Shown: one piece after another, positions 1-64,000 of the stretch
How the letters are laid out: each line of letters begins with the position of its first letter
How positions within the stretch are numbered: position 1 is the first letter of the stretch
Assembly (NCBI RefSeq): GCF_002270055.1
Contig: NZ_NIBG01000001.1
Location: 408,937-472,936, forward strand
Length of the DNA stretch: 64,000 bases
Source of the DNA: Anaeromicrobium sediminis
GTDB lineage: Bacteria > Bacillota > Clostridia > Peptostreptococcales > Thermotaleaceae
Direction of reading: 5' to 3'
The notes under the pieces: model-generated
The model's database searches: none
The model's input: only the letters and a program-made list of their open reading frames with translations
What the model was told of the DNA's origin: nothing
Position numbers and translations under genes: made by a program

Positions 1-46
1 TAGATTCTTTTATCACATCTATAATCTTAAGTAAACTATTACTCAT
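1..46 (-). CDS. nrnA: NrnA-like DHH phosphoesterase, N-terminal fragment only
   Basis: Only the first 15 codons are inside the window, reading [15 protein letters not shown] and running off the left edge. The ATG lies inside the last codons of rbfA, with an 8-base overlap, so the two genes are translationally coupled. The short amphipathic N-terminus fits bifunctional oligoribonuclease/PAP phosphatase NrnA, and the family commonly follows rbfA in Firmicutes. The identification rests mostly on that gene order, because no catalytic motif is visible. Confidence 0.6.
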
Positions 47-401
47 TATCAGCACCATCATCATTGACTTTTTTTATCAATCCAGATATATACATTCCAT
101 TTTCAATTGAATTGTCATTCTCAAAAATTGGCTCTGGTGTATATCTTAACTTCAGTTGTTTCCCAATTTCCCTTCTGACAAATCCACTAGAATTATTTAA
201 TGCTTTTAGTGTTGACTCTCTTTCCTTCTCATTTCCAAATACACTAACATATATATTAGCATATCTTAAATCACGTGTTACTTTTACCTCTACAATACTA
301 GTTAGTGAAGAAATCCTAGGGTCTTTAAGTTCATTCATTATCATTTGGCTAACTATCTTTTTTATTTCTCCAGCTATCCTATTAGCTCTCATATACCCCA
401 T
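39..401 (-). CDS. rbfA: 30S ribosome-binding factor RbfA
   Basis: Late-stage assembly factor of the small ribosomal subunit that binds free 30S particles near the 5' end of 16S rRNA and is needed for its maturation. The 120 residues have the usual family length and the single KH-like fold: an N-terminal helix with R-x-x-R-I-A-x-E-I, the L-K-D-P-R-I segment near residue 25, and a conserved V-R-x-E-I-G-K-x-L-x-L-R-Y-T-P stretch near residues 75 to 89. A ribosome binding site of the AAGAAGGG type sits 7 to 8 bases upstream of the chosen ATG. It is the penultimate visible gene of the nusA-infB operon, and its last codons overlap the start of the next gene. Confidence 0.95.
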
Positions 402-420
402 TTTTTATCACCCTTCTTTA

Positions 421-2370
421 CTAGTCTCTTTTAATTTCTTCTATAATATACGCTTCTATAATATCGCCTTCTCTAAGGTCATTATAGTTTGCAATACCTA
501 TACCACATTCATATCCAGTTTGAACTTCCTTAGCATCATCTTTAAATCTCTTAAGGGATGATACATCTCCTTCAAAGATTACGATTCCATCTCTTACTAA
601 TCTCATCTTCGCATTTCTTGCCATCTTACCTTCTTTTACATATGCCCCTGCTATAGTTCCAATGTTAGGTACTTTAAATGTTGCCCTTACTTCTGATTTT
701 CCTATAACAACTTCTTTAAACTCTGGGTCTAACATACCTTTCATTGCCTTTTGCACATCTTCTATAGCTTCATAGATAACTCTGTAAATTCTTACATCTA
801 CACTTTCTCTTTCAGCCATGCTAGATACTGCCGAAGACGGTCTTACATTGAATCCTATTATAATAGCATTAGAAGCTGAAGCTAGCAAAATGTCTGATTC
901 AGTAACAGTACCTACGCCACCATGAATCATGTTTATTTTAACTTCATCATTAGATAATTTAGCTAATGATTGTTTTACAGCCTGAACAGAACCTTGAACA
1001 TCTGCTTTTACAATTATGTTCAGTTCTTTAACTTCACCTTCTTGAATATGCATAAATAAATCTTCTAATGATACTTTTGTAGTAGAGTTTAAGTTAGCTT
1101 CTCTAAATTTAGCCTTTCTCTTTTCTCCAATTTGTCTTGCAAGCTTATCGCTTTTAACAGCATTAAAAGTATCTCCTGCATTTGGAACATCTGATAGTCC
1201 TAATATTTCAACTGCAGTTGATGGATTGGCCTTTTTAATGTTCTTACCCTTGTCATTTATCATGGCTCTAACTCTACCAAAAGAAGCACCTGCTACAATA
1301 GGATCTCCAACCTTTAAGTTACCCTTTTGAACTAAAACAGTAGCTACAGGACCTCTGCTCTTGTCAAGTTTGGCTTCAATTACAACTCCAGCACCTAATC
1401 TATTAGGATTAGCTTTTAATTCTTGCATCTCTGCTGCCAATACTATCATTTCTAAAAGATTGTCAATTCCTTCACCTTTAAGGGCAGATACTGGAACAGA
1501 AATAGTGTCTCCACCCCAATCCTCAACTAAAACTCCATGTTCAGATAATTCTTGCTTTACCCTGTCCGGATTAGATCCTGGTTTATCCATTTTATTTATA
1601 GCAACAATTATTGGTACCCCTGCAGCCTTAGCATGGTTTATAGCCTCTTTAGTCTGTGGCATAACTCCATCATCTGCCGCTACAACTAGTATAGCTATAT
1701 CTGTAAGACTAGCTCCTCTAGCTCTCATAGACGTAAAGGCCTCATGTCCTGGTGTATCTAAGAATACAATTTTCTTACCATCCACATATACCTCTGATGC
1801 ACCTATATGCTGAGTAATTCCACCTGCTTCTCTGGCAGTTACATTAGTCTCTCTAATAGCATCTAAAAGAGATGTTTTTCCATGGTCAACATGACCCATA
1901 ACAGTTATAACCGGTGGTCTATCTTTTAAATCTTTTGGATCATCTTCAAAATCCTCAATTCCATATTCTGCTTCTTCTTCCTCTGCACCTTCTAATTTAA
2001 CATCTATATTAAATTCTAAAGCAAGAGCTTCAGCCGTTTCAAAATCTATTTCTTGGTTTATGGTTGCAAATACACCCATAGACACTAACTTAGTCATAAC
2101 ATCAGTAACTGTTTTACCGATTTTATCACAAAAATCCTTTACAGAAATACTCTCTGGTAATCCGATTGCATTTTCATCTTCTGTAGAATCCATACTTTCA
2201 CTTTTTCCTTCATTAGATTTGTAAAGTTCTTTAATAATTTCTATTATATCGTCTTCTAAAGTACTCATATGGTTTGTTACTTCCACATCATACTCTTCTA
2301 ATTTACTTATAAGTTCTTTGCTTGATATGTCTAATTCTTTAGCTAATTGATATACCCTAGTTTTTGACAT
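421..2370 (-). CDS. infB: Translation initiation factor IF-2
   Basis: GTPase that brings initiator fMet-tRNA to the 30S subunit and promotes subunit joining. The order is an N-terminal IF2_N module, a second IF2_N-like segment near residues 75 to 125, then the G domain with G1 GHVDHGKT (about residue 160), G3 DTPGHE (about 206) and G4 NKMD (about 260), followed by the beta-barrel and C2 domains. At about 649 residues it is a short clostridial form without a long charged linker. Two ATGs occur close together at 2376 and 2370. The GGGGGTGA ribosome binding site abuts the first but lies 6 bases before the second, so the second is chosen. It is flanked by ylxQ and rbfA in the same operon. Confidence 0.97.
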
Positions 2371-2400
2371 ATGCATTCACCCCCAAATTTATTTAGGCTA

Positions 2401-2706
2401 TTAATTGGTTTCTATGAGAGAACATATTTTTTCTGAAAAACCCTTATCACTAACTGCATAAACCGCCCTATTATACTTTCCAATGGCATGGGAAAGTTCT
2501 TCTTTTTCTCCATATACTAAAAATTTAATATTTCTATATGCACATGCATCTTTAAATTTCTTTTTAGTATTTTCTGAAGAGTCATTTGTCACAATGACTA
2601 AGTTTATTTTTCCTTTTTTTATGTACATTAGACAAGTGTCTTCTCCAGTCATGAGATTTCCTGACCTTTGTGCTAAACCCAGCATAGAATAAATTTTATT
2701 TTTCAT
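2401..2706 (-). CDS. ylxQ: L7Ae/L30e-family RNA-binding protein YlxQ
   Basis: A 101-residue member of the L7Ae/L30e/S12e/Gadd45 family, which binds kink-turn RNAs; in Firmicutes this paralogue always sits in the nusA-infB operon. The diagnostic N-terminal segment L-G-L-A-Q-R-S-G-x-L-x-x-G-E is at residues 9 to 22, followed by the alternating strand/helix pattern with L-V-I-V-T-N-D-S-S near residues 36 to 44. The start overlaps the last 11 bases of rnpM, implying translational coupling. The precise RNA target of this paralogue is not settled by the sequence. Confidence 0.93.
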   Translation of the reverse strand: MKNKIYSMLGLAQRSGNLMTGEDTCLMYIKKGKINLVIVTNDSSENTKKKFKDACAYRNIKFLVYGEKEELSHAIGKYNRAVYAVSDKGFSEKICSLIETN

Positions 2707-2971
2707 CTCTTCTTATCTCTCCACATAGTTGTTCATATATTTTTTCTGAAATTTCTTGACTAAATGCCCTATTTAAACCTCTTTTTTTCTTAAGTTTATT
2801 AAAACATTCAATATCATCACATATATATGCGCCTCTTCCAGCTAATTTACCTGTTTTGTCTATACTTATTTGACCATCCTTTGATTTTACAACTCTAATT
2901 AATTCTTTCTTAGGCTTACTTTCCATACAACCAAGACATTGTCTAAGAGGAATCTTTTTCGCTCTTACCAT
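2696..2971 (-). CDS. rnpM: RNase P modulator RnpM (YlxR family)
   Basis: A 91-residue basic protein of the YlxR/DUF448 family. Published work describes this family in Firmicutes as a binder and modulator of the RNase P RNA, hence the name RnpM. Family marks are visible: R-x-C-x-G-C (Cys12, Cys15), the R-V-V-K strand near residue 26, G-R-G-A-Y-I-C (residues 45 to 51) and a second Cys pair member at 56. It lies between nusA and ylxQ, the standard arrangement, and overlaps ylxQ by 11 bases. The start has AGGAGG 6 to 7 bases upstream. Confidence 0.92.
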   Translation of the reverse strand: MVRAKKIPLRQCLGCMESKPKKELIRVVKSKDGQISIDKTGKLAGRGAYICDDIECFNKLKKKRGLNRAFSQEISEKIYEQLCGEIRRDEK

Positions 2972-2986
2972 AGTATACCTCCTTGA

Positions 2987-4036
2987 TTATATTTCTAAAG
3001 ATTCATTATATTGTGATTCACTTTTAATATCTATCTTCCAGTTTGTAAGTTTTGCGGCTAATCGAGCATTTTGCCCTTCTTTTCCTATTGCTAAAGATAA
3101 TTGATAATCAGGAACTACAACTAGAGCTGTTTTTTCTTCTTCATTAGCTATTACCTTCAATACCTTTGATGGACTTAATGAACTTGCTATAAGCTCTTCA
3201 GGATTTTCACTCCATTTTATAATATCAATCTTCTCACCTTTTAACTCGTTCACAATAGTTTGCACTCTTACACCCTTGTGCCCTACACATGCTCCCACTG
3301 GATCTACATTTTCATCGTGAGAATATACAGCAATTTTACTTCTAGAACCTGCTTCTCTAGAAATACTCTTAATTTCTACAACACCATCGTGAATTTCAGG
3401 TACTTCTAGTTCAAATAACCTTTTAACTAATCCTGGATGTGTTCTAGATACTAAGATTTGTGGTCCCTTTGTAGTCTTTTTAACTTCTACAATATATGTT
3501 TTTATTCTTTCATTATGATTGTAAGCTTCTCCCGGTATTTGCTCTGTAGGGGACAAAATAGACTCTGCCTTACCTAGGTTAATATATACATTTCCTTTAC
3601 TCATTCTTTGTATAATACCAGTTACAATTTCACTTTCCTTGTTTACAAATTCATCGTATATAATACCTCTTTCAGCTTCTCTAATTCTTTGTACTACTAC
3701 TTGTTTAGCCGTTTGAGCCGCTATTCTACCAAAGTTCTTTGGCGTAACTTCTCTTTCAATCATATCTCCAACTTCATAATTTCTATCAATTTCCTTTGCT
3801 TCCTCTAGACTGATTTGCAGTAAATCATCTTCTACAATTTCCTCTACACTCTTAGCTGAATAAACCCTAACCTCGCCTGTTTCCCTATTTATGTACACCT
3901 TAACATTCTGTGACGTTCCATAGTTTCTTTTATAAGCAGAGATTAATGCAGCTTCTATAGCATCTATTAATATTTCCTTAGATATGCCCTTTTCTTTCTC
4001 AATTTGCTCTAATGCGTCAATAAAGTCTGCATTCAT
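2987..4036 (-). CDS. nusA: Transcription termination/antitermination factor NusA
   Basis: RNA polymerase-binding elongation factor that stabilises pauses and assists intrinsic termination and antitermination. The order is an N-terminal RNAP-binding domain (about 1 to 125), an S1 domain (about 135 to 200) and two KH domains, with G-H-K-G-V-R near residue 252 and G-K-E-G-Q-N-A-R-L-A near 320. The 349-residue length is the short Gram-positive form without the C-terminal acidic repeats of enterobacterial NusA. A longer reading frame from a GTG at 4045 exists, but AGGAGGTG overlaps that codon and is correctly spaced for the ATG at 4036, which is used here. Confidence 0.96.
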   Translation of the reverse strand: MNADFIDALEQIEKEKGISKEILIDAIEAALISAYKRNYGTSQNVKVYINRETGEVRVYSAKSVEEIVEDDLLQISLEEAKEIDRNYEVGDMIEREVTPKNFGRIAAQTAKQVVVQRIREAERGIIYDEFVNKESEIVTGIIQRMSKGNVYINLGKAESILSPTEQIPGEAYNHNERIKTYIVEVKKTTKGPQILVSRTHPGLVKRLFELEVPEIHDGVVEIKSISREAGSRSKIAVYSHDENVDPVGACVGHKGVRVQTIVNELKGEKIDIIKWSENPEELIASSLSPSKVLKVIANEEEKTALVVVPDYQLSLAIGKEGQNARLAAKLTNWKIDIKSESQYNESLEI

Positions 4037-4054
4037 TTGCCACACCTCCTTAAT

Positions 4055-4519
4055 TTAGAAAATAACTGCTAATTTAACTTTAGATACTTTGCTTCTTTCT
4101 ATCTTAATTATATTGTTATTTTCATCCTTTATATTAATCTCATTATTTTCTAGTCCTAACAATTCACCTTGAAGAACTTTTTTCCCTTCATAAGGAGCAT
4201 ATAAAAACACTTCAATTTGTTCACCCTTGTATTTTTCAAAATCCTTATCTTTTTTAAGTGGTCTATCTATTCCTGGTGAAGATACTTCTAAATAATAATT
4301 ATGCTCTATAGGATCTACTTCGTCTAACTTTTTGCTTATTTTCTCACTTACCAGCTGACAATCGTCTAATCCTATTCCTCCATCTTTATCTATGTATAAT
4401 CTTAAAAACCAATGTGGGCCTTCTTTTACAAATTCTACATCAACTAACTCAAATTTATTTTCTTCTATGATAGGAATAGCCAATTCTTCTACGATTTCTA
4501 CAGTACGCTTCTTTGACAT
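4055..4519 (-). CDS. rimP: Ribosome maturation factor RimP
   Basis: Required for maturation of the 30S subunit, probably by helping ribosomal protein S12 assembly. The 154 residues match the family length. The N-terminal alpha/beta domain contains F-E-L-V-D-V-E-F and the conserved L-R-x-Y-I-D-K-D-G-G-I segment. The middle has the family signature L-E-V-S-S-P-G-I-D-R-P-L-K. The C-terminal SH3-like barrel follows. The frame is open upstream to 4552, but AAAGGAGGG ends 5 bases before the ATG at 4519, which also gives the expected N-terminus (MSKKRTVE). It is the first gene of the nusA-infB operon and has a hairpin terminator upstream. Confidence 0.95.
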   Translation of the reverse strand: MSKKRTVEIVEELAIPIIEENKFELVDVEFVKEGPHWFLRLYIDKDGGIGLDDCQLVSEKISKKLDEVDPIEHNYYLEVSSPGIDRPLKKDKDFEKYKGEQIEVFLYAPYEGKKVLQGELLGLENNEINIKDENNNIIKIERSKVSKVKLAVIF

Positions 4520-4599
4520 AATATCCCTCCTTTGTTTTATTGCTATATACATATTTTTATAAAAGTTTTAATATATTATTCTCTATGCTTTCTTAATAA

Positions 4600-4632
4600 A
4601 TGCAAAGAGTGGGTTTTTCCCACTCTTTTTAA
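4600..4632 (-). terminator. Hairpin terminator between polC and the rimP operon
   Basis: A perfect 10-base-pair stem, AAAGAGTGGG paired with CCCACTCTTT around a five-base loop, lies 120 bases after the polC stop codon. On the minus strand the stem is followed by an interrupted U stretch, and on the plus strand by five Ts, so it could act in both directions. Its position fits termination of polC transcription and separates it from rimP-nusA-infB. Confidence 0.7.
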
Positions 4633-4751
4633 CAGAAAATTATATGATTATCGTTTTAATGATATCACATATGAAATAGTGACGCAAGCCTAAAATACAG
4701 TTTAATATGGATTAAAGAATTATCAGATTATTTTTCATTAATATATAACTT

Positions 4752-7700
4752 TTAAAATAAACTTAACTGATTTGTTTCTGGTAATCCCTTTAAACATCCA
4801 TGAATCCTTAATGTTTCTATTACAGTCTTAGTAACCTTAGCTCTCGTCCTTAGGTCTTCCATGGAAATAAATTCTCCATCATCTTTACATTCATATATAC
4901 TCTTTGCTGCATTTTCCCCAACCCCTTGAAGTGCAATTAATGGTGGTAGTAATTTTTCATCTTCTATTTGAAATTTACTATAATGGGATTTGTATATATC
5001 CACCCTTTTAAAGTCAAAGCCCCTTGAATACATTTCATCTACTACCTCTAACACTGTGAGTAAGTCTTTTTCCTTTTGGGTAAGGTTATTGGGCATGTTC
5101 TCCAATTCTTTTATTTTTTCTCTTATAGTTTCCTTTCCTTTACTAACTAATTCTGCATCAAAATCAGATGCTTTTATAGTAAAGTAAGTGGCATAAAAAG
5201 CCAATGGATGGTGAACTTTAAAATATGCCAATCTAAAGGACATCATAACATATGCAACAGCATGAGCTTTAGGGAACATATATTTTATCTTTTTACATGA
5301 TTCTATATACCAATTAGGAACTTTGTTATCAATCATCATTTCTTCATCATCTTCTGATAACCCCTTACCCTTTCTAACATTTTCCATTATTTTGAAGGCA
5401 GATTTAGGGGGAAGTCCCTTTAATATGAGATAATTCATAATATCATCTCTAGTAGATATAACATCCTTTAATTGTGCTATATTTTGCCTTACTAAATCTT
5501 GTGCATTATTCAACCACACATCCGTACCATGGGATAATCCACTTATTCGAACTAGTTCTGCAAAGGTAGTAGGTTGTGTATCCACAAGCATTTGTCTTAC
5601 AAATTTAGTCCCGAATTCTGGTACTCCAAGACTTCCTACTTCGCACTTAAACTCTTCATCTTGTATCTTAAGAGCCTTCGGAGAAGTAAATATACTTATA
5701 GTTTCCTTATCTCCTAAATCTACATGGGTTGGGTCTATGCCTGTTATATCATGAAGCATCCTAATAATAGTGGGAACATCGTGACCTAATATATCTAGTT
5801 TAAGTATTCTACCACTTATGGAGTGATAATCAAAATGCATTGTTATTACTCCAGATGAACTGTCATTGGCAGGATATTGGATAGGAGAAAAATCAAATAC
5901 ATCCTTATAGTGAGGAACAACCATAACTCCACCTGGATGTTGTCCTGTTGTTCTTTTCACTCCAGTACATCCCTTTGACAATCTATCAATTTCTCTAAAG
6001 TTTACGATTTTTTCCCTTTCATCGTGATATTTTTTTACGAAACCATATGCTGTCTTTTCTGCAATTGTACCAATGGTTCCTGCCCTATATACATGTCCTT
6101 CTCCAAATAGTTCTTCCGTATATTTATGGGCTGTAGGTTGATATTCTCCTGCAAAGTTTAAATCTATATCAGGTTCCTTATCTCCTTCAAATCCTAAGAA
6201 TACTTCAAAGGGGATCTCATGACCATCTTTTATATATACACTTTCACATTTAGGACAATTCTTATCTGGAAGGTCTGCTCCACTACCAATAGAACCATCT
6301 GTTATGAACTCTGAGTGTTTACACTTTGGACACACATAATGGGGTGGCAATGGATTAACTTCTGTTATGTCACTCATAGTAGCTACAAATGAAGAACCAA
6401 CAGATCCCCTTGACCCTACTAAATATCCATCCTCTAAAGATTTGGTAACAAGCTTTTGTGAGATTATATACATTACTGCATATCCATTACTAATAATAGA
6501 GTTTAGCTCCCTATCAAGTCTCTTTATTACAATATCAGGAATAGGATCGCCATAAATTCTTTTAGCCTTTTCATAACACATATTCCTTAAATCCTCATCA
6601 GATCCTTCTATAATGGGAGGAAAAGTACCATCTGGTATTGGAAGTATTGATTCTACCATATCTGCTATTTTATTAGTATTGGTTATGACAACTTCCTTTG
6701 CCATATCTTTCCCTAGATAACTAAACTCATCTAGCATCTCTTCAGTAGTTTTGAAATATAGGGGTGTTTGCTTATCAGCATCGGAAAATCCTTGACCTGC
6801 CATTAAAATTCGTCTATATACTTCATCCTTAGGATCTAAAAAGTGTACATCTCCTGTTCCTACAACAGGCTTATTCAACTTTTCTCCTAGGTTCACAATT
6901 TTTATATTAATATCTTTTAATTCTTCTTCGTCTGCCACAAGGCCCTTTTCTATTAAAAATGTATTATTGCAAATAGGCTGTATTTCAAGATAATCGTAAT
7001 ACTTAGCAATTTCCTCTATTTCCTTTTCACTTTTGTTACTTAATATGGCCTTATATAGTTCTCCTGCCTCACATGCCGTTCCTATTATGAGTCCCTCTCT
7101 CATACTTGATAGCATTGATTTTGTTATTCTTGGCCTTTTATAAAAGTTTTTCATATGGGCCTCTGATATTATCTTATATAAATTTTTAAGGCCTTTGTAA
7201 TTTTTAACTAATATTACAATATGATAAGTGTCTAGTTTTTTCACATCTACTAAATCTGAATATAATTTATTTATCTCATCTAATCTATTTATATCCTTTT
7301 CCTTTAGCATGTCTAAAAATTTTATAAAGATTTCCCCTGTTGCCTTGGCATCGTCAACAGCCCTGTGGTGATTAACTAATTTTATACCCAATTCCTTAGC
7401 CACTACATTTAATCTGTATCTCTTTAGCTTTGGCAATAATATTTTAGAAAGTTTTAATGTGTCTAGTATAGGGTTATTGAATTCTTTATTTATTCTTTCA
7501 CAATTCTCTATTATAAAGGAAGTATCAAAACTTGCGTTATGGGCAACTACTGGATAATCCTCAATAAACTCCATGAATTTAGGGAGTATTTCTTCTATAG
7601 TTGGCTTGTTCCTAACCATTTCGTTTGTTATTCCAGTGAGTTCAACGATTTTTGATGGAATAGGCTTTTGTGGGTTTATTAATTCATTAAAAGAATCTAT

Positions 7701-9008
7701 CACTTCACCATCTTTAATCTTTACAGCTCCAATTTCTGTGATCTTATCATTCTTACTTGAAAGACCCGTAGTCTCTATATCAAAGACTATAAAAGTTTGA
7801 TCTAAGTCTAAATTATTAGGATTTACAACTATGGGTTCTCCATCATCTGCTAAATATCCCTCTACCCCATATAATACCTTTATGTTATTCTTCTTAGCGG
7901 CAGACATGGCCTCTGGAAAGGCTTGCACTACACCATGATCTGTTATGGCAATGGCTTTATGCCCCCACTTTGCAGCTCTACTTACTAAAGCTGAAGCAGA
8001 AACTACACCATCCATAGAACTCATTTGGGTATGGGCATGTAATTCTACCCTTTTTTCCTTTTCAAAATCTTCACGTATATCTATAGGTATACTTCTCATC
8101 ACATCTCTAGCCATTACAATTACTTCTTTAGAGAAGGTATCATATCTTGCTTCTCCTCTAACTTTATAAAACTGACCTTTTTTAAATAAAGCTTCAGTTC
8201 CCTCTTTATCTTCTTTTTTTACAAATAATTTTACTCCTATGGTGCCCTTATAGTCAGTTATACTCATATTAAATAAAAATTTACCACTTTTAAGTTCTCT
8301 AATTTCCACATCTATTAGCTCACCTTTAACAACTACCATTCCTGACTCATCTGTTATTTCATATGTGGGAACTTCTCCGTCAGTAATCTTTTTACCAATA
8401 GAATCAATACTATTGTTTTCTTCATCTTTTTTTGTATCGGACTTAAAACTGGATCTTTCTTCTCTCACTACCATATCCTTTACCATAGATTGAGTTTGGG
8501 CATCTTTTTCTTTCAAATATTCTTTTATATCATTATTTTTCATCAAAAATTGTATTTTTAGATCTTCATCAAAGGCATTTTTTATATTTTGCTTAATAAA
8601 ATAATCTATACTTTTATTTTTTAAATAATCTATACCCATATTATTTTCTAATATTATGTTTAAATATTCATCTTTAAATTCTATTTTAGGTTCATTTAAC
8701 CATGCTACTATAGATGGGTGTTCATCCTTTAATGCATGTACTATATTCGGCCAATAGGATTTTATATTATCCTTTATGCTTAAATTATTATATTTCATTT
8801 TAAGACTTAGCTGAGATATGAAGTTTAGTTCTTTTAGTATATTCCCTTTTAATATATCTAATGATTCATTCTTTATTATCTCATCTGCATTTATTATTAT
8901 ATTTAATTTCTTATTTTTCTTATCATATACAATCTTATCTACTACAACATTATCTTTTTCTACTTTATCTATATTGAACTTCTTAGATAATTCCTTTAAT
9001 CTAAGCAA
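4752..9008 (-). CDS. polC: DNA polymerase III alpha subunit, PolC type
   Basis: The Gram-positive replicative polymerase with built-in proofreading. At 1418 residues it is typical. The domain order is an N-terminal region, an OB fold, a PHP domain beginning H-A-H-T-Q-M-S-S (about residue 323) and interrupted by a DEDD 3'-5' exonuclease (F-D-I-E-T-T-G near 408), the PHP remainder, and the polymerase core with G-S-R-G-S-V-G-S-S near 869. A zinc site made of two C-P-K-C pairs lies near 896 to 930, and the catalytic P-D-I-D-L-N-F near 949. The C-terminus ends in L-S-L-F, which resembles a beta-clamp binding tail. The start codon is TTG, with AAAGGAG seven bases upstream. Confidence 0.98.
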   Translation of the reverse strand: MLRLKELSKKFNIDKVEKDNVVVDKIVYDKKNKKLNIIINADEIIKNESLDILKGNILKELNFISQLSLKMKYNNLSIKDNIKSYWPNIVHALKDEHPSIVAWLNEPKIEFKDEYLNIILENNMGIDYLKNKSIDYFIKQNIKNAFDEDLKIQFLMKNNDIKEYLKEKDAQTQSMVKDMVVREERSSFKSDTKKDEENNSIDSIGKKITDGEVPTYEITDESGMVVVKGELIDVEIRELKSGKFLFNMSITDYKGTIGVKLFVKKEDKEGTEALFKKGQFYKVRGEARYDTFSKEVIVMARDVMRSIPIDIREDFEKEKRVELHAHTQMSSMDGVVSASALVSRAAKWGHKAIAITDHGVVQAFPEAMSAAKKNNIKVLYGVEGYLADDGEPIVVNPNNLDLDQTFIVFDIETTGLSSKNDKITEIGAVKIKDGEVIDSFNELINPQKPIPSKIVELTGITNEMVRNKPTIEEILPKFMEFIEDYPVVAHNASFDTSFIIENCERINKEFNNPILDTLKLSKILLPKLKRYRLNVVAKELGIKLVNHHRAVDDAKATGEIFIKFLDMLKEKDINRLDEINKLYSDLVDVKKLDTYHIVILVKNYKGLKNLYKIISEAHMKNFYKRPRITKSMLSSMREGLIIGTACEAGELYKAILSNKSEKEIEEIAKYYDYLEIQPICNNTFLIEKGLVADEEELKDINIKIVNLGEKLNKPVVGTGDVHFLDPKDEVYRRILMAGQGFSDADKQTPLYFKTTEEMLDEFSYLGKDMAKEVVITNTNKIADMVESILPIPDGTFPPIIEGSDEDLRNMCYEKAKRIYGDPIPDIVIKRLDRELNSIISNGYAVMYIISQKLVTKSLEDGYLVGSRGSVGSSFVATMSDITEVNPLPPHYVCPKCKHSEFITDGSIGSGADLPDKNCPKCESVYIKDGHEIPFEVFLGFEGDKEPDIDLNFAGEYQPTAHKYTEELFGEGHVYRAGTIGTIAEKTAYGFVKKYHDEREKIVNFREIDRLSKGCTGVKRTTGQHPGGVMVVPHYKDVFDFSPIQYPANDSSSGVITMHFDYHSISGRILKLDILGHDVPTIIRMLHDITGIDPTHVDLGDKETISIFTSPKALKIQDEEFKCEVGSLGVPEFGTKFVRQMLVDTQPTTFAELVRISGLSHGTDVWLNNAQDLVRQNIAQLKDVISTRDDIMNYLILKGLPPKSAFKIMENVRKGKGLSEDDEEMMIDNKVPNWYIESCKKIKYMFPKAHAVAYVMMSFRLAYFKVHHPLAFYATYFTIKASDFDAELVSKGKETIREKIKELENMPNNLTQKEKDLLTVLEVVDEMYSRGFDFKRVDIYKSHYSKFQIEDEKLLPPLIALQGVGENAAKSIYECKDDGEFISMEDLRTRAKVTKTVIETLRIHGCLKGLPETNQLSLF

Positions 9009-9025
9009 TTATTTTCTCCTTTCTC

Positions 9026-10081
9026 CTACATCTTACTTATCTCTTCCAGCAATACCTCTTCCACTTTGTCCTCATCTATCTTTCCTACTATTTCACCTTT
9101 TTTAAATAACAAGGCACTATTACTGCCACCAGCTATACCTATATCTGCTTCTCTAGCTTCTCCTGGTCCATTTACAGCACAACCCATTATGGCTACCGAG
9201 ATGGGCTTTTGAATATTTTCTAGTTTTTTTTCAATTCTACCAGCTAAATCTATTAAATTTATTTGGCATCTTCCACAAGTAGGACAAGATATTATATTAA
9301 TTCCAAAATTTCTTATTCCTGCCGACCTTAATATTTCTTTTCCTACCTTCACTTCCTCTACGGGATCTCCAGTTAATGATACTCTTATAGTATCTCCTAT
9401 TCCATCTAATAACAGAGCTCCTATACCTATGGCTGACTTGATAGTTCCCTTGTATATGGTTCCAGCTTCAGTTACTCCCACATGCAATGGATAATCAACT
9501 TTCCTAGACATTAACCTATAAGCATCTAGTGTCAATTTAACATCTGATGCCTTTAACGATATTATAATATCATTAAAGTTTAACTTTTCTAAAATGCCCA
9601 CATGGTCTAGAGCACTTTCCACAAGAGCTTCTGCAGTGACCTTTCCATATTTATCTAATATTTTTTTATCTAAAGAACCACCGTTTACCCCGATTCTTAT
9701 GGGTATATTTTTCTCTTTAGCTTTTTTTACTACCATCTCTACTCTCTCAACACTTCCTATGTTACCAGGATTAAGCCTTAGTTTATCAATCCCATTGTCT
9801 ATACACTCTAATGCCAACCTATAGTCAAAATGTATATCTGCAACTAATGGTATATTAACTTGTTTTTTTATTTCCTTAACGGCCTTTGCAGCCTCCATAT
9901 CAGGTATGGCAATTCTAACAATTTCACAACCTGCTTCTATTAATTTGTTTATTTGATCTACTGTAGCTGATACATCCCTTGTATCCGTATTAGTCATTGA
10001 TTGAATTAAAATAGGAGAGTCACCTCCAATGGTAACTTCTCCAACCTTAATTTTTTTTGTACTTTTTCTATCTATTTTCAT
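9026..10081 (-). CDS. ispG: 4-hydroxy-3-methylbut-2-enyl diphosphate synthase IspG (GcpE)
   Basis: Sixth step of the MEP isoprenoid pathway: reductive dehydration of methylerythritol cyclodiphosphate to HMBPP, using a 4Fe-4S cluster. The N-terminal TIM-barrel carries Q-S-M-T-N-T-D-T and the L-R-L-N-P-G-N-I-G motif. The cluster ligands are visible as C-P-T-C-G-R (Cys266, Cys269) and C-A-V-N-G-P-G-E (Cys301, Glu308). This is the short form without the plant insertion. The ATG at 10081 is preferred because GAGAG lies about 8 bases upstream. An in-frame TTG three codons earlier is possible. It sits with dxr, uppS and cdsA, so isoprenoid supply and undecaprenyl synthesis are clustered. Confidence 0.96.
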
Positions 10082-10133
10082 ATTATTCAACTCTCTTCAA
10101 AATATAGTTATCCCCAATATAATTTCTTATTCA

Positions 10134-11138
10134 TTACAATACAAATCTTAATAAGTCTTTATATACCATAAAAAGCATCAATCCCATTAACAGTATAAAC
10201 CCTGTGAAATGAATCATACCTTCTTTCTCTGGATCTATGGGCTTACCACTAATTCCCTCAAATAATAAAAATATTATTCTACCTCCATCTAAGGCTGGTA
10301 TAGGTAGTAAATTAACCATTCCTAAGTTTATACTTATTAACGCTGCTAAAGATAATACATTATATATGTTAGTTTTAGCAGCCTCACCTACTATGTGAAT
10401 TATACCTACAGGTCCTACCACATCACTAGATGATGCCTTACCTGCAAATAGTCTACCAAAGAACTTAAACATTTCGTCTATTATAAAAATTATTCTGTCA
10501 AAGCTATACTTAATAGATTTAACAATTGATTTTTCAAACCTAGGTGTTATACCTATTATCCTTCTATTGTCTTCTTTATTTATTACGGGAGTTATATATA
10601 CATGCTCTTTTTTATCATTTCGTTCATATGATATTTTTATGTTATCCTTATTTGACTCCTTTATGTTCTTAACAATTTCATCCCAGGTACCTACCTTTTT
10701 ATCATCTATAGCTAGTATTTTATCTCCAGTTTGAAGACCCGATTTATAAGCTGGTAAATCCTTTGTGGTTTCTCCAATTGTAGTAGTTGGAAATCCTACT
10801 GAATAAAATATTATACTGAATAATATAACAGCCAGTACAAAGTTCATTAGGGGCCCTGCTAATATGACACTAAGTCTTGCCAATAGGGGTTTATTGTTAA
10901 AACTTCTTACGTCAGAAGACTGTTCATCTTCTCCTTCCATTTTAACATATCCTCCTATGGGAAAAATCCTCACTGAGTACCTGGTCTCTGCTCCCTTATA
11001 GCTAAGAATTTTAGGACCCATACCAATTGCAAATTCATGAACCTTTATACCCACAAGTTTAGCCACACTAAAATGTCCAAATTCATGAAAAAGTACTAAC
11101 ATGCCAAAAACCAAACCGGCAACTATGAATGTTTTCAT
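10134..11138 (-). CDS. rseP: Intramembrane site-2 zinc metalloprotease RseP (RasP)
   Basis: Site-2 protease that cleaves transmembrane substrates such as anti-sigma factors and leftover signal peptides. The HEFGH zinc motif is at residues 18 to 22 in the first membrane helix. A PDZ domain follows a second helix (about residues 115 to 190, with G-L-Q-T-G-D). The third zinc ligand motif N-L-L-P-I-P-A-L-D-G-G is near residue 280, followed by a last hydrophobic segment. The 334-residue length is normal for one-PDZ Gram-positive members. It is two bases from the dxr stop codon, and AAAGGAG precedes the ATG. Confidence 0.95.
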   Translation of the reverse strand: MKTFIVAGLVFGMLVLFHEFGHFSVAKLVGIKVHEFAIGMGPKILSYKGAETRYSVRIFPIGGYVKMEGEDEQSSDVRSFNNKPLLARLSVILAGPLMNFVLAVILFSIIFYSVGFPTTTIGETTKDLPAYKSGLQTGDKILAIDDKKVGTWDEIVKNIKESNKDNIKISYERNDKKEHVYITPVINKEDNRRIIGITPRFEKSIVKSIKYSFDRIIFIIDEMFKFFGRLFAGKASSSDVVGPVGIIHIVGEAAKTNIYNVLSLAALISINLGMVNLLPIPALDGGRIIFLLFEGISGKPIDPEKEGMIHFTGFILLMGLMLFMVYKDLLRFVL

Positions 11139-11140
11139 AA

Positions 11141-12295
11141 TTACACTCCTTTAAATTTATTTTTGACAAACTCTCTAGACCATTTGTCAATTTGGATAAT
11201 ATCTTTTACACTAAAATTATATTTAGGATCATGCACTTCTAGCACTTCTTTTATAGTATCGGAGATATCATAAAATTTAATTTTGTCTTGTATATATAAT
11301 TCTACTAATTCTTCATTTGCACCATTTAATACGGCCGGATAACTTCCTCCTTTTTTCAGAGCTTCATATGCCAGCTCTAAGCAAGGAAAAGTTTGTGTAT
11401 CTGCCTTTTCAAAAGTAAGTTGCCCTATTTTATAAAAATCTGTTTTTTCATAGTTATTTTCCATTCTCTCAGGATAAGTTAGTGCATATTGTATTGGCAC
11501 TCTCATGTCAGGATAGCCCATTTGAGATATTATGGAGGAATCCTTATATTCTACCATAGAATGAATTATACTTTGTGGATGTACTACCACTTCTATTTGT
11601 TCTGGCTCCACATCAAATAGCCACTTTGCCTCTATAACTTCCAAGCCCTTATTCATTAAAGTAGCTGAATCAATACTGATTTTTTTACCCATATTCCACT
11701 TAGGATGTTTTAAGGCTTCATTTACTTTTTTATCTTTTACCTCCTGCCTTTTTAATCCTCTAAAGGGACCTCCTGAGGCAGTTAAAATAACCCTATTAAT
11801 ATCTTTGTTCTCATAACCAGAAAGAGATTGGAATATGGCACTATGTTCACTATCTACAGGCAATATTTTAACTTTATTTTTCTTTGCCGCATCCATTACT
11901 ATCTTACCAGCTGTTACTAGGGTTTCTTTGTTAGCTAGTGCTATATCTTTTTTAGCCTCAATGGCCTTCATAGTAGGTACTAGACCTACCATGCCCACTA
12001 CTGATGTTAAAACTACGTGGGCTGACTCTATTGTAGCCACTTCATTTAAACCTTCTATGCCACTGAAAATTTCCACATCCATATGAGAAATTTTTCTTTT
12101 TAATTCTATAGCTTTTTCTTCATCCATAACAGCTACTATTTCTGGATTAAATTCTCTTATTTGCTTTTCTAATAACTCTATATTCTTTCCTGCCGTTAAT
12201 CCAACAACTTTAAATTTTTCTTTGTTGCTTCTAACTACATCTAATGCTTGCGTTCCAATTGAGCCTGTCGAACCTAAAATGCTAATATTTTTCAT
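11141..12295 (-). CDS. dxr: 1-deoxy-D-xylulose 5-phosphate reductoisomerase
   Basis: First committed step of the MEP pathway: NADPH-dependent rearrangement and reduction of DXP to MEP. The Rossmann motif G-S-T-G-S-I-G is at residues 8 to 14, A-N-K-E-T-L-V near 120, the metal-binding V-D-S-E-H-S-A near 146 to 152, the flexible substrate loop with H-P-K-W-N-M-G-K-K near 195, and N-K-G-L-E-V-I-E-A near 213 to 222. At 384 residues it is full length. It is followed by rseP after two bases, and ispG is two genes downstream, so two MEP enzymes flank the protease. Confidence 0.97.
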
Positions 12296-12423
12296 TAGAT
12301 CATCCTTTCAATTATCTTATGGATTTATTAATGAATATATAACTTAATCTCCTAATACTTTTTAATAGCACTTAGGAAGATTAGTTGATTTTTCTTTTAT
12401 AATACAAACTTATTTTATTAATA

Positions 12424-13209
12424 TTACAGCATAAATGTAACATAATAATAAACTAGTGGTGCTGTAAATAGTATGCTATCAAATCTATCTAATATGCCTC
12501 CATGTCCAGGCATTATTTTTCCATAGTCTTTAATTCCACAATATCTTTTGAACATAGATGCTACCAAGTCACCTATTTGTCCTAATATACTTCCTATTAA
12601 TCCTATTATAGCAAAATGAATCACATATTTAGGTATAAAATAATAAGAATATATAACACTTACTAATACACTTCCAAAAATACCTCCTATAGCACCTTCT
12701 ATTGTTTTTTTAGGGCTAATGTCAGGACATAGTTTATTCTTTCCAAATAAATAACCTGTAAAATATGCACAAGTATCAGTAGCCCATGCTACTATGAAAA
12801 TGAGCCAAATGAATTTATCATAGTTCACATTCTTAGTCATTAAAGCTATATGATTTATTAGAAAAGATACATAAAACAATCCTGTTATAGTAACTAACGT
12901 GTCCATAATAGTAAACTTGCTGTCTAATACCATTTTTATCAAAACAAGAAGTCCCATAGAAAAAAACCATAGGGGTAAGAAATTAACAGGTTCATAACTA
13001 AACATATTTATTATGAATAACAATAAACAACTAATCACACCCACACTCTTTGATGGTTTAATTTTAATGTTATTAAATGCATTAAAAAACTCTATAATTC
13101 CTAGAGTTGACACAATTAGTACACCTATTGTCAATGTGTTGTCTCCTTTAAACACCACATATAGAAGTATTGGAATTGCCACTAACGCTGATATTATCCT
13201 AGTTAACAC
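12424..13209 (-). CDS. cdsA: Phosphatidate cytidylyltransferase CdsA
   Basis: Integral membrane enzyme that makes CDP-diacylglycerol from phosphatidic acid and CTP, the branch point for phospholipids. About seven hydrophobic segments are visible. The PROSITE-type signature is intact near the C-terminus: S-M-F-K-R followed by K-D-Y-G-K, M-P-G-H-G-G and L-D-R. The start is GTG with GGGTGG upstream. The gene follows uppS with a 14-base gap. A 128-base gap separates it from dxr and holds an imperfect hairpin (12345 to 12385) without a clear U-tract. Confidence 0.95.
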   Translation of the reverse strand: MLTRIISALVAIPILLYVVFKGDNTLTIGVLIVSTLGIIEFFNAFNNIKIKPSKSVGVISCLLLFIINMFSYEPVNFLPLWFFSMGLLVLIKMVLDSKFTIMDTLVTITGLFYVSFLINHIALMTKNVNYDKFIWLIFIVAWATDTCAYFTGYLFGKNKLCPDISPKKTIEGAIGGIFGSVLVSVIYSYYFIPKYVIHFAIIGLIGSILGQIGDLVASMFKRYCGIKDYGKIMPGHGGILDRFDSILFTAPLVYYYVTFML

Positions 13210-13223
13210 AATTTACACCACCC

Positions 13224-13985
13224 TTATTTAAGACCTCCGAATCTCCTATGTCTCATTTGATAATCTTTAATAGCCGTATATAGATGCTTTTTATTAAAAT
13301 CGGGCCAATATATATTAGAAAACCAAAATTCTGCATATGCAAGTTGCCATAAAAGAAAATTGCTGGTTCTCAATTCGCCGCTTGGTCTTATTAACAAATC
13401 CGGGTCAGGTGAGTCGCCTGTATCTAAATATGTAGAAAATTTTTCTTCATCTATATTTTCTATACATATATTCCCTTCTATATTTTCTTTACATATATTT
13501 CTCACAGCCCTTATAATCTCATCTCGTCCACCATAATTTAGAGCAATATTAACTGTAAGCCCCTTATTATTTTTTGTTAAGTCTACTGCTTTCCCAATTT
13601 GTGATATGGCTTCTTCAGGCAGTTGGCCTATATTACCAATGGTTCTAATTCTCACATTGTTTTTATGCAATTCCTTTACTTCTTTTTGCAAATAATAAAC
13701 TAATAGTTTCATTAAAGCTGAAACTTCTTCCTTTGGTCTTTTCCAATTTTCTGTTGAAAAAGCATACAAAGTTAAAAAACCGATTTTCAATTCTGATGAA
13801 GCCTTTATAACTTCTCTTAGTGCTTCAATTCCTGCTTTATGGCCTGCAGTTCTAGGTAAGCCTCTTTTTTTAGCCCATCTGCCGTTTCCATCCATGATAA
13901 TGGCAATATGCCTCGGAAGATTTTCCATATCCAATTGGATAGTTTCTTCTTCCTTAGAAGCAAATATTTTTTTTATCGTCTTCAT
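13224..13985 (-). CDS. uppS: Isoprenyl transferase, undecaprenyl diphosphate synthase type
   Basis: Cis-prenyltransferase that extends farnesyl diphosphate with isopentenyl diphosphate to the C55 lipid carrier for cell wall synthesis. The family motif M-D-G-N-G-R-W-A is at residues 31 to 38, with the catalytic Asp at 32. G-H-K-A-G follows at 48, the F-S-T-E-N-W-K-R-P segment near 85, N-Y-G-G-R-D-E near 180, and the C-terminal R-P-S-G-E-L-R-T-S-N-F-L-L-W-Q-L stretch near 205 to 220. At 253 residues it is the expected size. An AGGAGATG site precedes the ATG. A 12-bp hairpin lies just upstream. Confidence 0.96.
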   Translation of the reverse strand: MKTIKKIFASKEEETIQLDMENLPRHIAIIMDGNGRWAKKRGLPRTAGHKAGIEALREVIKASSELKIGFLTLYAFSTENWKRPKEEVSALMKLLVYYLQKEVKELHKNNVRIRTIGNIGQLPEEAISQIGKAVDLTKNNKGLTVNIALNYGGRDEIIRAVRNICKENIEGNICIENIDEEKFSTYLDTGDSPDPDLLIRPSGELRTSNFLLWQLAYAEFWFSNIYWPDFNKKHLYTAIKDYQMRHRRFGGLK

Positions 13986-14009
13986 AAATCACATCTCCTG
14001 ATTTAATAA

Positions 14010-14039
14010 TTTTTAACCCCCAATATAGGGGGTTAAAAA
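14010..14039 (-). other. Perfect 12-bp inverted repeat between orf62 and uppS
   Basis: TTTTTAACCCCC pairs perfectly with GGGGGTTAAAAA around the loop AATATA. On the minus strand the hairpin covers the stop codon of the 62-residue ORF and ends about 25 bases before uppS. There is no uninterrupted U-tract after the GC part, only the U/A arms of the stem. A full terminator is therefore uncertain, and an mRNA processing or stability element is equally possible. Confidence 0.6.
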
Positions 14040-14221
14040 TAACTAACTATTAATTCAATTATATTATTTTCATTTTTTATATTAATAACTCTACTTTCTC
14101 CTATTCTATCTTTAACTTTCGGAGAAAAAGTTTCATTAATACAATATTTTAATTTCTTACCTTCAAGAATTTTAACAGCTTCTTCTAATTGAAATCCTAA
14201 AAGCATTTGGAGATTATCCAA
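14033..14221 (-). CDS. Small protein with PASTA-like pattern, between frr and uppS
   Basis: 62 residues, not assigned to a characterised family. The layout is a hydrophobic strand (L-L-G-F), a helix starting L-E-E-A-V-K-I-L, then two strands ending in I-I-E-L-I-V-S-Y-F. That is the order seen in a single PASTA repeat (G-x-x-x-x-E-A-x-x-x-L-x-x-x-x-L), but the length and context differ from PASTA kinases and PBPs. The gene starts three bases after the frr stop codon and is therefore surely co-transcribed. The last codons sit in the arm of a 12-bp hairpin. The coding call is supported by position and regular codon use, and function is unknown. Confidence 0.65.
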   Translation of the reverse strand: MDNLQMLLGFQLEEAVKILEGKKLKYCINETFSPKVKDRIGESRVINIKNENNIIELIVSYF

Positions 14222-14224
14222 TTA

Positions 14225-14782
14225 TTATACCTCCATCATTTCCTTTTCTTTCTTCTTTAATAATTCATCAATAACATCTATATATTTATTAGTTAGCTTT
14301 TGCACTTCCTCTTCTGCACCCTTTAAATCGTCTTCTGTTATTTCTCCATTTTTCTGTAATTTCTTTAATTTATCATTTGCATCTCTACGTTCATTTCTAA
14401 TTGCTACCTTAGAACCCTCAGCAGTCTTTTTAACTAACTTTATAAGATCTTTTCTTCTTTCTTCTGTTAATTGAGGAATTGCCAATCTAATTATCTTTCC
14501 ATCATTTGAAGGGTTTAGTCCTAACTCAGATTGAGTTATGGATTTTTCAATGCTTGATATAGCAGTTTGGTCATATGGTTGAATAACTAACATTCTAGGT
14601 TCTGGAGCAGATACATTAGCAATTTGCTTAAGAGGTGTACTTGAACCATAATAGTCAACCATTATTTTGTCTAATAAAGCTGGATTAGCTCTTCCTGCAC
14701 GCATTGCATTTAAGTCTTCTTTGTATACTCTTATTGTCTTTTGCATTTTTTCTTCTAATTCCTTATGAATTCCTAATATCAT
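14225..14782 (-). CDS. frr: Ribosome recycling factor
   Basis: Splits post-termination ribosomes together with EF-G. The 185 residues have the three-helix bundle signature: [11 protein letters not shown] near residues 27 to 37, Y-Y-G-x-x-T-P-L-x-Q-I-A-N near 45 to 57, and the C-terminal helix [11 protein letters not shown] near 130. Two ATGs are available. AAAGGAGG directly touches the first (14788) and is seven bases from the second (14782), which is chosen. The gene follows pyrH after 13 bases in the standard Firmicute order. Confidence 0.97.
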
Positions 14783-14795
14783 GTTCATTCCTCCT

Positions 14796-15670
<875 letters not shown>

Positions 15671-15700
15671 AAAAGGAGAACACTATTTGTGTTCTCCATC
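15671..15700 (-). terminator. Intrinsic terminator of rpsB-tsf
   Basis: On the minus strand a perfect 9-bp stem (GGAGAACAC with GTGTTCTCC, five-base loop) is followed directly by TTTTT. It lies 16 bases after the tsf stop codon, a textbook factor-independent terminator. Confidence 0.92.
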
Positions 15701-15712
15701 TTAAGTTTTTAA

Positions 15713-16360
15713 TTACTTATTTATTTGTTTTGCAACCTCTTCAGCAAAGTTTTCTTCTTTTTTCTCTAAACCTTCTCCAACTTCAAATCTTGCAAATCTT
15801 CTAATAGATAAGTTTTCACCTATTTTTGCAATTTTAGCAGTTAATAACTCTCCAACAGTTACGTCAGAGTCTTTAATAAACGGTTGTTCTAATAAGCATA
15901 TTTCTTTGTAATGCTTTTCAATTCTTCCTTCAACCATCTTATCTACGATCTTTTCAGGTTTACCTTCATTTAAAGCTTGGTTTCTTAATATTTCTTTTTC
16001 TTTTTCAAGTTCTCCTTGAGGTACTTCTTCTCTTGATATGTATTGTGGATTTGATGCTGCAATTTGCATAGCTACATCTTTAACAAATTGCTTGAATTCG
16101 TCATTTTTAGCAACGAAGTCAGTTTCACTGTTTACTTCTACTAATACTCCGATTCTTCCTCCATGGATGTAAGATTCTACAATACCTTCAGAAGCTAATC
16201 TTCCAGCTTTCTTAGCTGCTTTAGCTAATCCCTTTTCTCTTAGAAGTTCTACTGCTCTCTCCATGTCACCGTCTGCTTCTATTAAAGTCTTTTTGCAATC
16301 CATCATTCCAGCACCAGTGCTAACTCTTAATTCTTTTATCATAGCTGCCGTAATAGCCAT
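15713..16360 (-). CDS. tsf: Elongation factor Ts, short form
   Basis: Guanine nucleotide exchange factor for EF-Tu. The N-terminal UBA-like domain has L-R[14 protein letters not shown] (residues about 10 to 25), and the core carries the EF-Tu-contacting T-D-F-V-A-K-N motif near residue 80. At 215 residues it is much shorter than the roughly 290 of Bacillus or E. coli. It therefore belongs to the compact class lacking part of the dimerisation core, a known natural variant and not a truncation. GGAGG precedes the ATG. It is separated from rpsB by 81 bases that contain a hairpin. Confidence 0.96.
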
Positions 16361-16384
16361 TTTAAACTCCTCCTTGTCATATAG

Positions 16385-16431
16385 AAAAAGGTAAGAGAAG
16401 TAAGGAATAAATCCTTTCTTTACCCTTACCC
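16385..16431 (-). other. Long imperfect hairpin with U-tract between rpsB and tsf
   Basis: On the minus strand GGTAAG...AAGAAAGGA pairs with TCCTTACTT...CTTACC, with a small internal bulge, and is followed by TTTTTC. This is terminator-like, but tsf follows 25 bases later. It is best read as a partial terminator or attenuator that lowers tsf relative to rpsB, or as a processing site. Confidence 0.55.
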
Positions 16432-16441
16432 ATTTATTATA

Positions 16442-17140
16442 TTATTCTTCGATTTGTTCCCCTTGCTTTCCTTCTATAATAGCATCTGCAACTTTAGCAG
16501 CTATTAATTTAACAGCTCTTATTGCATCGTCATTAGCAGGAATTACATAATCTACTTCATCAGGGTCGCAGTTGGTATCTACAATACCTACTACTGGAAT
16601 TCCTAATCTTTGAGCTTCCTTAACAGCAATTCTCTCTTTTCTTGGATCTACTACGAAAATCACTCCTGGAAGTTCATTCATATCTTTAATTCCACCTAAG
16701 AATTTCTCTAACTTTTCTTGCTCATGCTTTAACTTAATTACTTCTTTCTTAGGAAGAACGTCAAATTTACCTTCTTCTTCCATCTTAGTTAACTCATGTA
16801 AACGATCAATTCTCTTTCTGATTGTTTTAAAGTTAGTTAACATTCCACCTAACCATCTTTGGTTTACATAGAACATTCCAGATCTCTTAGCTTCTTGTTC
16901 AATAGCCTCTTGTGCTTGTTTCTTAGTTCCTACAAATAATACCTTCTCATTATTTGTTGCAACCTCTTTAACGAAATTGTATGCTTCTTCAACCTTCTTT
17001 ACAGTTTTTTGTAAGTCTATGATATAGATACCATTTCTTTCTGTAAAGATGTATGGAGCCATCTTAGGATTCCATCTTCTTGTTTGGTGTCCAAAATGTA
17101 CACCTGCTTCTAATAATTGTTTCATTGAAATTACTGACAT
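16442..17140 (-). CDS. rpsB: 30S ribosomal protein S2
   Basis: Small-subunit protein S2. [19 protein letters not shown] near the N-terminus (about residues 9 to 27) is the family signature. The coiled-coil insertion (about 105 to 155) and the C-terminal P-G[10 protein letters not shown] and [13 protein letters not shown] segments follow. The length of 232 residues is normal. The frame is open from a GTG at 17149, but GGGAGGTG overlaps it and is well placed for the ATG at 17140. It is the first gene of its operon and has a clear promoter about 110 bases upstream. Confidence 0.97.
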
Positions 17141-17248
17141 TAGTTGCACCTCCCTGGTTTTTTTCCCTCCACTTTGGTCATCTTTTCAAGCACCCTTCAT
17201 AGGGACCAACTTTAAAATCTCAAAGTGTGTGTCATAATTACCTTATGT

Positions 17249-17277
17249 AGTATAACACGTACATAGGCCTTTTGCAA
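17249..17277 (-). promoter_or_regulatory. Sigma-A promoter of rpsB-tsf
   Basis: Minus strand -35 TTGCAA (17272 to 17277) and -10 TATACT (17249 to 17254) are separated by exactly 17 bases. Each hexamer differs from consensus at one position. The predicted start near 17242 gives an untranslated leader of about 100 bases before rpsB. Confidence 0.85.
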
Positions 17278-17337
17278 TAACTTTTTTAAATTTATTTCAA
17301 TACATAGGTATTATTTCCATATTTATAATTCTTATTC

Positions 17338-17784
17338 TTATTTTTTAACTATAATTTTCTCAATTATTTCATCAATAGACGCATTTATTTTCATTTCATA
17401 TACTCCCCACCTTAACTTTTCTTCTAAGTTTTTATCATTTATCTTTCTCAAGAAAAGTTTAGTAGATTGTATTACATTGTGGCTTTTTAGTATTTCCCCT
17501 ATCTCTTCACTAGTGGAACCTTTAGGAATAACAACTTTTATTAATTCTTTTTCATTTTTTTTTTTCATAACAGGTTCTTCTTTCTTAACTTCCTTGTTAT
17601 ATATATCTTTTTTTACAAAGTGATCTTTAGGATCTACCATTCCCATTTGTTTTGCCTTTGTTTTAATATACTCATCATTTATTTCTTCTTGAAAGAATTC
17701 TTTACTAATAATATTAAACGTAGAACAAATTATAAATCCTATTCCAATTCCCATAAGCAATGTTGTCTTTAATTTCCTTTTCAA
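17338..17784 (-). CDS. MltG/YceG-like domain protein, short, membrane-anchored
   Basis: 148 residues: one N-terminal membrane helix (about residues 9 to 28), a charged linker, then a small module with I-P-K-G-S-T-S-E-E-I-G near residue 91. The pattern ends W-G-V-Y-E-M-K and resembles the LysM-like N-terminal part of endolytic transglycosylase MltG. The catalytic MltG domain, with its E-x-x-x-x-x-E and N-T-Y motifs, is absent, so this is not a transglycosylase. It starts with TTG after AGAGGTG and is the last gene before rpsB. It may be a cell-wall-associated accessory of the flagellar operon, but its role is unknown. Confidence 0.7.
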   Translation of the reverse strand: MKRKLKTTLLMGIGIGFIICSTFNIISKEFFQEEINDEYIKTKAKQMGMVDPKDHFVKKDIYNKEVKKEEPVMKKKNEKELIKVVIPKGSTSEEIGEILKSHNVIQSTKLFLRKINDKNLEEKLRWGVYEMKINASIDEIIEKIIVKK

Positions 17785-17788
17785 AGAA

Positions 17789-18217
17789 TCACCTCTTTTT
17801 TAAATTGCATATAAGTTGTACCTCACCGATTCCCTTATTCAATTGTTTTGCTATTTGGGATATGGAGTAACCATTTTTATATAATCTAACTATTTCTTCA
17901 TTCATTCTATCTTTGTTTATTACCTCTTGATTTATATTTTTTTCTTGTACCTTTAATTCATTTCCTTTTTCCTTTTTATTTTTACTATTTAGATTGTCTA
18001 CCTTCATATCTATGAGTTCTATACATTCCTCAATATACTCTAGTTTCCCATCTACCTTTTTTATAATCTCTTTATCCTTTTCCTTATGAATTTCATATTC
18101 CATATTTCCTAAAGAAAAGTCCTCTGACACTTCTTCCTCTCTTCCATCTTTAAGGAAAGAAAGGGTTGCTACTATTACAAATAAGACACCTATTACTAAT
18201 ATAATATAATTTAACAT
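17789..18217 (-). CDS. DUF6115-type membrane protein in the SwrB position
   Basis: 142 residues: an N-terminal membrane helix (about residues 3 to 20), a charged coiled-coil-like stretch (about 35 to 110), and a C-terminal helix-turn-helix-like module with I-V-R-L-Y-K-N-G-Y-S-I-S-Q-I-A. The architecture matches the DUF6115 group. The place between the sigD region and rpsB is that of Bacillus subtilis swrB, a positive regulator of flagellar export assembly. Orthology is suggested by synteny and topology, not by strong sequence identity. It is four bases from the MltG-like gene. Confidence 0.65.
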   Translation of the reverse strand: MLNYIILVIGVLFVIVATLSFLKDGREEEVSEDFSLGNMEYEIHKEKDKEIIKKVDGKLEYIEECIELIDMKVDNLNSKNKKEKGNELKVQEKNINQEVINKDRMNEEIVRLYKNGYSISQIAKQLNKGIGEVQLICNLKKR

Positions 18218-18228
18218 TTCATCCCTAC

Positions 18229-18252
18229 TTTATATCTTTATATCTTTATATC
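18229..18252. repeat. Triple tandem repeat of TTTATATC at the end of orf94
   Basis: Three perfect 8-base units run head to tail across the stop codon of the 94-residue ORF (stop at 18238 to 18240) and into the short spacer before the DUF6115 gene. Because 8 is not a multiple of 3, gain or loss of a unit would change the C-terminus of orf94 and its distance to the next gene. Confidence 0.85.
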
Positions 18253-18522
18253 TAGATTAGATCCTATATCATCTTTTTTCTTTTTTTCTTTTTCCCTTTT
18301 CTTTTTCTTTCTTCCCTTTTCCTTGTCATTATTTTTTATGTGAGCATCATCTTTTCTTTCTGATTTATTTATTTTTTTTGTCTTTATCTCTGTTTTTTTT
18401 TGTTCTTCTTGTGCCATATAACTTGCATCTAATGTAAATTTATTAACTTCAGTTTGTCTATTTTTTGCTACTTCTTGACTTTTAAAATAATTATTTTGAA
18501 AATCTAGCGGCCTAATATACAT
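18238..18522 (-). CDS. Lysine-rich small protein in the flagellar operon
   Basis: 94 residues, function unknown. The first third is ordinary (MYIRPLDFQNNYFKSQEV); from about residue 40 it becomes extremely basic and charged, with long runs of K, R, D and E, and is predicted disordered. No membrane segment is visible. The N-terminal R-P-L-D/E-x-Q motif recurs, from memory, in small clostridial proteins at this place in the fla/che operon. The start follows GGTGAAATT and lies 13 bases after fapA. The C-terminus and stop fall within an 8-base tandem repeat. Confidence 0.6.
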   Translation of the reverse strand: MYIRPLDFQNNYFKSQEVAKNRQTEVNKFTLDASYMAQEEQKKTEIKTKKINKSERKDDAHIKNNDKEKGRKKKKREKEKKKKDDIGSNLDIKI

Positions 18523-18535
18523 AATTTCACCATCC

Positions 18536-19897
18536 CTATAGGTGTATTATTTTTATGCCATCCTCATTTTTTATAAATTTAACTTTACTCAATTCATCCC
18601 TTACATAGTAAATAGCATTATTTACTGATATCTTAACTCCTGGATAAACCCCCTCATCTATCTTAACTGACCCTATTTCCTTTGACTTGGCAATTTGCTC
18701 TTCTATGGAATCCAATTCTTCATTTAACTCTATTTCTTTAATCTTTAAAAAATTCTCTGTTTTAATAGACTTTTCATATATGGATTGCTTATCCTTAGTA
18801 AACAATGGAGTATCAATAATTTTATTTAATAGTTTTATTGCCTTTATTACATTTTCACGATTTCTACTTACTACCTTTAACTCTTCTTGTACTTTTTTAT
18901 ATGTTTCTTTACTTTCAGGATTAATCCCTGTCTCTATTCTAGTAATAGTGGCCATGCTAGAGCCTATGATCATAGCCTCGATTTCTTTAGCAGCAGTGGT
19001 TTCACCTCCTACGATTAATCCTTTTTTTCCTTTTGCATATACAGCCCCTTGCACTTGTACACTAGAATGCATTATTATATCTACAAAAAGATCTCCTCTC
19101 ACAACTACATTACTATTTTGTATGTATTTACAATTCAAGTTACCTTCACAAATTATATATCCATTATTTTGACTTTGTATTCCCTTGTGAATAATTATAT
19201 GCCCACCAGCTTTTACTCGAGCTCCTTCTACCACACCAAAAATTTCAATGTTCCCAGTGGCCTCCACCTCAAAACCAGTTCTCACATGTCCATTTATAAC
19301 AATATTTCCATCAAAGTGAATATTTCCAGTATTATTGTCCACATCCCCTTGAATTTCATATACATTAGATACACTTATTTTTCCTTCATCATATAACACT
19401 TGTCCAGCAATATCTGCATATACACTAAGACCATCCTCACTCAAACTAGTGTTCTTACCAGCCCTTAATAGAATATCTTTTCCTTTCCTAGCTCGTACAG
19501 TCCTTCCGAATACATCTATTCCGTCGGAACCATTTGCAGGCAAGTCCTTTTGACCCAATAATTCACCTTGTTCCACCATTGTAATTAGATTTAATTCTTT
19601 GAAATCAACAGTTCCATCTTCATTCATTTTAGGCTTAACTTTTTTATCTAAAGAAAAGGAAAGGTTTATTTTAGCATCTTTCCCATCGACAGAAGTAATA
19701 CCTCTAGCAATTTCTTCTTTAATTATATGATTTTCACTATTTAAAAGTTCTTTAATTTTCGGATGATCTATTCCATACTTTATTCCTCTTTCTTTTAAAG
19801 CACTTAAAATGTGTGCTTCCGTTTTTAACGCCTCATCAAGTATGGTAATATTTACTACCATGTTATCCTGTGAAACATCTAAAAATAGTTTATTCAC
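18536..19897 (-). CDS. fapA: FapA family protein (DUF342), flagellar assembly protein A-like
   Basis: 453 residues with the DUF342/FapA layout: an N-terminal alpha/beta domain containing N-x-x-I-K-E-E-I-A-R-G, a central polymer-forming beta-helix part with repeated G-D-V-x-x-x-T-G-N-I and G-N-I-x-I-x-G motifs (about residues 185 to 290), then a coiled coil (about 315 to 410) and a small C-terminal strand region. Family members have been linked to flagellar assembly and cell-surface organisation, but the biochemical role is poorly known. The start is GTG with AGGTGG upstream. It directly follows the sigma factor gene. Confidence 0.85.
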   Translation of the reverse strand: MNKLFLDVSQDNMVVNITILDEALKTEAHILSALKERGIKYGIDHPKIKELLNSENHIIKEEIARGITSVDGKDAKINLSFSLDKKVKPKMNEDGTVDFKELNLITMVEQGELLGQKDLPANGSDGIDVFGRTVRARKGKDILLRAGKNTSLSEDGLSVYADIAGQVLYDEGKISVSNVYEIQGDVDNNTGNIHFDGNIVINGHVRTGFEVEATGNIEIFGVVEGARVKAGGHIIIHKGIQSQNNGYIICEGNLNCKYIQNSNVVVRGDLFVDIIMHSSVQVQGAVYAKGKKGLIVGGETTAAKEIEAMIIGSSMATITRIETGINPESKETYKKVQEELKVVSRNRENVIKAIKLLNKIIDTPLFTKDKQSIYEKSIKTENFLKIKEIELNEELDSIEEQIAKSKEIGSVKIDEGVYPGVKISVNNAIYYVRDELSKVKFIKNEDGIKIIHL

Positions 19898-19923
19898 TTC
19901 AATCCCACCTTCGCACTTTAAAA

Positions 19924-20658
19924 CTATATTATATTTGAAAGTTTAGTTCCTAATTTATTTATTGCCTTACTATGAATTTGGGATATTCTTGATTCAGATA
20001 CATTAAGAATATGGGCAATTTCTTTATAAGTCAACTCCTCATAATAATATAATTTTATAACCATTTGTTCTTTCTCTGACAAATTCTCTAGACTTCTAAT
20101 TAACTCCGCTTTTATTTCTTCTTTCTCTATGGTCTTGTCTGGGTTATACTCATGATAATTGGATACTATGGAAAAACTGCTATTGTTAGATATTTTTTCT
20201 TCAAGTGACACTACCGATAAGGTATGAATTTCATTAAATACATTATCTAATTCCCTTTTACTTATGCCTACATATTCTGCAATTTCCGTATCTGTAGCAT
20301 ATCTTCCTAGCTTATTTTCCAATTCAAAATAAGCTCGTTCAATATTTTTATGTTTTTGCCTTATTGACCTAGGAACCCAATCTAAATTTCTCAATTGATC
20401 TATTATGGCTCCTCTAATTCTAATTTGAGCATAGGTCTCAAATTTCACATTTTTATTATGATCAAATTTTTCAATAGCATCCATGAGTCCAAAAATCCCG
20501 TAACTTATTAGATCCTCATATTCCACATTATTTCCATAGCTACTAAATAATCTACCAGCCACATTTTTTACTATGGAAACATATTTTAAAATCAATTTCT
20601 CTTTTATATGCTTATCTTTTGTCTTTGCATATAGCTGCCATAACTTTTTATCATCCAT
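19924..20658 (-). CDS. sigD: Flagellar sigma factor of the FliA/WhiG family (SigD)
   Basis: Alternative sigma factor (sigma-28 type) that directs RNA polymerase to late flagellar and chemotaxis promoters. At 244 residues it has region 2 (Y-E-D-L-I-S-Y-G-I-F-G-L near residues 47 to 58, then F-E-T-Y-A-x-x-R-I-R-G-A-I near 75), region 3, and region 4 with the helix-turn-helix L-T-Y-K-E-I-A-H-I-L-N-V-S-E-S-R-I near residues 205 to 225. D-W-V-P-R-S-I-R is diagnostic for FliA. GGGGGG precedes the ATG. As in Bacillus it lies near the end of the fla/che operon. Its anti-sigma factor FlgM is not in the window. Confidence 0.95.
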   Translation of the reverse strand: MDDKKLWQLYAKTKDKHIKEKLILKYVSIVKNVAGRLFSSYGNNVEYEDLISYGIFGLMDAIEKFDHNKNVKFETYAQIRIRGAIIDQLRNLDWVPRSIRQKHKNIERAYFELENKLGRYATDTEIAEYVGISKRELDNVFNEIHTLSVVSLEEKISNNSSFSIVSNYHEYNPDKTIEKEEIKAELIRSLENLSEKEQMVIKLYYYEELTYKEIAHILNVSESRISQIHSKAINKLGTKLSNII

Positions 20659-20675
20659 AAAAAATCCCCCCTAGA

Positions 20676-20909
20676 TTATTTCTTTTCCCCATATTTCTCT
20701 ACTATATCTAAGGGACTAAACGATTCTTTTTCTTTCACTTCTAACATATTATTGACAAAATACTTAGTAGCAATAAATAAAATTATATAAAGTATTAATC
20801 CTCTACTTAAAAATACGGAAAACTCCATTTTTTTAACAATACCTATGATTGCTCCAATTATCATAAACATACTTAAAAGAAAATAATGAAGATATTTCAG
20901 TATAAACAT
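20676..20909 (-). CDS. Small two-helix membrane protein between cheD and sigD
   Basis: 77 residues with two hydrophobic segments (about residues 9 to 26 and 34 to 52) and a short charged tail rich in E and K. No recognised domain. It is placed 14 bases after cheD and 17 before sigD, so it is almost certainly translated from the same message, with AGGAG before its ATG. Other clostridial fla/che operons have small membrane ORFs here, but no function can be read from the sequence. Confidence 0.65.
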   Translation of the reverse strand: MFILKYLHYFLLSMFMIIGAIIGIVKKMEFSVFLSRGLILYIILFIATKYFVNNMLEVKEKESFSPLDIVEKYGEKK

Positions 20910-20923
20910 TTAGACAACTCCTA

Positions 20924-21409
20924 CTATATTTCTTTTGTACCTTTTCCAATAGTTTTTATGAACAAAATTCCCGTATCTGAATTTATTTCTATAGTCCTTC
21001 CAAAATTCCCGCCTGTATCGTCACCTATTAGTCGTATTCCTTTTTCTTTTAAAATTTCTTTGGTAGCAATTGCATTTCTTTGTCCTATTTTCATCAAGTC
21101 ATTTTTAGTTGAAAAGGAAAACATTTGAGCTCCACCTGCAATTTTACTTACGAGACGAGTTTTTCGTGCTCCAGCCTTAATCATTTTATCTATTAAAATA
21201 TCCATAGCCGTATCTGCAAACTTTGCTGGATTACTATTATTCTTAATACTTTTACTAGAAGGAAGCATTATATGAGCCAACCCCGCCACTTTACTTATTG
21301 GATCATATAGAGTAATTCCTATACAGGAACCTAATCCTAGAGTAGTTAAGCAATCCCCTGATTTTGCCACATTTAAATCTGCCATCCCCACTTTAATTAC
21401 TTTCCCCAT
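20924..21409 (-). CDS. cheD: Chemoreceptor glutamine deamidase CheD
   Basis: Deamidates specific glutamines of methyl-accepting chemotaxis proteins and binds CheC, forming part of the adaptation system of Gram-positive bacteria. The catalytic Cys lies in L-G-S-C-I-G near residue 29 and the His in G-L-A-H-I-M-L-P near residue 46. Further family marks are K-F-A-D-T-A, K-I-A-G-G-A-Q-M-F and I-G-x-R-N (about residues 63 to 115). 161 residues is typical. Its ATG overlaps the cheC stop codon in a TAATG arrangement, which fits the CheC-CheD complex. Confidence 0.95.
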   Translation of the reverse strand: MGKVIKVGMADLNVAKSGDCLTTLGLGSCIGITLYDPISKVAGLAHIMLPSSKSIKNNSNPAKFADTAMDILIDKMIKAGARKTRLVSKIAGGAQMFSFSTKNDLMKIGQRNAIATKEILKEKGIRLIGDDTGGNFGRTIEINSDTGILFIKTIGKGTKEI

Positions 21410-22026
21410 TATTCTAGCACTCCTAAACTCTTTAATAGTATTTCAAAGGATTCTACATCTGGGATTAAGAAAAAATATCCTTTTATATTATTGTTCCCCT
21501 CATTTAACTCTGTTTCTATTAATAAAACCTTGTCTCCAACTTGCCCATATTGAATTATTGGTACACTTAGTATTGCTCCTGCCATATCGACAGTCAAAGA
21601 AGGAATGGAAATTTTCATATCTAATTGAGTTAAAGTAGTTAATGAACGTACATATGCACCTGATAAAATATTCCCAACTTCCTGTAAGGCAGATATGTCC
21701 CATTCGCTTAATTCTTCTACATGGTCCTCCTTATTCATAAGCATATTGGCTAATTTTTTTGAAGAATCCATATTTAATAAAAACATTATGTTTCCATTTA
21801 TATCTCCATCCACATCAAAATTAATACCACATATTTTTTTTTCAGCTCCCCCTAATAACTCAGTAACTTCATTAAACTCTAATATGTCTACTTTAGGAAC
21901 CTTCATATCTATTCTTTTATTTAACATAGTGGCTAAGGCTGTAGTTGCATTTCCTGCTCCTATATTTCCTATCTCCTTTAAAACATCCATTTGTTCATTA
22001 TTTATTTCATCTAAAGTTATTTTCAT
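21409..22026 (-). CDS. cheC: CheY-P phosphatase CheC
   Basis: Hydrolyses phosphorylated CheY and is stimulated by CheD. The 205 residues contain two copies of the CheC/FliY/CheX active-site helix: L-K-E-I-G-N-I-G-A-G-N near residues 15 to 25 and L-Q-E-V-G-N-I-L-S-G near residues 112 to 121, each with the catalytic Glu and Asn. Length and order match Bacillus CheC. It is directly coupled to cheD downstream and follows cheW by 29 bases. Confidence 0.94.
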   Translation of the reverse strand: MKITLDEINNEQMDVLKEIGNIGAGNATTALATMLNKRIDMKVPKVDILEFNEVTELLGGAEKKICGINFDVDGDINGNIMFLLNMDSSKKLANMLMNKEDHVEELSEWDISALQEVGNILSGAYVRSLTTLTQLDMKISIPSLTVDMAGAILSVPIIQYGQVGDKVLLIETELNEGNNNIKGYFFLIPDVESFEILLKSLGVLE

Positions 22027-22055
22027 AATTATCTTTCTCTCCTTAAATAAAATAC

Positions 22056-22496
22056 TTAACTTTGTAAAATCCCTTCTATGTCCAATAATATTATGATTCT
22101 GTCTTTGTCTTTCCCAATGCCCTTAATGTTTTTTTCTGATATATTCTCACTTACCTTTGGTGCATCTTCTAATTGTATTTCATCTAAACTTATTACTTCT
22201 GAAGAAGAATCTACAAGTAATCCTACAATAATTTCATCACATTTGGTTATAATTATCCTACTTTCACTAGTTACTTGAACATTTTCTAGATTTAATCTGG
22301 TTCTTAGATTTATTACTGGAATTATTTCTCCTCTTAAGTTTATTACTCCCTCCACATAAGCTGGCGAATGGGGAACTCTAGTAATATCTATGACCTTCTC
22401 TATAGTTTGTACATTATGAATATCAATTCCATAATATTCTTTTCCCAATTTAAATAATACATATTGATTTTCTAGTAATTGCACATTTTCACTCAT
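22056..22496 (-). CDS. cheW: Chemotaxis coupling protein CheW
   Basis: Adaptor that links chemoreceptors to the kinase CheA in the signalling array. The 146-residue protein is a single CheW domain (SH3-like). Marks are F-K-L-G-K-E-Y-Y-G-I-D-I near residues 14 to 25, I-T-R-V-P-H-S-P-A-Y-V-E-G-V-I-N-L-R-G near residues 38 to 56, and P-V-I-N-L-R near residue 60. It lies 19 bases after cheA. The start has AAGGAG about 8 bases upstream. Confidence 0.95.
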   Translation of the reverse strand: MSENVQLLENQYVLFKLGKEYYGIDIHNVQTIEKVIDITRVPHSPAYVEGVINLRGEIIPVINLRTRLNLENVQVTSESRIIITKCDEIIVGLLVDSSSEVISLDEIQLEDAPKVSENISEKNIKGIGKDKDRIIILLDIEGILQS

Positions 22497-22515
22497 GTAT
22501 ATCTACTCCTTTAAC

Positions 22516-24579
22516 TTATAGTAATGAATTAGTATCAACAATCAGCGCTACTTGACCATTACCTAAAATAGTAGCTCCAGCTATAATATTAATTCCTGCT
22601 AAAAACTTCCCTAATGACTTTATAACAATTTCTTGTTGGCCAATAAGACCATCTACAATAAATCCAGCCACTTGTTCTCCCTTTTTAACCACAACTACAA
22701 TTAAATCTTCCTTATTTTCTTCATTTGTACTTACATCTAATATTTTTTCCATTCTTAAAAGTGGGAGAGTAGTATCTCTATATAAAACAACTTCTTGTTC
22801 TTGAATTTTCCTTATATTCTCTGATTTAATAGTTACTATTTCCTTAATAGAGTTTAATGCTATAGCATATTTTTCTTCCCCTACATTAACCAATAAAGCT
22901 TGTATTATGGCTAAAGTTAAAGGTAGCCTAATGATAAATTTCGAACCTCTAAGTCTTGTACTTTGAACTTCCACTGCTCCACCTAAAGATTCTATCTTTG
23001 TTTTTACTACATCTAATCCTACGCCACGTCCTGAAATATCTGATATTTTGTCAGCAGTAGAAAACCCTGATTTAAATAATAATTGCAATGCATCTCTATC
23101 ATCTATAGTGCTCATTTGCTCTTCTGTAATTAATCCATTATCTTTGGCTTTATTCTTAACCTTATCTATGTTAATTCCGCCACCATCATCTTCCACTTCA
23201 ATCACTACACTATTACCATCTGGATAAGCTATTAACTTAACCGTACCAATCTCTGATTTTCCATTTTTAATTCTTTCCTCTGGATTTTCTATTCCATGGT
23301 CTATTGAATTTCTTATTAAATGGATTAATGGATCTCCTATTTCATCTATTACAGTTCTATCTACTTCCGTTTCTTCTCCAGACATAATTAAAGAAATCTC
23401 TTTACCTAGTTCTTTAGATAAATCTCTTACCATTCTAGGAAATCTGTTAAATACCCTTTCTATAGGAACCATTCTAACCTTCATAACAGCATCATGTAAG
23501 TTAGTAGTAATTCTTTCTAAATATTCAATGGACTCATTCATATCTTGTTTTTTAGTAGTCTCTTCCATATCAGTAAGTCTTGATCGAGTTATTATTAATT
23601 CACTTACTAAATTCATCAAATTATCTAATCTATCTATATCTACTCTAACGGTCTTTCCTAATTTTGGTTTAGAGTTTCTTGCTTTTTCTTCTTTATTAGC
23701 TGTTTTCTTAGGTTCTATTTTTTTCTTCTCCGCTTTTACTGTCTCTTTTACAGGTTCAGTTACAGTTTCCTTTGCTTTTTCCATAATTGTTTCTATATGT
23801 ACATTTTCGATTTCAGATATACTTTTTATTCTTTCTAATATTTCATTTCCATCACTTCTTGATATGATTACTAATTCAAAGGTATATTCAAAATTTTCAT
23901 CCTCTATATCTTCTACAGTAGGATTAGCTTTTACAATTTCTCCATCTTTTTCAAGGGTATTAAATATGATAAATGCTCGTGCAGATTTTAGCATGCAATT
24001 TTGATTTAATTCTATTTTTAACTTAAAAGAATTAAACCCATCTTTCACAGATTTTAATATGGCATTTTTAGTAAATTCATCAATTTCAATCTCTATACGT
24101 CCGTTCTCATTAAGTTGAACCTCTTCTGTAGTTTCTATAGTATTTTCTACAGTAGCTGCCACTTCTTCCTTTACTTCCTCTACAACTTGAGAATTTTCTG
24201 GATTAATGGCTTCATGAAGCTTTACTAATAAGTGTGAATAATCCTTATCTCCTTCACTTCCAGTTTCCACTATGTTGTTAATATATTCTTCTAGTACATC
24301 TAAACATTGAAATAATACATCTATTATATTATCAGTTATTCTTACTTCACCACTTCTTACAGATTGTAATATATCTTCCATTTCATGGGTGAAATGAGCA
24401 ATTTTACCAAAACCCATAGTTGCAGACATTCCCTTTAAAGTATGGGCTACTCGAAAAATTTCATGTACTAACTCAATTTCATCTTTATCATTTTCTAGTT
24501 TTAGTAGTGCTTCATTCATATTTTGTAAATTTTCTTTAGATTCTTCTATAAAAATTTCTAAATATTGGTTTATATCCAT
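22516..24579 (-). CDS. cheA: Chemotaxis histidine kinase CheA
   Basis: Receptor-controlled kinase that phosphorylates CheY and CheB. At 687 residues the order is complete: a P1 Hpt domain with the phospho-acceptor His46 in R-V-A-H-T-L-K-G, a P2 response-regulator docking domain (about 165 to 265), P3 dimerisation (about 305 to 365), the P4 ATPase with H-L-I-R-N-S-I-D-H-G (about 405) and E-D-D-G-G-G-I, and a C-terminal CheW-like P5. The linkers are Glu/Lys-rich. It follows cheB by two bases and precedes cheW. Confidence 0.97.
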   Translation of the reverse strand: MDINQYLEIFIEESKENLQNMNEALLKLENDKDEIELVHEIFRVAHTLKGMSATMGFGKIAHFTHEMEDILQSVRSGEVRITDNIIDVLFQCLDVLEEYINNIVETGSEGDKDYSHLLVKLHEAINPENSQVVEEVKEEVAATVENTIETTEEVQLNENGRIEIEIDEFTKNAILKSVKDGFNSFKLKIELNQNCMLKSARAFIIFNTLEKDGEIVKANPTVEDIEDENFEYTFELVIISRSDGNEILERIKSISEIENVHIETIMEKAKETVTEPVKETVKAEKKKIEPKKTANKEEKARNSKPKLGKTVRVDIDRLDNLMNLVSELIITRSRLTDMEETTKKQDMNESIEYLERITTNLHDAVMKVRMVPIERVFNRFPRMVRDLSKELGKEISLIMSGEETEVDRTVIDEIGDPLIHLIRNSIDHGIENPEERIKNGKSEIGTVKLIAYPDGNSVVIEVEDDGGGINIDKVKNKAKDNGLITEEQMSTIDDRDALQLLFKSGFSTADKISDISGRGVGLDVVKTKIESLGGAVEVQSTRLRGSKFIIRLPLTLAIIQALLVNVGEEKYAIALNSIKEIVTIKSENIRKIQEQEVVLYRDTTLPLLRMEKILDVSTNEENKEDLIVVVVKKGEQVAGFIVDGLIGQQEIVIKSLGKFLAGINIIAGATILGNGQVALIVDTNSLL

Positions 24580-24581
24580 GA

Positions 24582-25640
24582 CTATACCCCCACTATTTTA
24601 TTTATCTCATCAGCAATATCCTGCAAAGATACAATTTTATCAACACACCCTAGGTTTACAGCCGACTTAGGCATTCCATAAACCACACAGCTTTCTTCAT
24701 CTTGAGCAATAGTTGTGGCTCCCTTTGACTTTAAATTCACCATGCCTTTAGCTCCATCAGAACCCATACCTGTCATTATGACTCCTAGTATATCTGTAGA
24801 AACTTCATTAGCTGCAGAGTCAAATAATACATCTACAGAAGGTCTGTGACCTGAAACTGGCTTATCTGTTGAAAGTTGTATTTTATACCCACCACTAACC
24901 TTTTTTATTTTCATGTGCCTATCTCCAGGTGCAATATAAGCATGTCCTGGCATTAAAATATCATTATCCTCAGCTTCTTTCACATTAATTTGTGATAAGT
25001 CATTTAACCGTTTTGCCAAGGATTTAGTGAAACCGGCAGGCATATGTTGTACTATTAATAAACTTCCTTGGATATTCTTTTCTATGTATGGTATTACATA
25101 TTGAAGTGCCCTAGGACCACCTGTAGATGTGCCTACTAACACAACTTTATTTAATTTAGTATTAAATGTTTTATGAATACTTTTAGTTGAATCTACTTTT
25201 GTTTTATATGTCCTTCTAATTGATGTTCTTTTTCCTATTCTCACTTGTGATGCAACCTTAATTTTCTCCGTAACTTCCATTTGTACATCATCATTATTCA
25301 TTTTAAATATATTAGTAGGTTTAGTTATAAAATCTACGGCACCTACTTCCAGTGCTTTTAGAGTTGCGTCAGCTCCCTCTTTAGTCAAACTGCTAAGCAT
25401 TACCACAGGTAATGGCTTATTTTTCATTATCCATTCTAAACACTGAATTCCATCCATTATGGGCATCTCTACATCCATAGTGACCACATCTACATTAAGT
25501 TTGTCTAACTTTCCAATGGCATCTTTACCATTTTTTGCCGTTTCAACTACTTCTAAATCCTCATGTGAGTTTATAATATCTGATAATATTCTTCTCATAA
25601 ATGCAGAATCATCTACTATTAAAACTCTCTTTTTTTTCAT
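24582..25640 (-). CDS. cheB: Chemotaxis methylesterase/deamidase CheB
   Basis: Removes methyl groups from receptor glutamates when phosphorylated by CheA. An N-terminal receiver domain has the phosphorylation site Asp56 (T-M-D-V-E-M-P) and the K-P-T loop. A linker of about 50 residues leads to the C-terminal esterase with the catalytic Ser in G-T-S-T-G-G-P, His in V-Q-H-M-P-A-G-F and Asp in M-T-G-M-G-S-D-G-A. The length of 352 is normal. The partner methyltransferase CheR is not encoded in this window. The gene abuts the PilZ-domain gene upstream. Confidence 0.95.
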   Translation of the reverse strand: MKKKRVLIVDDSAFMRRILSDIINSHEDLEVVETAKNGKDAIGKLDKLNVDVVTMDVEMPIMDGIQCLEWIMKNKPLPVVMLSSLTKEGADATLKALEVGAVDFITKPTNIFKMNNDDVQMEVTEKIKVASQVRIGKRTSIRRTYKTKVDSTKSIHKTFNTKLNKVVLVGTSTGGPRALQYVIPYIEKNIQGSLLIVQHMPAGFTKSLAKRLNDLSQINVKEAEDNDILMPGHAYIAPGDRHMKIKKVSGGYKIQLSTDKPVSGHRPSVDVLFDSAANEVSTDILGVIMTGMGSDGAKGMVNLKSKGATTIAQDEESCVVYGMPKSAVNLGCVDKIVSLQDIADEINKIVGV

Positions 25641-26309
25641 TTATATCAATCCTTTTTTTCTCATTTTTCTTTGGGTATCAAATATAAATTTTACTATTTT
25701 TTCTCTATTGTTAACACTTATATCCTTATACTTTAACCCGACTTCGTACTGGGAGTATAATTCTTCATATAAAGTACATCTCAAAACTTCCGCAATAACT
25801 TTAATTGGTTCCTTTTCACTTTTAATAATTAATTCAATAATAGTTCCCTTATATATAGGTTCTTTACATAATACTCTTATGCCACCACCGCTTATATCTT
25901 TAGACAATCCTTCTATTACCTTAATAATTTCTCCCCTATCATTGTTTATATGCATTTCCACATTTAGTACCATATCTAGTCTATAATAGTCCCGTCTTTG
26001 GACCTTCTCAATATCACTTATTTTTATTACTTTTAAATATGGTATGTTTCCTTTATTACCTCTATCTATTACTTGTACTTTAAATCCATAGGAGGCTGTT
26101 CCCTTTTTTGTATATATTAATTTTATCTCATCTTTTACACTAATTGGCCTTATTGTTCCTTTGCTTATTGGAATTCCTACTAATAAACAATTTTCTGATA
26201 TAATATCTATCACTTGACTAATAAGCTTCTCTTTTTTATTTATATTTAGAGTTTCTAATAACTCTATTTCTAATTTAGTACCAACTTCGGGCATTTGATT
26301 ATTTGTCAT
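25641..26309 (-). CDS. ycgR: YcgR-type PilZ domain protein, cyclic-di-GMP flagellar brake
   Basis: About 222 residues: an N-terminal YcgR-like domain and a C-terminal PilZ domain. The c-di-GMP binding motifs are intact, R-R-D-Y-Y-R (Arg-rich motif, about residue 105) and D-I-S-G-G-G-I-R near residue 143. Homologues (YcgR, B. subtilis YpfA/DgrA) slow or stop the motor at high c-di-GMP. The place between flhG and cheB ties it to motility control. The frame continues upstream to a GTG at 26327; the ATG at 26309 is preferred on the weak AGGTAG site before it, so the start is uncertain by six codons. Confidence 0.88.
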   Translation of the reverse strand: MTNNQMPEVGTKLEIELLETLNINKKEKLISQVIDIISENCLLVGIPISKGTIRPISVKDEIKLIYTKKGTASYGFKVQVIDRGNKGNIPYLKVIKISDIEKVQRRDYYRLDMVLNVEMHINNDRGEIIKVIEGLSKDISGGGIRVLCKEPIYKGTIIELIIKSEKEPIKVIAEVLRCTLYEELYSQYEVGLKYKDISVNNREKIVKFIFDTQRKMRKKGLI

Positions 26310-26373
26310 CACTCTACCTACCTTCACTTAGTATTATTAAGTATATAAGCCTTTATATAATCTATCTAAGTGC

Positions 26374-27288
26374 TTATCTATTGATAAAATCTTTTTTATA
26401 TCCTGATACAAGCTTATTTATAAATTTCTTAAACCCACCTGCTTTGTAACTATCCTTTTCCTTTTTCTCTACTATACTACTTGCAATTACTTTAATGCCT
26501 TTACTCACTGTAGAATCAGGATAGCTTAAAGTAAAAGGTTTCTGCATCTTTACTGACTTTGAAACCATATTGTCATCATACAAAAAACCTATTTTTTTCA
26601 GTTTAGTGTTCAAAAACCTTTGACTAGTAATATTTAATTTGTTAAATACCTCTTCTGCCTCATTTTCTGATTCTACCCTATTAATTAAAAGGCGTATATC
26701 ATTTAAATTATCTGTAGCTATATTTTTAATTAATGCGTAAGCATCAGTAATTGAGGTAGGTTCCGGTGTAGTGACTACAATAGTTTGCTCAGCTGCTCTA
26801 ACAAAGGATAATACAGTACTGTTAATTCCTGCGCCCGTATCTATTAGAATATAATCGGAAATTTGGCCTACTTCATCCAAATCTCTTACTAGTGGACTCA
26901 GCTCCCTTTCAGTTAAATCTATAAGTTCTTTCAACCCAGATCCCCCTGAAATGAGATTTATTCCCTTAGGACCTTTAGCCATTACTTCCTTAAGAGTCTT
27001 TCTTCCGTTTATAACATCTGCCAAAGTGTATTTCGGTATAACTCCCAAAATCACATCTACATTAGCCAGACCTATGTCTGCATCAATTATAGTGACCCTA
27101 TATCCCAAGTTTATAAGTTCTAATCCTAAATTTATAGTAAAATTAGATTTTCCAACACCACCTTTTCCACTAGCTACCGCAATTATTCTAGGCTCGTGTC
27201 TAGCTTCATTATAAGGTTGGAAATTCCCATCTACTACTACATCCCTTTTCTTTATAATATCTCTTAACTTTTTAGCTTGATCATTCAT
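26374..27288 (-). CDS. flhG: Flagellar number regulator FlhG (MinD/ParA-family ATPase)
   Basis: P-loop ATPase that works with FlhF to set number and position of flagella. The deviant Walker A is S-G-K-G-G-V-G-K-S (about residues 42 to 50), followed by I-I-D-A-D-I-G-L-A-N-V-D and I-L-I-D-T-G-A-G. An N-terminal amphipathic segment that in Bacillus activates the FlhF GTPase precedes it. At 304 residues it has normal length. The chosen ATG overlaps the flhF stop codon by 8 bases and has AGGTGG five bases upstream. A GTG three codons earlier is less likely. Confidence 0.94.
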   Translation of the reverse strand: MNDQAKKLRDIIKKRDVVVDGNFQPYNEARHEPRIIAVASGKGGVGKSNFTINLGLELINLGYRVTIIDADIGLANVDVILGVIPKYTLADVINGRKTLKEVMAKGPKGINLISGGSGLKELIDLTERELSPLVRDLDEVGQISDYILIDTGAGINSTVLSFVRAAEQTIVVTTPEPTSITDAYALIKNIATDNLNDIRLLINRVESENEAEEVFNKLNITSQRFLNTKLKKIGFLYDDNMVSKSVKMQKPFTLSYPDSTVSKGIKVIASSIVEKKEKDSYKAGGFKKFINKLVSGYKKDFINR

Positions 27289-28405
27289 TAAATCCACCTA
27301 CAATATTTTCTGCTATCTTCTTTGGATTAGCAATTTCTATATCATCTGGAACACTTTGTCCATTAGTCATATAAGATAAATTCTTTTTAGAGTATAATTT
27401 TGCATTTAAAATATTAGCATAATTCCTACCTTCATCTATCTTTGTAATTATTATTTTATAATCTTCTACAAATTTATAAGCTTCCATTATATCAATCATA
27501 TTCATATAGGAACTTGTATTACTAAGAACTAGATAGATTTCCGGTTCTTCCAATAATTCTATAATTTTTTTCACTTCCTCTAGCTGTTCTGAATTATTGT
27601 GATTTCTACCAGCAGTATCTATTAAAATTACATCCTTATCTTCATAGTTGTCTATAGCATTATTGATTTCTTGCGGTTCATACACTACAGAAACTGGCAC
27701 ATTTAATATTTCTGCATACACTTTTAATTGTTCAACAGCAGCAATTCTATAAGTATCTGCTGTAATAAATCCCACTTTCTTTTTTTCGTTAATTATATAT
27801 TTTGCTGCTAATTTAGCTAATGTGGTGGTTTTTCCAACCCCCGTTGGGCCCATAAAGACTATTATCTTTTGTTTTTTTATCTCCAGATCTTCCTTAACTT
27901 GTCCCAAAATTTCCTTTATTACATTTTCAATTCCCTTGTTAATAAATTCTTCATTTCCCCTCGTAAAGGTTAATCTCTTATTAACAATATTCATTATAGT
28001 ATCTACTGATACCTTAGATAGTCCTGAATTGATTAAATTATTATAATACTCCATATACATATTATTACTTATATCTTCTTCATTCCCTTGCATTTTTCCT
28101 TCTTTAACAAAATTTGACAAGATATTTTCTATATTTTCTATTTTATCCTTTAATTCTCCTAAGTTTTCATTAGGCCTATCTTTAAAATTATCTAATATGA
28201 ATTTATTATCTTTAATGTTAGTAGGTTCATTTTTCCCTTCATCGACGGCAGCCACTACTTCATGTAGTGGCTTTTTAAAGATACCTAAAATACCAGACTT
28301 TTTAATTTTTCTAGAGTGCAATATTATTGCATCACTTCCCAATTCTGTCTTAACTTTCATCATTGCTTCATATGAAGTTTTACCAATATATCTTTTTACT
28401 TTCAT
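27281..28405 (-). CDS. flhF: Flagellar SRP-type GTPase FlhF
   Basis: GTPase of the SRP/FtsY group that places the flagellum at its site. An N-terminal region has the family start M-K-V-K-R-Y-I, followed by a charged linker, an N domain, and a G domain with F-M-G-P-T-G-V-G-K-T-T-T (about residue 185), D-T-A-G-R-N near 265 and a T-K-I-D motif near 330. About 374 residues. The ATG at 28405 follows the flhA stop codon by one base. A GTG at 28414 overlapping flhA is an alternative. flhA-flhF-flhG is the standard order. Confidence 0.94.
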   Translation of the reverse strand: MKVKRYIGKTSYEAMMKVKTELGSDAIILHSRKIKKSGILGIFKKPLHEVVAAVDEGKNEPTNIKDNKFILDNFKDRPNENLGELKDKIENIENILSNFVKEGKMQGNEEDISNNMYMEYYNNLINSGLSKVSVDTIMNIVNKRLTFTRGNEEFINKGIENVIKEILGQVKEDLEIKKQKIIVFMGPTGVGKTTTLAKLAAKYIINEKKKVGFITADTYRIAAVEQLKVYAEILNVPVSVVYEPQEINNAIDNYEDKDVILIDTAGRNHNNSEQLEEVKKIIELLEEPEIYLVLSNTSSYMNMIDIMEAYKFVEDYKIIITKIDEGRNYANILNAKLYSKKNLSYMTNGQSVPDDIEIANPKKIAENIVGGFNE

Positions 28406-28406
28406 T

Positions 28407-30434
28407 TTATACACTCACCATCCCAATTGACCTTACTTCTACCTTAGGGTCCATTTCATTGTAAGAAAGAACAACTATCTCACTACTTAGCTGCTCCGTT
28501 AGTTTTTTAAAGTAGAACCTCACAATAGGCGAAGTTAATATTATAGGCTGCTCACCTATAGAAGTAGCCTTTTCTATTTCTCTAGCTAATCTATTTAGTA
28601 TATTTTGTGCAAAGGACGGCTCTAAATTCAAATAAGAACCATGTTCAGATTGTTGTATAGATTTTACTATTGACTGTTCTAATTCTGGATTTAAAGTTAT
28701 TACTTTAGCCATATTATTTTCTATAAATTGTTTTGTTATGGCCCTATATAACCCTTGCCTTACATACTCAGTAAGCATATCCGTATCGTTTGTAATAGGA
28801 GCATAATCCGCTAAAGTTTCTAGTATACTAACCATATCTCTTATTGATATGCCTTCTCTTAATAAGTTTGAAAGAACCTTCTGAATGCCTCCTAAAGATA
28901 TTGCCTTAGGTATAACTTCTTCTACTAAAGCTCCATGATTTTCTTTTATATTATCAATAAGCATTTTAACTTCTTGTCTTCCTATAAGTTCATGGGCATG
29001 TTTTTTCACAATCTCTGTTAAATGAGTTGATATTACAGAAGATGAATCTACCACAGTATATCCAAATATTTCTGCTTTTTCTCTCTCATTTTCTTCTATC
29101 CACTTAGCAGGTAGGCCAAATGCGGGCTCTATCGTATCTATTCCCTCAACATCACCTTCTGCCATACCTGAATTCATAGCTAAATAATGATCAAACATAA
29201 TCTTGCCCTTAGTAATTTCTATCCCCTTTATTTTAATTAGGTACTCATTAGGTTCTAATTGTATATTATCCCTTAATCTTATCATAGGAACTACAATTCC
29301 TAATTCTAAAGCACATTGTCTTCTTATCATAACCAATCTATCAAATAAATCTCCTCCTTGCTTTGGATCAGCAAGGGGTATTATTCCATATCCAAATTCT
29401 AATTCTATTGGGTCCACTTGAAGGAGAGGAATTACATTTTCTGGTTTCCTTATTTCACTAGCTTCATCCTTTTCCTCTTGTATCTCCATTTCTTCCGTTT
29501 CCTCTGTTATAGTTTCTTTTAATATAAAACCAAGGTATACAAATACTGCTGCCAATATAAATAAAGGCAATTTGGGTAGACCTGTAAAACCTAAGAACAT
29601 TAAAACTCCTGCAACGATAAACATTATTTTAGGTTGATTAAATAATTGTTTAATTACATCACTACCTAAATCTGAATCTGAAGCTGCTCTAGTTACTACA
29701 ATACCCGTCGCAGTAGATATTAATAAGGCTGGTATTTGACTTACTAATCCGTCTCCTACAGTTAATAGGGTATACTTTTGCAGCGCCTCGAGAAAACTAA
29801 GTCCACCACCTATCATACCCAAAACAAATCCAGCTCCTATATTAATAACCGTGATTATTATCCCTGCTATGGCATCTCCCTTAACAAATTTACTAGCTCC
29901 ATCCATAGCTCCATAAAAATCAGCTTCCTTTTGAATTTTTTCTCTTCGTTCTTTTGCTCCCGCTTCTGTTATTATGCCTGAATTTAAATCTGCATCAATG
30001 GCCATTTGCTTACCTGGCATTGCATCAAGGGTAAATCTTGCTGAAACTTCAGAAACCCTTTCTGCACCCTTGGTAATTACCATAAACTGTATAATTACAA
30101 TGATCAAGAATATGATAAAACCAACAACAGCATTTCCACCTATAACAAATTCTCCAAAGGCCTCAATTACATCTCCTGCATTTCCTTTAGATAATATCAT
30201 TCTAGTAGTTGAAATATTTAAAGATAATCTAAGTAATGTAGTTAACAATAACATGGATGGAAATATTGCAAACTGCAAAGGTTCCTTATTATATATGGAA
30301 ATTAGCAATATTAATAGAGCCAGTGCTATATTCATACTCAATAAAAAGTCTAGCAGCCCTAAGGGAACTGGTATTATAATTATTACTACTACTGCTATTA
30401 CTGCAAGGGATACTACTATATCACCAAACCTCAT
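28407..30434 (-). CDS. flhA: Flagellar export gate protein FlhA
   Basis: Largest component of the type III export gate, using proton motive force. An N-terminal part with about eight transmembrane helices (residues 1 to 310) contains the conserved cytoplasmic F-H-I-P-E-P-type loop region A-R-F-T-L-D-A-M-P-G-K-Q-M-A-I-D-A-D. The C-terminal cytoplasmic domain (about 340 to 675) builds the nonameric ring that binds chaperone-substrate complexes and includes G-L-P-A-K-W-I near 450. Length 675 is typical. AGGAGG precedes the ATG. Confidence 0.97.
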   Translation of the reverse strand: MRFGDIVVSLAVIAVVVIIIIPVPLGLLDFLLSMNIALALLILLISIYNKEPLQFAIFPSMLLLTTLLRLSLNISTTRMILSKGNAGDVIEAFGEFVIGGNAVVGFIIFLIIVIIQFMVITKGAERVSEVSARFTLDAMPGKQMAIDADLNSGIITEAGAKERREKIQKEADFYGAMDGASKFVKGDAIAGIIITVINIGAGFVLGMIGGGLSFLEALQKYTLLTVGDGLVSQIPALLISTATGIVVTRAASDSDLGSDVIKQLFNQPKIMFIVAGVLMFLGFTGLPKLPLFILAAVFVYLGFILKETITEETEEMEIQEEKDEASEIRKPENVIPLLQVDPIELEFGYGIIPLADPKQGGDLFDRLVMIRRQCALELGIVVPMIRLRDNIQLEPNEYLIKIKGIEITKGKIMFDHYLAMNSGMAEGDVEGIDTIEPAFGLPAKWIEENEREKAEIFGYTVVDSSSVISTHLTEIVKKHAHELIGRQEVKMLIDNIKENHGALVEEVIPKAISLGGIQKVLSNLLREGISIRDMVSILETLADYAPITNDTDMLTEYVRQGLYRAITKQFIENNMAKVITLNPELEQSIVKSIQQSEHGSYLNLEPSFAQNILNRLAREIEKATSIGEQPIILTSPIVRFYFKKLTEQLSSEIVVLSYNEMDPKVEVRSIGMVSV

Positions 30435-30445
30435 TTTTTTGCCTC

Positions 30446-31528
30446 CTAGTTCACATTCTTAATCTTATATACATAAGCCAAGACTTCAGCAACTGCCTGG
30501 TATAAATTAGGAGGAATATATTCTCCTATATCCACACTAGCATAAAGAGCCCTTGCCAAAGGCTTATTCTCAACTGTGATAACTTCATTTTCTTTAGCAA
30601 TTCTTTTTATATTTTGAGCTATAAGATCCTTTCCCTTAGCTATGACCATGGGGGCTTCTTGCTTCTCATTATCATATAAAAGAGCTATTGCATAGTGAGT
30701 TGGATTTGTAATTATTACATCTGCCTTTGGAACTTCTTGCATCATCCTACTCATAGCCATTTTTCTCTGTCTTTCTTTAATCTTTCCCTTTATTTTAGGG
30801 TCTCCCTCCATTTGCTTATATTCTTCTTTAATCTCCTGTTTACTCATTTTTAAATCCTTCTCAAATTGCCACTTTTGATAGAAATAATCAAAGAAACCTA
30901 ATACTAATAGTATGACACTTCCTCTGATTCCAATTGCCACAGCTCTATCAAACATGTACCCTCCAATTTGACTTACATCCATATCTATTGCATTTAAAAA
31001 ATTCACTGCCTCTTTAATTATATATTTAAATAAAACATATCCAACTAGACTAATCTTTAATATGGACTTAAAAAATTCTACCACATTTCTAATTGAAAAT
31101 AATCTCTTAAAACCGCTTATAGGATTTATTTTATTTAAGTCAAATTTAAGACTTTTAGTTGTAAATAAAAAACCAATTTGCATATAGTTACAAGCTAAAC
31201 CAGTAACAAGGGCAATTCCAGCAATTGGCATAAAAATTTGTAAAATTTTAACGATAACATTAATAGACAATGCAGTAGCTGTCTTTATTGTAAAGTCATC
31301 CACATATTGTATTTCAAATAACATATTTTTAGTAAAAGTAGCTATATTTGTATATATATATGAACCCAAAAATTTTAAAGCCACAAATACAACGAGTAGT
31401 ACGAAAGCTGTATTTATTTCTTTACTCTTTAATACTTGTCCTTTATCTCTAGCTTCTTTTCTTCTCTTCGGGGTAGCTTTCTCTGTTTTTTCACCTGAAA
31501 ATAGTTGCAAATTTATTTCTAACTTCAT
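30446..31528 (-). CDS. flhB: Flagellar export switch protein FlhB
   Basis: Autocleaving component of the export apparatus that changes substrate class from hook to filament. Four membrane helices are followed by the cytoplasmic domain with the N-P-T-H cleavage site, near residue 250. The N-terminal M-K-L-E-I-N-L-Q-L-F-S-G-E-K-T-E-K-A-T is the usual family start and decides the initiation codon at 31528, although the frame is open another 17 codons upstream into fliR. It follows the fliR stop codon by seven bases. Confidence 0.95.
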   Translation of the reverse strand: MKLEINLQLFSGEKTEKATPKRRKEARDKGQVLKSKEINTAFVLLVVFVALKFLGSYIYTNIATFTKNMLFEIQYVDDFTIKTATALSINVIVKILQIFMPIAGIALVTGLACNYMQIGFLFTTKSLKFDLNKINPISGFKRLFSIRNVVEFFKSILKISLVGYVLFKYIIKEAVNFLNAIDMDVSQIGGYMFDRAVAIGIRGSVILLVLGFFDYFYQKWQFEKDLKMSKQEIKEEYKQMEGDPKIKGKIKERQRKMAMSRMMQEVPKADVIITNPTHYAIALLYDNEKQEAPMVIAKGKDLIAQNIKRIAKENEVITVENKPLARALYASVDIGEYIPPNLYQAVAEVLAYVYKIKNVN

Positions 31529-31535
31529 TCTTATA

Positions 31536-32321
31536 TCATCCTCTTGTAAGACTATTGAACAACTCATATATTGATTCAATCATTCTATCAGATATATTAG
31601 TATATATTCCTAAATATATAGGTAGTAGTATGATTAGTACTGATAGACCCACTATTATTTTAAGGGGCATTCCTACTACAAAAACATTCATTTGAGGCAT
31701 AGTCCTAGCAAGTATTCCTAATAAAACATTTGCTAGGAATATGGAAACTATAACAGGTGCAGCAATTTTAAAGGCAATAATAAAACTTGTGGAAAATATT
31801 TTAGTAACCAAATCTAGTATAAACGTGCCATTAATCGTGCTACCTATAGGTATATATTTAAAACTATCTACTATGGCATATATTACCTTGTGATGAGCAT
31901 TAGAAGATAAAAATACCAATACAGAAATTAAATAGAAAAAATTAGCTGTTAAGGGCACTTGTGTATCATCTTGCGGGCTTATCACGTTAGCCATAGAAAA
32001 ACCCATTTGCAAATCTATTATAAACCCTGACATATACACAATTGTATAGTACAGATAAGCTATCATTCCTATACTCATACCTATAATACTTTCTTTTAAG
32101 ATATTAAGTCCAAATGATAGAAACGTACTATTATCAATCAAATTTGGAATTTCCATGAATGGAAATATTATTATTGCTATTAAAAAACTGAGTATTATTT
32201 TAATATTGTTTAGTATGATTTTATCCCTAAAAAATGGAATGCTCACTATTATTCCAATAATTCGTGATAAAACTAATAAAAATACATCCTTATTGTTTAA
32301 AAATTTTAATACTATATCCAT
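31536..32321 (-). CDS. fliR: Flagellar export gate protein FliR
   Basis: Membrane component of the FliP-FliQ-FliR export channel. 261 residues with about six hydrophobic segments. The family patterns G-F-x-I-D-L-Q-M-G-F-S-M-A-N-V-x-x-P and P-Q-M-N-V-F-V-V-G-M-P-L-K-I are present near residues 98 to 115 and 205 to 218. It is flanked by fliQ and flhB, as usual in Firmicutes. Confidence 0.95.
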   Translation of the reverse strand: MDIVLKFLNNKDVFLLVLSRIIGIIVSIPFFRDKIILNNIKIILSFLIAIIIFPFMEIPNLIDNSTFLSFGLNILKESIIGMSIGMIAYLYYTIVYMSGFIIDLQMGFSMANVISPQDDTQVPLTANFFYLISVLVFLSSNAHHKVIYAIVDSFKYIPIGSTINGTFILDLVTKIFSTSFIIAFKIAAPVIVSIFLANVLLGILARTMPQMNVFVVGMPLKIIVGLSVLIILLPIYLGIYTNISDRMIESIYELFNSLTRG

Positions 32322-32334
32322 ATTTCATCCTTAT

Positions 32335-32604
32335 TTATTGTATATACTTGTCTATATTTAAAAAAAGACCTTCTGTATAATCCACTATAGTATTTAATAT
32401 CCATGGTCCAAATACTATAATTGCAATTAATACTGATAGTATTTTAGGAACAAATGTCAAAGTTTGTTCCTGAATTTGTGTAGTCGCTTGAAATATACTT
32501 ATGGCTAGTCCCATAAATAAAGATAACATAAGCATAGGAGCAGCTAATAAAATTACTTTTGTCATTGATTGTTGTAACAATTCTACAATTAAACCTTGAC
32601 TCAT
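32335..32604 (-). CDS. fliQ: Flagellar export gate protein FliQ
   Basis: 89 residues with two transmembrane helices, the size and topology of FliQ. Visible are the conserved A-P-M-L-x-x-S-L-x-x-G-L-x-I-S-I-F-Q-A-T-T-Q-I near residues 22 to 44 and L-T-F-V-P-K-I near residue 49. Four FliQ subunits join FliP and FliR in the export channel. The ATG is preceded by AGAGGTGG. Confidence 0.95.
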   Translation of the reverse strand: MSQGLIVELLQQSMTKVILLAAPMLMLSLFMGLAISIFQATTQIQEQTLTFVPKILSVLIAIIVFGPWILNTIVDYTEGLFLNIDKYIQ

Positions 32605-32614
32605 TTTCCCACCT

Positions 32615-33379
32615 CTAATTAAAACTTAGCATTAATGATTTTATTATTAAATTCCAACCATCTACCAATACAAATAATAGTATCTTAAATGGTAATGATA
32701 TCATCACTGGTGGTAACATCATCATTCCCATAGACATTAAAGTACTGGCTACTACCATATCAATCATTATAAATGGAATAAATATTATAAACCCGATTTG
32801 AAACCCTGTCTTAAGCTCACTTATTATAAAAGCTGGTATAAGAGCCTTATTGGGAATATCCTCTAAAGTGGCAGGCTCATCTGAATTAGATATATTAATA
32901 AATAATGCCAAGTCCTTTTCTCTAGTTTGCCTAAACATAAACTCCCTTAAAGGCTCCATACCATACTCAATGGCTTCCTCTTGAGATATTTGTTCATTTG
33001 TATATGGCACTATAGCTTTCTCATTTATTTCAGTAGCTATAGGAGCCATTACAAAGAACGTTAAAAATAAGGCTAAACCAACCATTATTTGATTTGGTGG
33101 TGTAGTTTGAGTTCCAACTGCCTTTCTAATAAAGGACAAAACTATTATTATTCTAGTAAAACATGTCATCATTATTAATATGGATGGAGCAAGAGCAAGT
33201 ATAGTAAATAGAAATAAAATTTCAATGCTACTAGATACTTCTCTTGGCGTATTAGCTTTTCCTAAACTTAATCCTATCTTAGGAATTGATAAAGTAGTTT
33301 CAGCATAAGACCCATTTGTTGACATAATTAATATAATTAGTACAAGAAAAACAATCTTGATTTTAGGAAAACTCTTCAT
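32615..33379 (-). CDS. fliP: Flagellar export gate protein FliP
   Basis: Core of the type III export channel. 254 residues with a cleavable-looking N-terminal signal (K-I-K-I-V-F-L-V-L-I-I-L-I-M-S, ending near residue 26) and about four further helices. Family marks are M-M-T-C-F-T-R-I-I-I-V-L-S-F-I-R near residues 71 to 86, T-x-P-P-N-Q near residue 94, and F-I-P-F-x-M-I-D-M-V-V-A-S near 200. Confidence 0.96.
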   Translation of the reverse strand: MKSFPKIKIVFLVLIILIMSTNGSYAETTLSIPKIGLSLGKANTPREVSSSIEILFLFTILALAPSILIMMTCFTRIIIVLSFIRKAVGTQTTPPNQIMVGLALFLTFFVMAPIATEINEKAIVPYTNEQISQEEAIEYGMEPLREFMFRQTREKDLALFINISNSDEPATLEDIPNKALIPAFIISELKTGFQIGFIIFIPFIMIDMVVASTLMSMGMMMLPPVMISLPFKILLFVLVDGWNLIIKSLMLSFN

Positions 33380-33390
33380 ATTTTTCGTCC

Positions 33391-33732
33391 TTATCTTTTT
33401 TTGTATTTTATAGCTTCATTTATCTTTCCTTTAAATATTTCTTTAAAATCAAAACTTTCCTTATCTTCTTTAAATTTTTCTATCGTTTCTTTTGAAATTT
33501 TTTCTATAAAATTTATTTCATTTTTTCCTATGGCTAATATGTAATATTCATCTAATATTTCAACTATATTTATAGATTTATTTACACCTAAGTTAAACTT
33601 ATATATAACTTTAAATGGTGCTTTACCTATAAATTTATTACTCTTACTAACTAATAAATTAGTAACAAAGTAAGTTAATCCTAATACTAACAAGAAGCTT
33701 ATGAAAGCACTCAAATAATATTTAAAGTTAAT
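33391..33732 (-). CDS. fliO: FliO-like flagellar export accessory protein, probable ATT start
   Basis: Small membrane protein in the fliO position between cheY and fliP. It has one N-terminal membrane helix and a C-terminal charged region, with a strand pattern typical of FliO/FliZ, which helps FliP assembly. Within the obvious frame the first standard start is a TTG at 33714 with no ribosome binding site. Six codons upstream an ATT at 33730 to 33732 lies eight bases after GAGAGGGG. It extends the N-terminus to M-N-F-K-Y-Y-L-S-A-F, and the frame is closed by TAG just before. The family is poorly conserved, so the assignment leans on synteny and topology. Confidence 0.75.
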   Translation of the reverse strand: MNFKYYLSAFISFLLVLGLTYFVTNLLVSKSNKFIGKAPFKVIYKFNLGVNKSINIVEILDEYYILAIGKNEINFIEKISKETIEKFKEDKESFDFKEIFKGKINEAIKYKKR

Positions 33733-33751
33733 TTCAACTTCCCCTCTCTAT

Positions 33752-34114
33752 TTATCCTAAAACTTTTTTAACAGCTTCTATAATTCTATCTGCCTGGAAT
33801 GGCTTTACAATAAAATCTCCTGCACCAGCTTGTATAGCTTCAATTACCATAGCCTGTTGTCCCATGGCAGAACACATAACAATTTTAGCTGCCGGATTTA
33901 TCTTCTTTATTTCTTTTACTGCTTGAATTCCATCTACTTCTGGCATAGTAATATCCATTATGACTAAATCAGGTCCTAATTCTTTATATTTTTCAATAGC
34001 TTTAGCTCCATTTTCAGCCTCACCTAAAACATTATATCCATATTTTGTTAAAACATCTTTTACCATCATTCTCATAAATGCTGCATCATCTACTACTAAA
34101 ATTCCTTTTGACAT
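33752..34114 (-). CDS. cheY: Chemotaxis response regulator CheY
   Basis: Single receiver domain of 120 residues that, when phosphorylated by CheA, binds the FliM switch. The acidic pair D9/D10, phosphorylation site Asp54 (V-I-M-D-I-T-M-P), the conserved Ser/Thr region M-C-S-A-M-G and the K-P-F motif near residue 103 are all present. It sits between fliY and fliO as in Bacillus. GGGAGG precedes the ATG. Confidence 0.96.
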   Translation of the reverse strand: MSKGILVVDDAAFMRMMVKDVLTKYGYNVLGEAENGAKAIEKYKELGPDLVIMDITMPEVDGIQAVKEIKKINPAAKIVMCSAMGQQAMVIEAIQAGAGDFIVKPFQADRIIEAVKKVLG

Positions 34115-34148
34115 ATAAATTCCTCCCTATCAAAGTTAATAATTAATA

Positions 34149-35399
34149 TTATTTTTTGTTTTGTTTTACTATGTCTGTAACTCTTATACCATAGTTTTCA
34201 TCAATTACTACAACTTCTCCCTTTGCCATAAACTGCCCATTAACTAGTATATCTAAGGGCTCTCCAACTAATTTATCTAGTTCTATTACCGTTCCTGGAG
34301 AAAAGGATAATATTTCACTAATCTTTTTTGTAGTTCTTCCAAGTTCAACAGTAACTTCAAGTGGCACATCTCTTATTAATCCAATATTTCCTCTTTCAGC
34401 ATACTTTGGTGTATCATCAAAAGAATCAAATTGTACTGGCTGAACATTAACAGGTTGTGGTATATTCACTTGAGCAGTACTAGCTAATGCTGGTTCATGG
34501 TTTTCTATAGGCGCATTATATAAAATACCAGGAGAAGCTTGAGTATTATTTATTTCCCTTTGAGTATTATTTGTACCCCTATCTATATTATCATATTTTG
34601 TAATATGATTGCTATTATCTGTCGACTCTTCTACAAAATTTATTTCAGTTTTTACATCTTCACTTATTTCTACACTTCCCATAGATGCTTCATATAAGGA
34701 TTTCACCATGTTTTTTGCAAACTCTATAGGGATAATTTGCATTATTTCACTATCTATTAAATCTCCCACTTCCATCCTAAAGGCTACTTTTACAATTTGA
34801 TCGTCATAGTCTATAAAATCGAAGGACTCTAGGCTTTTAGCAAAGTTTGCTGATATGGCCTTTGGGGGATTAATATCAATTTTATTATTAAACATTTCTG
34901 ATAGGGATGTGGACGAAGATCCTACCATTTGATTCATGGCTTCTCCGATGGCACTTAGATGAAGCTCTGTCAATTCACCAGCAGTATTTGTTCCATCTCC
35001 TCCCATCATCAAATCTGTTATTATCTTTACATCTTCTTCCTTTAAAACTAAAAGGTTTGTCCCTTCTATCCCTTCTTTATAACTTACTTCTACTGCAACG
35101 AAAGGAATAGGATATTGATTTGCTAGTTCATTCATACTAAGCATAGTTACTTTAGGGGTAGTTATATTTACCCTCTGCCCTAGTAAAGTAAATAGAGTAG
35201 TAGCAGAAGTTCCCATACTTATATTCCCAAGTTCTCCAAGTGCATCCTTTTCATCCTCAGTAAGAGTTGCACCATCAAGGCTATTGGTACTACCAAAGTT
35301 ATTCGTCCCAAAGTCACTAGGAGCTGAAGCTGGTGCTGGTGCTTGAGAAGTTCCGTTAAGTAGAGCATCTATTTCTTCCTGTGAAAGCATGTCTGCCAT
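34149..35399 (-). CDS. fliY: Flagellar motor switch phosphatase FliY (FliN fusion)
   Basis: 416 residues. An N-terminal FliM-like CheY-binding peptide (L-S-Q-E-E-I-D-A-L-L) is followed by a CheC-like phosphatase domain with two E-x-x-N helices (L-G-E-L-G-N-I near residue 56 and I-G-E-A-M-N-Q-M near 152), a Ser/Asn/Gln-rich linker, and a C-terminal SpoA/FliN domain (about 335 to 415). It dephosphorylates CheY-P at the motor and forms part of the C-ring. The frame is open upstream into fliM. AAGGAG nine bases before the ATG at 35399 and the canonical N-terminus fix the start. Confidence 0.95.
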   Translation of the reverse strand: MADMLSQEEIDALLNGTSQAPAPASAPSDFGTNNFGSTNSLDGATLTEDEKDALGELGNISMGTSATTLFTLLGQRVNITTPKVTMLSMNELANQYPIPFVAVEVSYKEGIEGTNLLVLKEEDVKIITDLMMGGDGTNTAGELTELHLSAIGEAMNQMVGSSSTSLSEMFNNKIDINPPKAISANFAKSLESFDFIDYDDQIVKVAFRMEVGDLIDSEIMQIIPIEFAKNMVKSLYEASMGSVEISEDVKTEINFVEESTDNSNHITKYDNIDRGTNNTQREINNTQASPGILYNAPIENHEPALASTAQVNIPQPVNVQPVQFDSFDDTPKYAERGNIGLIRDVPLEVTVELGRTTKKISEILSFSPGTVIELDKLVGEPLDILVNGQFMAKGEVVVIDENYGIRVTDIVKQNKK

Positions 35400-35400
35400 A

Positions 35401-36387
35401 TTATTCATCTCCTTTCGTAAGGACATTTTCAATTCTTATAGCCATTTTATTGCCCTTAGTTCCTATTTTTCCTGTATATTTTAAATTTTTACCTACATAC
35501 ACTTTTGCATCTTGTTTAATAGTTGCATCTATTGGTATAACATCTCCTATTTGTAATTCTAAAAAGTCTCTTACAGTTATAGAAGAGGTGCCTAATATGG
35601 CTTTAACTATTATGTTACTTTTTTCAATTCTTTTCTCGATAATTTCTTCATCTTCTTTTGTGCTTTCTTTTGTTTTAGTATTAAACCAAAACTTTGTATT
35701 AAGCTTGGGAAGTATGGGCTCTACTAATATATGTGGTATGCATATATTAATCATCCCTTCAATTTCTCCTATTTTAATATTCAGTGTTACTAACGCTATA
35801 GTTTCATTTGGGGAAACTATTTGAGCAAATTGAGAATTAGTTTCTATCTTTTCGATTTTAGGTCTTAGCTCAATTACATTTTCCCAAGGATCTTTTAACA
35901 ATTTTGCCATTTCTCTTACTATCTTTTTCAGTAATGATAGTTCTATCTCAGTAAATCCTCTTTTTTCCTCAAATAAATCACCATTCCCTCCTAATAGCCT
36001 GTCTACAAAAGAAAAAGCTATATCTGGTCCTATATCCATTATTATTTGACCCTCTAGGGGAGAAAAGTCAACAATTCCTAGTATAGTTGGATTTGATATA
36101 GAGTTTGTAAACTCATAATTAGATAATTGTTCTACACTTATTACTTCCACACTTACAAGACTTCTTAAATATCCTGATAAAAAATTCTTCAAAAGCCTTG
36201 CATAGTTTTCATGGATAATGTGCAAAGTTCTTATCTGATCTTTAGGGAATTTATCAGGTCTTCTAAAATCATAGTCTTTAATTTTTACTTCGTTTATTTC
36301 TTCTTTTATTTCTTGGGCATCTACTTCCCCTGTACTTAATGCTTGCAAAAGTTGGTCTATCTCACTTTGTGATAGTACATCTGACAA
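35401..36387 (-). CDS. fliM: Flagellar motor switch protein FliM
   Basis: C-ring protein that binds CheY-P and controls rotation direction. 328 residues: an N-terminal CheY-binding peptide (L-S-Q-S-E-I-D-Q-L-L), a middle domain with the L-S-G-Y-L-R-S-L and G-G-x-G-x-L-F-x-E-K-R-x-F-T-E-I-E motifs, and a C-terminal SpoA domain. The initiation codon is TTG, eight or nine bases after GAGGGGGG. The stop is one base from the fliY start. Confidence 0.96.
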   Translation of the reverse strand: MSDVLSQSEIDQLLQALSTGEVDAQEIKEEINEVKIKDYDFRRPDKFPKDQIRTLHIIHENYARLLKNFLSGYLRSLVSVEVISVEQLSNYEFTNSISNPTILGIVDFSPLEGQIIMDIGPDIAFSFVDRLLGGNGDLFEEKRGFTEIELSLLKKIVREMAKLLKDPWENVIELRPKIEKIETNSQFAQIVSPNETIALVTLNIKIGEIEGMINICIPHILVEPILPKLNTKFWFNTKTKESTKEDEEIIEKRIEKSNIIVKAILGTSSITVRDFLELQIGDVIPIDATIKQDAKVYVGKNLKYTGKIGTKGNKMAIRIENVLTKGDE

Positions 36388-36404
36388 TTAAATTCCCCCC
36401 TCTA

Positions 36405-36821
36405 CTATTGAACTATGAATTCTACGAAAAAGATATCCAGTATTTCATTTGAGGGCACAATTTTTTTAACTTCTTTTAAAATTTCTTTTCTCAAAGCTTG
36501 CTGTCCACCAACTACTAGTAAATCTTCCTCTCTTTTATTTCCTAATGTCTCTAAAATTGCATTTTTAATTTTAGAATTTTTTTCATTAAATTTTTCGATT
36601 AATTTTTCATCGGAAATTTCAATATCCATATTAATCTTTAAGATTCTTCTACTGTCTTGTACGTTAGCGTAGATTTCCCCTAGTGAATGAGTATATGTTT
36701 TTACTTCTTTAGGCTCCTCCTTCTTGTCCTTTGATGTTGTATAAAATATAGTTCCACCAAGTACAATTGCAGTTATTATAAACCCTATTACGCTGTACAT
36801 TATAACTTTTTTAGTAGTCAT
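36405..36821 (-). CDS. fliL: Flagellar basal body-associated protein FliL
   Basis: 138 residues with one N-terminal membrane helix (about residues 9 to 28) and an extracytoplasmic stomatin-like domain ending in I-V-P-S-N-E-I-L-D-I-F-F-V-E-F-I-V-Q, a typical FliL C-terminus. FliL surrounds the stator and supports torque. It lies between motB and fliM, consistent with that role. Confidence 0.92.
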   Translation of the reverse strand: MTTKKVIMYSVIGFIITAIVLGGTIFYTTSKDKKEEPKEVKTYTHSLGEIYANVQDSRRILKINMDIEISDEKLIEKFNEKNSKIKNAILETLGNKREEDLLVVGGQQALRKEILKEVKKIVPSNEILDIFFVEFIVQ

Positions 36822-36843
36822 TTAATCCACCCTTTATCTAATA

Positions 36844-37584
36844 TTATGATTGTGAAAAATCAGAACGCAAAATTAATATATCTACCCTTCTATTCTTAGC
36901 TTTATTTTCCATAGTATCATTTGGCGCTACAGGATGATATTGACTATATCCTGAGGCTGATAGTCTTTTAGGCTCCACATATGTATCTTCTATTAAAAAT
37001 CTAACCACATTAGAAGCTCGTGCAATGGATAATTCCCAATTGGTAGGATATTTTTTGGACCTAATAATAGGATCCGAATCCGTATGACCTTCTACAGTAA
37101 TGTATTTAGATTTGAATTCTTCCTGTTTAATTATATCTCCTAAAAACCTTAAGGTTTCTTTAGAATTCTCTTTAAGTTCTGCCTCTCCAGAACCAAAGAG
37201 TACATTTTCATTAAGTCTTATTAAAAGTCCTCTTGATTCTAACTCTACAAAAATTTCATTTTCCATCTCATTTTCTATTAAGTAGTTATTTATTTTTTCT
37301 TCCATTACTCTAAAATTTTCAATTTCTCTCAATTGTTTTGTTAGTTTATCCTCGTTTAATCCCTTATTTATATACTCACTACCATCAATAGTTTTCCCTG
37401 CATGTAATACTCCTGCTGATCCTTGAAAGGACTTCATAACAGCAGTAAACTTCCTTTGGTCTATTGTGGAAAATGCAAATAATAGTACGAAAAAACACAA
37501 TAATAAGGTCATCAAGTCACTAAAGGTAGTCATCCATTCTGGTGATCCACCTTTTGCTTCTTCAGATTTTTTCCTCTTTGCCAT
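36844..37584 (-). CDS. motB: Flagellar stator protein MotB
   Basis: Peptidoglycan-anchored half of the stator. 246 residues: a single N-terminal membrane helix with the proton-binding Asp23 (T-F-S-D-L-M-T-L-L-L), a plug/linker, and a C-terminal OmpA-like domain with V-E-G-H-T-D-S-D-P near residue 168 and N-x-x-L-S-x-x-R-A near 180. The helix contains no obvious sodium-type signature beyond the Asp, so the coupling ion cannot be stated. It directly abuts motA. Confidence 0.95.
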   Translation of the reverse strand: MAKRKKSEEAKGGSPEWMTTFSDLMTLLLCFFVLLFAFSTIDQRKFTAVMKSFQGSAGVLHAGKTIDGSEYINKGLNEDKLTKQLREIENFRVMEEKINNYLIENEMENEIFVELESRGLLIRLNENVLFGSGEAELKENSKETLRFLGDIIKQEEFKSKYITVEGHTDSDPIIRSKKYPTNWELSIARASNVVRFLIEDTYVEPKRLSASGYSQYHPVAPNDTMENKAKNRRVDILILRSDFSQS

Positions 37585-38370
37585 CTAACCTTCAGCTCCC
37601 TCTGAACTATCCTCTAGTCCTTTTCTCATACTTGGAGGAAGGAAGGATTCTAGTTTCACTTCAATTATTCTTGGGTTCTCACCAGCTTGTATTGACAATA
37701 AGCCCTCAACCATAACTTCCTTTATTAGCATTTCTTCCTTACTTCTTAATTTTAATTTTGTAGCTATAGGTATAAATACTAAATTTGCCAAAACGGCTCC
37801 ATAAAATGTGGTAATAAGTGCTACTGACATTTTAGGCCCTACGGATGTTGGATCTTCCAAACTCTGTAACATATTAATTAATCCAATTAGGGTTCCTATC
37901 ATACCAAATGCAGGGGCAAAAGCTCCTAAAGCATCAAATATACTTCTACCTTCCCCATGTCTTTCATCTATAAATGCCAATTCCGTTTCTAATATGTTTC
38001 TAACTAACTCTGGATCAGTTCCATCTACTATAAGCATTATACCTTTTTTTAAAAAATCATCATCAATTTTTGATGCAGCTTCCTCAAGGGCAAGCAAACC
38101 TTCCCTTCTAGCCACATTGGCTATTTCCACAATTTGATTTATACTTTCTTGATAATTAATAGAACCACCTTTAAATGCCTTTTGTGCTACGTTAAAAGCA
38201 GCCTTTACTTTATTCATTGGATAGGCTACAAACAATCCTGCAATAGTTCCTCCAATAACAATAAGTATAGAAGGCAGGTTGTAAAATGTTAAGATGCTTC
38301 CTTCAAGTAGGATACTTCCTCCTATTAGTGCCAATCCCAAAACTACTCCAATAATACTTCCTAAATCCAA
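37585..38370 (-). CDS. motA: Flagellar stator protein MotA
   Basis: Ion channel half of the stator. 261 residues with four membrane helices. The MotA/ExbB motif is visible as F-A-P-A-F-G-M-I-G-T-L-I-G-L-I near residues 148 to 162, with the conserved proline. A cytoplasmic loop of about 80 residues has R-x-G-L-L-A-L-E-E near residue 92. It starts with TTG after GAGGTG and is immediately followed by motB. Confidence 0.95.
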   Translation of the reverse strand: MDLGSIIGVVLGLALIGGSILLEGSILTFYNLPSILIVIGGTIAGLFVAYPMNKVKAAFNVAQKAFKGGSINYQESINQIVEIANVARREGLLALEEAASKIDDDFLKKGIMLIVDGTDPELVRNILETELAFIDERHGEGRSIFDALGAFAPAFGMIGTLIGLINMLQSLEDPTSVGPKMSVALITTFYGAVLANLVFIPIATKLKLRSKEEMLIKEVMVEGLLSIQAGENPRIIEVKLESFLPPSMRKGLEDSSEGAEG

Positions 38371-38392
38371 TCTCTACACCTCATCTCTATAA

Positions 38393-38593
38393 TTATTGTT
38401 CTACAGTGAAATTGTTATAAATTTTTCTTTTATATTTTAATATTTTTTCTATTATTTCACTATCTTCTTCTAAAACTACTATTTTCTTTCCTGATATTAA
38501 AGTGATTGTAGTATCTGGATTATTTTCTACAGATTCTATTAATTCACAGTTGAGAATAAAATCTTTCCCATTTAATTTTTTTAGCCTAATCAT
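38393..38593 (-). CDS. swrD: SwrD/FlbD-family motor protein
   Basis: Small cytoplasmic protein of the FlbD family; the B. subtilis member SwrD (YlzI) raises motor power. About 66 residues with the family start M-I-R-L-K-K-L-N-G-K-D-F-I-L-N and a T-T-I-T-L-I-S-G-K-K-I-V-V strand pair. The frame extends 14 codons upstream through a hairpin. AAAGGATG just before the ATG at 38593, and the conserved N-terminus, set the start. It lies directly upstream of motA, fitting a stator-related role. Confidence 0.9.
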   Translation of the reverse strand: MIRLKKLNGKDFILNCELIESVENNPDTTITLISGKKIVVLEEDSEIIEKILKYKRKIYNNFTVEQ

Positions 38594-38610
38594 CTTATCA
38601 TCCTTTATTT

Positions 38611-38636
38611 GTTGCAGGCTTTTTAAAGCCTGCAAC
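38611..38636. other. Perfect 12-bp inverted repeat between flgE and swrD
   Basis: GTTGCAGGCTTT pairs with AAAGCCTGCAAC over only two central bases, giving an RNA stem of about 10 to 11 bp with a tetraloop. It starts six bases after the flgE stop codon and ends a few bases before the swrD ribosome binding site. No T-tract follows on either strand, so it is not a standard terminator. It may be an mRNA stability or processing element. Confidence 0.75.
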
Positions 38637-38642
38637 TAATTA

Positions 38643-40127
38643 TTACCTTTTGATATTTACTAACTCTTGAAGCATTTCATCTGTTGTGGATATTATCTTA
38701 GAATTTGCTTGAAAGCCCCTTTGAGTAGTAATCATATTTGTAAACTCCCTAGCTAAGTCCACATTAGACATTTCTAATGCTCCAGGATTTAATTGAGCAA
38801 ATCCATTGGCTCCTGGCAAGCCTACAACAGCTTCTCCTGAGTTTCTAGTCTTTATAAACATATTAGATTCAGTCTTTTGAAGACCAGCAGGGTTACTGAA
38901 ATTTGTCAGTGCAACTCGCCCTAGTACTCTCCTTTGTCCATTCGAAAAACTTCCCACAATCTCACCACTTGGAGATATGGAATATCCATCAATTTTCCCT
39001 TGAGGGTAACCCTTTATTTTAGTTGCGGACGCATTGGATGCATCGGCAAATTGAGTAAGTTTAGCTAGATCCATACTAAATGATAATGCACTTGCCCCTG
39101 CCGTTAAATCAGTTCCAATAGTAAAGTCCATCTTAGTATCAACTGAACTTACTTGTCCATCTTTATCAAAAGTTAATGTAAAGGTGTCTGCTTTAAACCC
39201 GTCTCCTCCTGTTGGAGCTTTTCCATCCGTATATGGTCCATTTGTTTCTCCATCCACTAGCATAGCACCATCGTCATCTAAATAGAAGGCATCTACTTGC
39301 CATGTACTTGTTGGATCGCTACCAGCTGTAGAACTCATCTTTGTAAACATTAACTTAACCTGATGTACATTACCAAAATCATCAAAGACTTGTACCGTAG
39401 TCTCTCTGCCTAGTGCTTCTGATAATTTTTCATTTTTTTGAGTGTATACGGGATGTCCCACTGATTTACTCAATTCCTCATCCCAATTGTATATGGCATC
39501 ATCACCATTAGCTGCTATTACCTTAGCAGTATTATCTATATCACTTAATTCCTTTGTGTTAGAATCTAAATTTCCTGTAAATGTTACTATATCTTCTCCT
39601 GGAATAGGTGGATTAGATGGTTTTGTAGCTTGTGGCGGATAAACTGCCGAGAAATCTATCTTAAGCCCTTCTATACTACTTTTTAAATTTCCAGTTTCAT
39701 CGGCCATATAGCCAAGAACTTTAAATCCATCTTGAGTAACTAGGTTACCGTCCCCATCAACTAAGAAATTTCCTGCCCTTGTATAATATCTATTTAATGC
39801 ATTTGCATCATCTGATACCATGAAAAATCCTTCTCCATTTATCATTATATCAGTAGCCCTATCAGTTCTTTCTAGAGATCCTCTAGTATGTACCACATCT
39901 ATAGCTCCCACATCTACACCTAATCCAATTTGAACCGGGTTAGTACCTCCAGTTCCACCTTCAGCTCCACTGGCCCCTTTTACAGTTTGATTGAAAGTTT
40001 CTTTAAAAGTTACCCTTGACCCTTTAAATGCCACCGTGTTTACATTGGCAATATTATTCCCTATTATATCCATCTTCATCTGATGTGCACTAAGTCCAGA
40101 CACAGCAGAGTACATTGAACGCATCAT
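38643..40127 (-). CDS. flgE: Flagellar hook protein FlgE
   Basis: Subunit of the hook that joins rod and filament. 494 residues. An N-terminal rod/hook motif M-R-S-M-Y-S-A-V-S-G-L-S and N-I-A-N-V-N-T-V-A-F-K-G (about residues 28 to 38) leads into a central variable D1/D2 region rich in Gly, Asp and Thr. A C-terminal conserved helix holds E-M-S-N-V-D-L-A-R-E-F-T-N-M-I-T-T-Q-R-G-F-Q-A-N. Two consecutive ATGs start the frame, and GGAGG lies about nine bases before the first. It follows flgD and the TIGR02530-type ORF. Confidence 0.95.
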   Translation of the reverse strand: MMRSMYSAVSGLSAHQMKMDIIGNNIANVNTVAFKGSRVTFKETFNQTVKGASGAEGGTGGTNPVQIGLGVDVGAIDVVHTRGSLERTDRATDIMINGEGFFMVSDDANALNRYYTRAGNFLVDGDGNLVTQDGFKVLGYMADETGNLKSSIEGLKIDFSAVYPPQATKPSNPPIPGEDIVTFTGNLDSNTKELSDIDNTAKVIAANGDDAIYNWDEELSKSVGHPVYTQKNEKLSEALGRETTVQVFDDFGNVHQVKLMFTKMSSTAGSDPTSTWQVDAFYLDDDGAMLVDGETNGPYTDGKAPTGGDGFKADTFTLTFDKDGQVSSVDTKMDFTIGTDLTAGASALSFSMDLAKLTQFADASNASATKIKGYPQGKIDGYSISPSGEIVGSFSNGQRRVLGRVALTNFSNPAGLQKTESNMFIKTRNSGEAVVGLPGANGFAQLNPGALEMSNVDLAREFTNMITTQRGFQANSKIISTTDEMLQELVNIKR

Positions 40128-40204
40128 AGTCTTTTGACCTCCTTATATTTGCTGTAATTTGTCTTATCAATCATTCAAAGACTAAGCCCCCTTAAAAGGT
40201 CCAG

Positions 40205-40564
40205 CTATATGATTACAGCCCCATCTATATTAGTAAATATATTATCCGTCAAATCATTTTCTGAAGCCACAGTGATTATAGTTTTGCTTGCCACATTGGC
40301 AATCACTGCCTTTTTATTCATTAGTATTAATGAATCCTTAATGCCCTTTTGTTTTGCTTTATGTAGTGCATTTTCAATTTTATTAATTTCCTCTTTGTTA
40401 AAATCAATTTTTCTACTCTCAATTCTCTCTTTAGCGTGCTTAGAAAATTTAACCTTATTATTATTTTCTATTTCCTTTAGGATGTTGCTAAAATTCTTGT
40501 TTTGGTAGTTAGAATTTCTTATTACTGAATTACTGATAGTTATAGGTTTATTATTAATCCTCAT
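40205..40564 (-). CDS. TIGR02530-type flagellar operon protein
   Basis: 119 residues, soluble, with the pattern V-K-F-S-K-H-A-K-E-R-I-E-S-R near residues 38 to 51, then a helix ending A-K-Q-K-G-I-K-D-S-L-I-L and a strand region closing with F-T-N-I-D-G-A-V-I-I. This matches a family described only as a conserved protein of Gram-positive and spirochaete flagellar operons, usually between flgD and flgE, as here. A role in hook assembly or regulation is plausible but not shown. It follows flgD by 11 bases. Confidence 0.85.
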   Translation of the reverse strand: MRINNKPITISNSVIRNSNYQNKNFSNILKEIENNNKVKFSKHAKERIESRKIDFNKEEINKIENALHKAKQKGIKDSLILMNKKAVIANVASKTIITVASENDLTDNIFTNIDGAVII

Positions 40565-40575
40565 AATAAATCCAC

Positions 40576-41016
40576 CTACTCATTATTACTTTCTACTGGA
40601 GTTGTTCCTTCGGTGTTACCTTCATTATCTCCTTCTTCACTGCCTTCATCGCCATTGTTATCTTTTATTATATCTAGCATTTCCTTGTTTATATTATAAT
40701 TTAACTTTTGTATTTCAAGGCTTAATCCATTATAGGACTCCATTCTCTCTGTAAAATCTTTCATAGTATCATTTAGATTCTGTGTTTGTTCCAAAGAGCT
40801 AAATTGAGCCATTTGAGATATAAATTCTTTATCTTCCATTGGATTTAATGGATCTTGATATTTTAATTGAGTGACTAATAGGTTTAAAAAGGCATCTTTT
40901 CCTAAGGCGTCATTGCTACTGGTACTTTTTTCAGAATTACTAGTAGAGTTTTGAGTTACATTATTCGTATTATTGAACTCATTCCATGATATACCCTTAA
41001 TTTCATTTACAGCCAT
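40576..41016 (-). CDS. flgD: Hook assembly scaffold (hook-capping) protein FlgD
   Basis: Cap that allows FlgE to polymerise and is lost in the mature hook. The conserved N-terminal part is complete: [19 protein letters not shown] (about residues 41 to 59), then [14 protein letters not shown] near 64 to 77. At 146 residues it is a short form ending in an acidic Gly/Glu/Asn tail and lacks the FLG_D tudor-like domain of enterobacteria, as is common in Firmicutes. AGGAGG precedes the ATG. Confidence 0.94.
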
Positions 41017-41026
41017 ATTGTGCCTC

Positions 41027-42334
41027 CTATCCTAGATTATTTATAGTTCCTGAGTGGATAACATCTACATTTGCTTCATTAAATGTGTCTTCTATGTTTT
41101 CATCCATATGAATCTTAGATTTTCCTCTGTTATTCTTAAAGTTCATAAATTGTTGAGCTGATTCGTTAGAATCATCTTTACTTATATCCACACTAAATTC
41201 ACCTATGGAAAATCCTTTTTCTTCTAGGGAATCTTTCAGATTTTGAAAATTAGATTCTAAGGTTTCTTTTACAACTTGATTTTCAGCTACTATCTTTGCT
41301 ACTACCATTTCTCTTTCTACCTCTATTTTCATGGTGATTTTCCCCAAATGTTCAGGCCTTAAGTTTATAGTCATTTCAGAACCATTTTCCTTAAGGTTTA
41401 CACTAGCCTTTTCTACTATCTGTTCAATTACTTTAATGGAATCTATTTGTGTAGTTATATTACTTTGTACTTTAGGTAACTGATCAATAACAGGTATATC
41501 CTTTATGTTCATATTTTCATTTCTTAGATTATATATATCCATCTTTCCATTTTTCGAAAAACTTTCTTCTACCTTTTCACCTTGGAACTGGATATTCTTT
41601 TCTCTTTTTCCTTCTCTGCCTTCGCTTTCTGATTTCTCATTGTTTTTAAGAGAGATTTTATCCTTATTTAGTTCAACAATCTTATTAATCTCATTATCAG
41701 ATGACAATTGCAATTCTTCGCCTTCATCATTTTGAGCATATTCTCTTATGTTCTTTAATAAATCTCCTGTAATTTTTTTCATTTCATCAGCATTTAACTC
41801 TAGTAAAGAACCTCCATTTAACTCATTTTCTAATATACTCTTTATTTTTTCATACAACTCAGAATTGTTCATAAAACTGTCATTTTGGCTTAGTAGATTC
41901 TTTATTTCTTCCAAGTTTGCCATAATATTTTCTTGAACAATAACCTGATCCTTATCAATTGATTCACTAGTATTAAGTTCTATTGAACGTATAGCTTCAT
42001 ATAGTCCTATAATCTCATCCATATTCTGACTTAAGCTTTCTTTCCCATCCACCTGTTCTTCTTCTATCTCATTAATTGACTTGTCCTTATTAATTTCATT
42101 TTGAGATTTTTTAGTACTAGAAACAGAACTTTTATCATCATTACTTTTTTTATTTACTTTATCATTTTTTTCATTAACTTCATTATTTTCAGGTTCAGCT
42201 TTTTTATGGGCTTCATCTAATTTTTTTCTAAAATCATTATCTTTATTAAACTTTACGCCCATAGGGTCCTTACTATTGCCCATTAAAATATTATTAGTTT
42301 CCAAAAATGAGTTTTGATTGAAATTTACATTCAT
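41027..42334 (-). CDS. fliK: Flagellar hook-length control protein FliK
   Basis: Secreted molecular ruler that triggers the FlhB substrate switch at the right hook length. 435 residues. The long N-terminal two thirds is low complexity, charged and predicted disordered (rich in K, N, D, E, S). The C-terminal Flg_hook domain (about residues 310 to 400) carries [17 protein letters not shown], the family signature. AAAGGAGGTGA precedes the ATG. It is placed between the MotE-like gene and flgD. Confidence 0.92.
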
Positions 42335-42351
42335 CTATTCTCACCTCCTTT

Positions 42352-43599
42352 CTAGTTTGGTAATGCTAATCCCTTTGATATATCTGATGCTAAACTAGTA
42401 TCTAGATTAGCTAAGACATTTCCTATTGTTTGTTGCTTTAATCTCCCTAATAAGGATATGGCTATATCTTTATCTGATATATTAATTACTTGTCCATTTT
42501 CTAATTGAAATGTTTTTTCTCCATTTCTATTTGTGTAAAGTTTTTCGATTATATTAGCAATATCCGCTTCTGCCATTTTTGAATAAACTCTTTCAAGTTC
42601 CCCTATTTTCTCATTATAGTCTGTATATATTTTTATAGCTTCCATTAAACTAGGAGTTAATGTATCTTCATTATTTTCCAATATTTCATCATTTTTCATT
42701 TGATTTAATAGTTCATAAATAAACTCTTTATCTTCTATTAAAGCTATAACTTCACCACTTTTTTTCACATCCATATTTCTATATATAGTAGATAGTTCAT
42801 TAATTTTGTATTTTTTTGTATTCCCTATAATTTCTACTAAATTTTCTCCGTTTTCCGCATTATATATTTTAGCATACTTTAATAATTCTTCTTTTTTATT
42901 TTTCATTTTTGCTAGTTCGTTAAGGAACTTTATTTTTTTTTCTGGATCATAATATTGTAAAAACTTATCCACTTGTGTTTTTTCGAGATTTTCCAAAATC
43001 CCCAAAGCATCTTTTTCTTTCATGTACTCAATAGTCTTTGCCATGTCCTCATAAGTCACTTCTTTATTTTCTATTTGACTTTTAATTTCATTTACCAAAT
43101 TTGCCGTAGATAAATTTTCATAGTACTTTGCCCTATCTCTTAAACTGTTTTCCTTTGTATTGTCTATTTCATCAATAGTGGCTAATAATATATCCTTTTT
43201 CATATTTTTGTTCCTCATATTTTCTAATACATGATTGGCCTTTTCCTTGTCTATACTTATCATCTTTTTAATTAAATCCGAGTACAATTCTTCATCTTCT
43301 TGCTGTATAATTGTCAGTTTATCTGAAACAGTATTCACATCTAATGTATTAAAATAATTAGCTACCATATCCTTTTGTGCTTCTCTCTCCTCTTTAGTAG
43401 GAATACTTTCAAAGTATTGGCCCACCATACCTGGAGCTTCTTTTAGGTACTTATTAGCATTATATTGAAAGGTCTTATTGGTACTATATATTGCTCCAAA
43501 TATTAAAAGGGGCATTATTGTAAATACACTAACCACAATACCTATTATTTTAAATGTAGATAATCCACTTTTTTCTTTTACTTTCTTATCTCCAGACAT
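42352..43599 (-). CDS. MotE-like/YlxF-position membrane protein with MgtE-N-like repeats
   Basis: 415 residues with one N-terminal membrane helix (about 17 to 38). A long helical extracytoplasmic region follows, with several repeats of the MgtE-N/FliG-like pattern (for example A-K-T-I-E-Y-M-K-E-K-D-A-L-G-I-L-E-N-L and the final I-G-N-V-L-A-N-L-D motif). The position between fliJ and fliK is that of Bacillus ylxF. Related MotE proteins chaperone the stator protein MotC in alphaproteobacteria. This one is roughly twice the usual length of YlxF, apparently by repeat expansion. Function here is inferred only. Confidence 0.75.
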   Translation of the reverse strand: MSGDKKVKEKSGLSTFKIIGIVVSVFTIMPLLIFGAIYSTNKTFQYNANKYLKEAPGMVGQYFESIPTKEEREAQKDMVANYFNTLDVNTVSDKLTIIQQEDEELYSDLIKKMISIDKEKANHVLENMRNKNMKKDILLATIDEIDNTKENSLRDRAKYYENLSTANLVNEIKSQIENKEVTYEDMAKTIEYMKEKDALGILENLEKTQVDKFLQYYDPEKKIKFLNELAKMKNKKEELLKYAKIYNAENGENLVEIIGNTKKYKINELSTIYRNMDVKKSGEVIALIEDKEFIYELLNQMKNDEILENNEDTLTPSLMEAIKIYTDYNEKIGELERVYSKMAEADIANIIEKLYTNRNGEKTFQLENGQVINISDKDIAISLLGRLKQQTIGNVLANLDTSLASDISKGLALPN

Positions 43600-43608
43600 C
43601 TTCTCCCC

Positions 43609-44052
43609 CTAGTTGCTTTTAAAATTCTTATATGTAACCAATTCATCTACTAAAAGTACTTCTTGCCTTTTCTCCCATTCTACAAACTTTTCTCTTTCTT
43701 TTTCCTTAAACTTCTCCATTATTTTTCTTTCTTTCACTGCTTTTACTAATTCTTCTCTTTTTTCATTAACTATACCTTTACACACTTGTATGTCTTTTTC
43801 CTTTTTTTCTATATTAGTACTTAAATTGTTCATATACGAATTATATTGTTGTAAAAAAATCACATTGGTTCCTTCTTTTACACTATTACTTATAGTTCCA
43901 ATGCAATTATTTTTCTCATCTACCAAAGAATTTAGCTTATTCTTTTGAATATCCAATTCCTTCTGAGCCCCCGCCAATTTGCCCTTGGCAGCTTCTTCCA
44001 TTCTTTCCTTAATTTGTATAATATTTTCATATTTAAACTTAAATCCATTCAA
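43609..44052 (-). CDS. fliJ: Flagellar export chaperone FliJ
   Basis: 147 residues, entirely helical coiled coil rich in K and E, the expected FliJ form: the stalk of the export ATPase that escorts substrates. The N-terminal F-K-F-K-Y-E-N-I-I-Q-I-K-E-R-M-E-E-A-A-K matches the family start L-x-x-V-L-x-x-R-x-x-x-E-x-x-A. It starts with TTG after AGGAGTG. It directly follows fliI, the usual order. Confidence 0.88.
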   Translation of the reverse strand: MNGFKFKYENIIQIKERMEEAAKGKLAGAQKELDIQKNKLNSLVDEKNNCIGTISNSVKEGTNVIFLQQYNSYMNNLSTNIEKKEKDIQVCKGIVNEKREELVKAVKERKIMEKFKEKEREKFVEWEKRQEVLLVDELVTYKNFKSN

Positions 44053-44065
44053 TTTTCACACACTC

Positions 44066-45373
44066 CTAATCAAATATGTTATTTAGTTCTATCATGGATT
44101 CTTCAAAGTTTATCTCTTCCTCTATTCCCTGTCTTAAAAATTCATTTATTTTATCAATCATTTTAATTGAATAATCAATTTTAGGATCACTTCCTGGTAC
44201 ATATGCCCCAATGTTAATCAAATCTTCTGCTTCCTTAAATGTGGCCAATGTATTTCTCAATTTATTGGCATTATTTTTATGATCTAAACTTGCTATATTA
44301 GGCATAACCCTACTTACGCTAGCTAATATATCAATGGCAGGATAATGGTTTTGATTGGCAAGCTTTCTTGATAAAACAATATGCCCATCTAAAATACCCC
44401 TTACCGTATCTGTTATAGGTTCATTTAAATCGTCTCCGTCCACTAACACTGTATATAGGGCTGTAATTGACCCTTTACTTGAATTTCCTGATCTCTCTAA
44501 CAACTTTGGCAGTGCAGCAAATACAGAAGGCGTGTATCCCCTTGTAACAGGTGGTTCTCCTACAGCTAATCCTACCTCCCTTTGAGCCAGGGAAAATCTA
44601 GTTAGGGAATCCATTAAAAGCATTACATTTTTCCCTTGATCTCTAAAATATTCAGCTATGGCTGTAGCTATTAATGCTCCCTTCATCCTTACAAGAGCTG
44701 GTTTATCTGATGTTGCAACTACAAGTACGGAACGCTTTAAACCTTCTTCTTTCAAATCATTTTCAATAAATTCCCTTACTTCCCTACCACGTTCTCCTAT
44801 AAGGGCTATAACATTTATATCAGCCTTAGTGTTCCTTGCAATCATTCCCATTAATGTACTTTTACCCACACCACTACCAGCAAATATACCAATTCTTTGT
44901 CCCACTCCACAAGTTAGTAAGCCGTCAATGGATTTTACTCCTAGAGATAGGGGTTCTCTTATTTTTTTTCTTGTTAAAGGGTTGGGGGGTTGATTATTAA
45001 CTGGATATATATGTTTAGTGTCAAATGTTCCTAAATCATCTATGGGATTTCCCAATCCATCTAGTATCCTACCAAGGAGTTCTTCTCCAACCTTTACACT
45101 TAAAGACCTTCCCGTTGCAACTACTCTACTTCCTGGTCCTATTCCATCCATTTCTCCTAAGGGCATAAGTAATACCTTGGAATCATTAAATCCTACTACT
45201 TCAGCTTTTATACATCCTGTACTTTTCAGTGGATAAATTTCACATATCTCCCCTAGGTTTACAGCTGGGCCATTTGACTCTACCATTAACCCAACTACCC
45301 TAGATACTTTCCCTGTATATTTTATTAAATCTATATTTTCCAAAGCACTCTCATACTTTAAAAAGTTTATCAT
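44066..45373 (-). CDS. fliI: Flagellum-specific export ATPase FliI
   Basis: Hexameric ATPase of the export apparatus, homologous to F1-beta. Walker [11 protein letters not shown] is near residues 165 to 175, I-G-E-R-G-R-E-V near 194, Walker [10 protein letters not shown] near 250, and [12 protein letters not shown] near 275. At 435 residues it is full length. It is preceded immediately by fliH, whose product regulates it. Confidence 0.97.
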
Positions 45374-46156
45374 CTAGGCATTTTCCTCACTCTCTAGCAT
45401 GTCATGAAACATTTTTTTAATCTCATTAAACTGAGTTTGTACACTTGAATCTATACTACCCGAACTAGTTTCTAGGATACAACTACCCTTTTCTAAAGAT
45501 GAATCCTTTTTGATTCTTATATTTTCCACATTAGGAATTAAACATATTATTTTATTTTCCAGAGCTTTTGTATTCTCATAATCATCTTCACTTACCCTTA
45601 TGACTATTTCCTCTGTATAGGCACACTTATCTAAGGCAGATTTCACAAGGCCTAATATATAATCATCATTTTCATCCATCTCTTTATCTAATACCTTCCC
45701 TGCTATATCCACAATGAGATTTATAGCTTCTTTTTCAGTTTTTTCATATAGTACCGCTTTTTCTTCTAATAATATCTTTTTTATTTCCAATGCTTCATCT
45801 ATATGGTGAGAAGCTTCTTTCTTCCCACCTTCATATCCATCATTGAATCCAGCATTTTTACCTTCTAAATATCCTTCATCATAACTTTTTTTCTTTAATT
45901 CTTCAGCTTCTTCCTTAGCCTTTTCAATTAAAGATTGAGCTTTCTTTTCAGCTTCCTTGTACTTATCATCTATCATTAAATCTAACTGAGCTATTTTCTT
46001 TTCATATTCTTCTTTGTACAAGCTATCATAATCAAAGATTTCTCTTTCTTCTGTTAAAGCTATTTCTTCTACTATATTTTTTTCATAATTTATTAATTCC
46101 TTAGTATTTCCTATGTTAACTACTGAAGACTTATAGACCCTAGACAATGATCTCAT
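45374..46156 (-). CDS. fliH: Flagellar assembly protein FliH
   Basis: Negative regulator of the FliI ATPase that links it to the C-ring. About 260 residues: a long charged helical N-terminal part with the typical Gly-rich region G-Y-L-E-G-K-N-A-G-F-N-D-G-Y-E-G-G (about 100 to 120), then a C-terminal domain with C-I-L-E-T-S-S-G-S-I-D-S-S. The ATG at 46156 has AGGAGG five bases upstream and overlaps the end of fliG by 17 bases. The frame is open to a TTG at 46174, which is less likely. Confidence 0.9.
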   Translation of the reverse strand: MRSLSRVYKSSVVNIGNTKELINYEKNIVEEIALTEEREIFDYDSLYKEEYEKKIAQLDLMIDDKYKEAEKKAQSLIEKAKEEAEELKKKSYDEGYLEGKNAGFNDGYEGGKKEASHHIDEALEIKKILLEEKAVLYEKTEKEAINLIVDIAGKVLDKEMDENDDYILGLVKSALDKCAYTEEIVIRVSEDDYENTKALENKIICLIPNVENIRIKKDSSLEKGSCILETSSGSIDSSVQTQFNEIKKMFHDMLESEENA

Positions 46157-47150
46157 CGCCTCCTCCTCTTGCAATTATAAGCTCACCAGCTTCCTCTAAT
46201 TTTCTAATTATATTAACAATCTTTTGTTGTGATTCTTCCACATCGCGCAACCTAACAGGTCCCATAAATTGCATATCCTCTTTTATCATCTCAGCCATAC
46301 GCTTAGACATATTCTTAAATATAATCTCTTGTACCTCTTCGGTAGCTCCCTTAAGCGCAATAGCCAAATCATTATTATCCACATCTCGCATGAATCTTTG
46401 GATAGATGACCCATCCAGTGTAACCACATCTTCGAATACAAACATTCTTTTCTTTATATCTTCTGCTAATTCCACGTCTTCTACTTCTAATTTTTCCATA
46501 ATAAACTTTTCTGTTCCCCTATCAACAGCATTAAGTAAATCAACAATAGCTTGTATACCACCTGCTGAAGTGTAATCTTGAGTCACCATAGAAGCTAACT
46601 TATCCTCTAACACAGATTCGACTTCCTTAATTATTTCCGGTGTAGTTCTATCCATAGTAGCAATCCTCTTAGCTACCTCAGCTTGTTTATTTTGCGGTAA
46701 AGACGATAGTATTTGTCCAGCTTGGTGTGCTTCTAAATAAGAAAGTATTAATGCTATAGTCTGAGGATGTTCGTTTTGTATGAAATTTAATAATTGATTA
46801 GCATCTGCTTTTCTGGCAAAGTCAAAGGGCCTTACCTGTAAAGATGCCGTTAATTTATGGACTATATCAAAGGCCTTTTGTGAACCCAAGGCCTTTTCTA
46901 ATACTTCTTTAGCGTAATTTATTCCACCCTCTGAAATATATTCTTGTGCTAAACATATCTCATAAAATTCTCCTAAAACATCTTCCTTTTCCTCAGATGT
47001 TATTTTTCTCATATTAGCTATTTCTAAAGTTAGTTCCTCTATTTCATCCTCACTTAAATGCTGAAATATCTTCGCTGACTTATCTGGCCCTAAAGATATC
47101 AATAGTACTGCAGCTTTTTCCTTACCTGTCAAATCGCCTTTTCGAGCCAT
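46140..47150 (-). CDS. fliG: Flagellar motor switch protein FliG
   Basis: C-ring protein that contacts the stator and generates torque. 336 residues with three domains: G-K-E-K-A-A-V-L-L-I-S-L-G at the N-terminus, the middle E-H-P-Q-T-I-A-L-I-L-S-Y-L near residues 126 to 138, and the C-terminal charged torque helix region with M-F-V-F-E-D-V-V-T-L-D and K-R-M-A-E-M-I-K-E-D. Two ATGs are present. AGGAGG is one base from the first and seven from the second (47150), which is chosen. Confidence 0.96.
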   Translation of the reverse strand: MARKGDLTGKEKAAVLLISLGPDKSAKIFQHLSEDEIEELTLEIANMRKITSEEKEDVLGEFYEICLAQEYISEGGINYAKEVLEKALGSQKAFDIVHKLTASLQVRPFDFARKADANQLLNFIQNEHPQTIALILSYLEAHQAGQILSSLPQNKQAEVAKRIATMDRTTPEIIKEVESVLEDKLASMVTQDYTSAGGIQAIVDLLNAVDRGTEKFIMEKLEVEDVELAEDIKKRMFVFEDVVTLDGSSIQRFMRDVDNNDLAIALKGATEEVQEIIFKNMSKRMAEMIKEDMQFMGPVRLRDVEESQQKIVNIIRKLEEAGELIIARGGGDEIIV

Positions 47151-47161
47151 TTTCATTCCTC

Positions 47162-48712
47162 CTACTCTTCATTTAACCAATTTTTCAATAATTGAGATAC
47201 GGCCTGAGGATTTTTCTCTACAAACTTATTTATCTGCTTCTTGTATTCAGACTTTTCGCTTATTTCGATTTCATCAAATTCCTCGTCTATTAGTAGATCT
47301 GTAGACATTTTTCTTTCTGTTTCTTGCTTTTTCTTCCTATTTTGTATACTGTATGCTATAAATCCTAGTAGACCAATTATAAATACTCCAATTACTCCTA
47401 AAGCCCAAACCGGTATATCCTTTAATACAGTTATTCCAGTTCTCTCATTTTTAATTTCTTCAAATCTATCAGCAATAGTATTATCAAAACTTTTCGCCAT
47501 TACTTTTACAACTTTAGTATCTAGCCCAGCAGAAGCAGATACTATACCTATTATTTCATTTTTATTTTCTTCCGTTAACTCTTTCCCGGGTAATATATTG
47601 CTGTTTATTAATACGGCAACAGTTATATCCTTTACTTGCCCTTGGGCTTTAACTAATTTTTTTCTAGTTTCATTTAATTCATAGTTAATAGTTTTATTAT
47701 TCTTATTATACTCAGATCCACTAGAGGTTCTCTCTAAATATTCCGGTATCTCCCCTTCATTAGAATCTATCCCTGGCACCCCTCCACTAATTGGGTTATT
47801 GACAGATTTTTCATTTGACTCATTCATACTTCTCACTAACCCATTTGTTTCATCCTTAATAGGAGGTTCATATGCCAATACACTTGTTTCTTCACTATCG
47901 AAGTCTAATTTGGCATTTACCATAACGGCCACATTTCCGTTTCCATAGATAGTAGCTAAAAATCCAGTTATATCTTCTCGTAGTTCATTCTGAACCTTTT
48001 CTTGCAAAGCCAATTGATTTGATGCATCAAATTCTTCTCCATTGTCACTCTTTGTAAGTACTTCCCCTTTGTTATTAACAATTGATACATCCTTTGGGTC
48101 TAAACTCTTAACAGAATTTGTTACAAGCATCACTATTCCATCCACTTGTTTTTTGTTTAACTTATACCCTTCTTCTAACTCCACAAATACAGATGCCTTA
48201 GATTTTTTATTCTGAGTTATAAAGTTGCTATCATCTGCAATTGTTAAATCAACCCACGCCCAGGTTATTCCCTCTATGGCTTCTATAGTTTGTGCAATAG
48301 AATTCGTTTGTGCAATTTCATATCTATTTTTTCTTTCTTCATTAGTCATAGTCAAACTAGAATTTGTAAGCATACTTTCATAAGAAAACCGCTCCCCAGG
48401 AATTCCTTCCATGGCAAGTTGAGCTTTTGCCGTGTTCTTATATTCCTTAGGTACAAGTATACTATTCCCTGTCTCATCATCTTTCCATGGTATGCCAACC
48501 TCATCTAATTTTTTAGTTATCTCCCCTGCTTTTTTAGGATTTAATTCATCGTATAAAGTTACATATTGGGGCCTAGTTAGATAATACATGAGCAGAGTAA
48601 TACTTAAAACTATTATAAGTCCGCTAGCACCAATTTTTATTTTTTGTTTTTTATCCATATTAGTATAAAATTCATCCAACTGTTTTTTCGTCTGTTCTAG
48701 GATGTTGCCCAT
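47162..48712 (-). CDS. fliF: Flagellar MS-ring protein FliF
   Basis: Forms the membrane ring on which the flagellum is built. 516 residues, two membrane helices (about 26 to 45 and 428 to 448). The N-terminal ring-building motif domain has Y-x-V-P-x-x-x-x-x-x-A-K-A-Q-L-A-M-E-G-I-P-G-type residues (about 70 to 95). The C-terminal cytoplasmic tail that binds FliG ends in V-S-Q-L-L-K-N-W-L-N-E-E. It directly follows fliE. Confidence 0.95.
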   Translation of the reverse strand: MGNILEQTKKQLDEFYTNMDKKQKIKIGASGLIIVLSITLLMYYLTRPQYVTLYDELNPKKAGEITKKLDEVGIPWKDDETGNSILVPKEYKNTAKAQLAMEGIPGERFSYESMLTNSSLTMTNEERKNRYEIAQTNSIAQTIEAIEGITWAWVDLTIADDSNFITQNKKSKASVFVELEEGYKLNKKQVDGIVMLVTNSVKSLDPKDVSIVNNKGEVLTKSDNGEEFDASNQLALQEKVQNELREDITGFLATIYGNGNVAVMVNAKLDFDSEETSVLAYEPPIKDETNGLVRSMNESNEKSVNNPISGGVPGIDSNEGEIPEYLERTSSGSEYNKNNKTINYELNETRKKLVKAQGQVKDITVAVLINSNILPGKELTEENKNEIIGIVSASAGLDTKVVKVMAKSFDNTIADRFEEIKNERTGITVLKDIPVWALGVIGVFIIGLLGFIAYSIQNRKKKQETERKMSTDLLIDEEFDEIEISEKSEYKKQINKFVEKNPQAVSQLLKNWLNEE

Positions 48713-48739
48713 TGGTTCACCTCATTCCACTACTTCTTC

Positions 48740-49027
48740 CTATACTTGTAATCTCATTATTTCCTTATAGGCATCTAGAACCTTATTCTTAACCTCTATC
48801 ATGAACCCTAGAGCTACTTCCGACTTTTGTGCCGCTATCATGACCTCGTGAATATTATCTAATTCTCCAACAGCAGCTTTTTTTTCTAGTTCTTGAGATT
48901 GTGCCTCATATTCGTTCACTTTATTTAAATAATCCTTAAAATAATTGCCAAAATCTGCACTTATTTTGTTAGATTTTTTATTTTCCAAATCATTACTGGT
49001 ATTAATCATTAAGTTGTTAACTTTCAC
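48740..49027 (-). CDS. fliE: Flagellar hook-basal body protein FliE
   Basis: Small rod-adaptor protein between MS ring and rod. The family pattern F-K-D-Y-L-N-K-V-N-E-Y-E and the C-terminal helix V-M-I-A-A-Q-K-S-E-V-A-L-G-F-M-I-E-V-K-N-K are present. The frame is open from a TTG at 49054 that overlaps flgC, but this lacks a ribosome binding site. CTGGAGGG ends about 8 bases before the in-frame GTG at 49027, which gives a more typical FliE start and 95 residues. The start is therefore moderately certain. Confidence 0.92.
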   Translation of the reverse strand: MKVNNLMINTSNDLENKKSNKISADFGNYFKDYLNKVNEYEAQSQELEKKAAVGELDNIHEVMIAAQKSEVALGFMIEVKNKVLDAYKEIMRLQV

Positions 49028-49043
49028 AGCCAAGCCCTCCAGT

Positions 49044-49484
49044 TTATTTTCCAATTTCCAATGCTTTCATAAGCATTCCCTTTGTAGAATTTATTGAGGT
49101 AATATTTGCCTCAAATGACCTTGTAGCCGATACCATATTAATCATTTCTGTCACTATGTCAACATTGGGCATCTTCACATATCCATCCTTATCTGCATCT
49201 GGATGTCCTGGCTCATATATCATTCTAAAGGGTGATTTATCTTCAACAATAGCAGATACTTCCACTCCCCCACCACTTGGGTTTTGTCTGTTTGATTCTC
49301 CTTTTAAAACTTCTTCAAAACTTGGACTCTTTTTTTGAAACACAGCCATTTGCCTTCTATAAGGCGAACCATTGCTCGTCCTAGTCGTATTGGCATTAGC
49401 AATATTTTTAGATATAATATCCATTCTAAGCCTTTGGGCTGTCAAACCTGACGCACTTGTGTTTATTGAACTAAATAATCCCAC
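49044..49484 (-). CDS. flgC: Flagellar basal-body rod protein FlgC
   Basis: Proximal rod subunit, 146 residues. The N-terminal motif contains S-A-S-G-L-T-A-Q-R-L-R-M-D-I-I-S-K-N-I-A-N-A-N-T (about 10 to 33). The C-terminal P-N-V-D-I-V-T-E-M-I-N-M-V-S-A-T-R-S-F-E-A-N is diagnostic for FlgC. Initiation is at GTG, about nine bases after GGGAGG. It follows flgB by six bases. Confidence 0.96.
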   Translation of the reverse strand: MGLFSSINTSASGLTAQRLRMDIISKNIANANTTRTSNGSPYRRQMAVFQKKSPSFEEVLKGESNRQNPSGGGVEVSAIVEDKSPFRMIYEPGHPDADKDGYVKMPNVDIVTEMINMVSATRSFEANITSINSTKGMLMKALEIGK

Positions 49485-49490
49485 TAATTA

Positions 49491-49904
49491 CTACCTCCCG
49501 TCTCTTACTACCATTTTCATTTTTTTAAAGTCACTTGAGATTCTCTGTGCAATCATATTATACTTAATAGTATTTTTAGCCAGATTTGCCATTTCTACAT
49601 CAATATTCACATTATTTCCATCTTTTCTATATGTACTGTTCATATCTTTTTTTGTCTGATGATTAATCCCAATTACTCCAAATTTATTGTTTATTGGAAT
49701 ATGTTTTTCATTTGTAGTTGTTCCTGCAATACTTCCATCTTTAAAAAGTTCATTTTTTAAAATTGATTCAAATTCCACTGTTTCTCTTTTGTAATTTGGT
49801 GTATCTGCATTGGCAATATTATTAGATATGGTTTTATTTCTTGCCCAGCTGGCATTTAAAGTTTTTTCTAATATATTAATCCCTCTAAGAGATTTTTCTA
49901 ACAT
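49491..49904 (-). CDS. flgB: Flagellar basal-body rod protein FlgB
   Basis: Proximal rod subunit and first gene of the fla/che cluster. 137 residues with N-N-I-A-N-A-D-T-P-N-Y-K-R near residues 29 to 41 and the C-terminal N-V-D-I-E-M-A-N-L-A-K-N-T-I-K-Y motif. GGGGAG lies about ten bases before the ATG. A 300-base non-coding stretch separates it from the codY terminator. Confidence 0.95.
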   Translation of the reverse strand: MLEKSLRGINILEKTLNASWARNKTISNNIANADTPNYKRETVEFESILKNELFKDGSIAGTTTNEKHIPINNKFGVIGINHQTKKDMNSTYRKDGNNVNIDVEMANLAKNTIKYNMIAQRISSDFKKMKMVVRDGR

Positions 49905-50202
49905 TGATATTTTCTCCCCTCAACATTTTTTTACATTTTTCTCGATTATTATTTATTATTCTACGTTATAACCTTTTTTCCTTCTTCCTTTATTAACATT
50001 ATAATACATTTTTTACTATTTAGCCGTCTTTTTTGTCACAAATGATAGGATAGTACTATTTATTACCATCAAATGTAAATTATTTCAATTTTGTAGTCTT
50101 TATTATGAAAAAACACGGATAAACAACGTGTGAATTTTCTTTATTTTCAGTCTGCCACCTTTGATTTTACTCACTCAAAACCTTTTACTTATAAACTAAA
50201 AA
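49905..50202 (-). promoter_or_regulatory. Leader/promoter region of the fla/che cluster
   Basis: About 300 non-coding bases between the codY terminator and flgB. On the minus strand a perfect TATAAT is at 49998 to 50003, about 94 bases before flgB, but no good -35 is found at 16 to 18 bases. A second possibility, TTGAAA with a weak -10 17 bases later, lies about 85 bases further upstream. A small hairpin, ACACG with CGTGT (50113 to 50131) followed by six Us, could be a weak extra terminator. The true promoter is not resolved. Confidence 0.45.
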
Positions 50203-50234
50203 AACAATCTGATTTAACAAAACCAGATTGTTTT
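50203..50234 (-). terminator. Intrinsic terminator of codY
   Basis: On the minus strand AAACAATCTG pairs with CAGATTGTTT across a 12-base loop and is followed by a run of seven Ts. It begins 8 bases after the codY stop codon. Confidence 0.92.
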
Positions 50235-50242
50235 TATCAAAA

Positions 50243-51022
50243 TTACTTCTTAAGTTTTTCTAATTCATCAATTAACTTTTCATTTAAAATCTTAATGTGA
50301 GTTCCTTTCATTCCTAGTGATCTAGATTCTATAACTCCTGCACTTTCAAATTTTCTTAAGGCATTAACGATTACTGATCTTGTAATACCTACTCTATCTG
50401 CTATTTTACTAGCTACTAAAAGACCTTCCGTTCCATCTAATTCATCGAATATGTGCTCTACAGCTTCAAGTTCTGAATACGATAAAGTTCCTATAGCCAT
50501 TTGTACAACAGCTTTTTTTCTAGCTTCTTCTTCAATTTCTTCACTTTTAGCTCTTAAGATCTCCATACCTACTACTGTAGCACTGTATTCAGCTAATACT
50601 AAATCTTCATCCACAAAGTCCTTATCAACTCTAGATAGAATTAATGTTCCTAACCTTTGTCCACTTCCATTAATAGGCACTATAGTGACTAACTTATTTG
50701 AAGTTTCAGTATCATACTTGAATATTTCTAACATTTTTTCTCCTGTTACATTATATTTTGTGTCCAAAATCTTTAGTAATTGTTCGTTGTATTCTGTAGG
50801 AAATTTTTGCGTTCCCGTATCAGAATCAAAAACTATTGGATTCTCACTTGGATCTACTAAATGTACCCCTAAAATTTTCCCTCTCTTACTAGATACATAT
50901 ACATTAGAATCTAATACATCACTTAAAGTTTTACATAATTCTGAAAAAGAAACAGGTACATTTCCTGATTGTTGTAATATTTTATTTAACTTTCTTGTTT
51001 TTTCTAATAATGAAATTGCCAT
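50243..51022 (-). CDS. codY: Global GTP- and branched-chain-amino-acid-sensing repressor CodY
   Basis: Repressor of nutrient-limitation genes in Firmicutes. 259 residues: an N-terminal GAF domain (about 1 to 155) that binds branched-chain amino acids, a helical linker, and a C-terminal winged helix with [20 protein letters not shown] (about 205 to 224), the invariant CodY DNA-binding motif. GAGGAGG precedes the ATG. The usual hslV-hslU-codY context is broken here: only an hslU fragment remains upstream. It lies next to the fla/che cluster, which CodY is known to repress in Bacillus. Confidence 0.97.
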
Positions 51023-51051
51023 TTGTATCCTCCTCGTACTCGTGTTTTATC

Positions 51052-51296
51052 TTATAGTATATAATCCTTTACGTCATTCCTATACGTTTGATTTTCTAGC
51101 TTATGTTGAATATACTTTTTGTCATTTGCAATACTTTTTTTATTCTTGTAATTTCAAAAGATACATTTTCCAACAAATTCTATAGAATCCTATGTAGTAT
51201 CCTTGTGCCAATTTCCTCAGTACCTTCATTTACAACAAAGGCCAAATGTACTATTTCCCCTATAGCATCATCTGTAAAATTAACTTCTATTCCCTC
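51052..51296 (-). pseudogene. hslU: Decayed C-terminal fragment of HslU (ClpY) ATPase
   Basis: Translated on the minus strand from 51296, the segment reads T-E-G-I-E-V-N-F-T-D-D-A-I-G-E-I, then E-E-I-G-T-R-I-L-H-R-I-L before a TAG (51180 to 51182). It continues in frame as N-L-L-E-N-V-S-F-E. After a frameshift the end reads D-V-K-D-Y-I-L, stop (51052 to 51054). This follows the HslU C-terminus closely (TEG...FTDDAI...TENIGARRLH...LLEDISFE...YIL). The AAA+ core is gone and stops interrupt the rest. HslVU normally precedes codY in Firmicutes, so this is the fossil of that operon. Confidence 0.85.
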
Positions 51297-51462
51297 TGTT
51301 TAAAACATTAATATTATTTTACCTCTTTAACTAGTATTTTTTCTTTTTTAGTCTTAGGATATTCTAATATCCTATTCATTTTGCGAACAATGGCTATACT
51401 ACCATATTTTCTATATTAATTCAAGGAAAATATTCTTTTTACTTTTTTTAATTTATTGCTCA
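51297..51462. other. Gap between topA and the hslU remnant
   Basis: 166 bases without a recognised gene. On the minus strand an open stretch of about 33 codons (from about 51411 to 51312, including R-K-M-N-R-I-L-E-Y-P-K-T-K-K-E-K) has no good ribosome binding site and is not identified. It contains a near-perfect palindrome TAGGATATT-CT-AATATCCTA at 51355 to 51374. It may be debris of deleted hslV or xerC-type genes, which is not verifiable from the sequence. Confidence 0.4.
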
Positions 51463-53532
51463 TTATTCTTTTTCTAATATGATTTTATGGCCACATTCTT
51501 TATTTAAGCATTCTTTAACCCTATCTTTTTTTCTTATTTTTTCGGCCATTAACGTTCCACACTTTTCACACTTCTCATCTATCGGTCTACTCCAAGACAC
51601 GAAATTGCAGTTTGGAAAAGTACTACACCCATAAAAGAGTTTTCCCTTTTTCGACCTTCTTTCTATTATGTCTCCACCATCACACTTAGGACATTTTACA
51701 CCTATTTTCTTTACAAAGGGCCTCGTATGTTCACATTCTGGATAACCAGAGCAAGCTAGAAAACGGCCATATCTTCCATATTTTATTACCATATTTTTAC
51801 CGCATTCTTCACAAATTTCATCAGTTTCTTCTTCAATCAACTCTATTTTTTTTATTTCTTCTTCTGCATGCTCTAGAGTTTTGGAAAATGGATTATAAAA
51901 ATCATCAATTACTTTTTTCCAATCCATCTCAGTTTCTTCTACCTTATCTAGCTGTTCTTCTAATTGTGCGGTAAAATACTCGTCTAATATATCATTAAAG
52001 TATTCCTTTAATAAATCTGTAACTATTATACCCAATTCTGTAGGTTTTAAAGCCTTACTCTCACGTTCCACATATCCTCTAGATAATATTGTAGATATGG
52101 TTGGAGCATAAGTACTCGGTCTTCCTATTCCCTTTTCTTCTAACTCTTTTACTAGAGAAGCTTCTGTAAACCTTGCTGGCGGCTGTGTAAAGTGTTGCAA
52201 TGGATCTATTTTTTTTGCCTTTAATTTATCTTGTATTTCCACCTTAGGCATTTCCTCTTCTTTTACAGTAGTATAAGAATATACCTTTAAAAATCCATCA
52301 AATACATTTTTTGATCCTGAAGCTTTAAATAAATATCCATTATTAATTATTTCTATAGAATAACTGTCAAATATGGCTTCCTTCATTTGACTTGCTACAA
52401 ATCTTTCCCAGATTAACTTATACAGCTTATTTTGATCTTTAGTCAGGTACTTTTCAACACTTTTAGGTGTTCTAGATGCGGAAGTAGGCCTTATGGCTTC
52501 GTGGGCATCTTGAATTTCCTTTTTAGTCTTTTTCTTTTCTTTGTATTCTCCCAAATAATCTTCTGAATAATTTTCTAAAATAAAATCTTTTGCATCATTT
52601 TTAGCTTCCTCAGATATTCTAGTGGAATCTGTTCTCACATAAGTAATCAAACCAACAGTAGCTCCTCTTTCAAGGTCAATACCTTCATATAACTGTTGAG
52701 CCACACTCATGGTCTTTTTAGTACTAAAACCTAATCTGTTAGATGCTTCCTGTTGAAGACTACTTGTAGTAAAAGGATTTCCTGGTTTTCTCTTTTTTTG
52801 TTTAGTCTTTATGTCACTTACATGAAAGTCATCATTTAATTTTTCTAAAATATTATCTACTTCTTCTTTATTATTTAATTCCTTCTTTCCCTCAGCGTCT
52901 CCATAAAACTTTGCAGTAAACTTTTTACTTCTCCCTTTAGAAAGCCCCACTTCTATAGTCCAATATTCTTGTGGTTGAAAGTCATCTATTTCCTTTTCCC
53001 TATCACATATCATCTTTGTTACTACAGACTGCACTCTTCCAGCACTAAGACCCTTTCTAACCTTTCTCCATAATAAGGGAGATATACTATATCCAACTAA
53101 TCTATCTAGTACCCTTCTTGCCTGTTGGGCATCTACTAAACTCTTGTTTATAATTCTAGGTTTTTTTACTGCTTTTTTTATAGCATCTTTAGTAATTTCA
53201 TTAAATTCAATTCTACATTTTTCTTTTTCATCTATAGATAATATATTACATAAATGCCATGATATGGCTTCACCTTCTCTGTCAGGGTCAGTTGCTAGTA
53301 AAACTTTCTTGGCCTTTTTATACTCTTTCTTTAACTCTTTAATCACAGGCCCTTTTCCTCTTATAGTTATATAATGAGGCTCATAATTCTCCTCTATATC
53401 TATTCCCATTTTACTTTTAGGGAGATCTCTTACATGTCCTACCGACGCCAAAACTTTATAGTTTTTTCCCAAAAACTTTCCTATAGTTTTTGCTTTTGCA
53501 GGAGATTCCACTATAACTAAAGATTTTCCCAT
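51463..53532 (-). CDS. topA: DNA topoisomerase I
   Basis: Type IA topoisomerase that relaxes negative supercoils. 689 residues: a Toprim domain starting V-I-V-E-S-P-A-K-A-K-T-I, with A-T-D-P-D-R-E-G-E-A-I-S-W-H near 90, and the active-site Tyr in L-I-T-Y-V-R-T-D-S-T-R near residue 297. Three C-terminal zinc-finger repeats, built of C-x-x-C pairs, cover about 565 to 685. The frame is open 20 codons further upstream, but GGAGGTG six bases before the ATG at 53532 and the family N-terminus M-G-K-S-L-V-I-V-E-S fix the start. It lies 72 bases downstream of dprA. Confidence 0.97.
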   Translation of the reverse strand: MGKSLVIVESPAKAKTIGKFLGKNYKVLASVGHVRDLPKSKMGIDIEENYEPHYITIRGKGPVIKELKKEYKKAKKVLLATDPDREGEAISWHLCNILSIDEKEKCRIEFNEITKDAIKKAVKKPRIINKSLVDAQQARRVLDRLVGYSISPLLWRKVRKGLSAGRVQSVVTKMICDREKEIDDFQPQEYWTIEVGLSKGRSKKFTAKFYGDAEGKKELNNKEEVDNILEKLNDDFHVSDIKTKQKKRKPGNPFTTSSLQQEASNRLGFSTKKTMSVAQQLYEGIDLERGATVGLITYVRTDSTRISEEAKNDAKDFILENYSEDYLGEYKEKKKTKKEIQDAHEAIRPTSASRTPKSVEKYLTKDQNKLYKLIWERFVASQMKEAIFDSYSIEIINNGYLFKASGSKNVFDGFLKVYSYTTVKEEEMPKVEIQDKLKAKKIDPLQHFTQPPARFTEASLVKELEEKGIGRPSTYAPTISTILSRGYVERESKALKPTELGIIVTDLLKEYFNDILDEYFTAQLEEQLDKVEETEMDWKKVIDDFYNPFSKTLEHAEEEIKKIELIEEETDEICEECGKNMVIKYGRYGRFLACSGYPECEHTRPFVKKIGVKCPKCDGGDIIERRSKKGKLFYGCSTFPNCNFVSWSRPIDEKCEKCGTLMAEKIRKKDRVKECLNKECGHKIILEKE

Positions 53533-53604
53533 GTATTCACCTCCATTTGTAAAAGCAATAGTAATTATATCAGAAAACTTTTTCCATTTCAAAATTTACT
53601 AATA

Positions 53605-54684
53605 TTACTTTATAAAAAATTTATTTCCTGGTAAGGTTTCTAATACTCCTTTTAGTTCAAGAAAAGTTAATATAGTACTTATATTTTGAATATTCCACTT
53701 CTTATCTTTTTCAATTTTCTCAATACTAACTGGCTGATTATCTTTTATATATTCATAAATTTCTTTTTCACTATCACTTAAACTTACTTCGTTTTTTTTC
53801 TTATTATATATATTTTCTAATTGCAGTTCCTCTAATATATCGTCTACGCAAGTAACTAATTTAGCTCCACTTTGTATGAGCTTATTAGTTCCCCCACTAA
53901 GTAGTGCAGTCACATGGCCTGGCAATGCAAAAACTTCTCTTCCCTGTTCTAAGGCATGATCTACAGTTATAAGAGTTCCACTCTTTAAAGCAGCCTCTAT
54001 GACAATTACACCCTTTGCAATACCACTGATTATTCTATTTCTCATAGGAAAATTTTCAGGTCTAGGTTTAGTTCCTATAGGAAATTCAGATATAATTGCA
54101 CCATTTTCTATTATTTTTTCCATTAGTGATTTATTTTCATGGGGATAGCATACATCTACACCAGTTCCTAGAACAGCATAGGTTCTTCCGCCATTTTCGA
54201 CGCAAGCCCTATGAGCTACTGTATCTATACCTCTAGCCATTCCACTGCCAATGGTAATTCCCCTATCTGAAAGTTCTTTAGAAATCTTATAAGCCATAGT
54301 TCTCCCATATGTAGATGCTCTTCTTGACCCAATTATGCTAATTATATCACACTTTTCCTTCTCAATACTTCCTCTTACATACAAAACAGTAGGTGGATTA
54401 TATATATTCCGTAAAAGTTCTGGGTATTCATTATCCCTTATGCCTATTACTTTAATCTCATATCGGTCTATAATTTCACGTATTTTTCCTATTTTGTTTT
54501 CCTTTTTACTTACTATTATATTTTCTACTACCTTTTCTTTCAAATTAAATTTTTCTTTATATCTATTAATATTTTCATTATAAACATCTTTAGCACAAGT
54601 TTCTTTTAATATTTTTCTCATGGTAGCATTTCCGATTCCTTCTATACTATGTAGCCATGCCACATAATGTTCTTCTTTATACAT
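53605..54684 (-). CDS. dprA: DNA processing protein DprA (Smf)
   Basis: Rossmann-fold protein that loads RecA onto incoming single-stranded DNA during transformation and is widespread also in non-competent bacteria. 359 residues: an N-terminal helix-hairpin-helix-like part, a core with G-S-R-R-A-S-T-Y-G (about 112 to 120), S-G-M-A-R-G-I-D-T-V-A-H near 143 to 154, F-P-M-R-N-R-I-I-S-G near 205 and L-P-G-H near 252, then a C-terminal winged-helix domain. GGGAG lies about eleven bases before the ATG. It is the first gene of the conserved minus-strand block. Confidence 0.95.
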   Translation of the reverse strand: MYKEEHYVAWLHSIEGIGNATMRKILKETCAKDVYNENINRYKEKFNLKEKVVENIIVSKKENKIGKIREIIDRYEIKVIGIRDNEYPELLRNIYNPPTVLYVRGSIEKEKCDIISIIGSRRASTYGRTMAYKISKELSDRGITIGSGMARGIDTVAHRACVENGGRTYAVLGTGVDVCYPHENKSLMEKIIENGAIISEFPIGTKPRPENFPMRNRIISGIAKGVIVIEAALKSGTLITVDHALEQGREVFALPGHVTALLSGGTNKLIQSGAKLVTCVDDILEELQLENIYNKKKNEVSLSDSEKEIYEYIKDNQPVSIEKIEKDKKWNIQNISTILTFLELKGVLETLPGNKFFIK

Positions 54685-55431
54685 AATATTAACTACTCCC
54701 TATTTTTACTATTATAAAAATAAGTTTTATCCAAAAAGTATTTAATAATACATATATAATAGATTTTAAATAAATTAAATTTATGAAAAAACTCCCTTAT
54801 CCATAGAATAATGAACTTAACTAATTTTTAAGTAATTCTTCAAAGGAATTTTTAAACATATCTACTCAAACTAAGAGTACAGTTAGGCAGATTATACAAA
54901 GGGGAGAGTAACACAACCCCTAAAGAAGAAATATACTAAAATATTTAAGATTTTAACATATAAAACAAATGATATTTTAGACTAGTTCCTTCATTAATAT
55001 AGATTTTTTCATCACATATAAAATCATTTAAAAAAATATATAGTTCCATATATGATCTAATTCTAATGAACTATCTTAAATTATATACCTTTCATGAATA
55101 TAACACCCTCATTATCTACTTTACCATTTTAAATTTTTTTATATGTTCTTCAACTTCTCTATAGAAAATATGCCATATAGGTGTCAATTCTAATATAATT
55201 AATATTTCTTCTTCATTCTTCAGAAAATTTCGAGTTCCTACAATATCTGACAGCAGAAATAGAAGCTTCAAACAGGGTTTTAAGAAGAGAAAATAGCATC
55301 CCCCTGGCTCTAGTACCTTACTTTGTCTTACAGGGTATTTAAAGGCCTTAGATTTGAAAGTTATTTTTTTCCAACTTCCATTTTATTCTTTCTCTACATT
55401 CTCCTTTATATCTTCATCAAATCTCATGAAA
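54685..55431. other. Long non-coding gap at the core/accessory boundary
   Basis: About 750 AT-rich bases with frequent stops on both strands. No protein family, tRNA or structured RNA is recognised. The part around 55130 to 55420 has a few stretches of 20 to 40 open codons on the minus strand and may be decayed coding DNA. It marks the change from the long minus-strand core block to mixed-orientation accessory genes. Confidence 0.5.
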
Positions 55432-55457
55432 ATAGCACTAACATATGTTAGTGCTAT
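55432..55457 (-). terminator. Terminator of the DUF3892 gene
   Basis: A perfect 26-base palindrome with arms ATAGCACTAACAT and ATGTTAGTGCTAT, followed on the minus strand by TTTT. It lies 35 bases after the stop codon of the DUF3892 gene. Few Us follow, so strength is uncertain. Confidence 0.75.
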
Positions 55458-55492
55458 CAACCAAAGTCTCTATGTAACATAATATTATATTT

Positions 55493-55723
55493 TTAAAATG
55501 TTGAAAGGTTATCTAAATTATCATTTGTAAACCCATTAGGATTACTTCTTAAATATTCTTTCCCATTTTTACTACGTCCTACATTCACATTTTCAATTGA
55601 GTTGTCCTTAGCCATCATAATCGCATCATTAATTGAGTATACATTTCCATCTTCCATCATAACATCTGTGATTTCTCCATGTGGGTTTTTCTTTACTTTA
55701 ACAATTTTTGCTTTATCTTGCAT
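55493..55723 (-). CDS. DUF3892 family small protein
   Basis: 76 residues, matching the DUF3892 pattern: an N-terminal strand I-V-K-V-K-K-N-P-H-G-E-I-T-D-V, a turn with D-G-N-V-Y-S-I-N-D-A-I, and a C-terminal G-R-S-K-N-G-K-E-Y-L-R-S-N-P-N-G segment. The family is small, common in spore-forming Firmicutes, and of unknown function. AAAAAGGAGTGA precedes the ATG and a palindromic terminator follows, so it is a monocistronic unit. It is isolated in accessory DNA. Confidence 0.85.
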   Translation of the reverse strand: MQDKAKIVKVKKNPHGEITDVMMEDGNVYSINDAIMMAKDNSIENVNVGRSKNGKEYLRSNPNGFTNDNLDNLSTF

Positions 55724-55962
55724 ATAATCACTCCTTTTTAATTATTATCTAAAATATTACATATTATATGCGTTCATAAACAATAATCTTTGTAATTATA
55801 GATGCAAAGCTTTGTATAAAACAATAACCCTTTGACCTCTTAAATTCATTTCACTTAACAAGCATAATCAGCATCAAAAGATATTATATAAACCATTATC
55901 ATAATACCATTTTATTAGGAATATATTCTTAATGACATTTATTTTATAAAGGATGGGATAAA

Positions 55963-56394
55963 ATGAAAGAAATAACACCAGTTATATTTGCTATTTTAGC
56001 AGGTATTTTTACCACTTTAGAAGCAAGTATTAATGCTAAATTAGGAAGAATTGTTTCTCCTAAAATTGCGACTCTGCATAGTTTAATTACAGGTGTTATT
56101 ATTATCCTAATCGGAAATCTATTAAAGGGTAGCTTACATCAATACGCAAAAATTATTCATGTGAAGCCACAATTACTCATCGGTGGTGTTTTTGGTACTT
56201 TTATTATTTACTTTGTGACAAGAACAATTCCTAGACTGGGCGTAGCAAACACTCTTACTATCATAGTTGCTTCCCAAATCATAAGTGGATTATTAATCGA
56301 TGCCTTTGTTACCAAGCAGCAGGAATTAGACTGGTTTAAGTTAATTGGAATCATCCTTTTGCTTTGTGGTACCTATTTTATTATGAAAAAATAG
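55963..56394 (+). CDS. YdcZ/DUF606 family membrane transporter (DMT-like)
   Basis: 143 residues with about five hydrophobic segments covering nearly the whole chain, the layout of the YdcZ (DUF606) half-size drug/metabolite-transporter family. Marks are L-E-A-S-I-N-A-K-L-G near residues 18 to 27, G-G-V-F-G-T-F near 76 and a final L-I-G-I-I-L-L-L-C-G-T-Y segment. Members often work as pairs; no partner gene is adjacent. AAAGGATGG precedes the ATG. Substrate unknown. Confidence 0.85.
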   Translation: MKEITPVIFAILAGIFTTLEASINAKLGRIVSPKIATLHSLITGVIIILIGNLLKGSLHQYAKIIHVKPQLLIGGVFGTFIIYFVTRTIPRLGVANTLTIIVASQIISGLLIDAFVTKQQELDWFKLIGIILLLCGTYFIMKK

Positions 56395-56517
56395 ATAATT
56401 ATCCATCTAATTTAATCAATAGTCAAATAAACCAATATGTATTAGATTTTATACCCTTCTAAATAAAATTATATTAAATACAAATTTAATGTCTTATCCG
56501 CGGCACAAACTGGCTCA
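56395..56517. other. Short spacer after the YdcZ-like gene
   Basis: 123 AT-rich bases without an ORF, structured RNA or recognisable terminator. Confidence 0.5.
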
Positions 56518-56790
56518 TCAAACCCTTATGCTATCTTTTTTCAAGTTAATGTTCAAGTTATAGATTAACTTCATTCTTTTAATACAAATCCTATTCATTG
56601 TTTCTGATGGTACATCTATTTCTGCTTCTTCACCATTCACGTATGTAGTATTACTACCTATTTCAAAAACCATCTCCACATTATCTTTTACAATAGGAAT
56701 TTCTCATCAGGATTCCAACTTATTCTGCACTAAAAGCTTTGTTGAACGCTCTTACATTAATTCTTCTTCTATTATTTGTTTTTTTGTCAT
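56518..56790 (-). pseudogene. Decayed copper-amine-oxidase-like N-terminal domain protein
   Basis: A 91-codon minus-strand frame begins M-T-K-K-Q-I-I-E-E-E-L and has three in-frame stops in its first third (codons 13, 28 and 29). The remainder reads V-K-D-N-V-E-M-V-F-E-I-G-S-N-T-T, then Y-V-N-G-E-E-A-E-I-D-V-P. This fits the Cu_amine_oxidN1 repeat found in clostridial surface proteins (G-S-x-x-x-x-V-N-G-x-x-x-x-L-D-x-P). The downstream P-L-R-F part of the domain is missing. The 3' third is the first copy of a 73-base direct repeat. Confidence 0.65.
56528..56600. repeat. Direct repeat, copy 1 (about 73 bases)
   Basis: About 73 bases matching 57054 to 57127 with roughly eight differences, both in plus orientation. 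It overlaps the end of the decayed oxidase-like gene. The shared core contains CAAGTTATAGATT and ACTTCATTCTTTT. Confidence 0.85.
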
Positions 56791-56850
56791 AGATAAGCTC
56801 CTAAATAAATACACTATAACAAGTCCAATTTAAAAGGAGGGCCCATACAT

Positions 56851-57012
56851 ATGACATACAAAATAGATCCTATCTTGCAAATACACTCATCTGGTAGTAG
56901 CACTTCTAGTCAAACTAATTCTCAAAATTCTAACAGCAATACAAATTCTGGTCATAAAAGCTTTGCCGAAATAATGAAGAAAAAATTAGATGAAATAAGC
57001 AAGATGAAATAA
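56851..57012 (+). CDS. 53-residue Ser/Asn-rich small protein
   Basis: Reads from MTYKIDPILQ through a Ser/Asn/Thr-rich linker (residues 13 to 33) to a basic amphipathic helix ending F-A-E-I-M-K-K-K-L-D-E-I-S-K-M-K. An AAAGGAGGG site lies eight bases before the ATG, and a good terminator follows 30 bases after the stop, so it looks like a complete single-gene unit. There is no membrane segment or signal peptide. No family is recognised. The short helix after a low-complexity linker could be a protein-binding peptide, which is inference only. Confidence 0.7.
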   Translation: MTYKIDPILQIHSSGSSTSSQTNSQNSNSNTNSGHKSFAEIMKKKLDEISKMK

Positions 57013-57041
57013 ATCAGATTAGTATCAAATACTTATCATTT

Positions 57042-57069
57042 GACAGTATTCCAATGCTGTCTTTTTTTT
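57042..57069 (+). terminator. Terminator of the 53-residue gene
   Basis: GACAGTATT and AATGCTGTC form a 9-bp stem (one T-G pair) with a two-base centre, followed by eight Ts. It lies 30 bases downstream of the stop codon. Confidence 0.85.
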
Positions 57070-57127
57070 AAGTTAATTTTCAAGTTATAGATTGACTTCA
57101 TTCTTTTTATACAAATTCTATTTATTG
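57054..57127. repeat. Direct repeat, copy 2 (about 74 bases)
   Basis: Second copy of the 56528 to 56600 segment, starting within the terminator of the small gene. On the minus strand it can be read in frame as N-R-I-C-I-K-R-M-K, like copy 1. This suggests it is the tail of a second, otherwise lost, copy of the decayed gene. Confidence 0.8.
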
Positions 57128-57421
57128 AGAAAAATCAATTTAATGTTTCATTTAAGGTTTAACTTGAACTTAAGCTTTAACTTTTTATATACTAGCATAA
57201 ATCAACCCATAATCTGAAGACACCAATAGAGCATCATTCCTAATTAAAATGCATAGCTTTCCAATGCCTGTTGGTATAGTTTATTATGAATAATACAGAA
57301 CAAATGAATAGTTCCTTGTTTAACTTTTTTCATGTGAATTTGGAAGCATTTAATGTCTATCTTATATATTTCCTGAATAGATAAGTCATTTCTACAAAGC
57401 ATATTTATGAGGTGAATATTA
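57128..57421. other. Non-coding stretch before the DUF2892 remnant
   Basis: About 290 bases. A minus-strand open frame covers 57244 to 57486 but has no ribosome binding site, no recognisable motif, and overlaps the DUF2892 remnant, so it is not called. No RNA gene seen. Confidence 0.4.
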
Positions 57422-57568
57422 ATGAAGATCTCATTTAAGAGAAATCTAGGAAATACAGATAGGACAATACGGATAATCTTAGGCACAATCCTTATTGTTG
57501 AAGGTATAATTGGATACTGAATTGGTTACGATGCATTAGGTTGGTCAACCTATAAGCGTAAAAATTAG
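57422..57568 (+). pseudogene. Truncated DUF2892 (YgaP-like membrane) gene
   Basis: Starts with GAGGTG and ATG and reads M-K-I-S-F-K-R-N-L-G-N-T-D-R-T-I-R-I-I-L-G, the N-terminal signature of DUF2892 membrane proteins. It stops at a TGA after 32 codons (57518 to 57520). The frame continues for 15 codons to TAG, ending Y-K-R-K-N. Normal members have about 60 to 70 residues with a second helix and a C-P-L-Y motif, both missing here. It is most simply a broken gene. A functional 32-residue single-helix peptide cannot be excluded. Confidence 0.65.
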
Positions 57569-57588
57569 GGCAGCATATAACTGCCCTA
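57567..57588 (-). terminator. Terminator of the YdjM-like gene
   Basis: TAGGGCAG pairs with CTGCCCTA around a seven-base loop. On the minus strand this is followed by ATTTTT. It abuts the stop codon of the YdjM-like gene. Confidence 0.85.
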
Positions 57589-58074
57589 TTAAATAAAAAA
57601 ATTTTGATAAATAATATAGGTTATACATATCATAGATGTTAAAAATATAGCATCATCTAGTTTACTTCCTGTTTTTATCCTCAATATATTAAACTTCTGT
57701 TTCATAAGTGGATATAACAATGGACATCCAGTAGGGTTTAATAAATCCATTCCTATATGACATGCTATACCTAGAAACATGCCTTTGGAAAAATATAGAG
57801 TTTCTGAAATTTGATTTCCAAATATTCTCAATAGAAATACTGGGAACAAGAACATAAATATTGAATGAGTTAATGTTCTATGTTTTAAAAAGAGCCATAA
57901 TGGAATGAACTTTCCCATAGGAGCATGTTTATGATCAGCATCTGGTAATAATGTTCCTATGTATAATCCGATCAAGTATATTAACACCATTGTATCGATT
58001 GATATCTTTAGTTTTTCAATGAGTAGTAATCCTATAGCAATACCTACAGCTGCGTGAGTTCTACCATTGAAAAT
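57589..58074 (-). CDS. YdjM/LexA-binding-type membrane metal-dependent hydrolase, probable ATT start
   Basis: About 162 residues with several membrane helices and the metal-ligand pattern of the YdjM family (DUF457): G-R-T-H-A-A-V-G at the N-terminus, L-P-D-A-D-H-K-H near residue 45, K-H-R-T-L-T-H-S near 65 to 72 and H-I-G-M-D-L-L-N-P near 110. The frame runs to a TTG at 58086, but GGAGG lies inside those codons (58079 to 58083). Counting from it, the best-spaced codon is an ATT at 58072 to 58074, giving M-F-N-G-R-T-H, the usual family start. A GTG at 58080 overlaps the binding site. The physiological role is unknown. Confidence 0.85.
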   Translation of the reverse strand: MFNGRTHAAVGIAIGLLLIEKLKISIDTMVLIYLIGLYIGTLLPDADHKHAPMGKFIPLWLFLKHRTLTHSIFMFLFPVFLLRIFGNQISETLYFSKGMFLGIACHIGMDLLNPTGCPLLYPLMKQKFNILRIKTGSKLDDAIFLTSMICITYIIYQNFFI

Positions 58075-58086
58075 AAACACCTCCAA

Positions 58087-58349
58087 TAATTCATACTAAT
58101 ACAATATATTTCTTTTACTTGTCTTAGTTTCTTAATAAATAATTGCATAAAAAAATACAAGTGATCCTGTATTAAGCATCTTTTGTTTTTCTATATTCAA
58201 CTAAAGAAAGTTATAACGAAAAGTATTTTCCTATTTTAAATAATTTTTGTAATAAATCTTCCTTAATTCACATATTATTTAGAGTATGCTTTTTCCATAA
58301 TGAAAAATATGCATTTAAAATTATTAAAATTATTAGGAGGACTTTTAAA
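58087..58349. other. Intergenic region between divergent genes
   Basis: About 260 AT-rich bases that must hold the promoters for the YdjM-like gene (minus) and the 44-residue gene (plus). A short hairpin AATACA...TGTATT occurs near 58157. No ORF or clear promoter pair was found. Confidence 0.4.
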
Positions 58350-58484
58350 ATGTACAATTTTTTTCCAAAACCAGTTAGACAATTATTTTATTCATCTGAG
58401 GATATGGTTGAAGACATGATTATCCTTATGTATGATAACCTTGCAAGTAAGGATCATAACTTCGTTTATAATTATGAATATTAA
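58350..58484 (+). CDS. 44-residue acidic small protein
   Basis: Reads MYNFFPKPVRQLFYSSEDMV and continues through a helix-prone E-D-M-I-I-L-M-Y-D-N to a Tyr/Asn tail ending N-Y-E-Y. TAGGAGGAC stands about seven bases before the ATG and a terminator hairpin begins about 20 bases after the stop codon, so a complete transcription unit is likely. No transmembrane segment or known family is recognised. Coding potential rests on the ribosome binding site, terminator and amino-acid composition. Confidence 0.65.
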   Translation: MYNFFPKPVRQLFYSSEDMVEDMIILMYDNLASKDHNFVYNYEY

Positions 58485-58503
58485 TATGTAGTAGTTATAA
58501 ATA

Positions 58504-58533
58504 AAAGACAGGAGTTAATTCCTGTCTTTACTT
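58504..58533 (+). terminator. Terminator after the 44-residue gene
   Basis: AAAGACAGGA and TCCTGTCTTT form a perfect 10-bp stem with a six-base loop, followed by a short T-containing tail (TTTACTT). Confidence 0.75.
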
Positions 58534-58618
58534 ATGTATTAAATAGTATATGTCCTCATTGGAATATTTAATCAAATAAGTCAAATACTAATTAAAAATG
58601 ACCTCGGAGGAACAAATA

Positions 58619-59704
58619 GTGAACAAAGAAGTTATTTCTGATAAACAAGGTATAGCCATGATTATTCTATTCTTATCAGGATCTACATCCATATTTGTAA
58701 CAGGACTAGATGCTAAAAAAGATTTGTGGATAGCTATTATTTTAGCCATATTTATGGTGTTACCTATGATTATATTATTTGCTAGACTTCATTATATTTT
58801 TCCAGGAAAAGATTTATTTGATATTTTTGAAATTTGTTTTGGAAAGCTCATTGGAAAGATTATGATGATCATATTTACTTGGTATACTTTTTATTGGGCC
58901 GCTGACGTTTTAAATAATTATGGTTTCTTTATTAGAACAGTTAGTTTAACTAAAACTCCTAAAATTATATACATTATCATTTTAGGTATTTTATGTGCTT
59001 GGGGAACAAAGGCAGGGATTGAGGTTTTGGGTAAGTGGGCAGAACTTTTTTTGATAATCTTTATTATAAGTATATGTGCTATAGTATCAATGTTGATTCC
59101 GAATATGAACTTTCATAACATTGAACCTATATTATATGACGGAGTTAGGCCTGTTTTTAAAGGTGCTTATAGTGTATTTACACAACCATTTGTCCAAACA
59201 GTAGCGTTTACAATGACTTTTACTAATTTAAAAAGAAAAAAGTCTTCCTATAAAGTTTATATTGTAGGGTTATTCCTAGGAGCAATATTAACATTTATGA
59301 TTTCTGTAACAAATATTTTAGTCATAGGAATAAATGAGGCAACAAACGCATATTATCCTTCTTATGTTACTGCTACAAGAATAAATATACGTGATTTTAT
59401 ACAAAGATTGGAAGTGATTATAGCCATTATATTTACCTTAGGAGGTTTTATAAAAATAAGTATATTGTTATTATGTACCTGCAAAGGAATGACGAAAATA
59501 TTTGGCTGCAAAGATTATGGATTTATTATTATACCTATTACTTTATTGATTGTAAATCTAGCTTATTTTCAATATGATAGTGTACAGCATTATTTTCAAT
59601 TTAATACAGAAATATGGGCAGATTATTTTTTGCCTTTTCAAGTAATTTTGCCTGTAATTATATGGATTGCTGCTGAAATAAAGAAAAAACTAGGTAAAGT
59701 ATAA
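58619..59704 (+). CDS. GerAB/ArcD/ProY family transporter, spore germination B-subunit type
   Basis: About 361 residues with ten hydrophobic helices, of the spore-germination GerAB group within the APC superfamily. Such proteins form the membrane part of germinant receptors with GerAA and GerAC. Marks are D-K-Q-G-I-A-M-I-I-L-F near the N-terminus and an interior F-T-Q-P-F-V-Q-T-V-A-F segment. No gerAA or gerAC homologue is adjacent, so it is an orphan. The reading frame begins at an ATG (58598), but GGAGGAA inside it precedes the GTG at 58619 by eight bases, which is the probable start. Confidence 0.85.
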   Translation: MNKEVISDKQGIAMIILFLSGSTSIFVTGLDAKKDLWIAIILAIFMVLPMIILFARLHYIFPGKDLFDIFEICFGKLIGKIMMIIFTWYTFYWAADVLNNYGFFIRTVSLTKTPKIIYIIILGILCAWGTKAGIEVLGKWAELFLIIFIISICAIVSMLIPNMNFHNIEPILYDGVRPVFKGAYSVFTQPFVQTVAFTMTFTNLKRKKSSYKVYIVGLFLGAILTFMISVTNILVIGINEATNAYYPSYVTATRINIRDFIQRLEVIIAIIFTLGGFIKISILLLCTCKGMTKIFGCKDYGFIIIPITLLIVNLAYFQYDSVQHYFQFNTEIWADYFLPFQVILPVIIWIAAEIKKKLGKV

Positions 59705-59968
59705 TTACGTTAAATATAGTTTTTGTGTAGTTCTCAAAGAGGAATTCTCTTTGCCTTTTCTAAAAAACATTTTTTACTTCTTATGATTAATCAATTTTTT
59801 CCAATTCATCTAGAATATCTATCGCCCTTTCAAAATAAGATTTAATATATGTGAAGAGTGAATTCGTAAATTAACTGCTATTTAAACATGAAAAAATTAT
59901 ATATGAAGAAAAATTAATTTTATGAGAGATTCAGAATTCACTTAATAAAATATAGGGGGGATAGTTAT
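59705..59968. other. Intergenic region before the alanine symporter
   Basis: A weak hairpin CAAAGAG-GAATT-CTCTTTG (59735 to 59753) may end the GerAB transcript. On the minus strand about 22 codons ending Y-F-E-R-A-I-D-I-L-D-E-L-E-K-I-D, stop (near 59788 to 59855) look like the C-terminal scrap of a lost gene, not identified. No promoter is clear. Confidence 0.4.
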
Positions 59969-61333
59969 ATGAATATTATCAACACATGGAATGATTGGTT
60001 GAACGGGATTGTTTGGGGACCATATATGATTATCTTGTTAATAGGTACTGGAATTTATATGTCTTTTAGATTAGGCTTTCTTCAAATCTATAATTTCAAA
60101 TATATTATAAAACATACTATTGGAAGGATGTTTGATAAAACATTAGAAGGAGAAGGAGATATTAGCCCGGGGCAAGCTGGTCTAACAGCAATTGCTGCGG
60201 TTGTTGGAACAGGTAATATTGCGGGAGTTGCTACAGCCATTTCTATTGGGGGTCCAGGAGCAGTTTTCTGGATGTGGTTATCCGCATTCTTTGGAATGGC
60301 TACAAAATTTTCTGAAATCACACTGGGTGTGCATTATCGTGAAAAGAGAGAAGATGGGAGCTATGCTGGTGGAGCCATGTATTATTTAGCAAAAGGGCTA
60401 AAGCAAAAATGGATGGCATATTTCTTTAGTATTATGGTTATTATTACTTATTTCATTATTGGAGCTATTGTTGATACCAATACTATTGCACTTTCAGTAC
60501 AAGAACAATGGGGAATTTATCCTTTGTATACTGGAATATTTTTAGCGATTATTACAGGATTTGTTGTATTAGGGGGTATAAAAAGAATTGGTGAAGTTTG
60601 TGAGTTTTTAACTCCTTTTATGGGTGGAATTTATATTTTTGCAGGATTATCAATATTAATTTTAAATGTAGAGCAAGTACCAGGTGCAATTGCAACAATT
60701 TTTACAAGTGCATTTAGACCAGCTGCTGCTACAGGAGGATTTGCAGGAGCAACAGTTGCCAGAATGATGACAATTGGAACAGCAAGAGGATTGTTTTCCA
60801 ATGAAGCTGGTATGGGTAGTTCTCCCATGATTCATGGTAGTGCTAAAACTGATCATTCTGCCAGACAAGGTATGTGGGGTATTGCAGAAGTTTTTGTTGA
60901 TAGTTTAGTAATTTGTACCATAACTGCATTAGCAATAATAATCTCTGGTGAATGGACCACAGGTGTTTCTGGAGCTGCATTAACTATAAGAGCTTTTAGT
61001 AATGTTCTACCAGGGAATATAGGAGGTTATGTTGTTGTATTCTCAGCAATGTTATTTGGGTATTCTTGTTTAATATCAGCAAACTATTATTGCGAAAGCG
61101 CTGGACAATATATATTTGGAATTAAAAGTATTTTACCAATAAGAATTTTATGGATTGTATTTATACTAATAGGATCTGTAGGAGGATTAGAGTTTGTTTG
61201 GGCATTAGCAGATACCGCTAATGGATTAATGGCCATACCTAACCTAATCGCCATTTTAGCACTTAGTGGTGTAGTAGTTGCTCAGAAAAAAGATTTTTTC
61301 AGTAATTGTAATGATAATAAAGACATTAGTTGA
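59969..61333 (+). CDS. Alanine/glycine:cation symporter (AGCS family)
   Basis: Sodium-coupled amino-acid importer of the AGCS family (AlsT/DagA/AgcS group). 454 residues with about eleven membrane helices. The family signature lies in G-L-T-A-I-A-A-V-V-G-T-G-N-I-A-G-V-A-T-A-type residues (about 70 to 90). Other conserved parts are G-G-A-M-Y-Y-L near 134 and G-R-A-x-G-x-x-x-N-E-A-G-M-G-S-S-type residues near 268 to 285. GGGGGG precedes the ATG by about nine bases and a strong terminator follows. Substrate is probably alanine, but substrates in this family cannot be told by eye. Confidence 0.92.
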   Translation: MNIINTWNDWLNGIVWGPYMIILLIGTGIYMSFRLGFLQIYNFKYIIKHTIGRMFDKTLEGEGDISPGQAGLTAIAAVVGTGNIAGVATAISIGGPGAVFWMWLSAFFGMATKFSEITLGVHYREKREDGSYAGGAMYYLAKGLKQKWMAYFFSIMVIITYFIIGAIVDTNTIALSVQEQWGIYPLYTGIFLAIITGFVVLGGIKRIGEVCEFLTPFMGGIYIFAGLSILILNVEQVPGAIATIFTSAFRPAAATGGFAGATVARMMTIGTARGLFSNEAGMGSSPMIHGSAKTDHSARQGMWGIAEVFVDSLVICTITALAIIISGEWTTGVSGAALTIRAFSNVLPGNIGGYVVVFSAMLFGYSCLISANYYCESAGQYIFGIKSILPIRILWIVFILIGSVGGLEFVWALADTANGLMAIPNLIAILALSGVVVAQKKDFFSNCNDNKDIS

Positions 61334-61360
61334 TACAATAAAATATTAATCATAAAAATG

Positions 61361-61393
61361 ATGCTGGGAGACATAAAGTCTCTCAGCATTTTT
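61361..61393. terminator. Bidirectional terminator between the AGCS gene and the 51-residue gene
   Basis: ATGCTGGGAGAC and GTCTCTCAGCAT pair over 12 positions (one G-T) with loop ATAAA, followed on the plus strand by TTTT. On the minus strand TTTTT follows after a few bases. It lies between two convergent genes and can serve both. Confidence 0.88.
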
Positions 61394-61448
61394 AATTAAT
61401 TAGGTAAAGTTACAATGTGTATAAGAAAGAGATCTTATGCTTCCTTTA

Positions 61449-61604
61449 CTACTTATCTTCTTTATTTGTTGGATTTATTATTATTATTTTATCCTCTATA
61501 TTTCCCACAACAGGTTGGCTTTTTCGTTTTGTATTAAAAACCTCTCCATATTCACCTTCTGGGTATTCCATTAAAGTCTCTCTTCTATTTTTATCTTTTC
61601 TCAT
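61449..61604 (-). CDS. 51-residue charged small protein
   Basis: Reads MRKDKNRRETLMEYPEGEYG, continues E-V-F-N-T-K-R-K-S-Q-P-V-V-G-N-I-E-D, then a hydrophobic strand I-I-I-I and a polar end N-P-T-N-K-E-D-K. GAGGTGAGAAT immediately precedes the ATG, and a bidirectional terminator follows 55 bases after the stop. A longer plus-strand frame overlaps it (61417 to 61755) but lacks a ribosome binding site and has a composition typical of an antisense shadow. No family recognised. Confidence 0.65.
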   Translation of the reverse strand: MRKDKNRRETLMEYPEGEYGEVFNTKRKSQPVVGNIEDKIIIINPTNKEDK

Positions 61605-61724
61605 ATTCTCACCTCACTATTATTATTTCATTGAGGAGGATATGATATGCAGTATTGTTTTTAAAGTTAACAATGTACTTACATATTTTACAAATAAATA
61701 TCACTTTATAATAATTATTTTTTA

Positions 61725-61733
61725 TGATATAAT
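61725..61733 (+). promoter_or_regulatory. Possible extended -10 promoter
   Basis: TGATATAAT (a TGn extension directly before a perfect TATAAT) with only a weak -35-like TTTATA 17 bases upstream. Downstream, plus-strand DNA to about 61860 holds two overlapping short frames, including a 25-codon hydrophobic one (Y-Y-P-L-R-F-L-I-A-G-I-A-A-M-L-Y-H) without a standard start codon. Confidence 0.4.
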
Positions 61734-61916
61734 TAATTTTTCGTGTTGCATATGAAAGGATGATTTATTATTTACAAAAAATATTATCCATTGCGCTTTC
61801 TAATTGCTGGAATAGCTGCAATGTTATATCATTTAATGTCAATTGTGTCTTCTTAAAGGCACTTTTGATTACATATCTTATTTGAACTTTGTTTATTTTT
61901 AACCCCATGTTAAATT
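61734..61916. other. Gap after the possible promoter
   Basis: About 180 bases; apart from the short overlapping frames noted for the possible promoter, nothing is recognised. Confidence 0.4.
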
Positions 61917-62807
61917 CTATTTAATACTAAAGGGTAATTCTTTAACTTGGAATCCCGATGCTCCTTTATGACCACCACCATCGTATTTTTTCGCGATTTC
62001 TGAAACATCAACTGTCTCAGAATACATAATTACTTTAAATATCTTTCCATCAAATACAAATGTTATTAGCATATCATATTTCTCTTCTGAAAGACTTTTA
62101 AAATATTCGCTATTACAATAGCCTAAATTTACAGCGAAACAATTATGTCCTTCAAATTCTGTTTCAAACCCTAAATTCATATAGTTTTTACCCCAACAAT
62201 CTCTATATCTAATAATTATTTTGCCCTCTTCAATTAGCTTGTTCTCGTAACCGTCTTCGTGAATAAAGTTTAACCATTCCTCTGAACGAGGATTAAAGTC
62301 TAATGAATTAAAAGCGGCTTGGAAAAATCTCGTATCATCACCATAATCAAATTTCCATACATCCCAATCTGCAATTAACTTTGTGAACCTTGGAGCATCA
62401 TTTGTCATAGACAATTCAAAAGGTTTTATTTCTCCTTCTCCCTTAGCTGTCATATGATTTATATAACAATATGCCAACATACATCCTGCCACACCATCAT
62501 ATCTAACTCCTCTAATTTGATATTCAAAGTCTTCGTACTTTTCAATAGCTGTTTTGTGATGATCTATCCATGTAACATTTTTAGTTATTTTTAGTAGTTC
62601 TCTCATTTCATCAGGAGATATTGAAAAATCAACAATATATATTTGTTCATTCGGTCGTATAGTTTTCATAGGGAAAGGTATTCTATAATCAATTTCTATA
62701 AACTGTGGTATGTCATCATATAAATCTGTATCGTTAATTCTAGCATTGAAAGCTACCCAAAACCCTGAACATTTTCCATCTTCATCATTATGATAAAAAC
62801 ACTTCAT
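61917..62807 (-). CDS. DHH-family phosphoesterase (NrnB/oligoribonuclease-like)
   Basis: 296 residues. The N-terminal DHH domain has H-N-D-E-D-G-K-C-S-G (residues 5 to 14), I-V-D-F-S near 58 and the signature W-I-D-H-H-K near residues 80 to 85. A C-terminal DHHA1-like part ends with K-Y-D-G-G-G-H-K-G-A-S-G-F. These give the metal-binding and substrate sites. The family includes nanoRNases and cyclic-dinucleotide phosphodiesterases. The layout is most like NrnB-type oligoribonucleases, but the substrate is uncertain. GGGAGG stands ten bases before the ATG. It is a single gene in accessory DNA. Confidence 0.88.
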   Translation of the reverse strand: MKCFYHNDEDGKCSGFWVAFNARINDTDLYDDIPQFIEIDYRIPFPMKTIRPNEQIYIVDFSISPDEMRELLKITKNVTWIDHHKTAIEKYEDFEYQIRGVRYDGVAGCMLAYCYINHMTAKGEGEIKPFELSMTNDAPRFTKLIADWDVWKFDYGDDTRFFQAAFNSLDFNPRSEEWLNFIHEDGYENKLIEEGKIIIRYRDCWGKNYMNLGFETEFEGHNCFAVNLGYCNSEYFKSLSEEKYDMLITFVFDGKIFKVIMYSETVDVSEIAKKYDGGGHKGASGFQVKELPFSIK

Positions 62808-62858
62808 TTCTCATTTTCCTCCCATTCTTAATATGCTAAATAATCCTTTAGCTTTCCC

Positions 62859-63083
62859 CTATTCCCATATATTTTTATGGGTTTGATATTTGAACATTCT
62901 ATTTATTTTATTCATTAGTTTATATATCCTAAAAGCTTCGTTTACTGCTGGTTTACATTCAACCTTATTATGTAAATTTATTAGTTCGTCAGCCTTGCCT
63001 CCTAATTTGTTATAGAAATTTCTTAGATTGATTACATTACCTCTATTTTTATGCCCCAGGCAAATATATTGCTCTCTGTCCAT
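62859..63083 (-). CDS. Hypothetical 74-residue protein upstream of the DHH gene
   Basis: Basic, helical, without membrane segments: MDREQYICLGHKNRGNVINL, a segment G-G-K-A-D-E-L-I-N-L-H-N-K-V near residues 28 to 41, and an Arg/Lys-rich end. Not recognised. GGAGTGG occurs about 11 bases before the ATG, which is far, so coding status is moderate. It could be co-transcribed with the DHH phosphoesterase 52 bases downstream. Confidence 0.45.
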   Translation of the reverse strand: MDREQYICLGHKNRGNVINLRNFYNKLGGKADELINLHNKVECKPAVNEAFRIYKLMNKINRMFKYQTHKNIWE

Positions 63084-63381
63084 ATTTTTCTAACCACTCC
63101 ATTCATTTTCTTTCCCTTCACGTGCATACTTTTTAATTTATTAATCATTTGCGTGAAAGGTGGTATCTTTAATTAAATTTTTTTGCTATATGTTTATATG
63201 AAAATAGCTGTTTCTGTTGAATCTGTATATATAATAATTTCTCCATTATATGAACAATATAGTCATTCTATTTTTTTTATAGTTTTCTCTTTATCTTCCT
63301 TTTCACTGTTTTTATAAGGATCAAGAAAACTTCCCAGAGAGTATGTACTTATCTTTTATAATCCTAGAAAACTTTATGCAA
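63084..63381. other. Non-coding gap upstream of the 74-residue ORF
   Basis: About 300 AT-rich bases. A minus-strand stretch of about 30 open codons near 63265 to 63355 (S-L-G-S-F-L-D-P-Y-K-N-S-E-K-E-D-K) has no ATG in a useful position and may be a gene remnant. No RNA gene seen. Confidence 0.4.
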
Positions 63382-63416
63382 TAAAAAAACTCTCTTATCA
63401 TTAAAACAAGGGAGTT
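63382..63416 (-). terminator. Strong terminator with no gene in front of it
   Basis: On the minus strand AACTCCCTT and AAGAGAGTT form a 9-bp stem with one G-U pair, followed by seven Ts. The minus strand upstream of it (63417 to 63631) contains no recognisable ORF. It therefore either ends an untranslated RNA or is a leftover of a deleted gene. Confidence 0.75.
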
Positions 63417-63631
63417 AATAAAAGTTCAAAAAATCCATCCGCAGATAATTAGGATAAAATATGTAAGGCCCTAGGATATGAAGAGAATTCCTGTTTGAAA
63501 TAGTTTCTTTCTATTATATATAAGTATTTAAATGAATTTAATAACCCTTTTTTATAAAATATTTTACCCTTGTCCGTTCCAATCAAAAGCTTGTCCGCAT
63601 ACTGTGTAGCAAAAAGAGGAAGTGAGATTTT
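63417..63631. other. Upstream region of the NosD-like gene with paired CTTGTCCG repeats
   Basis: CTTGTCCG occurs at 63569 to 63576 and again at 63590 to 63597 on the plus strand, exactly 21 bases apart (two helical turns), about 35 to 60 bases before the NosD-like start. This geometry is compatible with a regulator binding site. No clear -35/-10 pair was found. Confidence 0.4.
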
Positions 63632-64000
63632 ATGGCAATAATCAATGTTCCTGATGATTTTTCAACTATCCAAGAAGCAGTAAATAGTGCATCAGAAGGG
63701 GATGTAATCCTGGTAAAATCAAAAGAAAATAACCAGCCTTATAATGAAGAGGTGACTATTACCACTGATAATATCCGTATTGTAGCCAACGGTAAGGATG
63801 TAGTACTTCAAGGGACAGTTGGTTCACTAAACCCAGCCTTTAGACTATCTAATGTCACTGGAGTGGAGATTAAAGGATTTAAGATTCAGAATTATCATAG
63901 GGGAATCTTAATAGATGATGGTAGTTTTAACCGTATCATTCGTAACGAAACCATGGATACATCTGATGGAATTACTTGTGTTTTCTCAAGTGGTAACTTG
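63632..64000 (+). CDS. Right-handed beta-helix (NosD/pectate-lyase-like) protein, cut by the window end
   Basis: The first 123 codons of an open frame running off the right edge. It starts MAIINVPDDFSTIQEAVNSA, the classical beginning of parallel beta-helix proteins (D-x-x-T-I-Q-x-A-V-x-x-A, then G-D-x-I-x-V). It continues with I-R-I-V-A-N-G-K, then F-R-L-S-N-V-T-G-V-E-I-K-G-F-K-I, and G-I-L-I-D-D-G-S-F-N-R-I, rungs of the helix with Asn ladders. There is no signal peptide, so it may be cytoplasmic, spore-associated or phage-like. Possible functions include surface carbohydrate binding or a spore coat component; it cannot be decided from the fragment. AGAGGAAGTGA precedes the ATG. Confidence 0.8.
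   Translation, partial: MAIINVPDDFSTIQEAVNSASEGDVILVKSKENNQPYNEEVTITTDNIRIVANGKDVVLQGTVGSLNPAFRLSNVTGVEIKGFKIQNYHRGILIDDGSFNRIIRNETMDTSDGITCVFSSGNL

Follow-up and report, generated by a model that had tools for sequence, protein, structure and literature searches.

The gene order topA-hslV-hslU-codY, in which hslU (also called clpY or codX) codes for the ATPase of the HslVU protease, is found intact in two of the 14 Thermotaleaceae genomes with a codY match, both of them Geosporobacter (G007 and G012). In the genome closest to ours by CodY score (G006), hslV is intact and hslU (L135, G006:C1:1611848-1613234) is clean except that the frame shifts once around codon 80, where five A stand in a row; this may be a newly arisen null allele or an error of sequencing. 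For C. difficile, excerpts of one report (PMC7438776) describe a primary start mapped upstream of codY, SigA promoters for most of the regulator genes shown, and a second codY start, possibly SigF-type, inside the upstream gene. A search of the literature for the promoter of an hslVU/codY operon, judged by titles, gave nothing that seemed to bear on the point.

The locus described here lies in a window of 64,000 nucleotides, the whole stretch of Anaeromicrobium sediminis DNA that was analysed, taken from a 4.71 Mb draft genome of 55 contigs (G000; tool estimate 100% complete, 3.31% contaminated) whose nearest relatives in our tree are Thermotaleaceae, of the Clostridia. The minus strand carries dprA (53605-54684), topA, an interval of 440 nt and codY (Table 1), followed by frames that, judging by their translations, are probably flagellar genes. 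The topA coordinates are those of the longest frame; the TIGR01051 match begins at residue 25 of that frame, and the true start is probably further inside. Minus-strand translation of the interval holds a readable HslU C-terminus, and 51311 to 51052 on that strand are what remains of a dead hslU gene at its 3' end. Relative to the locus of Geosporobacter (L045, L048) and G006, the window shares the promoter motif, the neighbours and the codY ribosome-binding region, whereas it has lost hslV and roughly four fifths of hslU. We put a probability of roughly 0.88 on the reading that this is a decayed hslU end left by the loss of hslVU, that the operon promoter motif was kept, that codY is likely still transcribed from that old promoter, and that sister lineages suffered parallel losses.

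Table 1. Coordinates of the features of the topA-codY region in the window
Feature	Position	Strand	Evidence or remark
topA	51463..53592	-	intact upstream neighbour; TIGR01051 807.9 bits vs cut-off 456.4
Kept operon promoter motif (predicted)	51396..51424	-	TTGAAT-17-TAGTAT, TG one base before second hexamer
Possible HslU I domain relic, about residues 231-244	51317..51358	-	weak; 1.7 bits with full profile
Core hslU relic, HslU residues 379-437	51135..51311	-	profile HMM 58.0 bits; TIGR00390; DNA alignment
Last part of hslU relic, other frame, residues 436-465	51052..51144	-	profile HMM 6.7 bits, collinear with core
codY	50243..51022	-	intact; NF003170 385.6 bits vs cut-off 255

A sequence-only reading of this DNA had placed a fossil HslU C-terminus, with stops and a frameshift, at 51052 to 51296 on the minus strand, where hslV-hslU precedes codY in other Firmicutes. 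These coordinates mark the relic closely, and both its identity and its place were borne out. Our own HslU profile (30 rows, at least two of them copies of others) matched significantly, and the aligned translations run up to the native stop. The core frame is broken by TAA (51302-51300) and TAG (51182-51180), and the frame changes near 51144-51135. The whole-genome search with TIGR00390 (hslU) recovered the same segment (G000:C1:460074-460253, window 51138-51317; E 1.9e-13, 51.4 bits), again with one TAG and one TAA. The last piece (51144-51055) reaches the final position of the model and is followed directly by the native HslU stop, TAA 51054-51052; its assignment draws on collinearity and position and not on the score by itself, because dinucleotide shuffles of the interval, 200 in all, scored up to 7.5 bits. 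Aligned as DNA with G006, the interval scored 181 against a shuffle mean of 60.5 and maximum of 86 (0/200 reached 181), and the alignment runs continuously to the end of the G006 hslU. A chance resemblance might be suspected in intergenic DNA that is AT-rich and of low complexity, but none of 200 shuffles approached the core match, at the protein or the DNA level, and position and order fit; we count this explanation as refuted by the shuffle controls.

The relic shares with hslU residues 379-465, the topA/codY setting, order and strand, but it has no ATP-binding part and carries two stops and a frame change, so that no working HslU is possible. Its 51.4 bits, over residues 353-412 only, compare with a TIGR00390 cut-off of 362.45. 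The disabling stops and frame change, a position that an intact gene occupies in relatives, and relaxed codon constraint together mark it as a pseudogene. Upstream of the core, 51358-51317 may preserve a trace of the HslU I domain, but the match is weak: 7/1000 shuffles equalled its whole-profile score, for its protein alignments the corresponding counts were 9, 7 and 2 in 500, and at the DNA level five of six comparisons were not significant, the sixth being reached by 3/500. The candidate fits the gene order and is insecure. A supposed hslV start relic ('YGSIAIVRK', minus strand, 51406-51380) was rejected, since it overlaps with the -10 element and no hslV profile match in the window interval exceeded 4 bits. 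The sole Rfam match, below its gathering score (18.4 vs 39 bits), was taken as chance.

The profiles used show no HslVU protease elsewhere in the draft genome. HslV (TIGR03692) had no match in G000, which thus does not pass as carrying the HslVU system when judged by hslV in the genome; 13 of the 59 genomes searched, G000 counted, exceed the cut-off, and the same model matched 9 of 14 control genomes, 5 of them above cut-off. No HslU above the TIGR00390 cut-off was found in G000, against 13 of the 59 genomes searched. Nine matches to the HslU profile occur in G000. The three listed are two on a single 430-residue frame of contig C12, which from its length and match pattern is probably ClpX, and the relic; none of the remaining six is better than E 1.2e-26, the genome's best.

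Comparison of the interval among relatives places the relic in a series. The comparison drew on 80 codY loci from named genomes (21 with hslU above 200 bits) and on 16 Thermotaleaceae genomes, of which the two without codY are 68% and 76% complete. Besides the two intact Geosporobacter loci and the near-intact G006, the other 11 of the 14 genomes with codY, the window included, have only 214-546 nt between topA and codY. By profile, hslU relics were seen among these 11 in Thermotalea (71.7 bits), the window (58.0), G008 (12.2) and G015 (9.2). By DNA alignment the relic is significant in seven (window, G014, G015, G013, G008, G005 and G002; 0/200 shuffles reach the score in each), and not in G009, G004, G011 and G010 (50, 13, 17 and 20 of 200 shuffles, respectively), so that for these four the loss of hslU rests on absence. 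The relics of Thermotalea (L042/L143) and G015 (L137) share with that of the window a decayed hslU end before codY and a kept promoter motif; their break points differ, and Thermotalea retains more of hslU (residues 382-465). The Thermotalea metallivorans interval is a longer fossil with several hslU pieces, among them part of the I domain (residues 214-237, 6.8 bits); a possible hslV start there, seen by eye only, found no hslV profile confirmation above 4 bits. The sequence-only reading had also listed hslV, trmFO and xerC as missing from the locus. This is right for hslV, but trmFO and xerC do not count as lost from it: in Geosporobacter and G006 hslV begins 93-94 nt after topA, which leaves no space for either gene, and trmFO does not exceed its cut-off in any of the 16 family genomes. 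Outside the family, Caloramator quimbayensis (L091) has 1.4 kb between topA and hslV, a gap that measures 166 nt at two further loci from Caloramator.

It had further been argued that codY lost its usual operon promoter. If that promoter went with hslVU, codY would now depend on read-through from topA or on a promoter gained since, a proposal that the conserved motif upstream of the relic speaks against and that we regard as very improbable. In Geosporobacter and G006 the topA-hslV gap contains TTGAAT, 17 nt, TANNAT, and TG before the second hexamer; an extended -10 motif of this kind lies 34-40 nt past the topA stop in all 14 family members, hslVU present or not, and 0-2 of 500 shuffles per sequence hold it. 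It follows that hslVU went and the motif stayed. Of its 29 bases, the window copy has 20-23 in common with those of five other genomes, compared with 37-50% sharing at topA four-fold sites in the same pairs, and thus is better conserved than those sites. By its sequence it resembles a SigA-type extended -10 promoter, with a -35-like hexamer, a 17-nt spacer, TG, a -10-like hexamer and a conserved place. Beyond the family, 47 of 51 intervals without hslU contain a looser form of the motif (mean 0.56 and maximum 3 in shuffles). Of 21 loci that have hslV, 12 show this form, and eight of the other nine have just 18-49 nt between topA and hslV. In favour of a lost promoter, the -10 hexamer of the window (TAGTAT) is weak, and the motif falls below the 9-of-12 threshold of our consensus scan. 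That scan did not list it and instead gave three other sites in 500 bases, where shuffles lead one to expect 3.1; among the three is a chance-level match within the relic (51278-51250, minus). The second C. difficile start inside the upstream gene, as far as the excerpted report describes it (PMC7438776), points the same way, and by analogy read-through from topA may contribute to codY transcription. A terminator scan found none in the interval, and since none is expected by chance either, this is little informative. We infer that in the source organism codY is transcribed from 51424-51396 (minus).

We propose that the ancestor had promoter, hslV, hslU and codY directly after topA, and that in the window's lineage hslV and most of hslU were lost while the remaining hslU took on the stops and the frame change seen today. 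By alignment, the losses ended before the promoter motif on one side and before the codY ribosome-binding site on the other. Transcription of codY would most likely still begin at the old operon promoter and run through some 370 nt of untranslated leader, the relic included, and the limits of deletion would have been set by selection for codY expression and not for hslVU. From the tree, and assuming no regain, the same loss would have happened in parallel in sister lineages. The relic itself is the ordinary decay of a known gene, and it makes a useful comparative series, in which a single bacterial family shows the loss of a proteasome-like protease by stages, from intact genes through one frame change and then several fragments to nothing but the last codons. 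The pattern suggests that losses of hslVU respect the expression of the neighbouring global regulator codY, and it corrects the tempting inference that an operon which loses its first genes leaves its last gene without a promoter. An inverted repeat in the presumed codY leader (51356-51373, arms of 8 bases, centre of 2 bases; AGGATATTAGAATATCCT, minus strand) was compared by eye only with a CodY box, a reading that we did not adopt.

Conservation at the far end of the relic raised the further idea that the last hslU codons (TATACTATAAG, 51061-51051) survive as a part of the codY leader, acting either as a second -10 element or within the translation start region, so that repeated hslVU loss would have made the hslU end a working part of that leader in several Thermotaleaceae, and the relic a partly re-used control element. 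We consider both the kept codons and the wider re-use unlikely. In the alignment of hslU-less sister lineages, the columns at and near TATACTATAAG reach 0.71-0.86 identity and those elsewhere in the last 110 nt upstream of it 0.16-0.64; only the ribosome-binding site is higher, at 0.95. However, TATACTATAAG encodes the HslU C-terminus and was under protein constraint until the gene died, which can explain the identity. Among the eight listed members with the motif, a -35-like partner with more than three of six matches occurs only in G014 (spacing 19), and a correctly placed TG only in Thermotalea; an 11-base test passed 0.05 in three of 14 pairs, with the five window pairs unusable because the window row is shifted by 4 bases.

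The tree, built from DprA, TopA and CodY (30 rows, 1316 columns), suggests four separate losses of hslVU in the family, assuming no regain: in the window together with Lutibacter sp. B2, its neighbour (95/98); in G004 and G011; in G008, G015 and two Marinisporobacter MAGs; and in Thermotalea and Anaerosolibacter. The genome with the near-intact hslU, G006, sits inside the hslU-less genomes (branches 98/97 and 98/98), and the branch that unites all nine is weaker (89/95). A plain parsimony count does not separate gain from loss. Significant relics, present in three of the four groups, fix the direction as loss there; G004 and G011 have none. The HslU of G006 groups with that of Geosporobacter (SH-aLRT 81, not starred), as vertical descent predicts. 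On the wider set, the hslVU label across 82 rows requires at least eight changes, or seven if starred branches only are trusted. The window relic differs from G006 at 22 first, 8 second and 23 third positions of 59 codons; mutual differences among G006 and two Geosporobacter genes are 7-11, 0 and 18-27, so that second positions in the relic differ at 8/59 from each of the three genes, intact or near-intact, and at 0/59 among them. The eight second-position changes suggest that roughly 0.14 neutral changes per site have built up since the death of the gene, a rough estimate that covers only part of the whole branch. The earlier view of the loss as recent is fair in this sense only, the loss being late enough for a relic to be readable still. 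It is not special to this lineage: other members of the family lost the gene too, and their relics stand at several stages of decay. The record named Lutibacter sp. B2 (L040; listed under Flavobacteriaceae) falls within Thermotaleaceae by DprA, TopA and CodY, and its name looks wrong.
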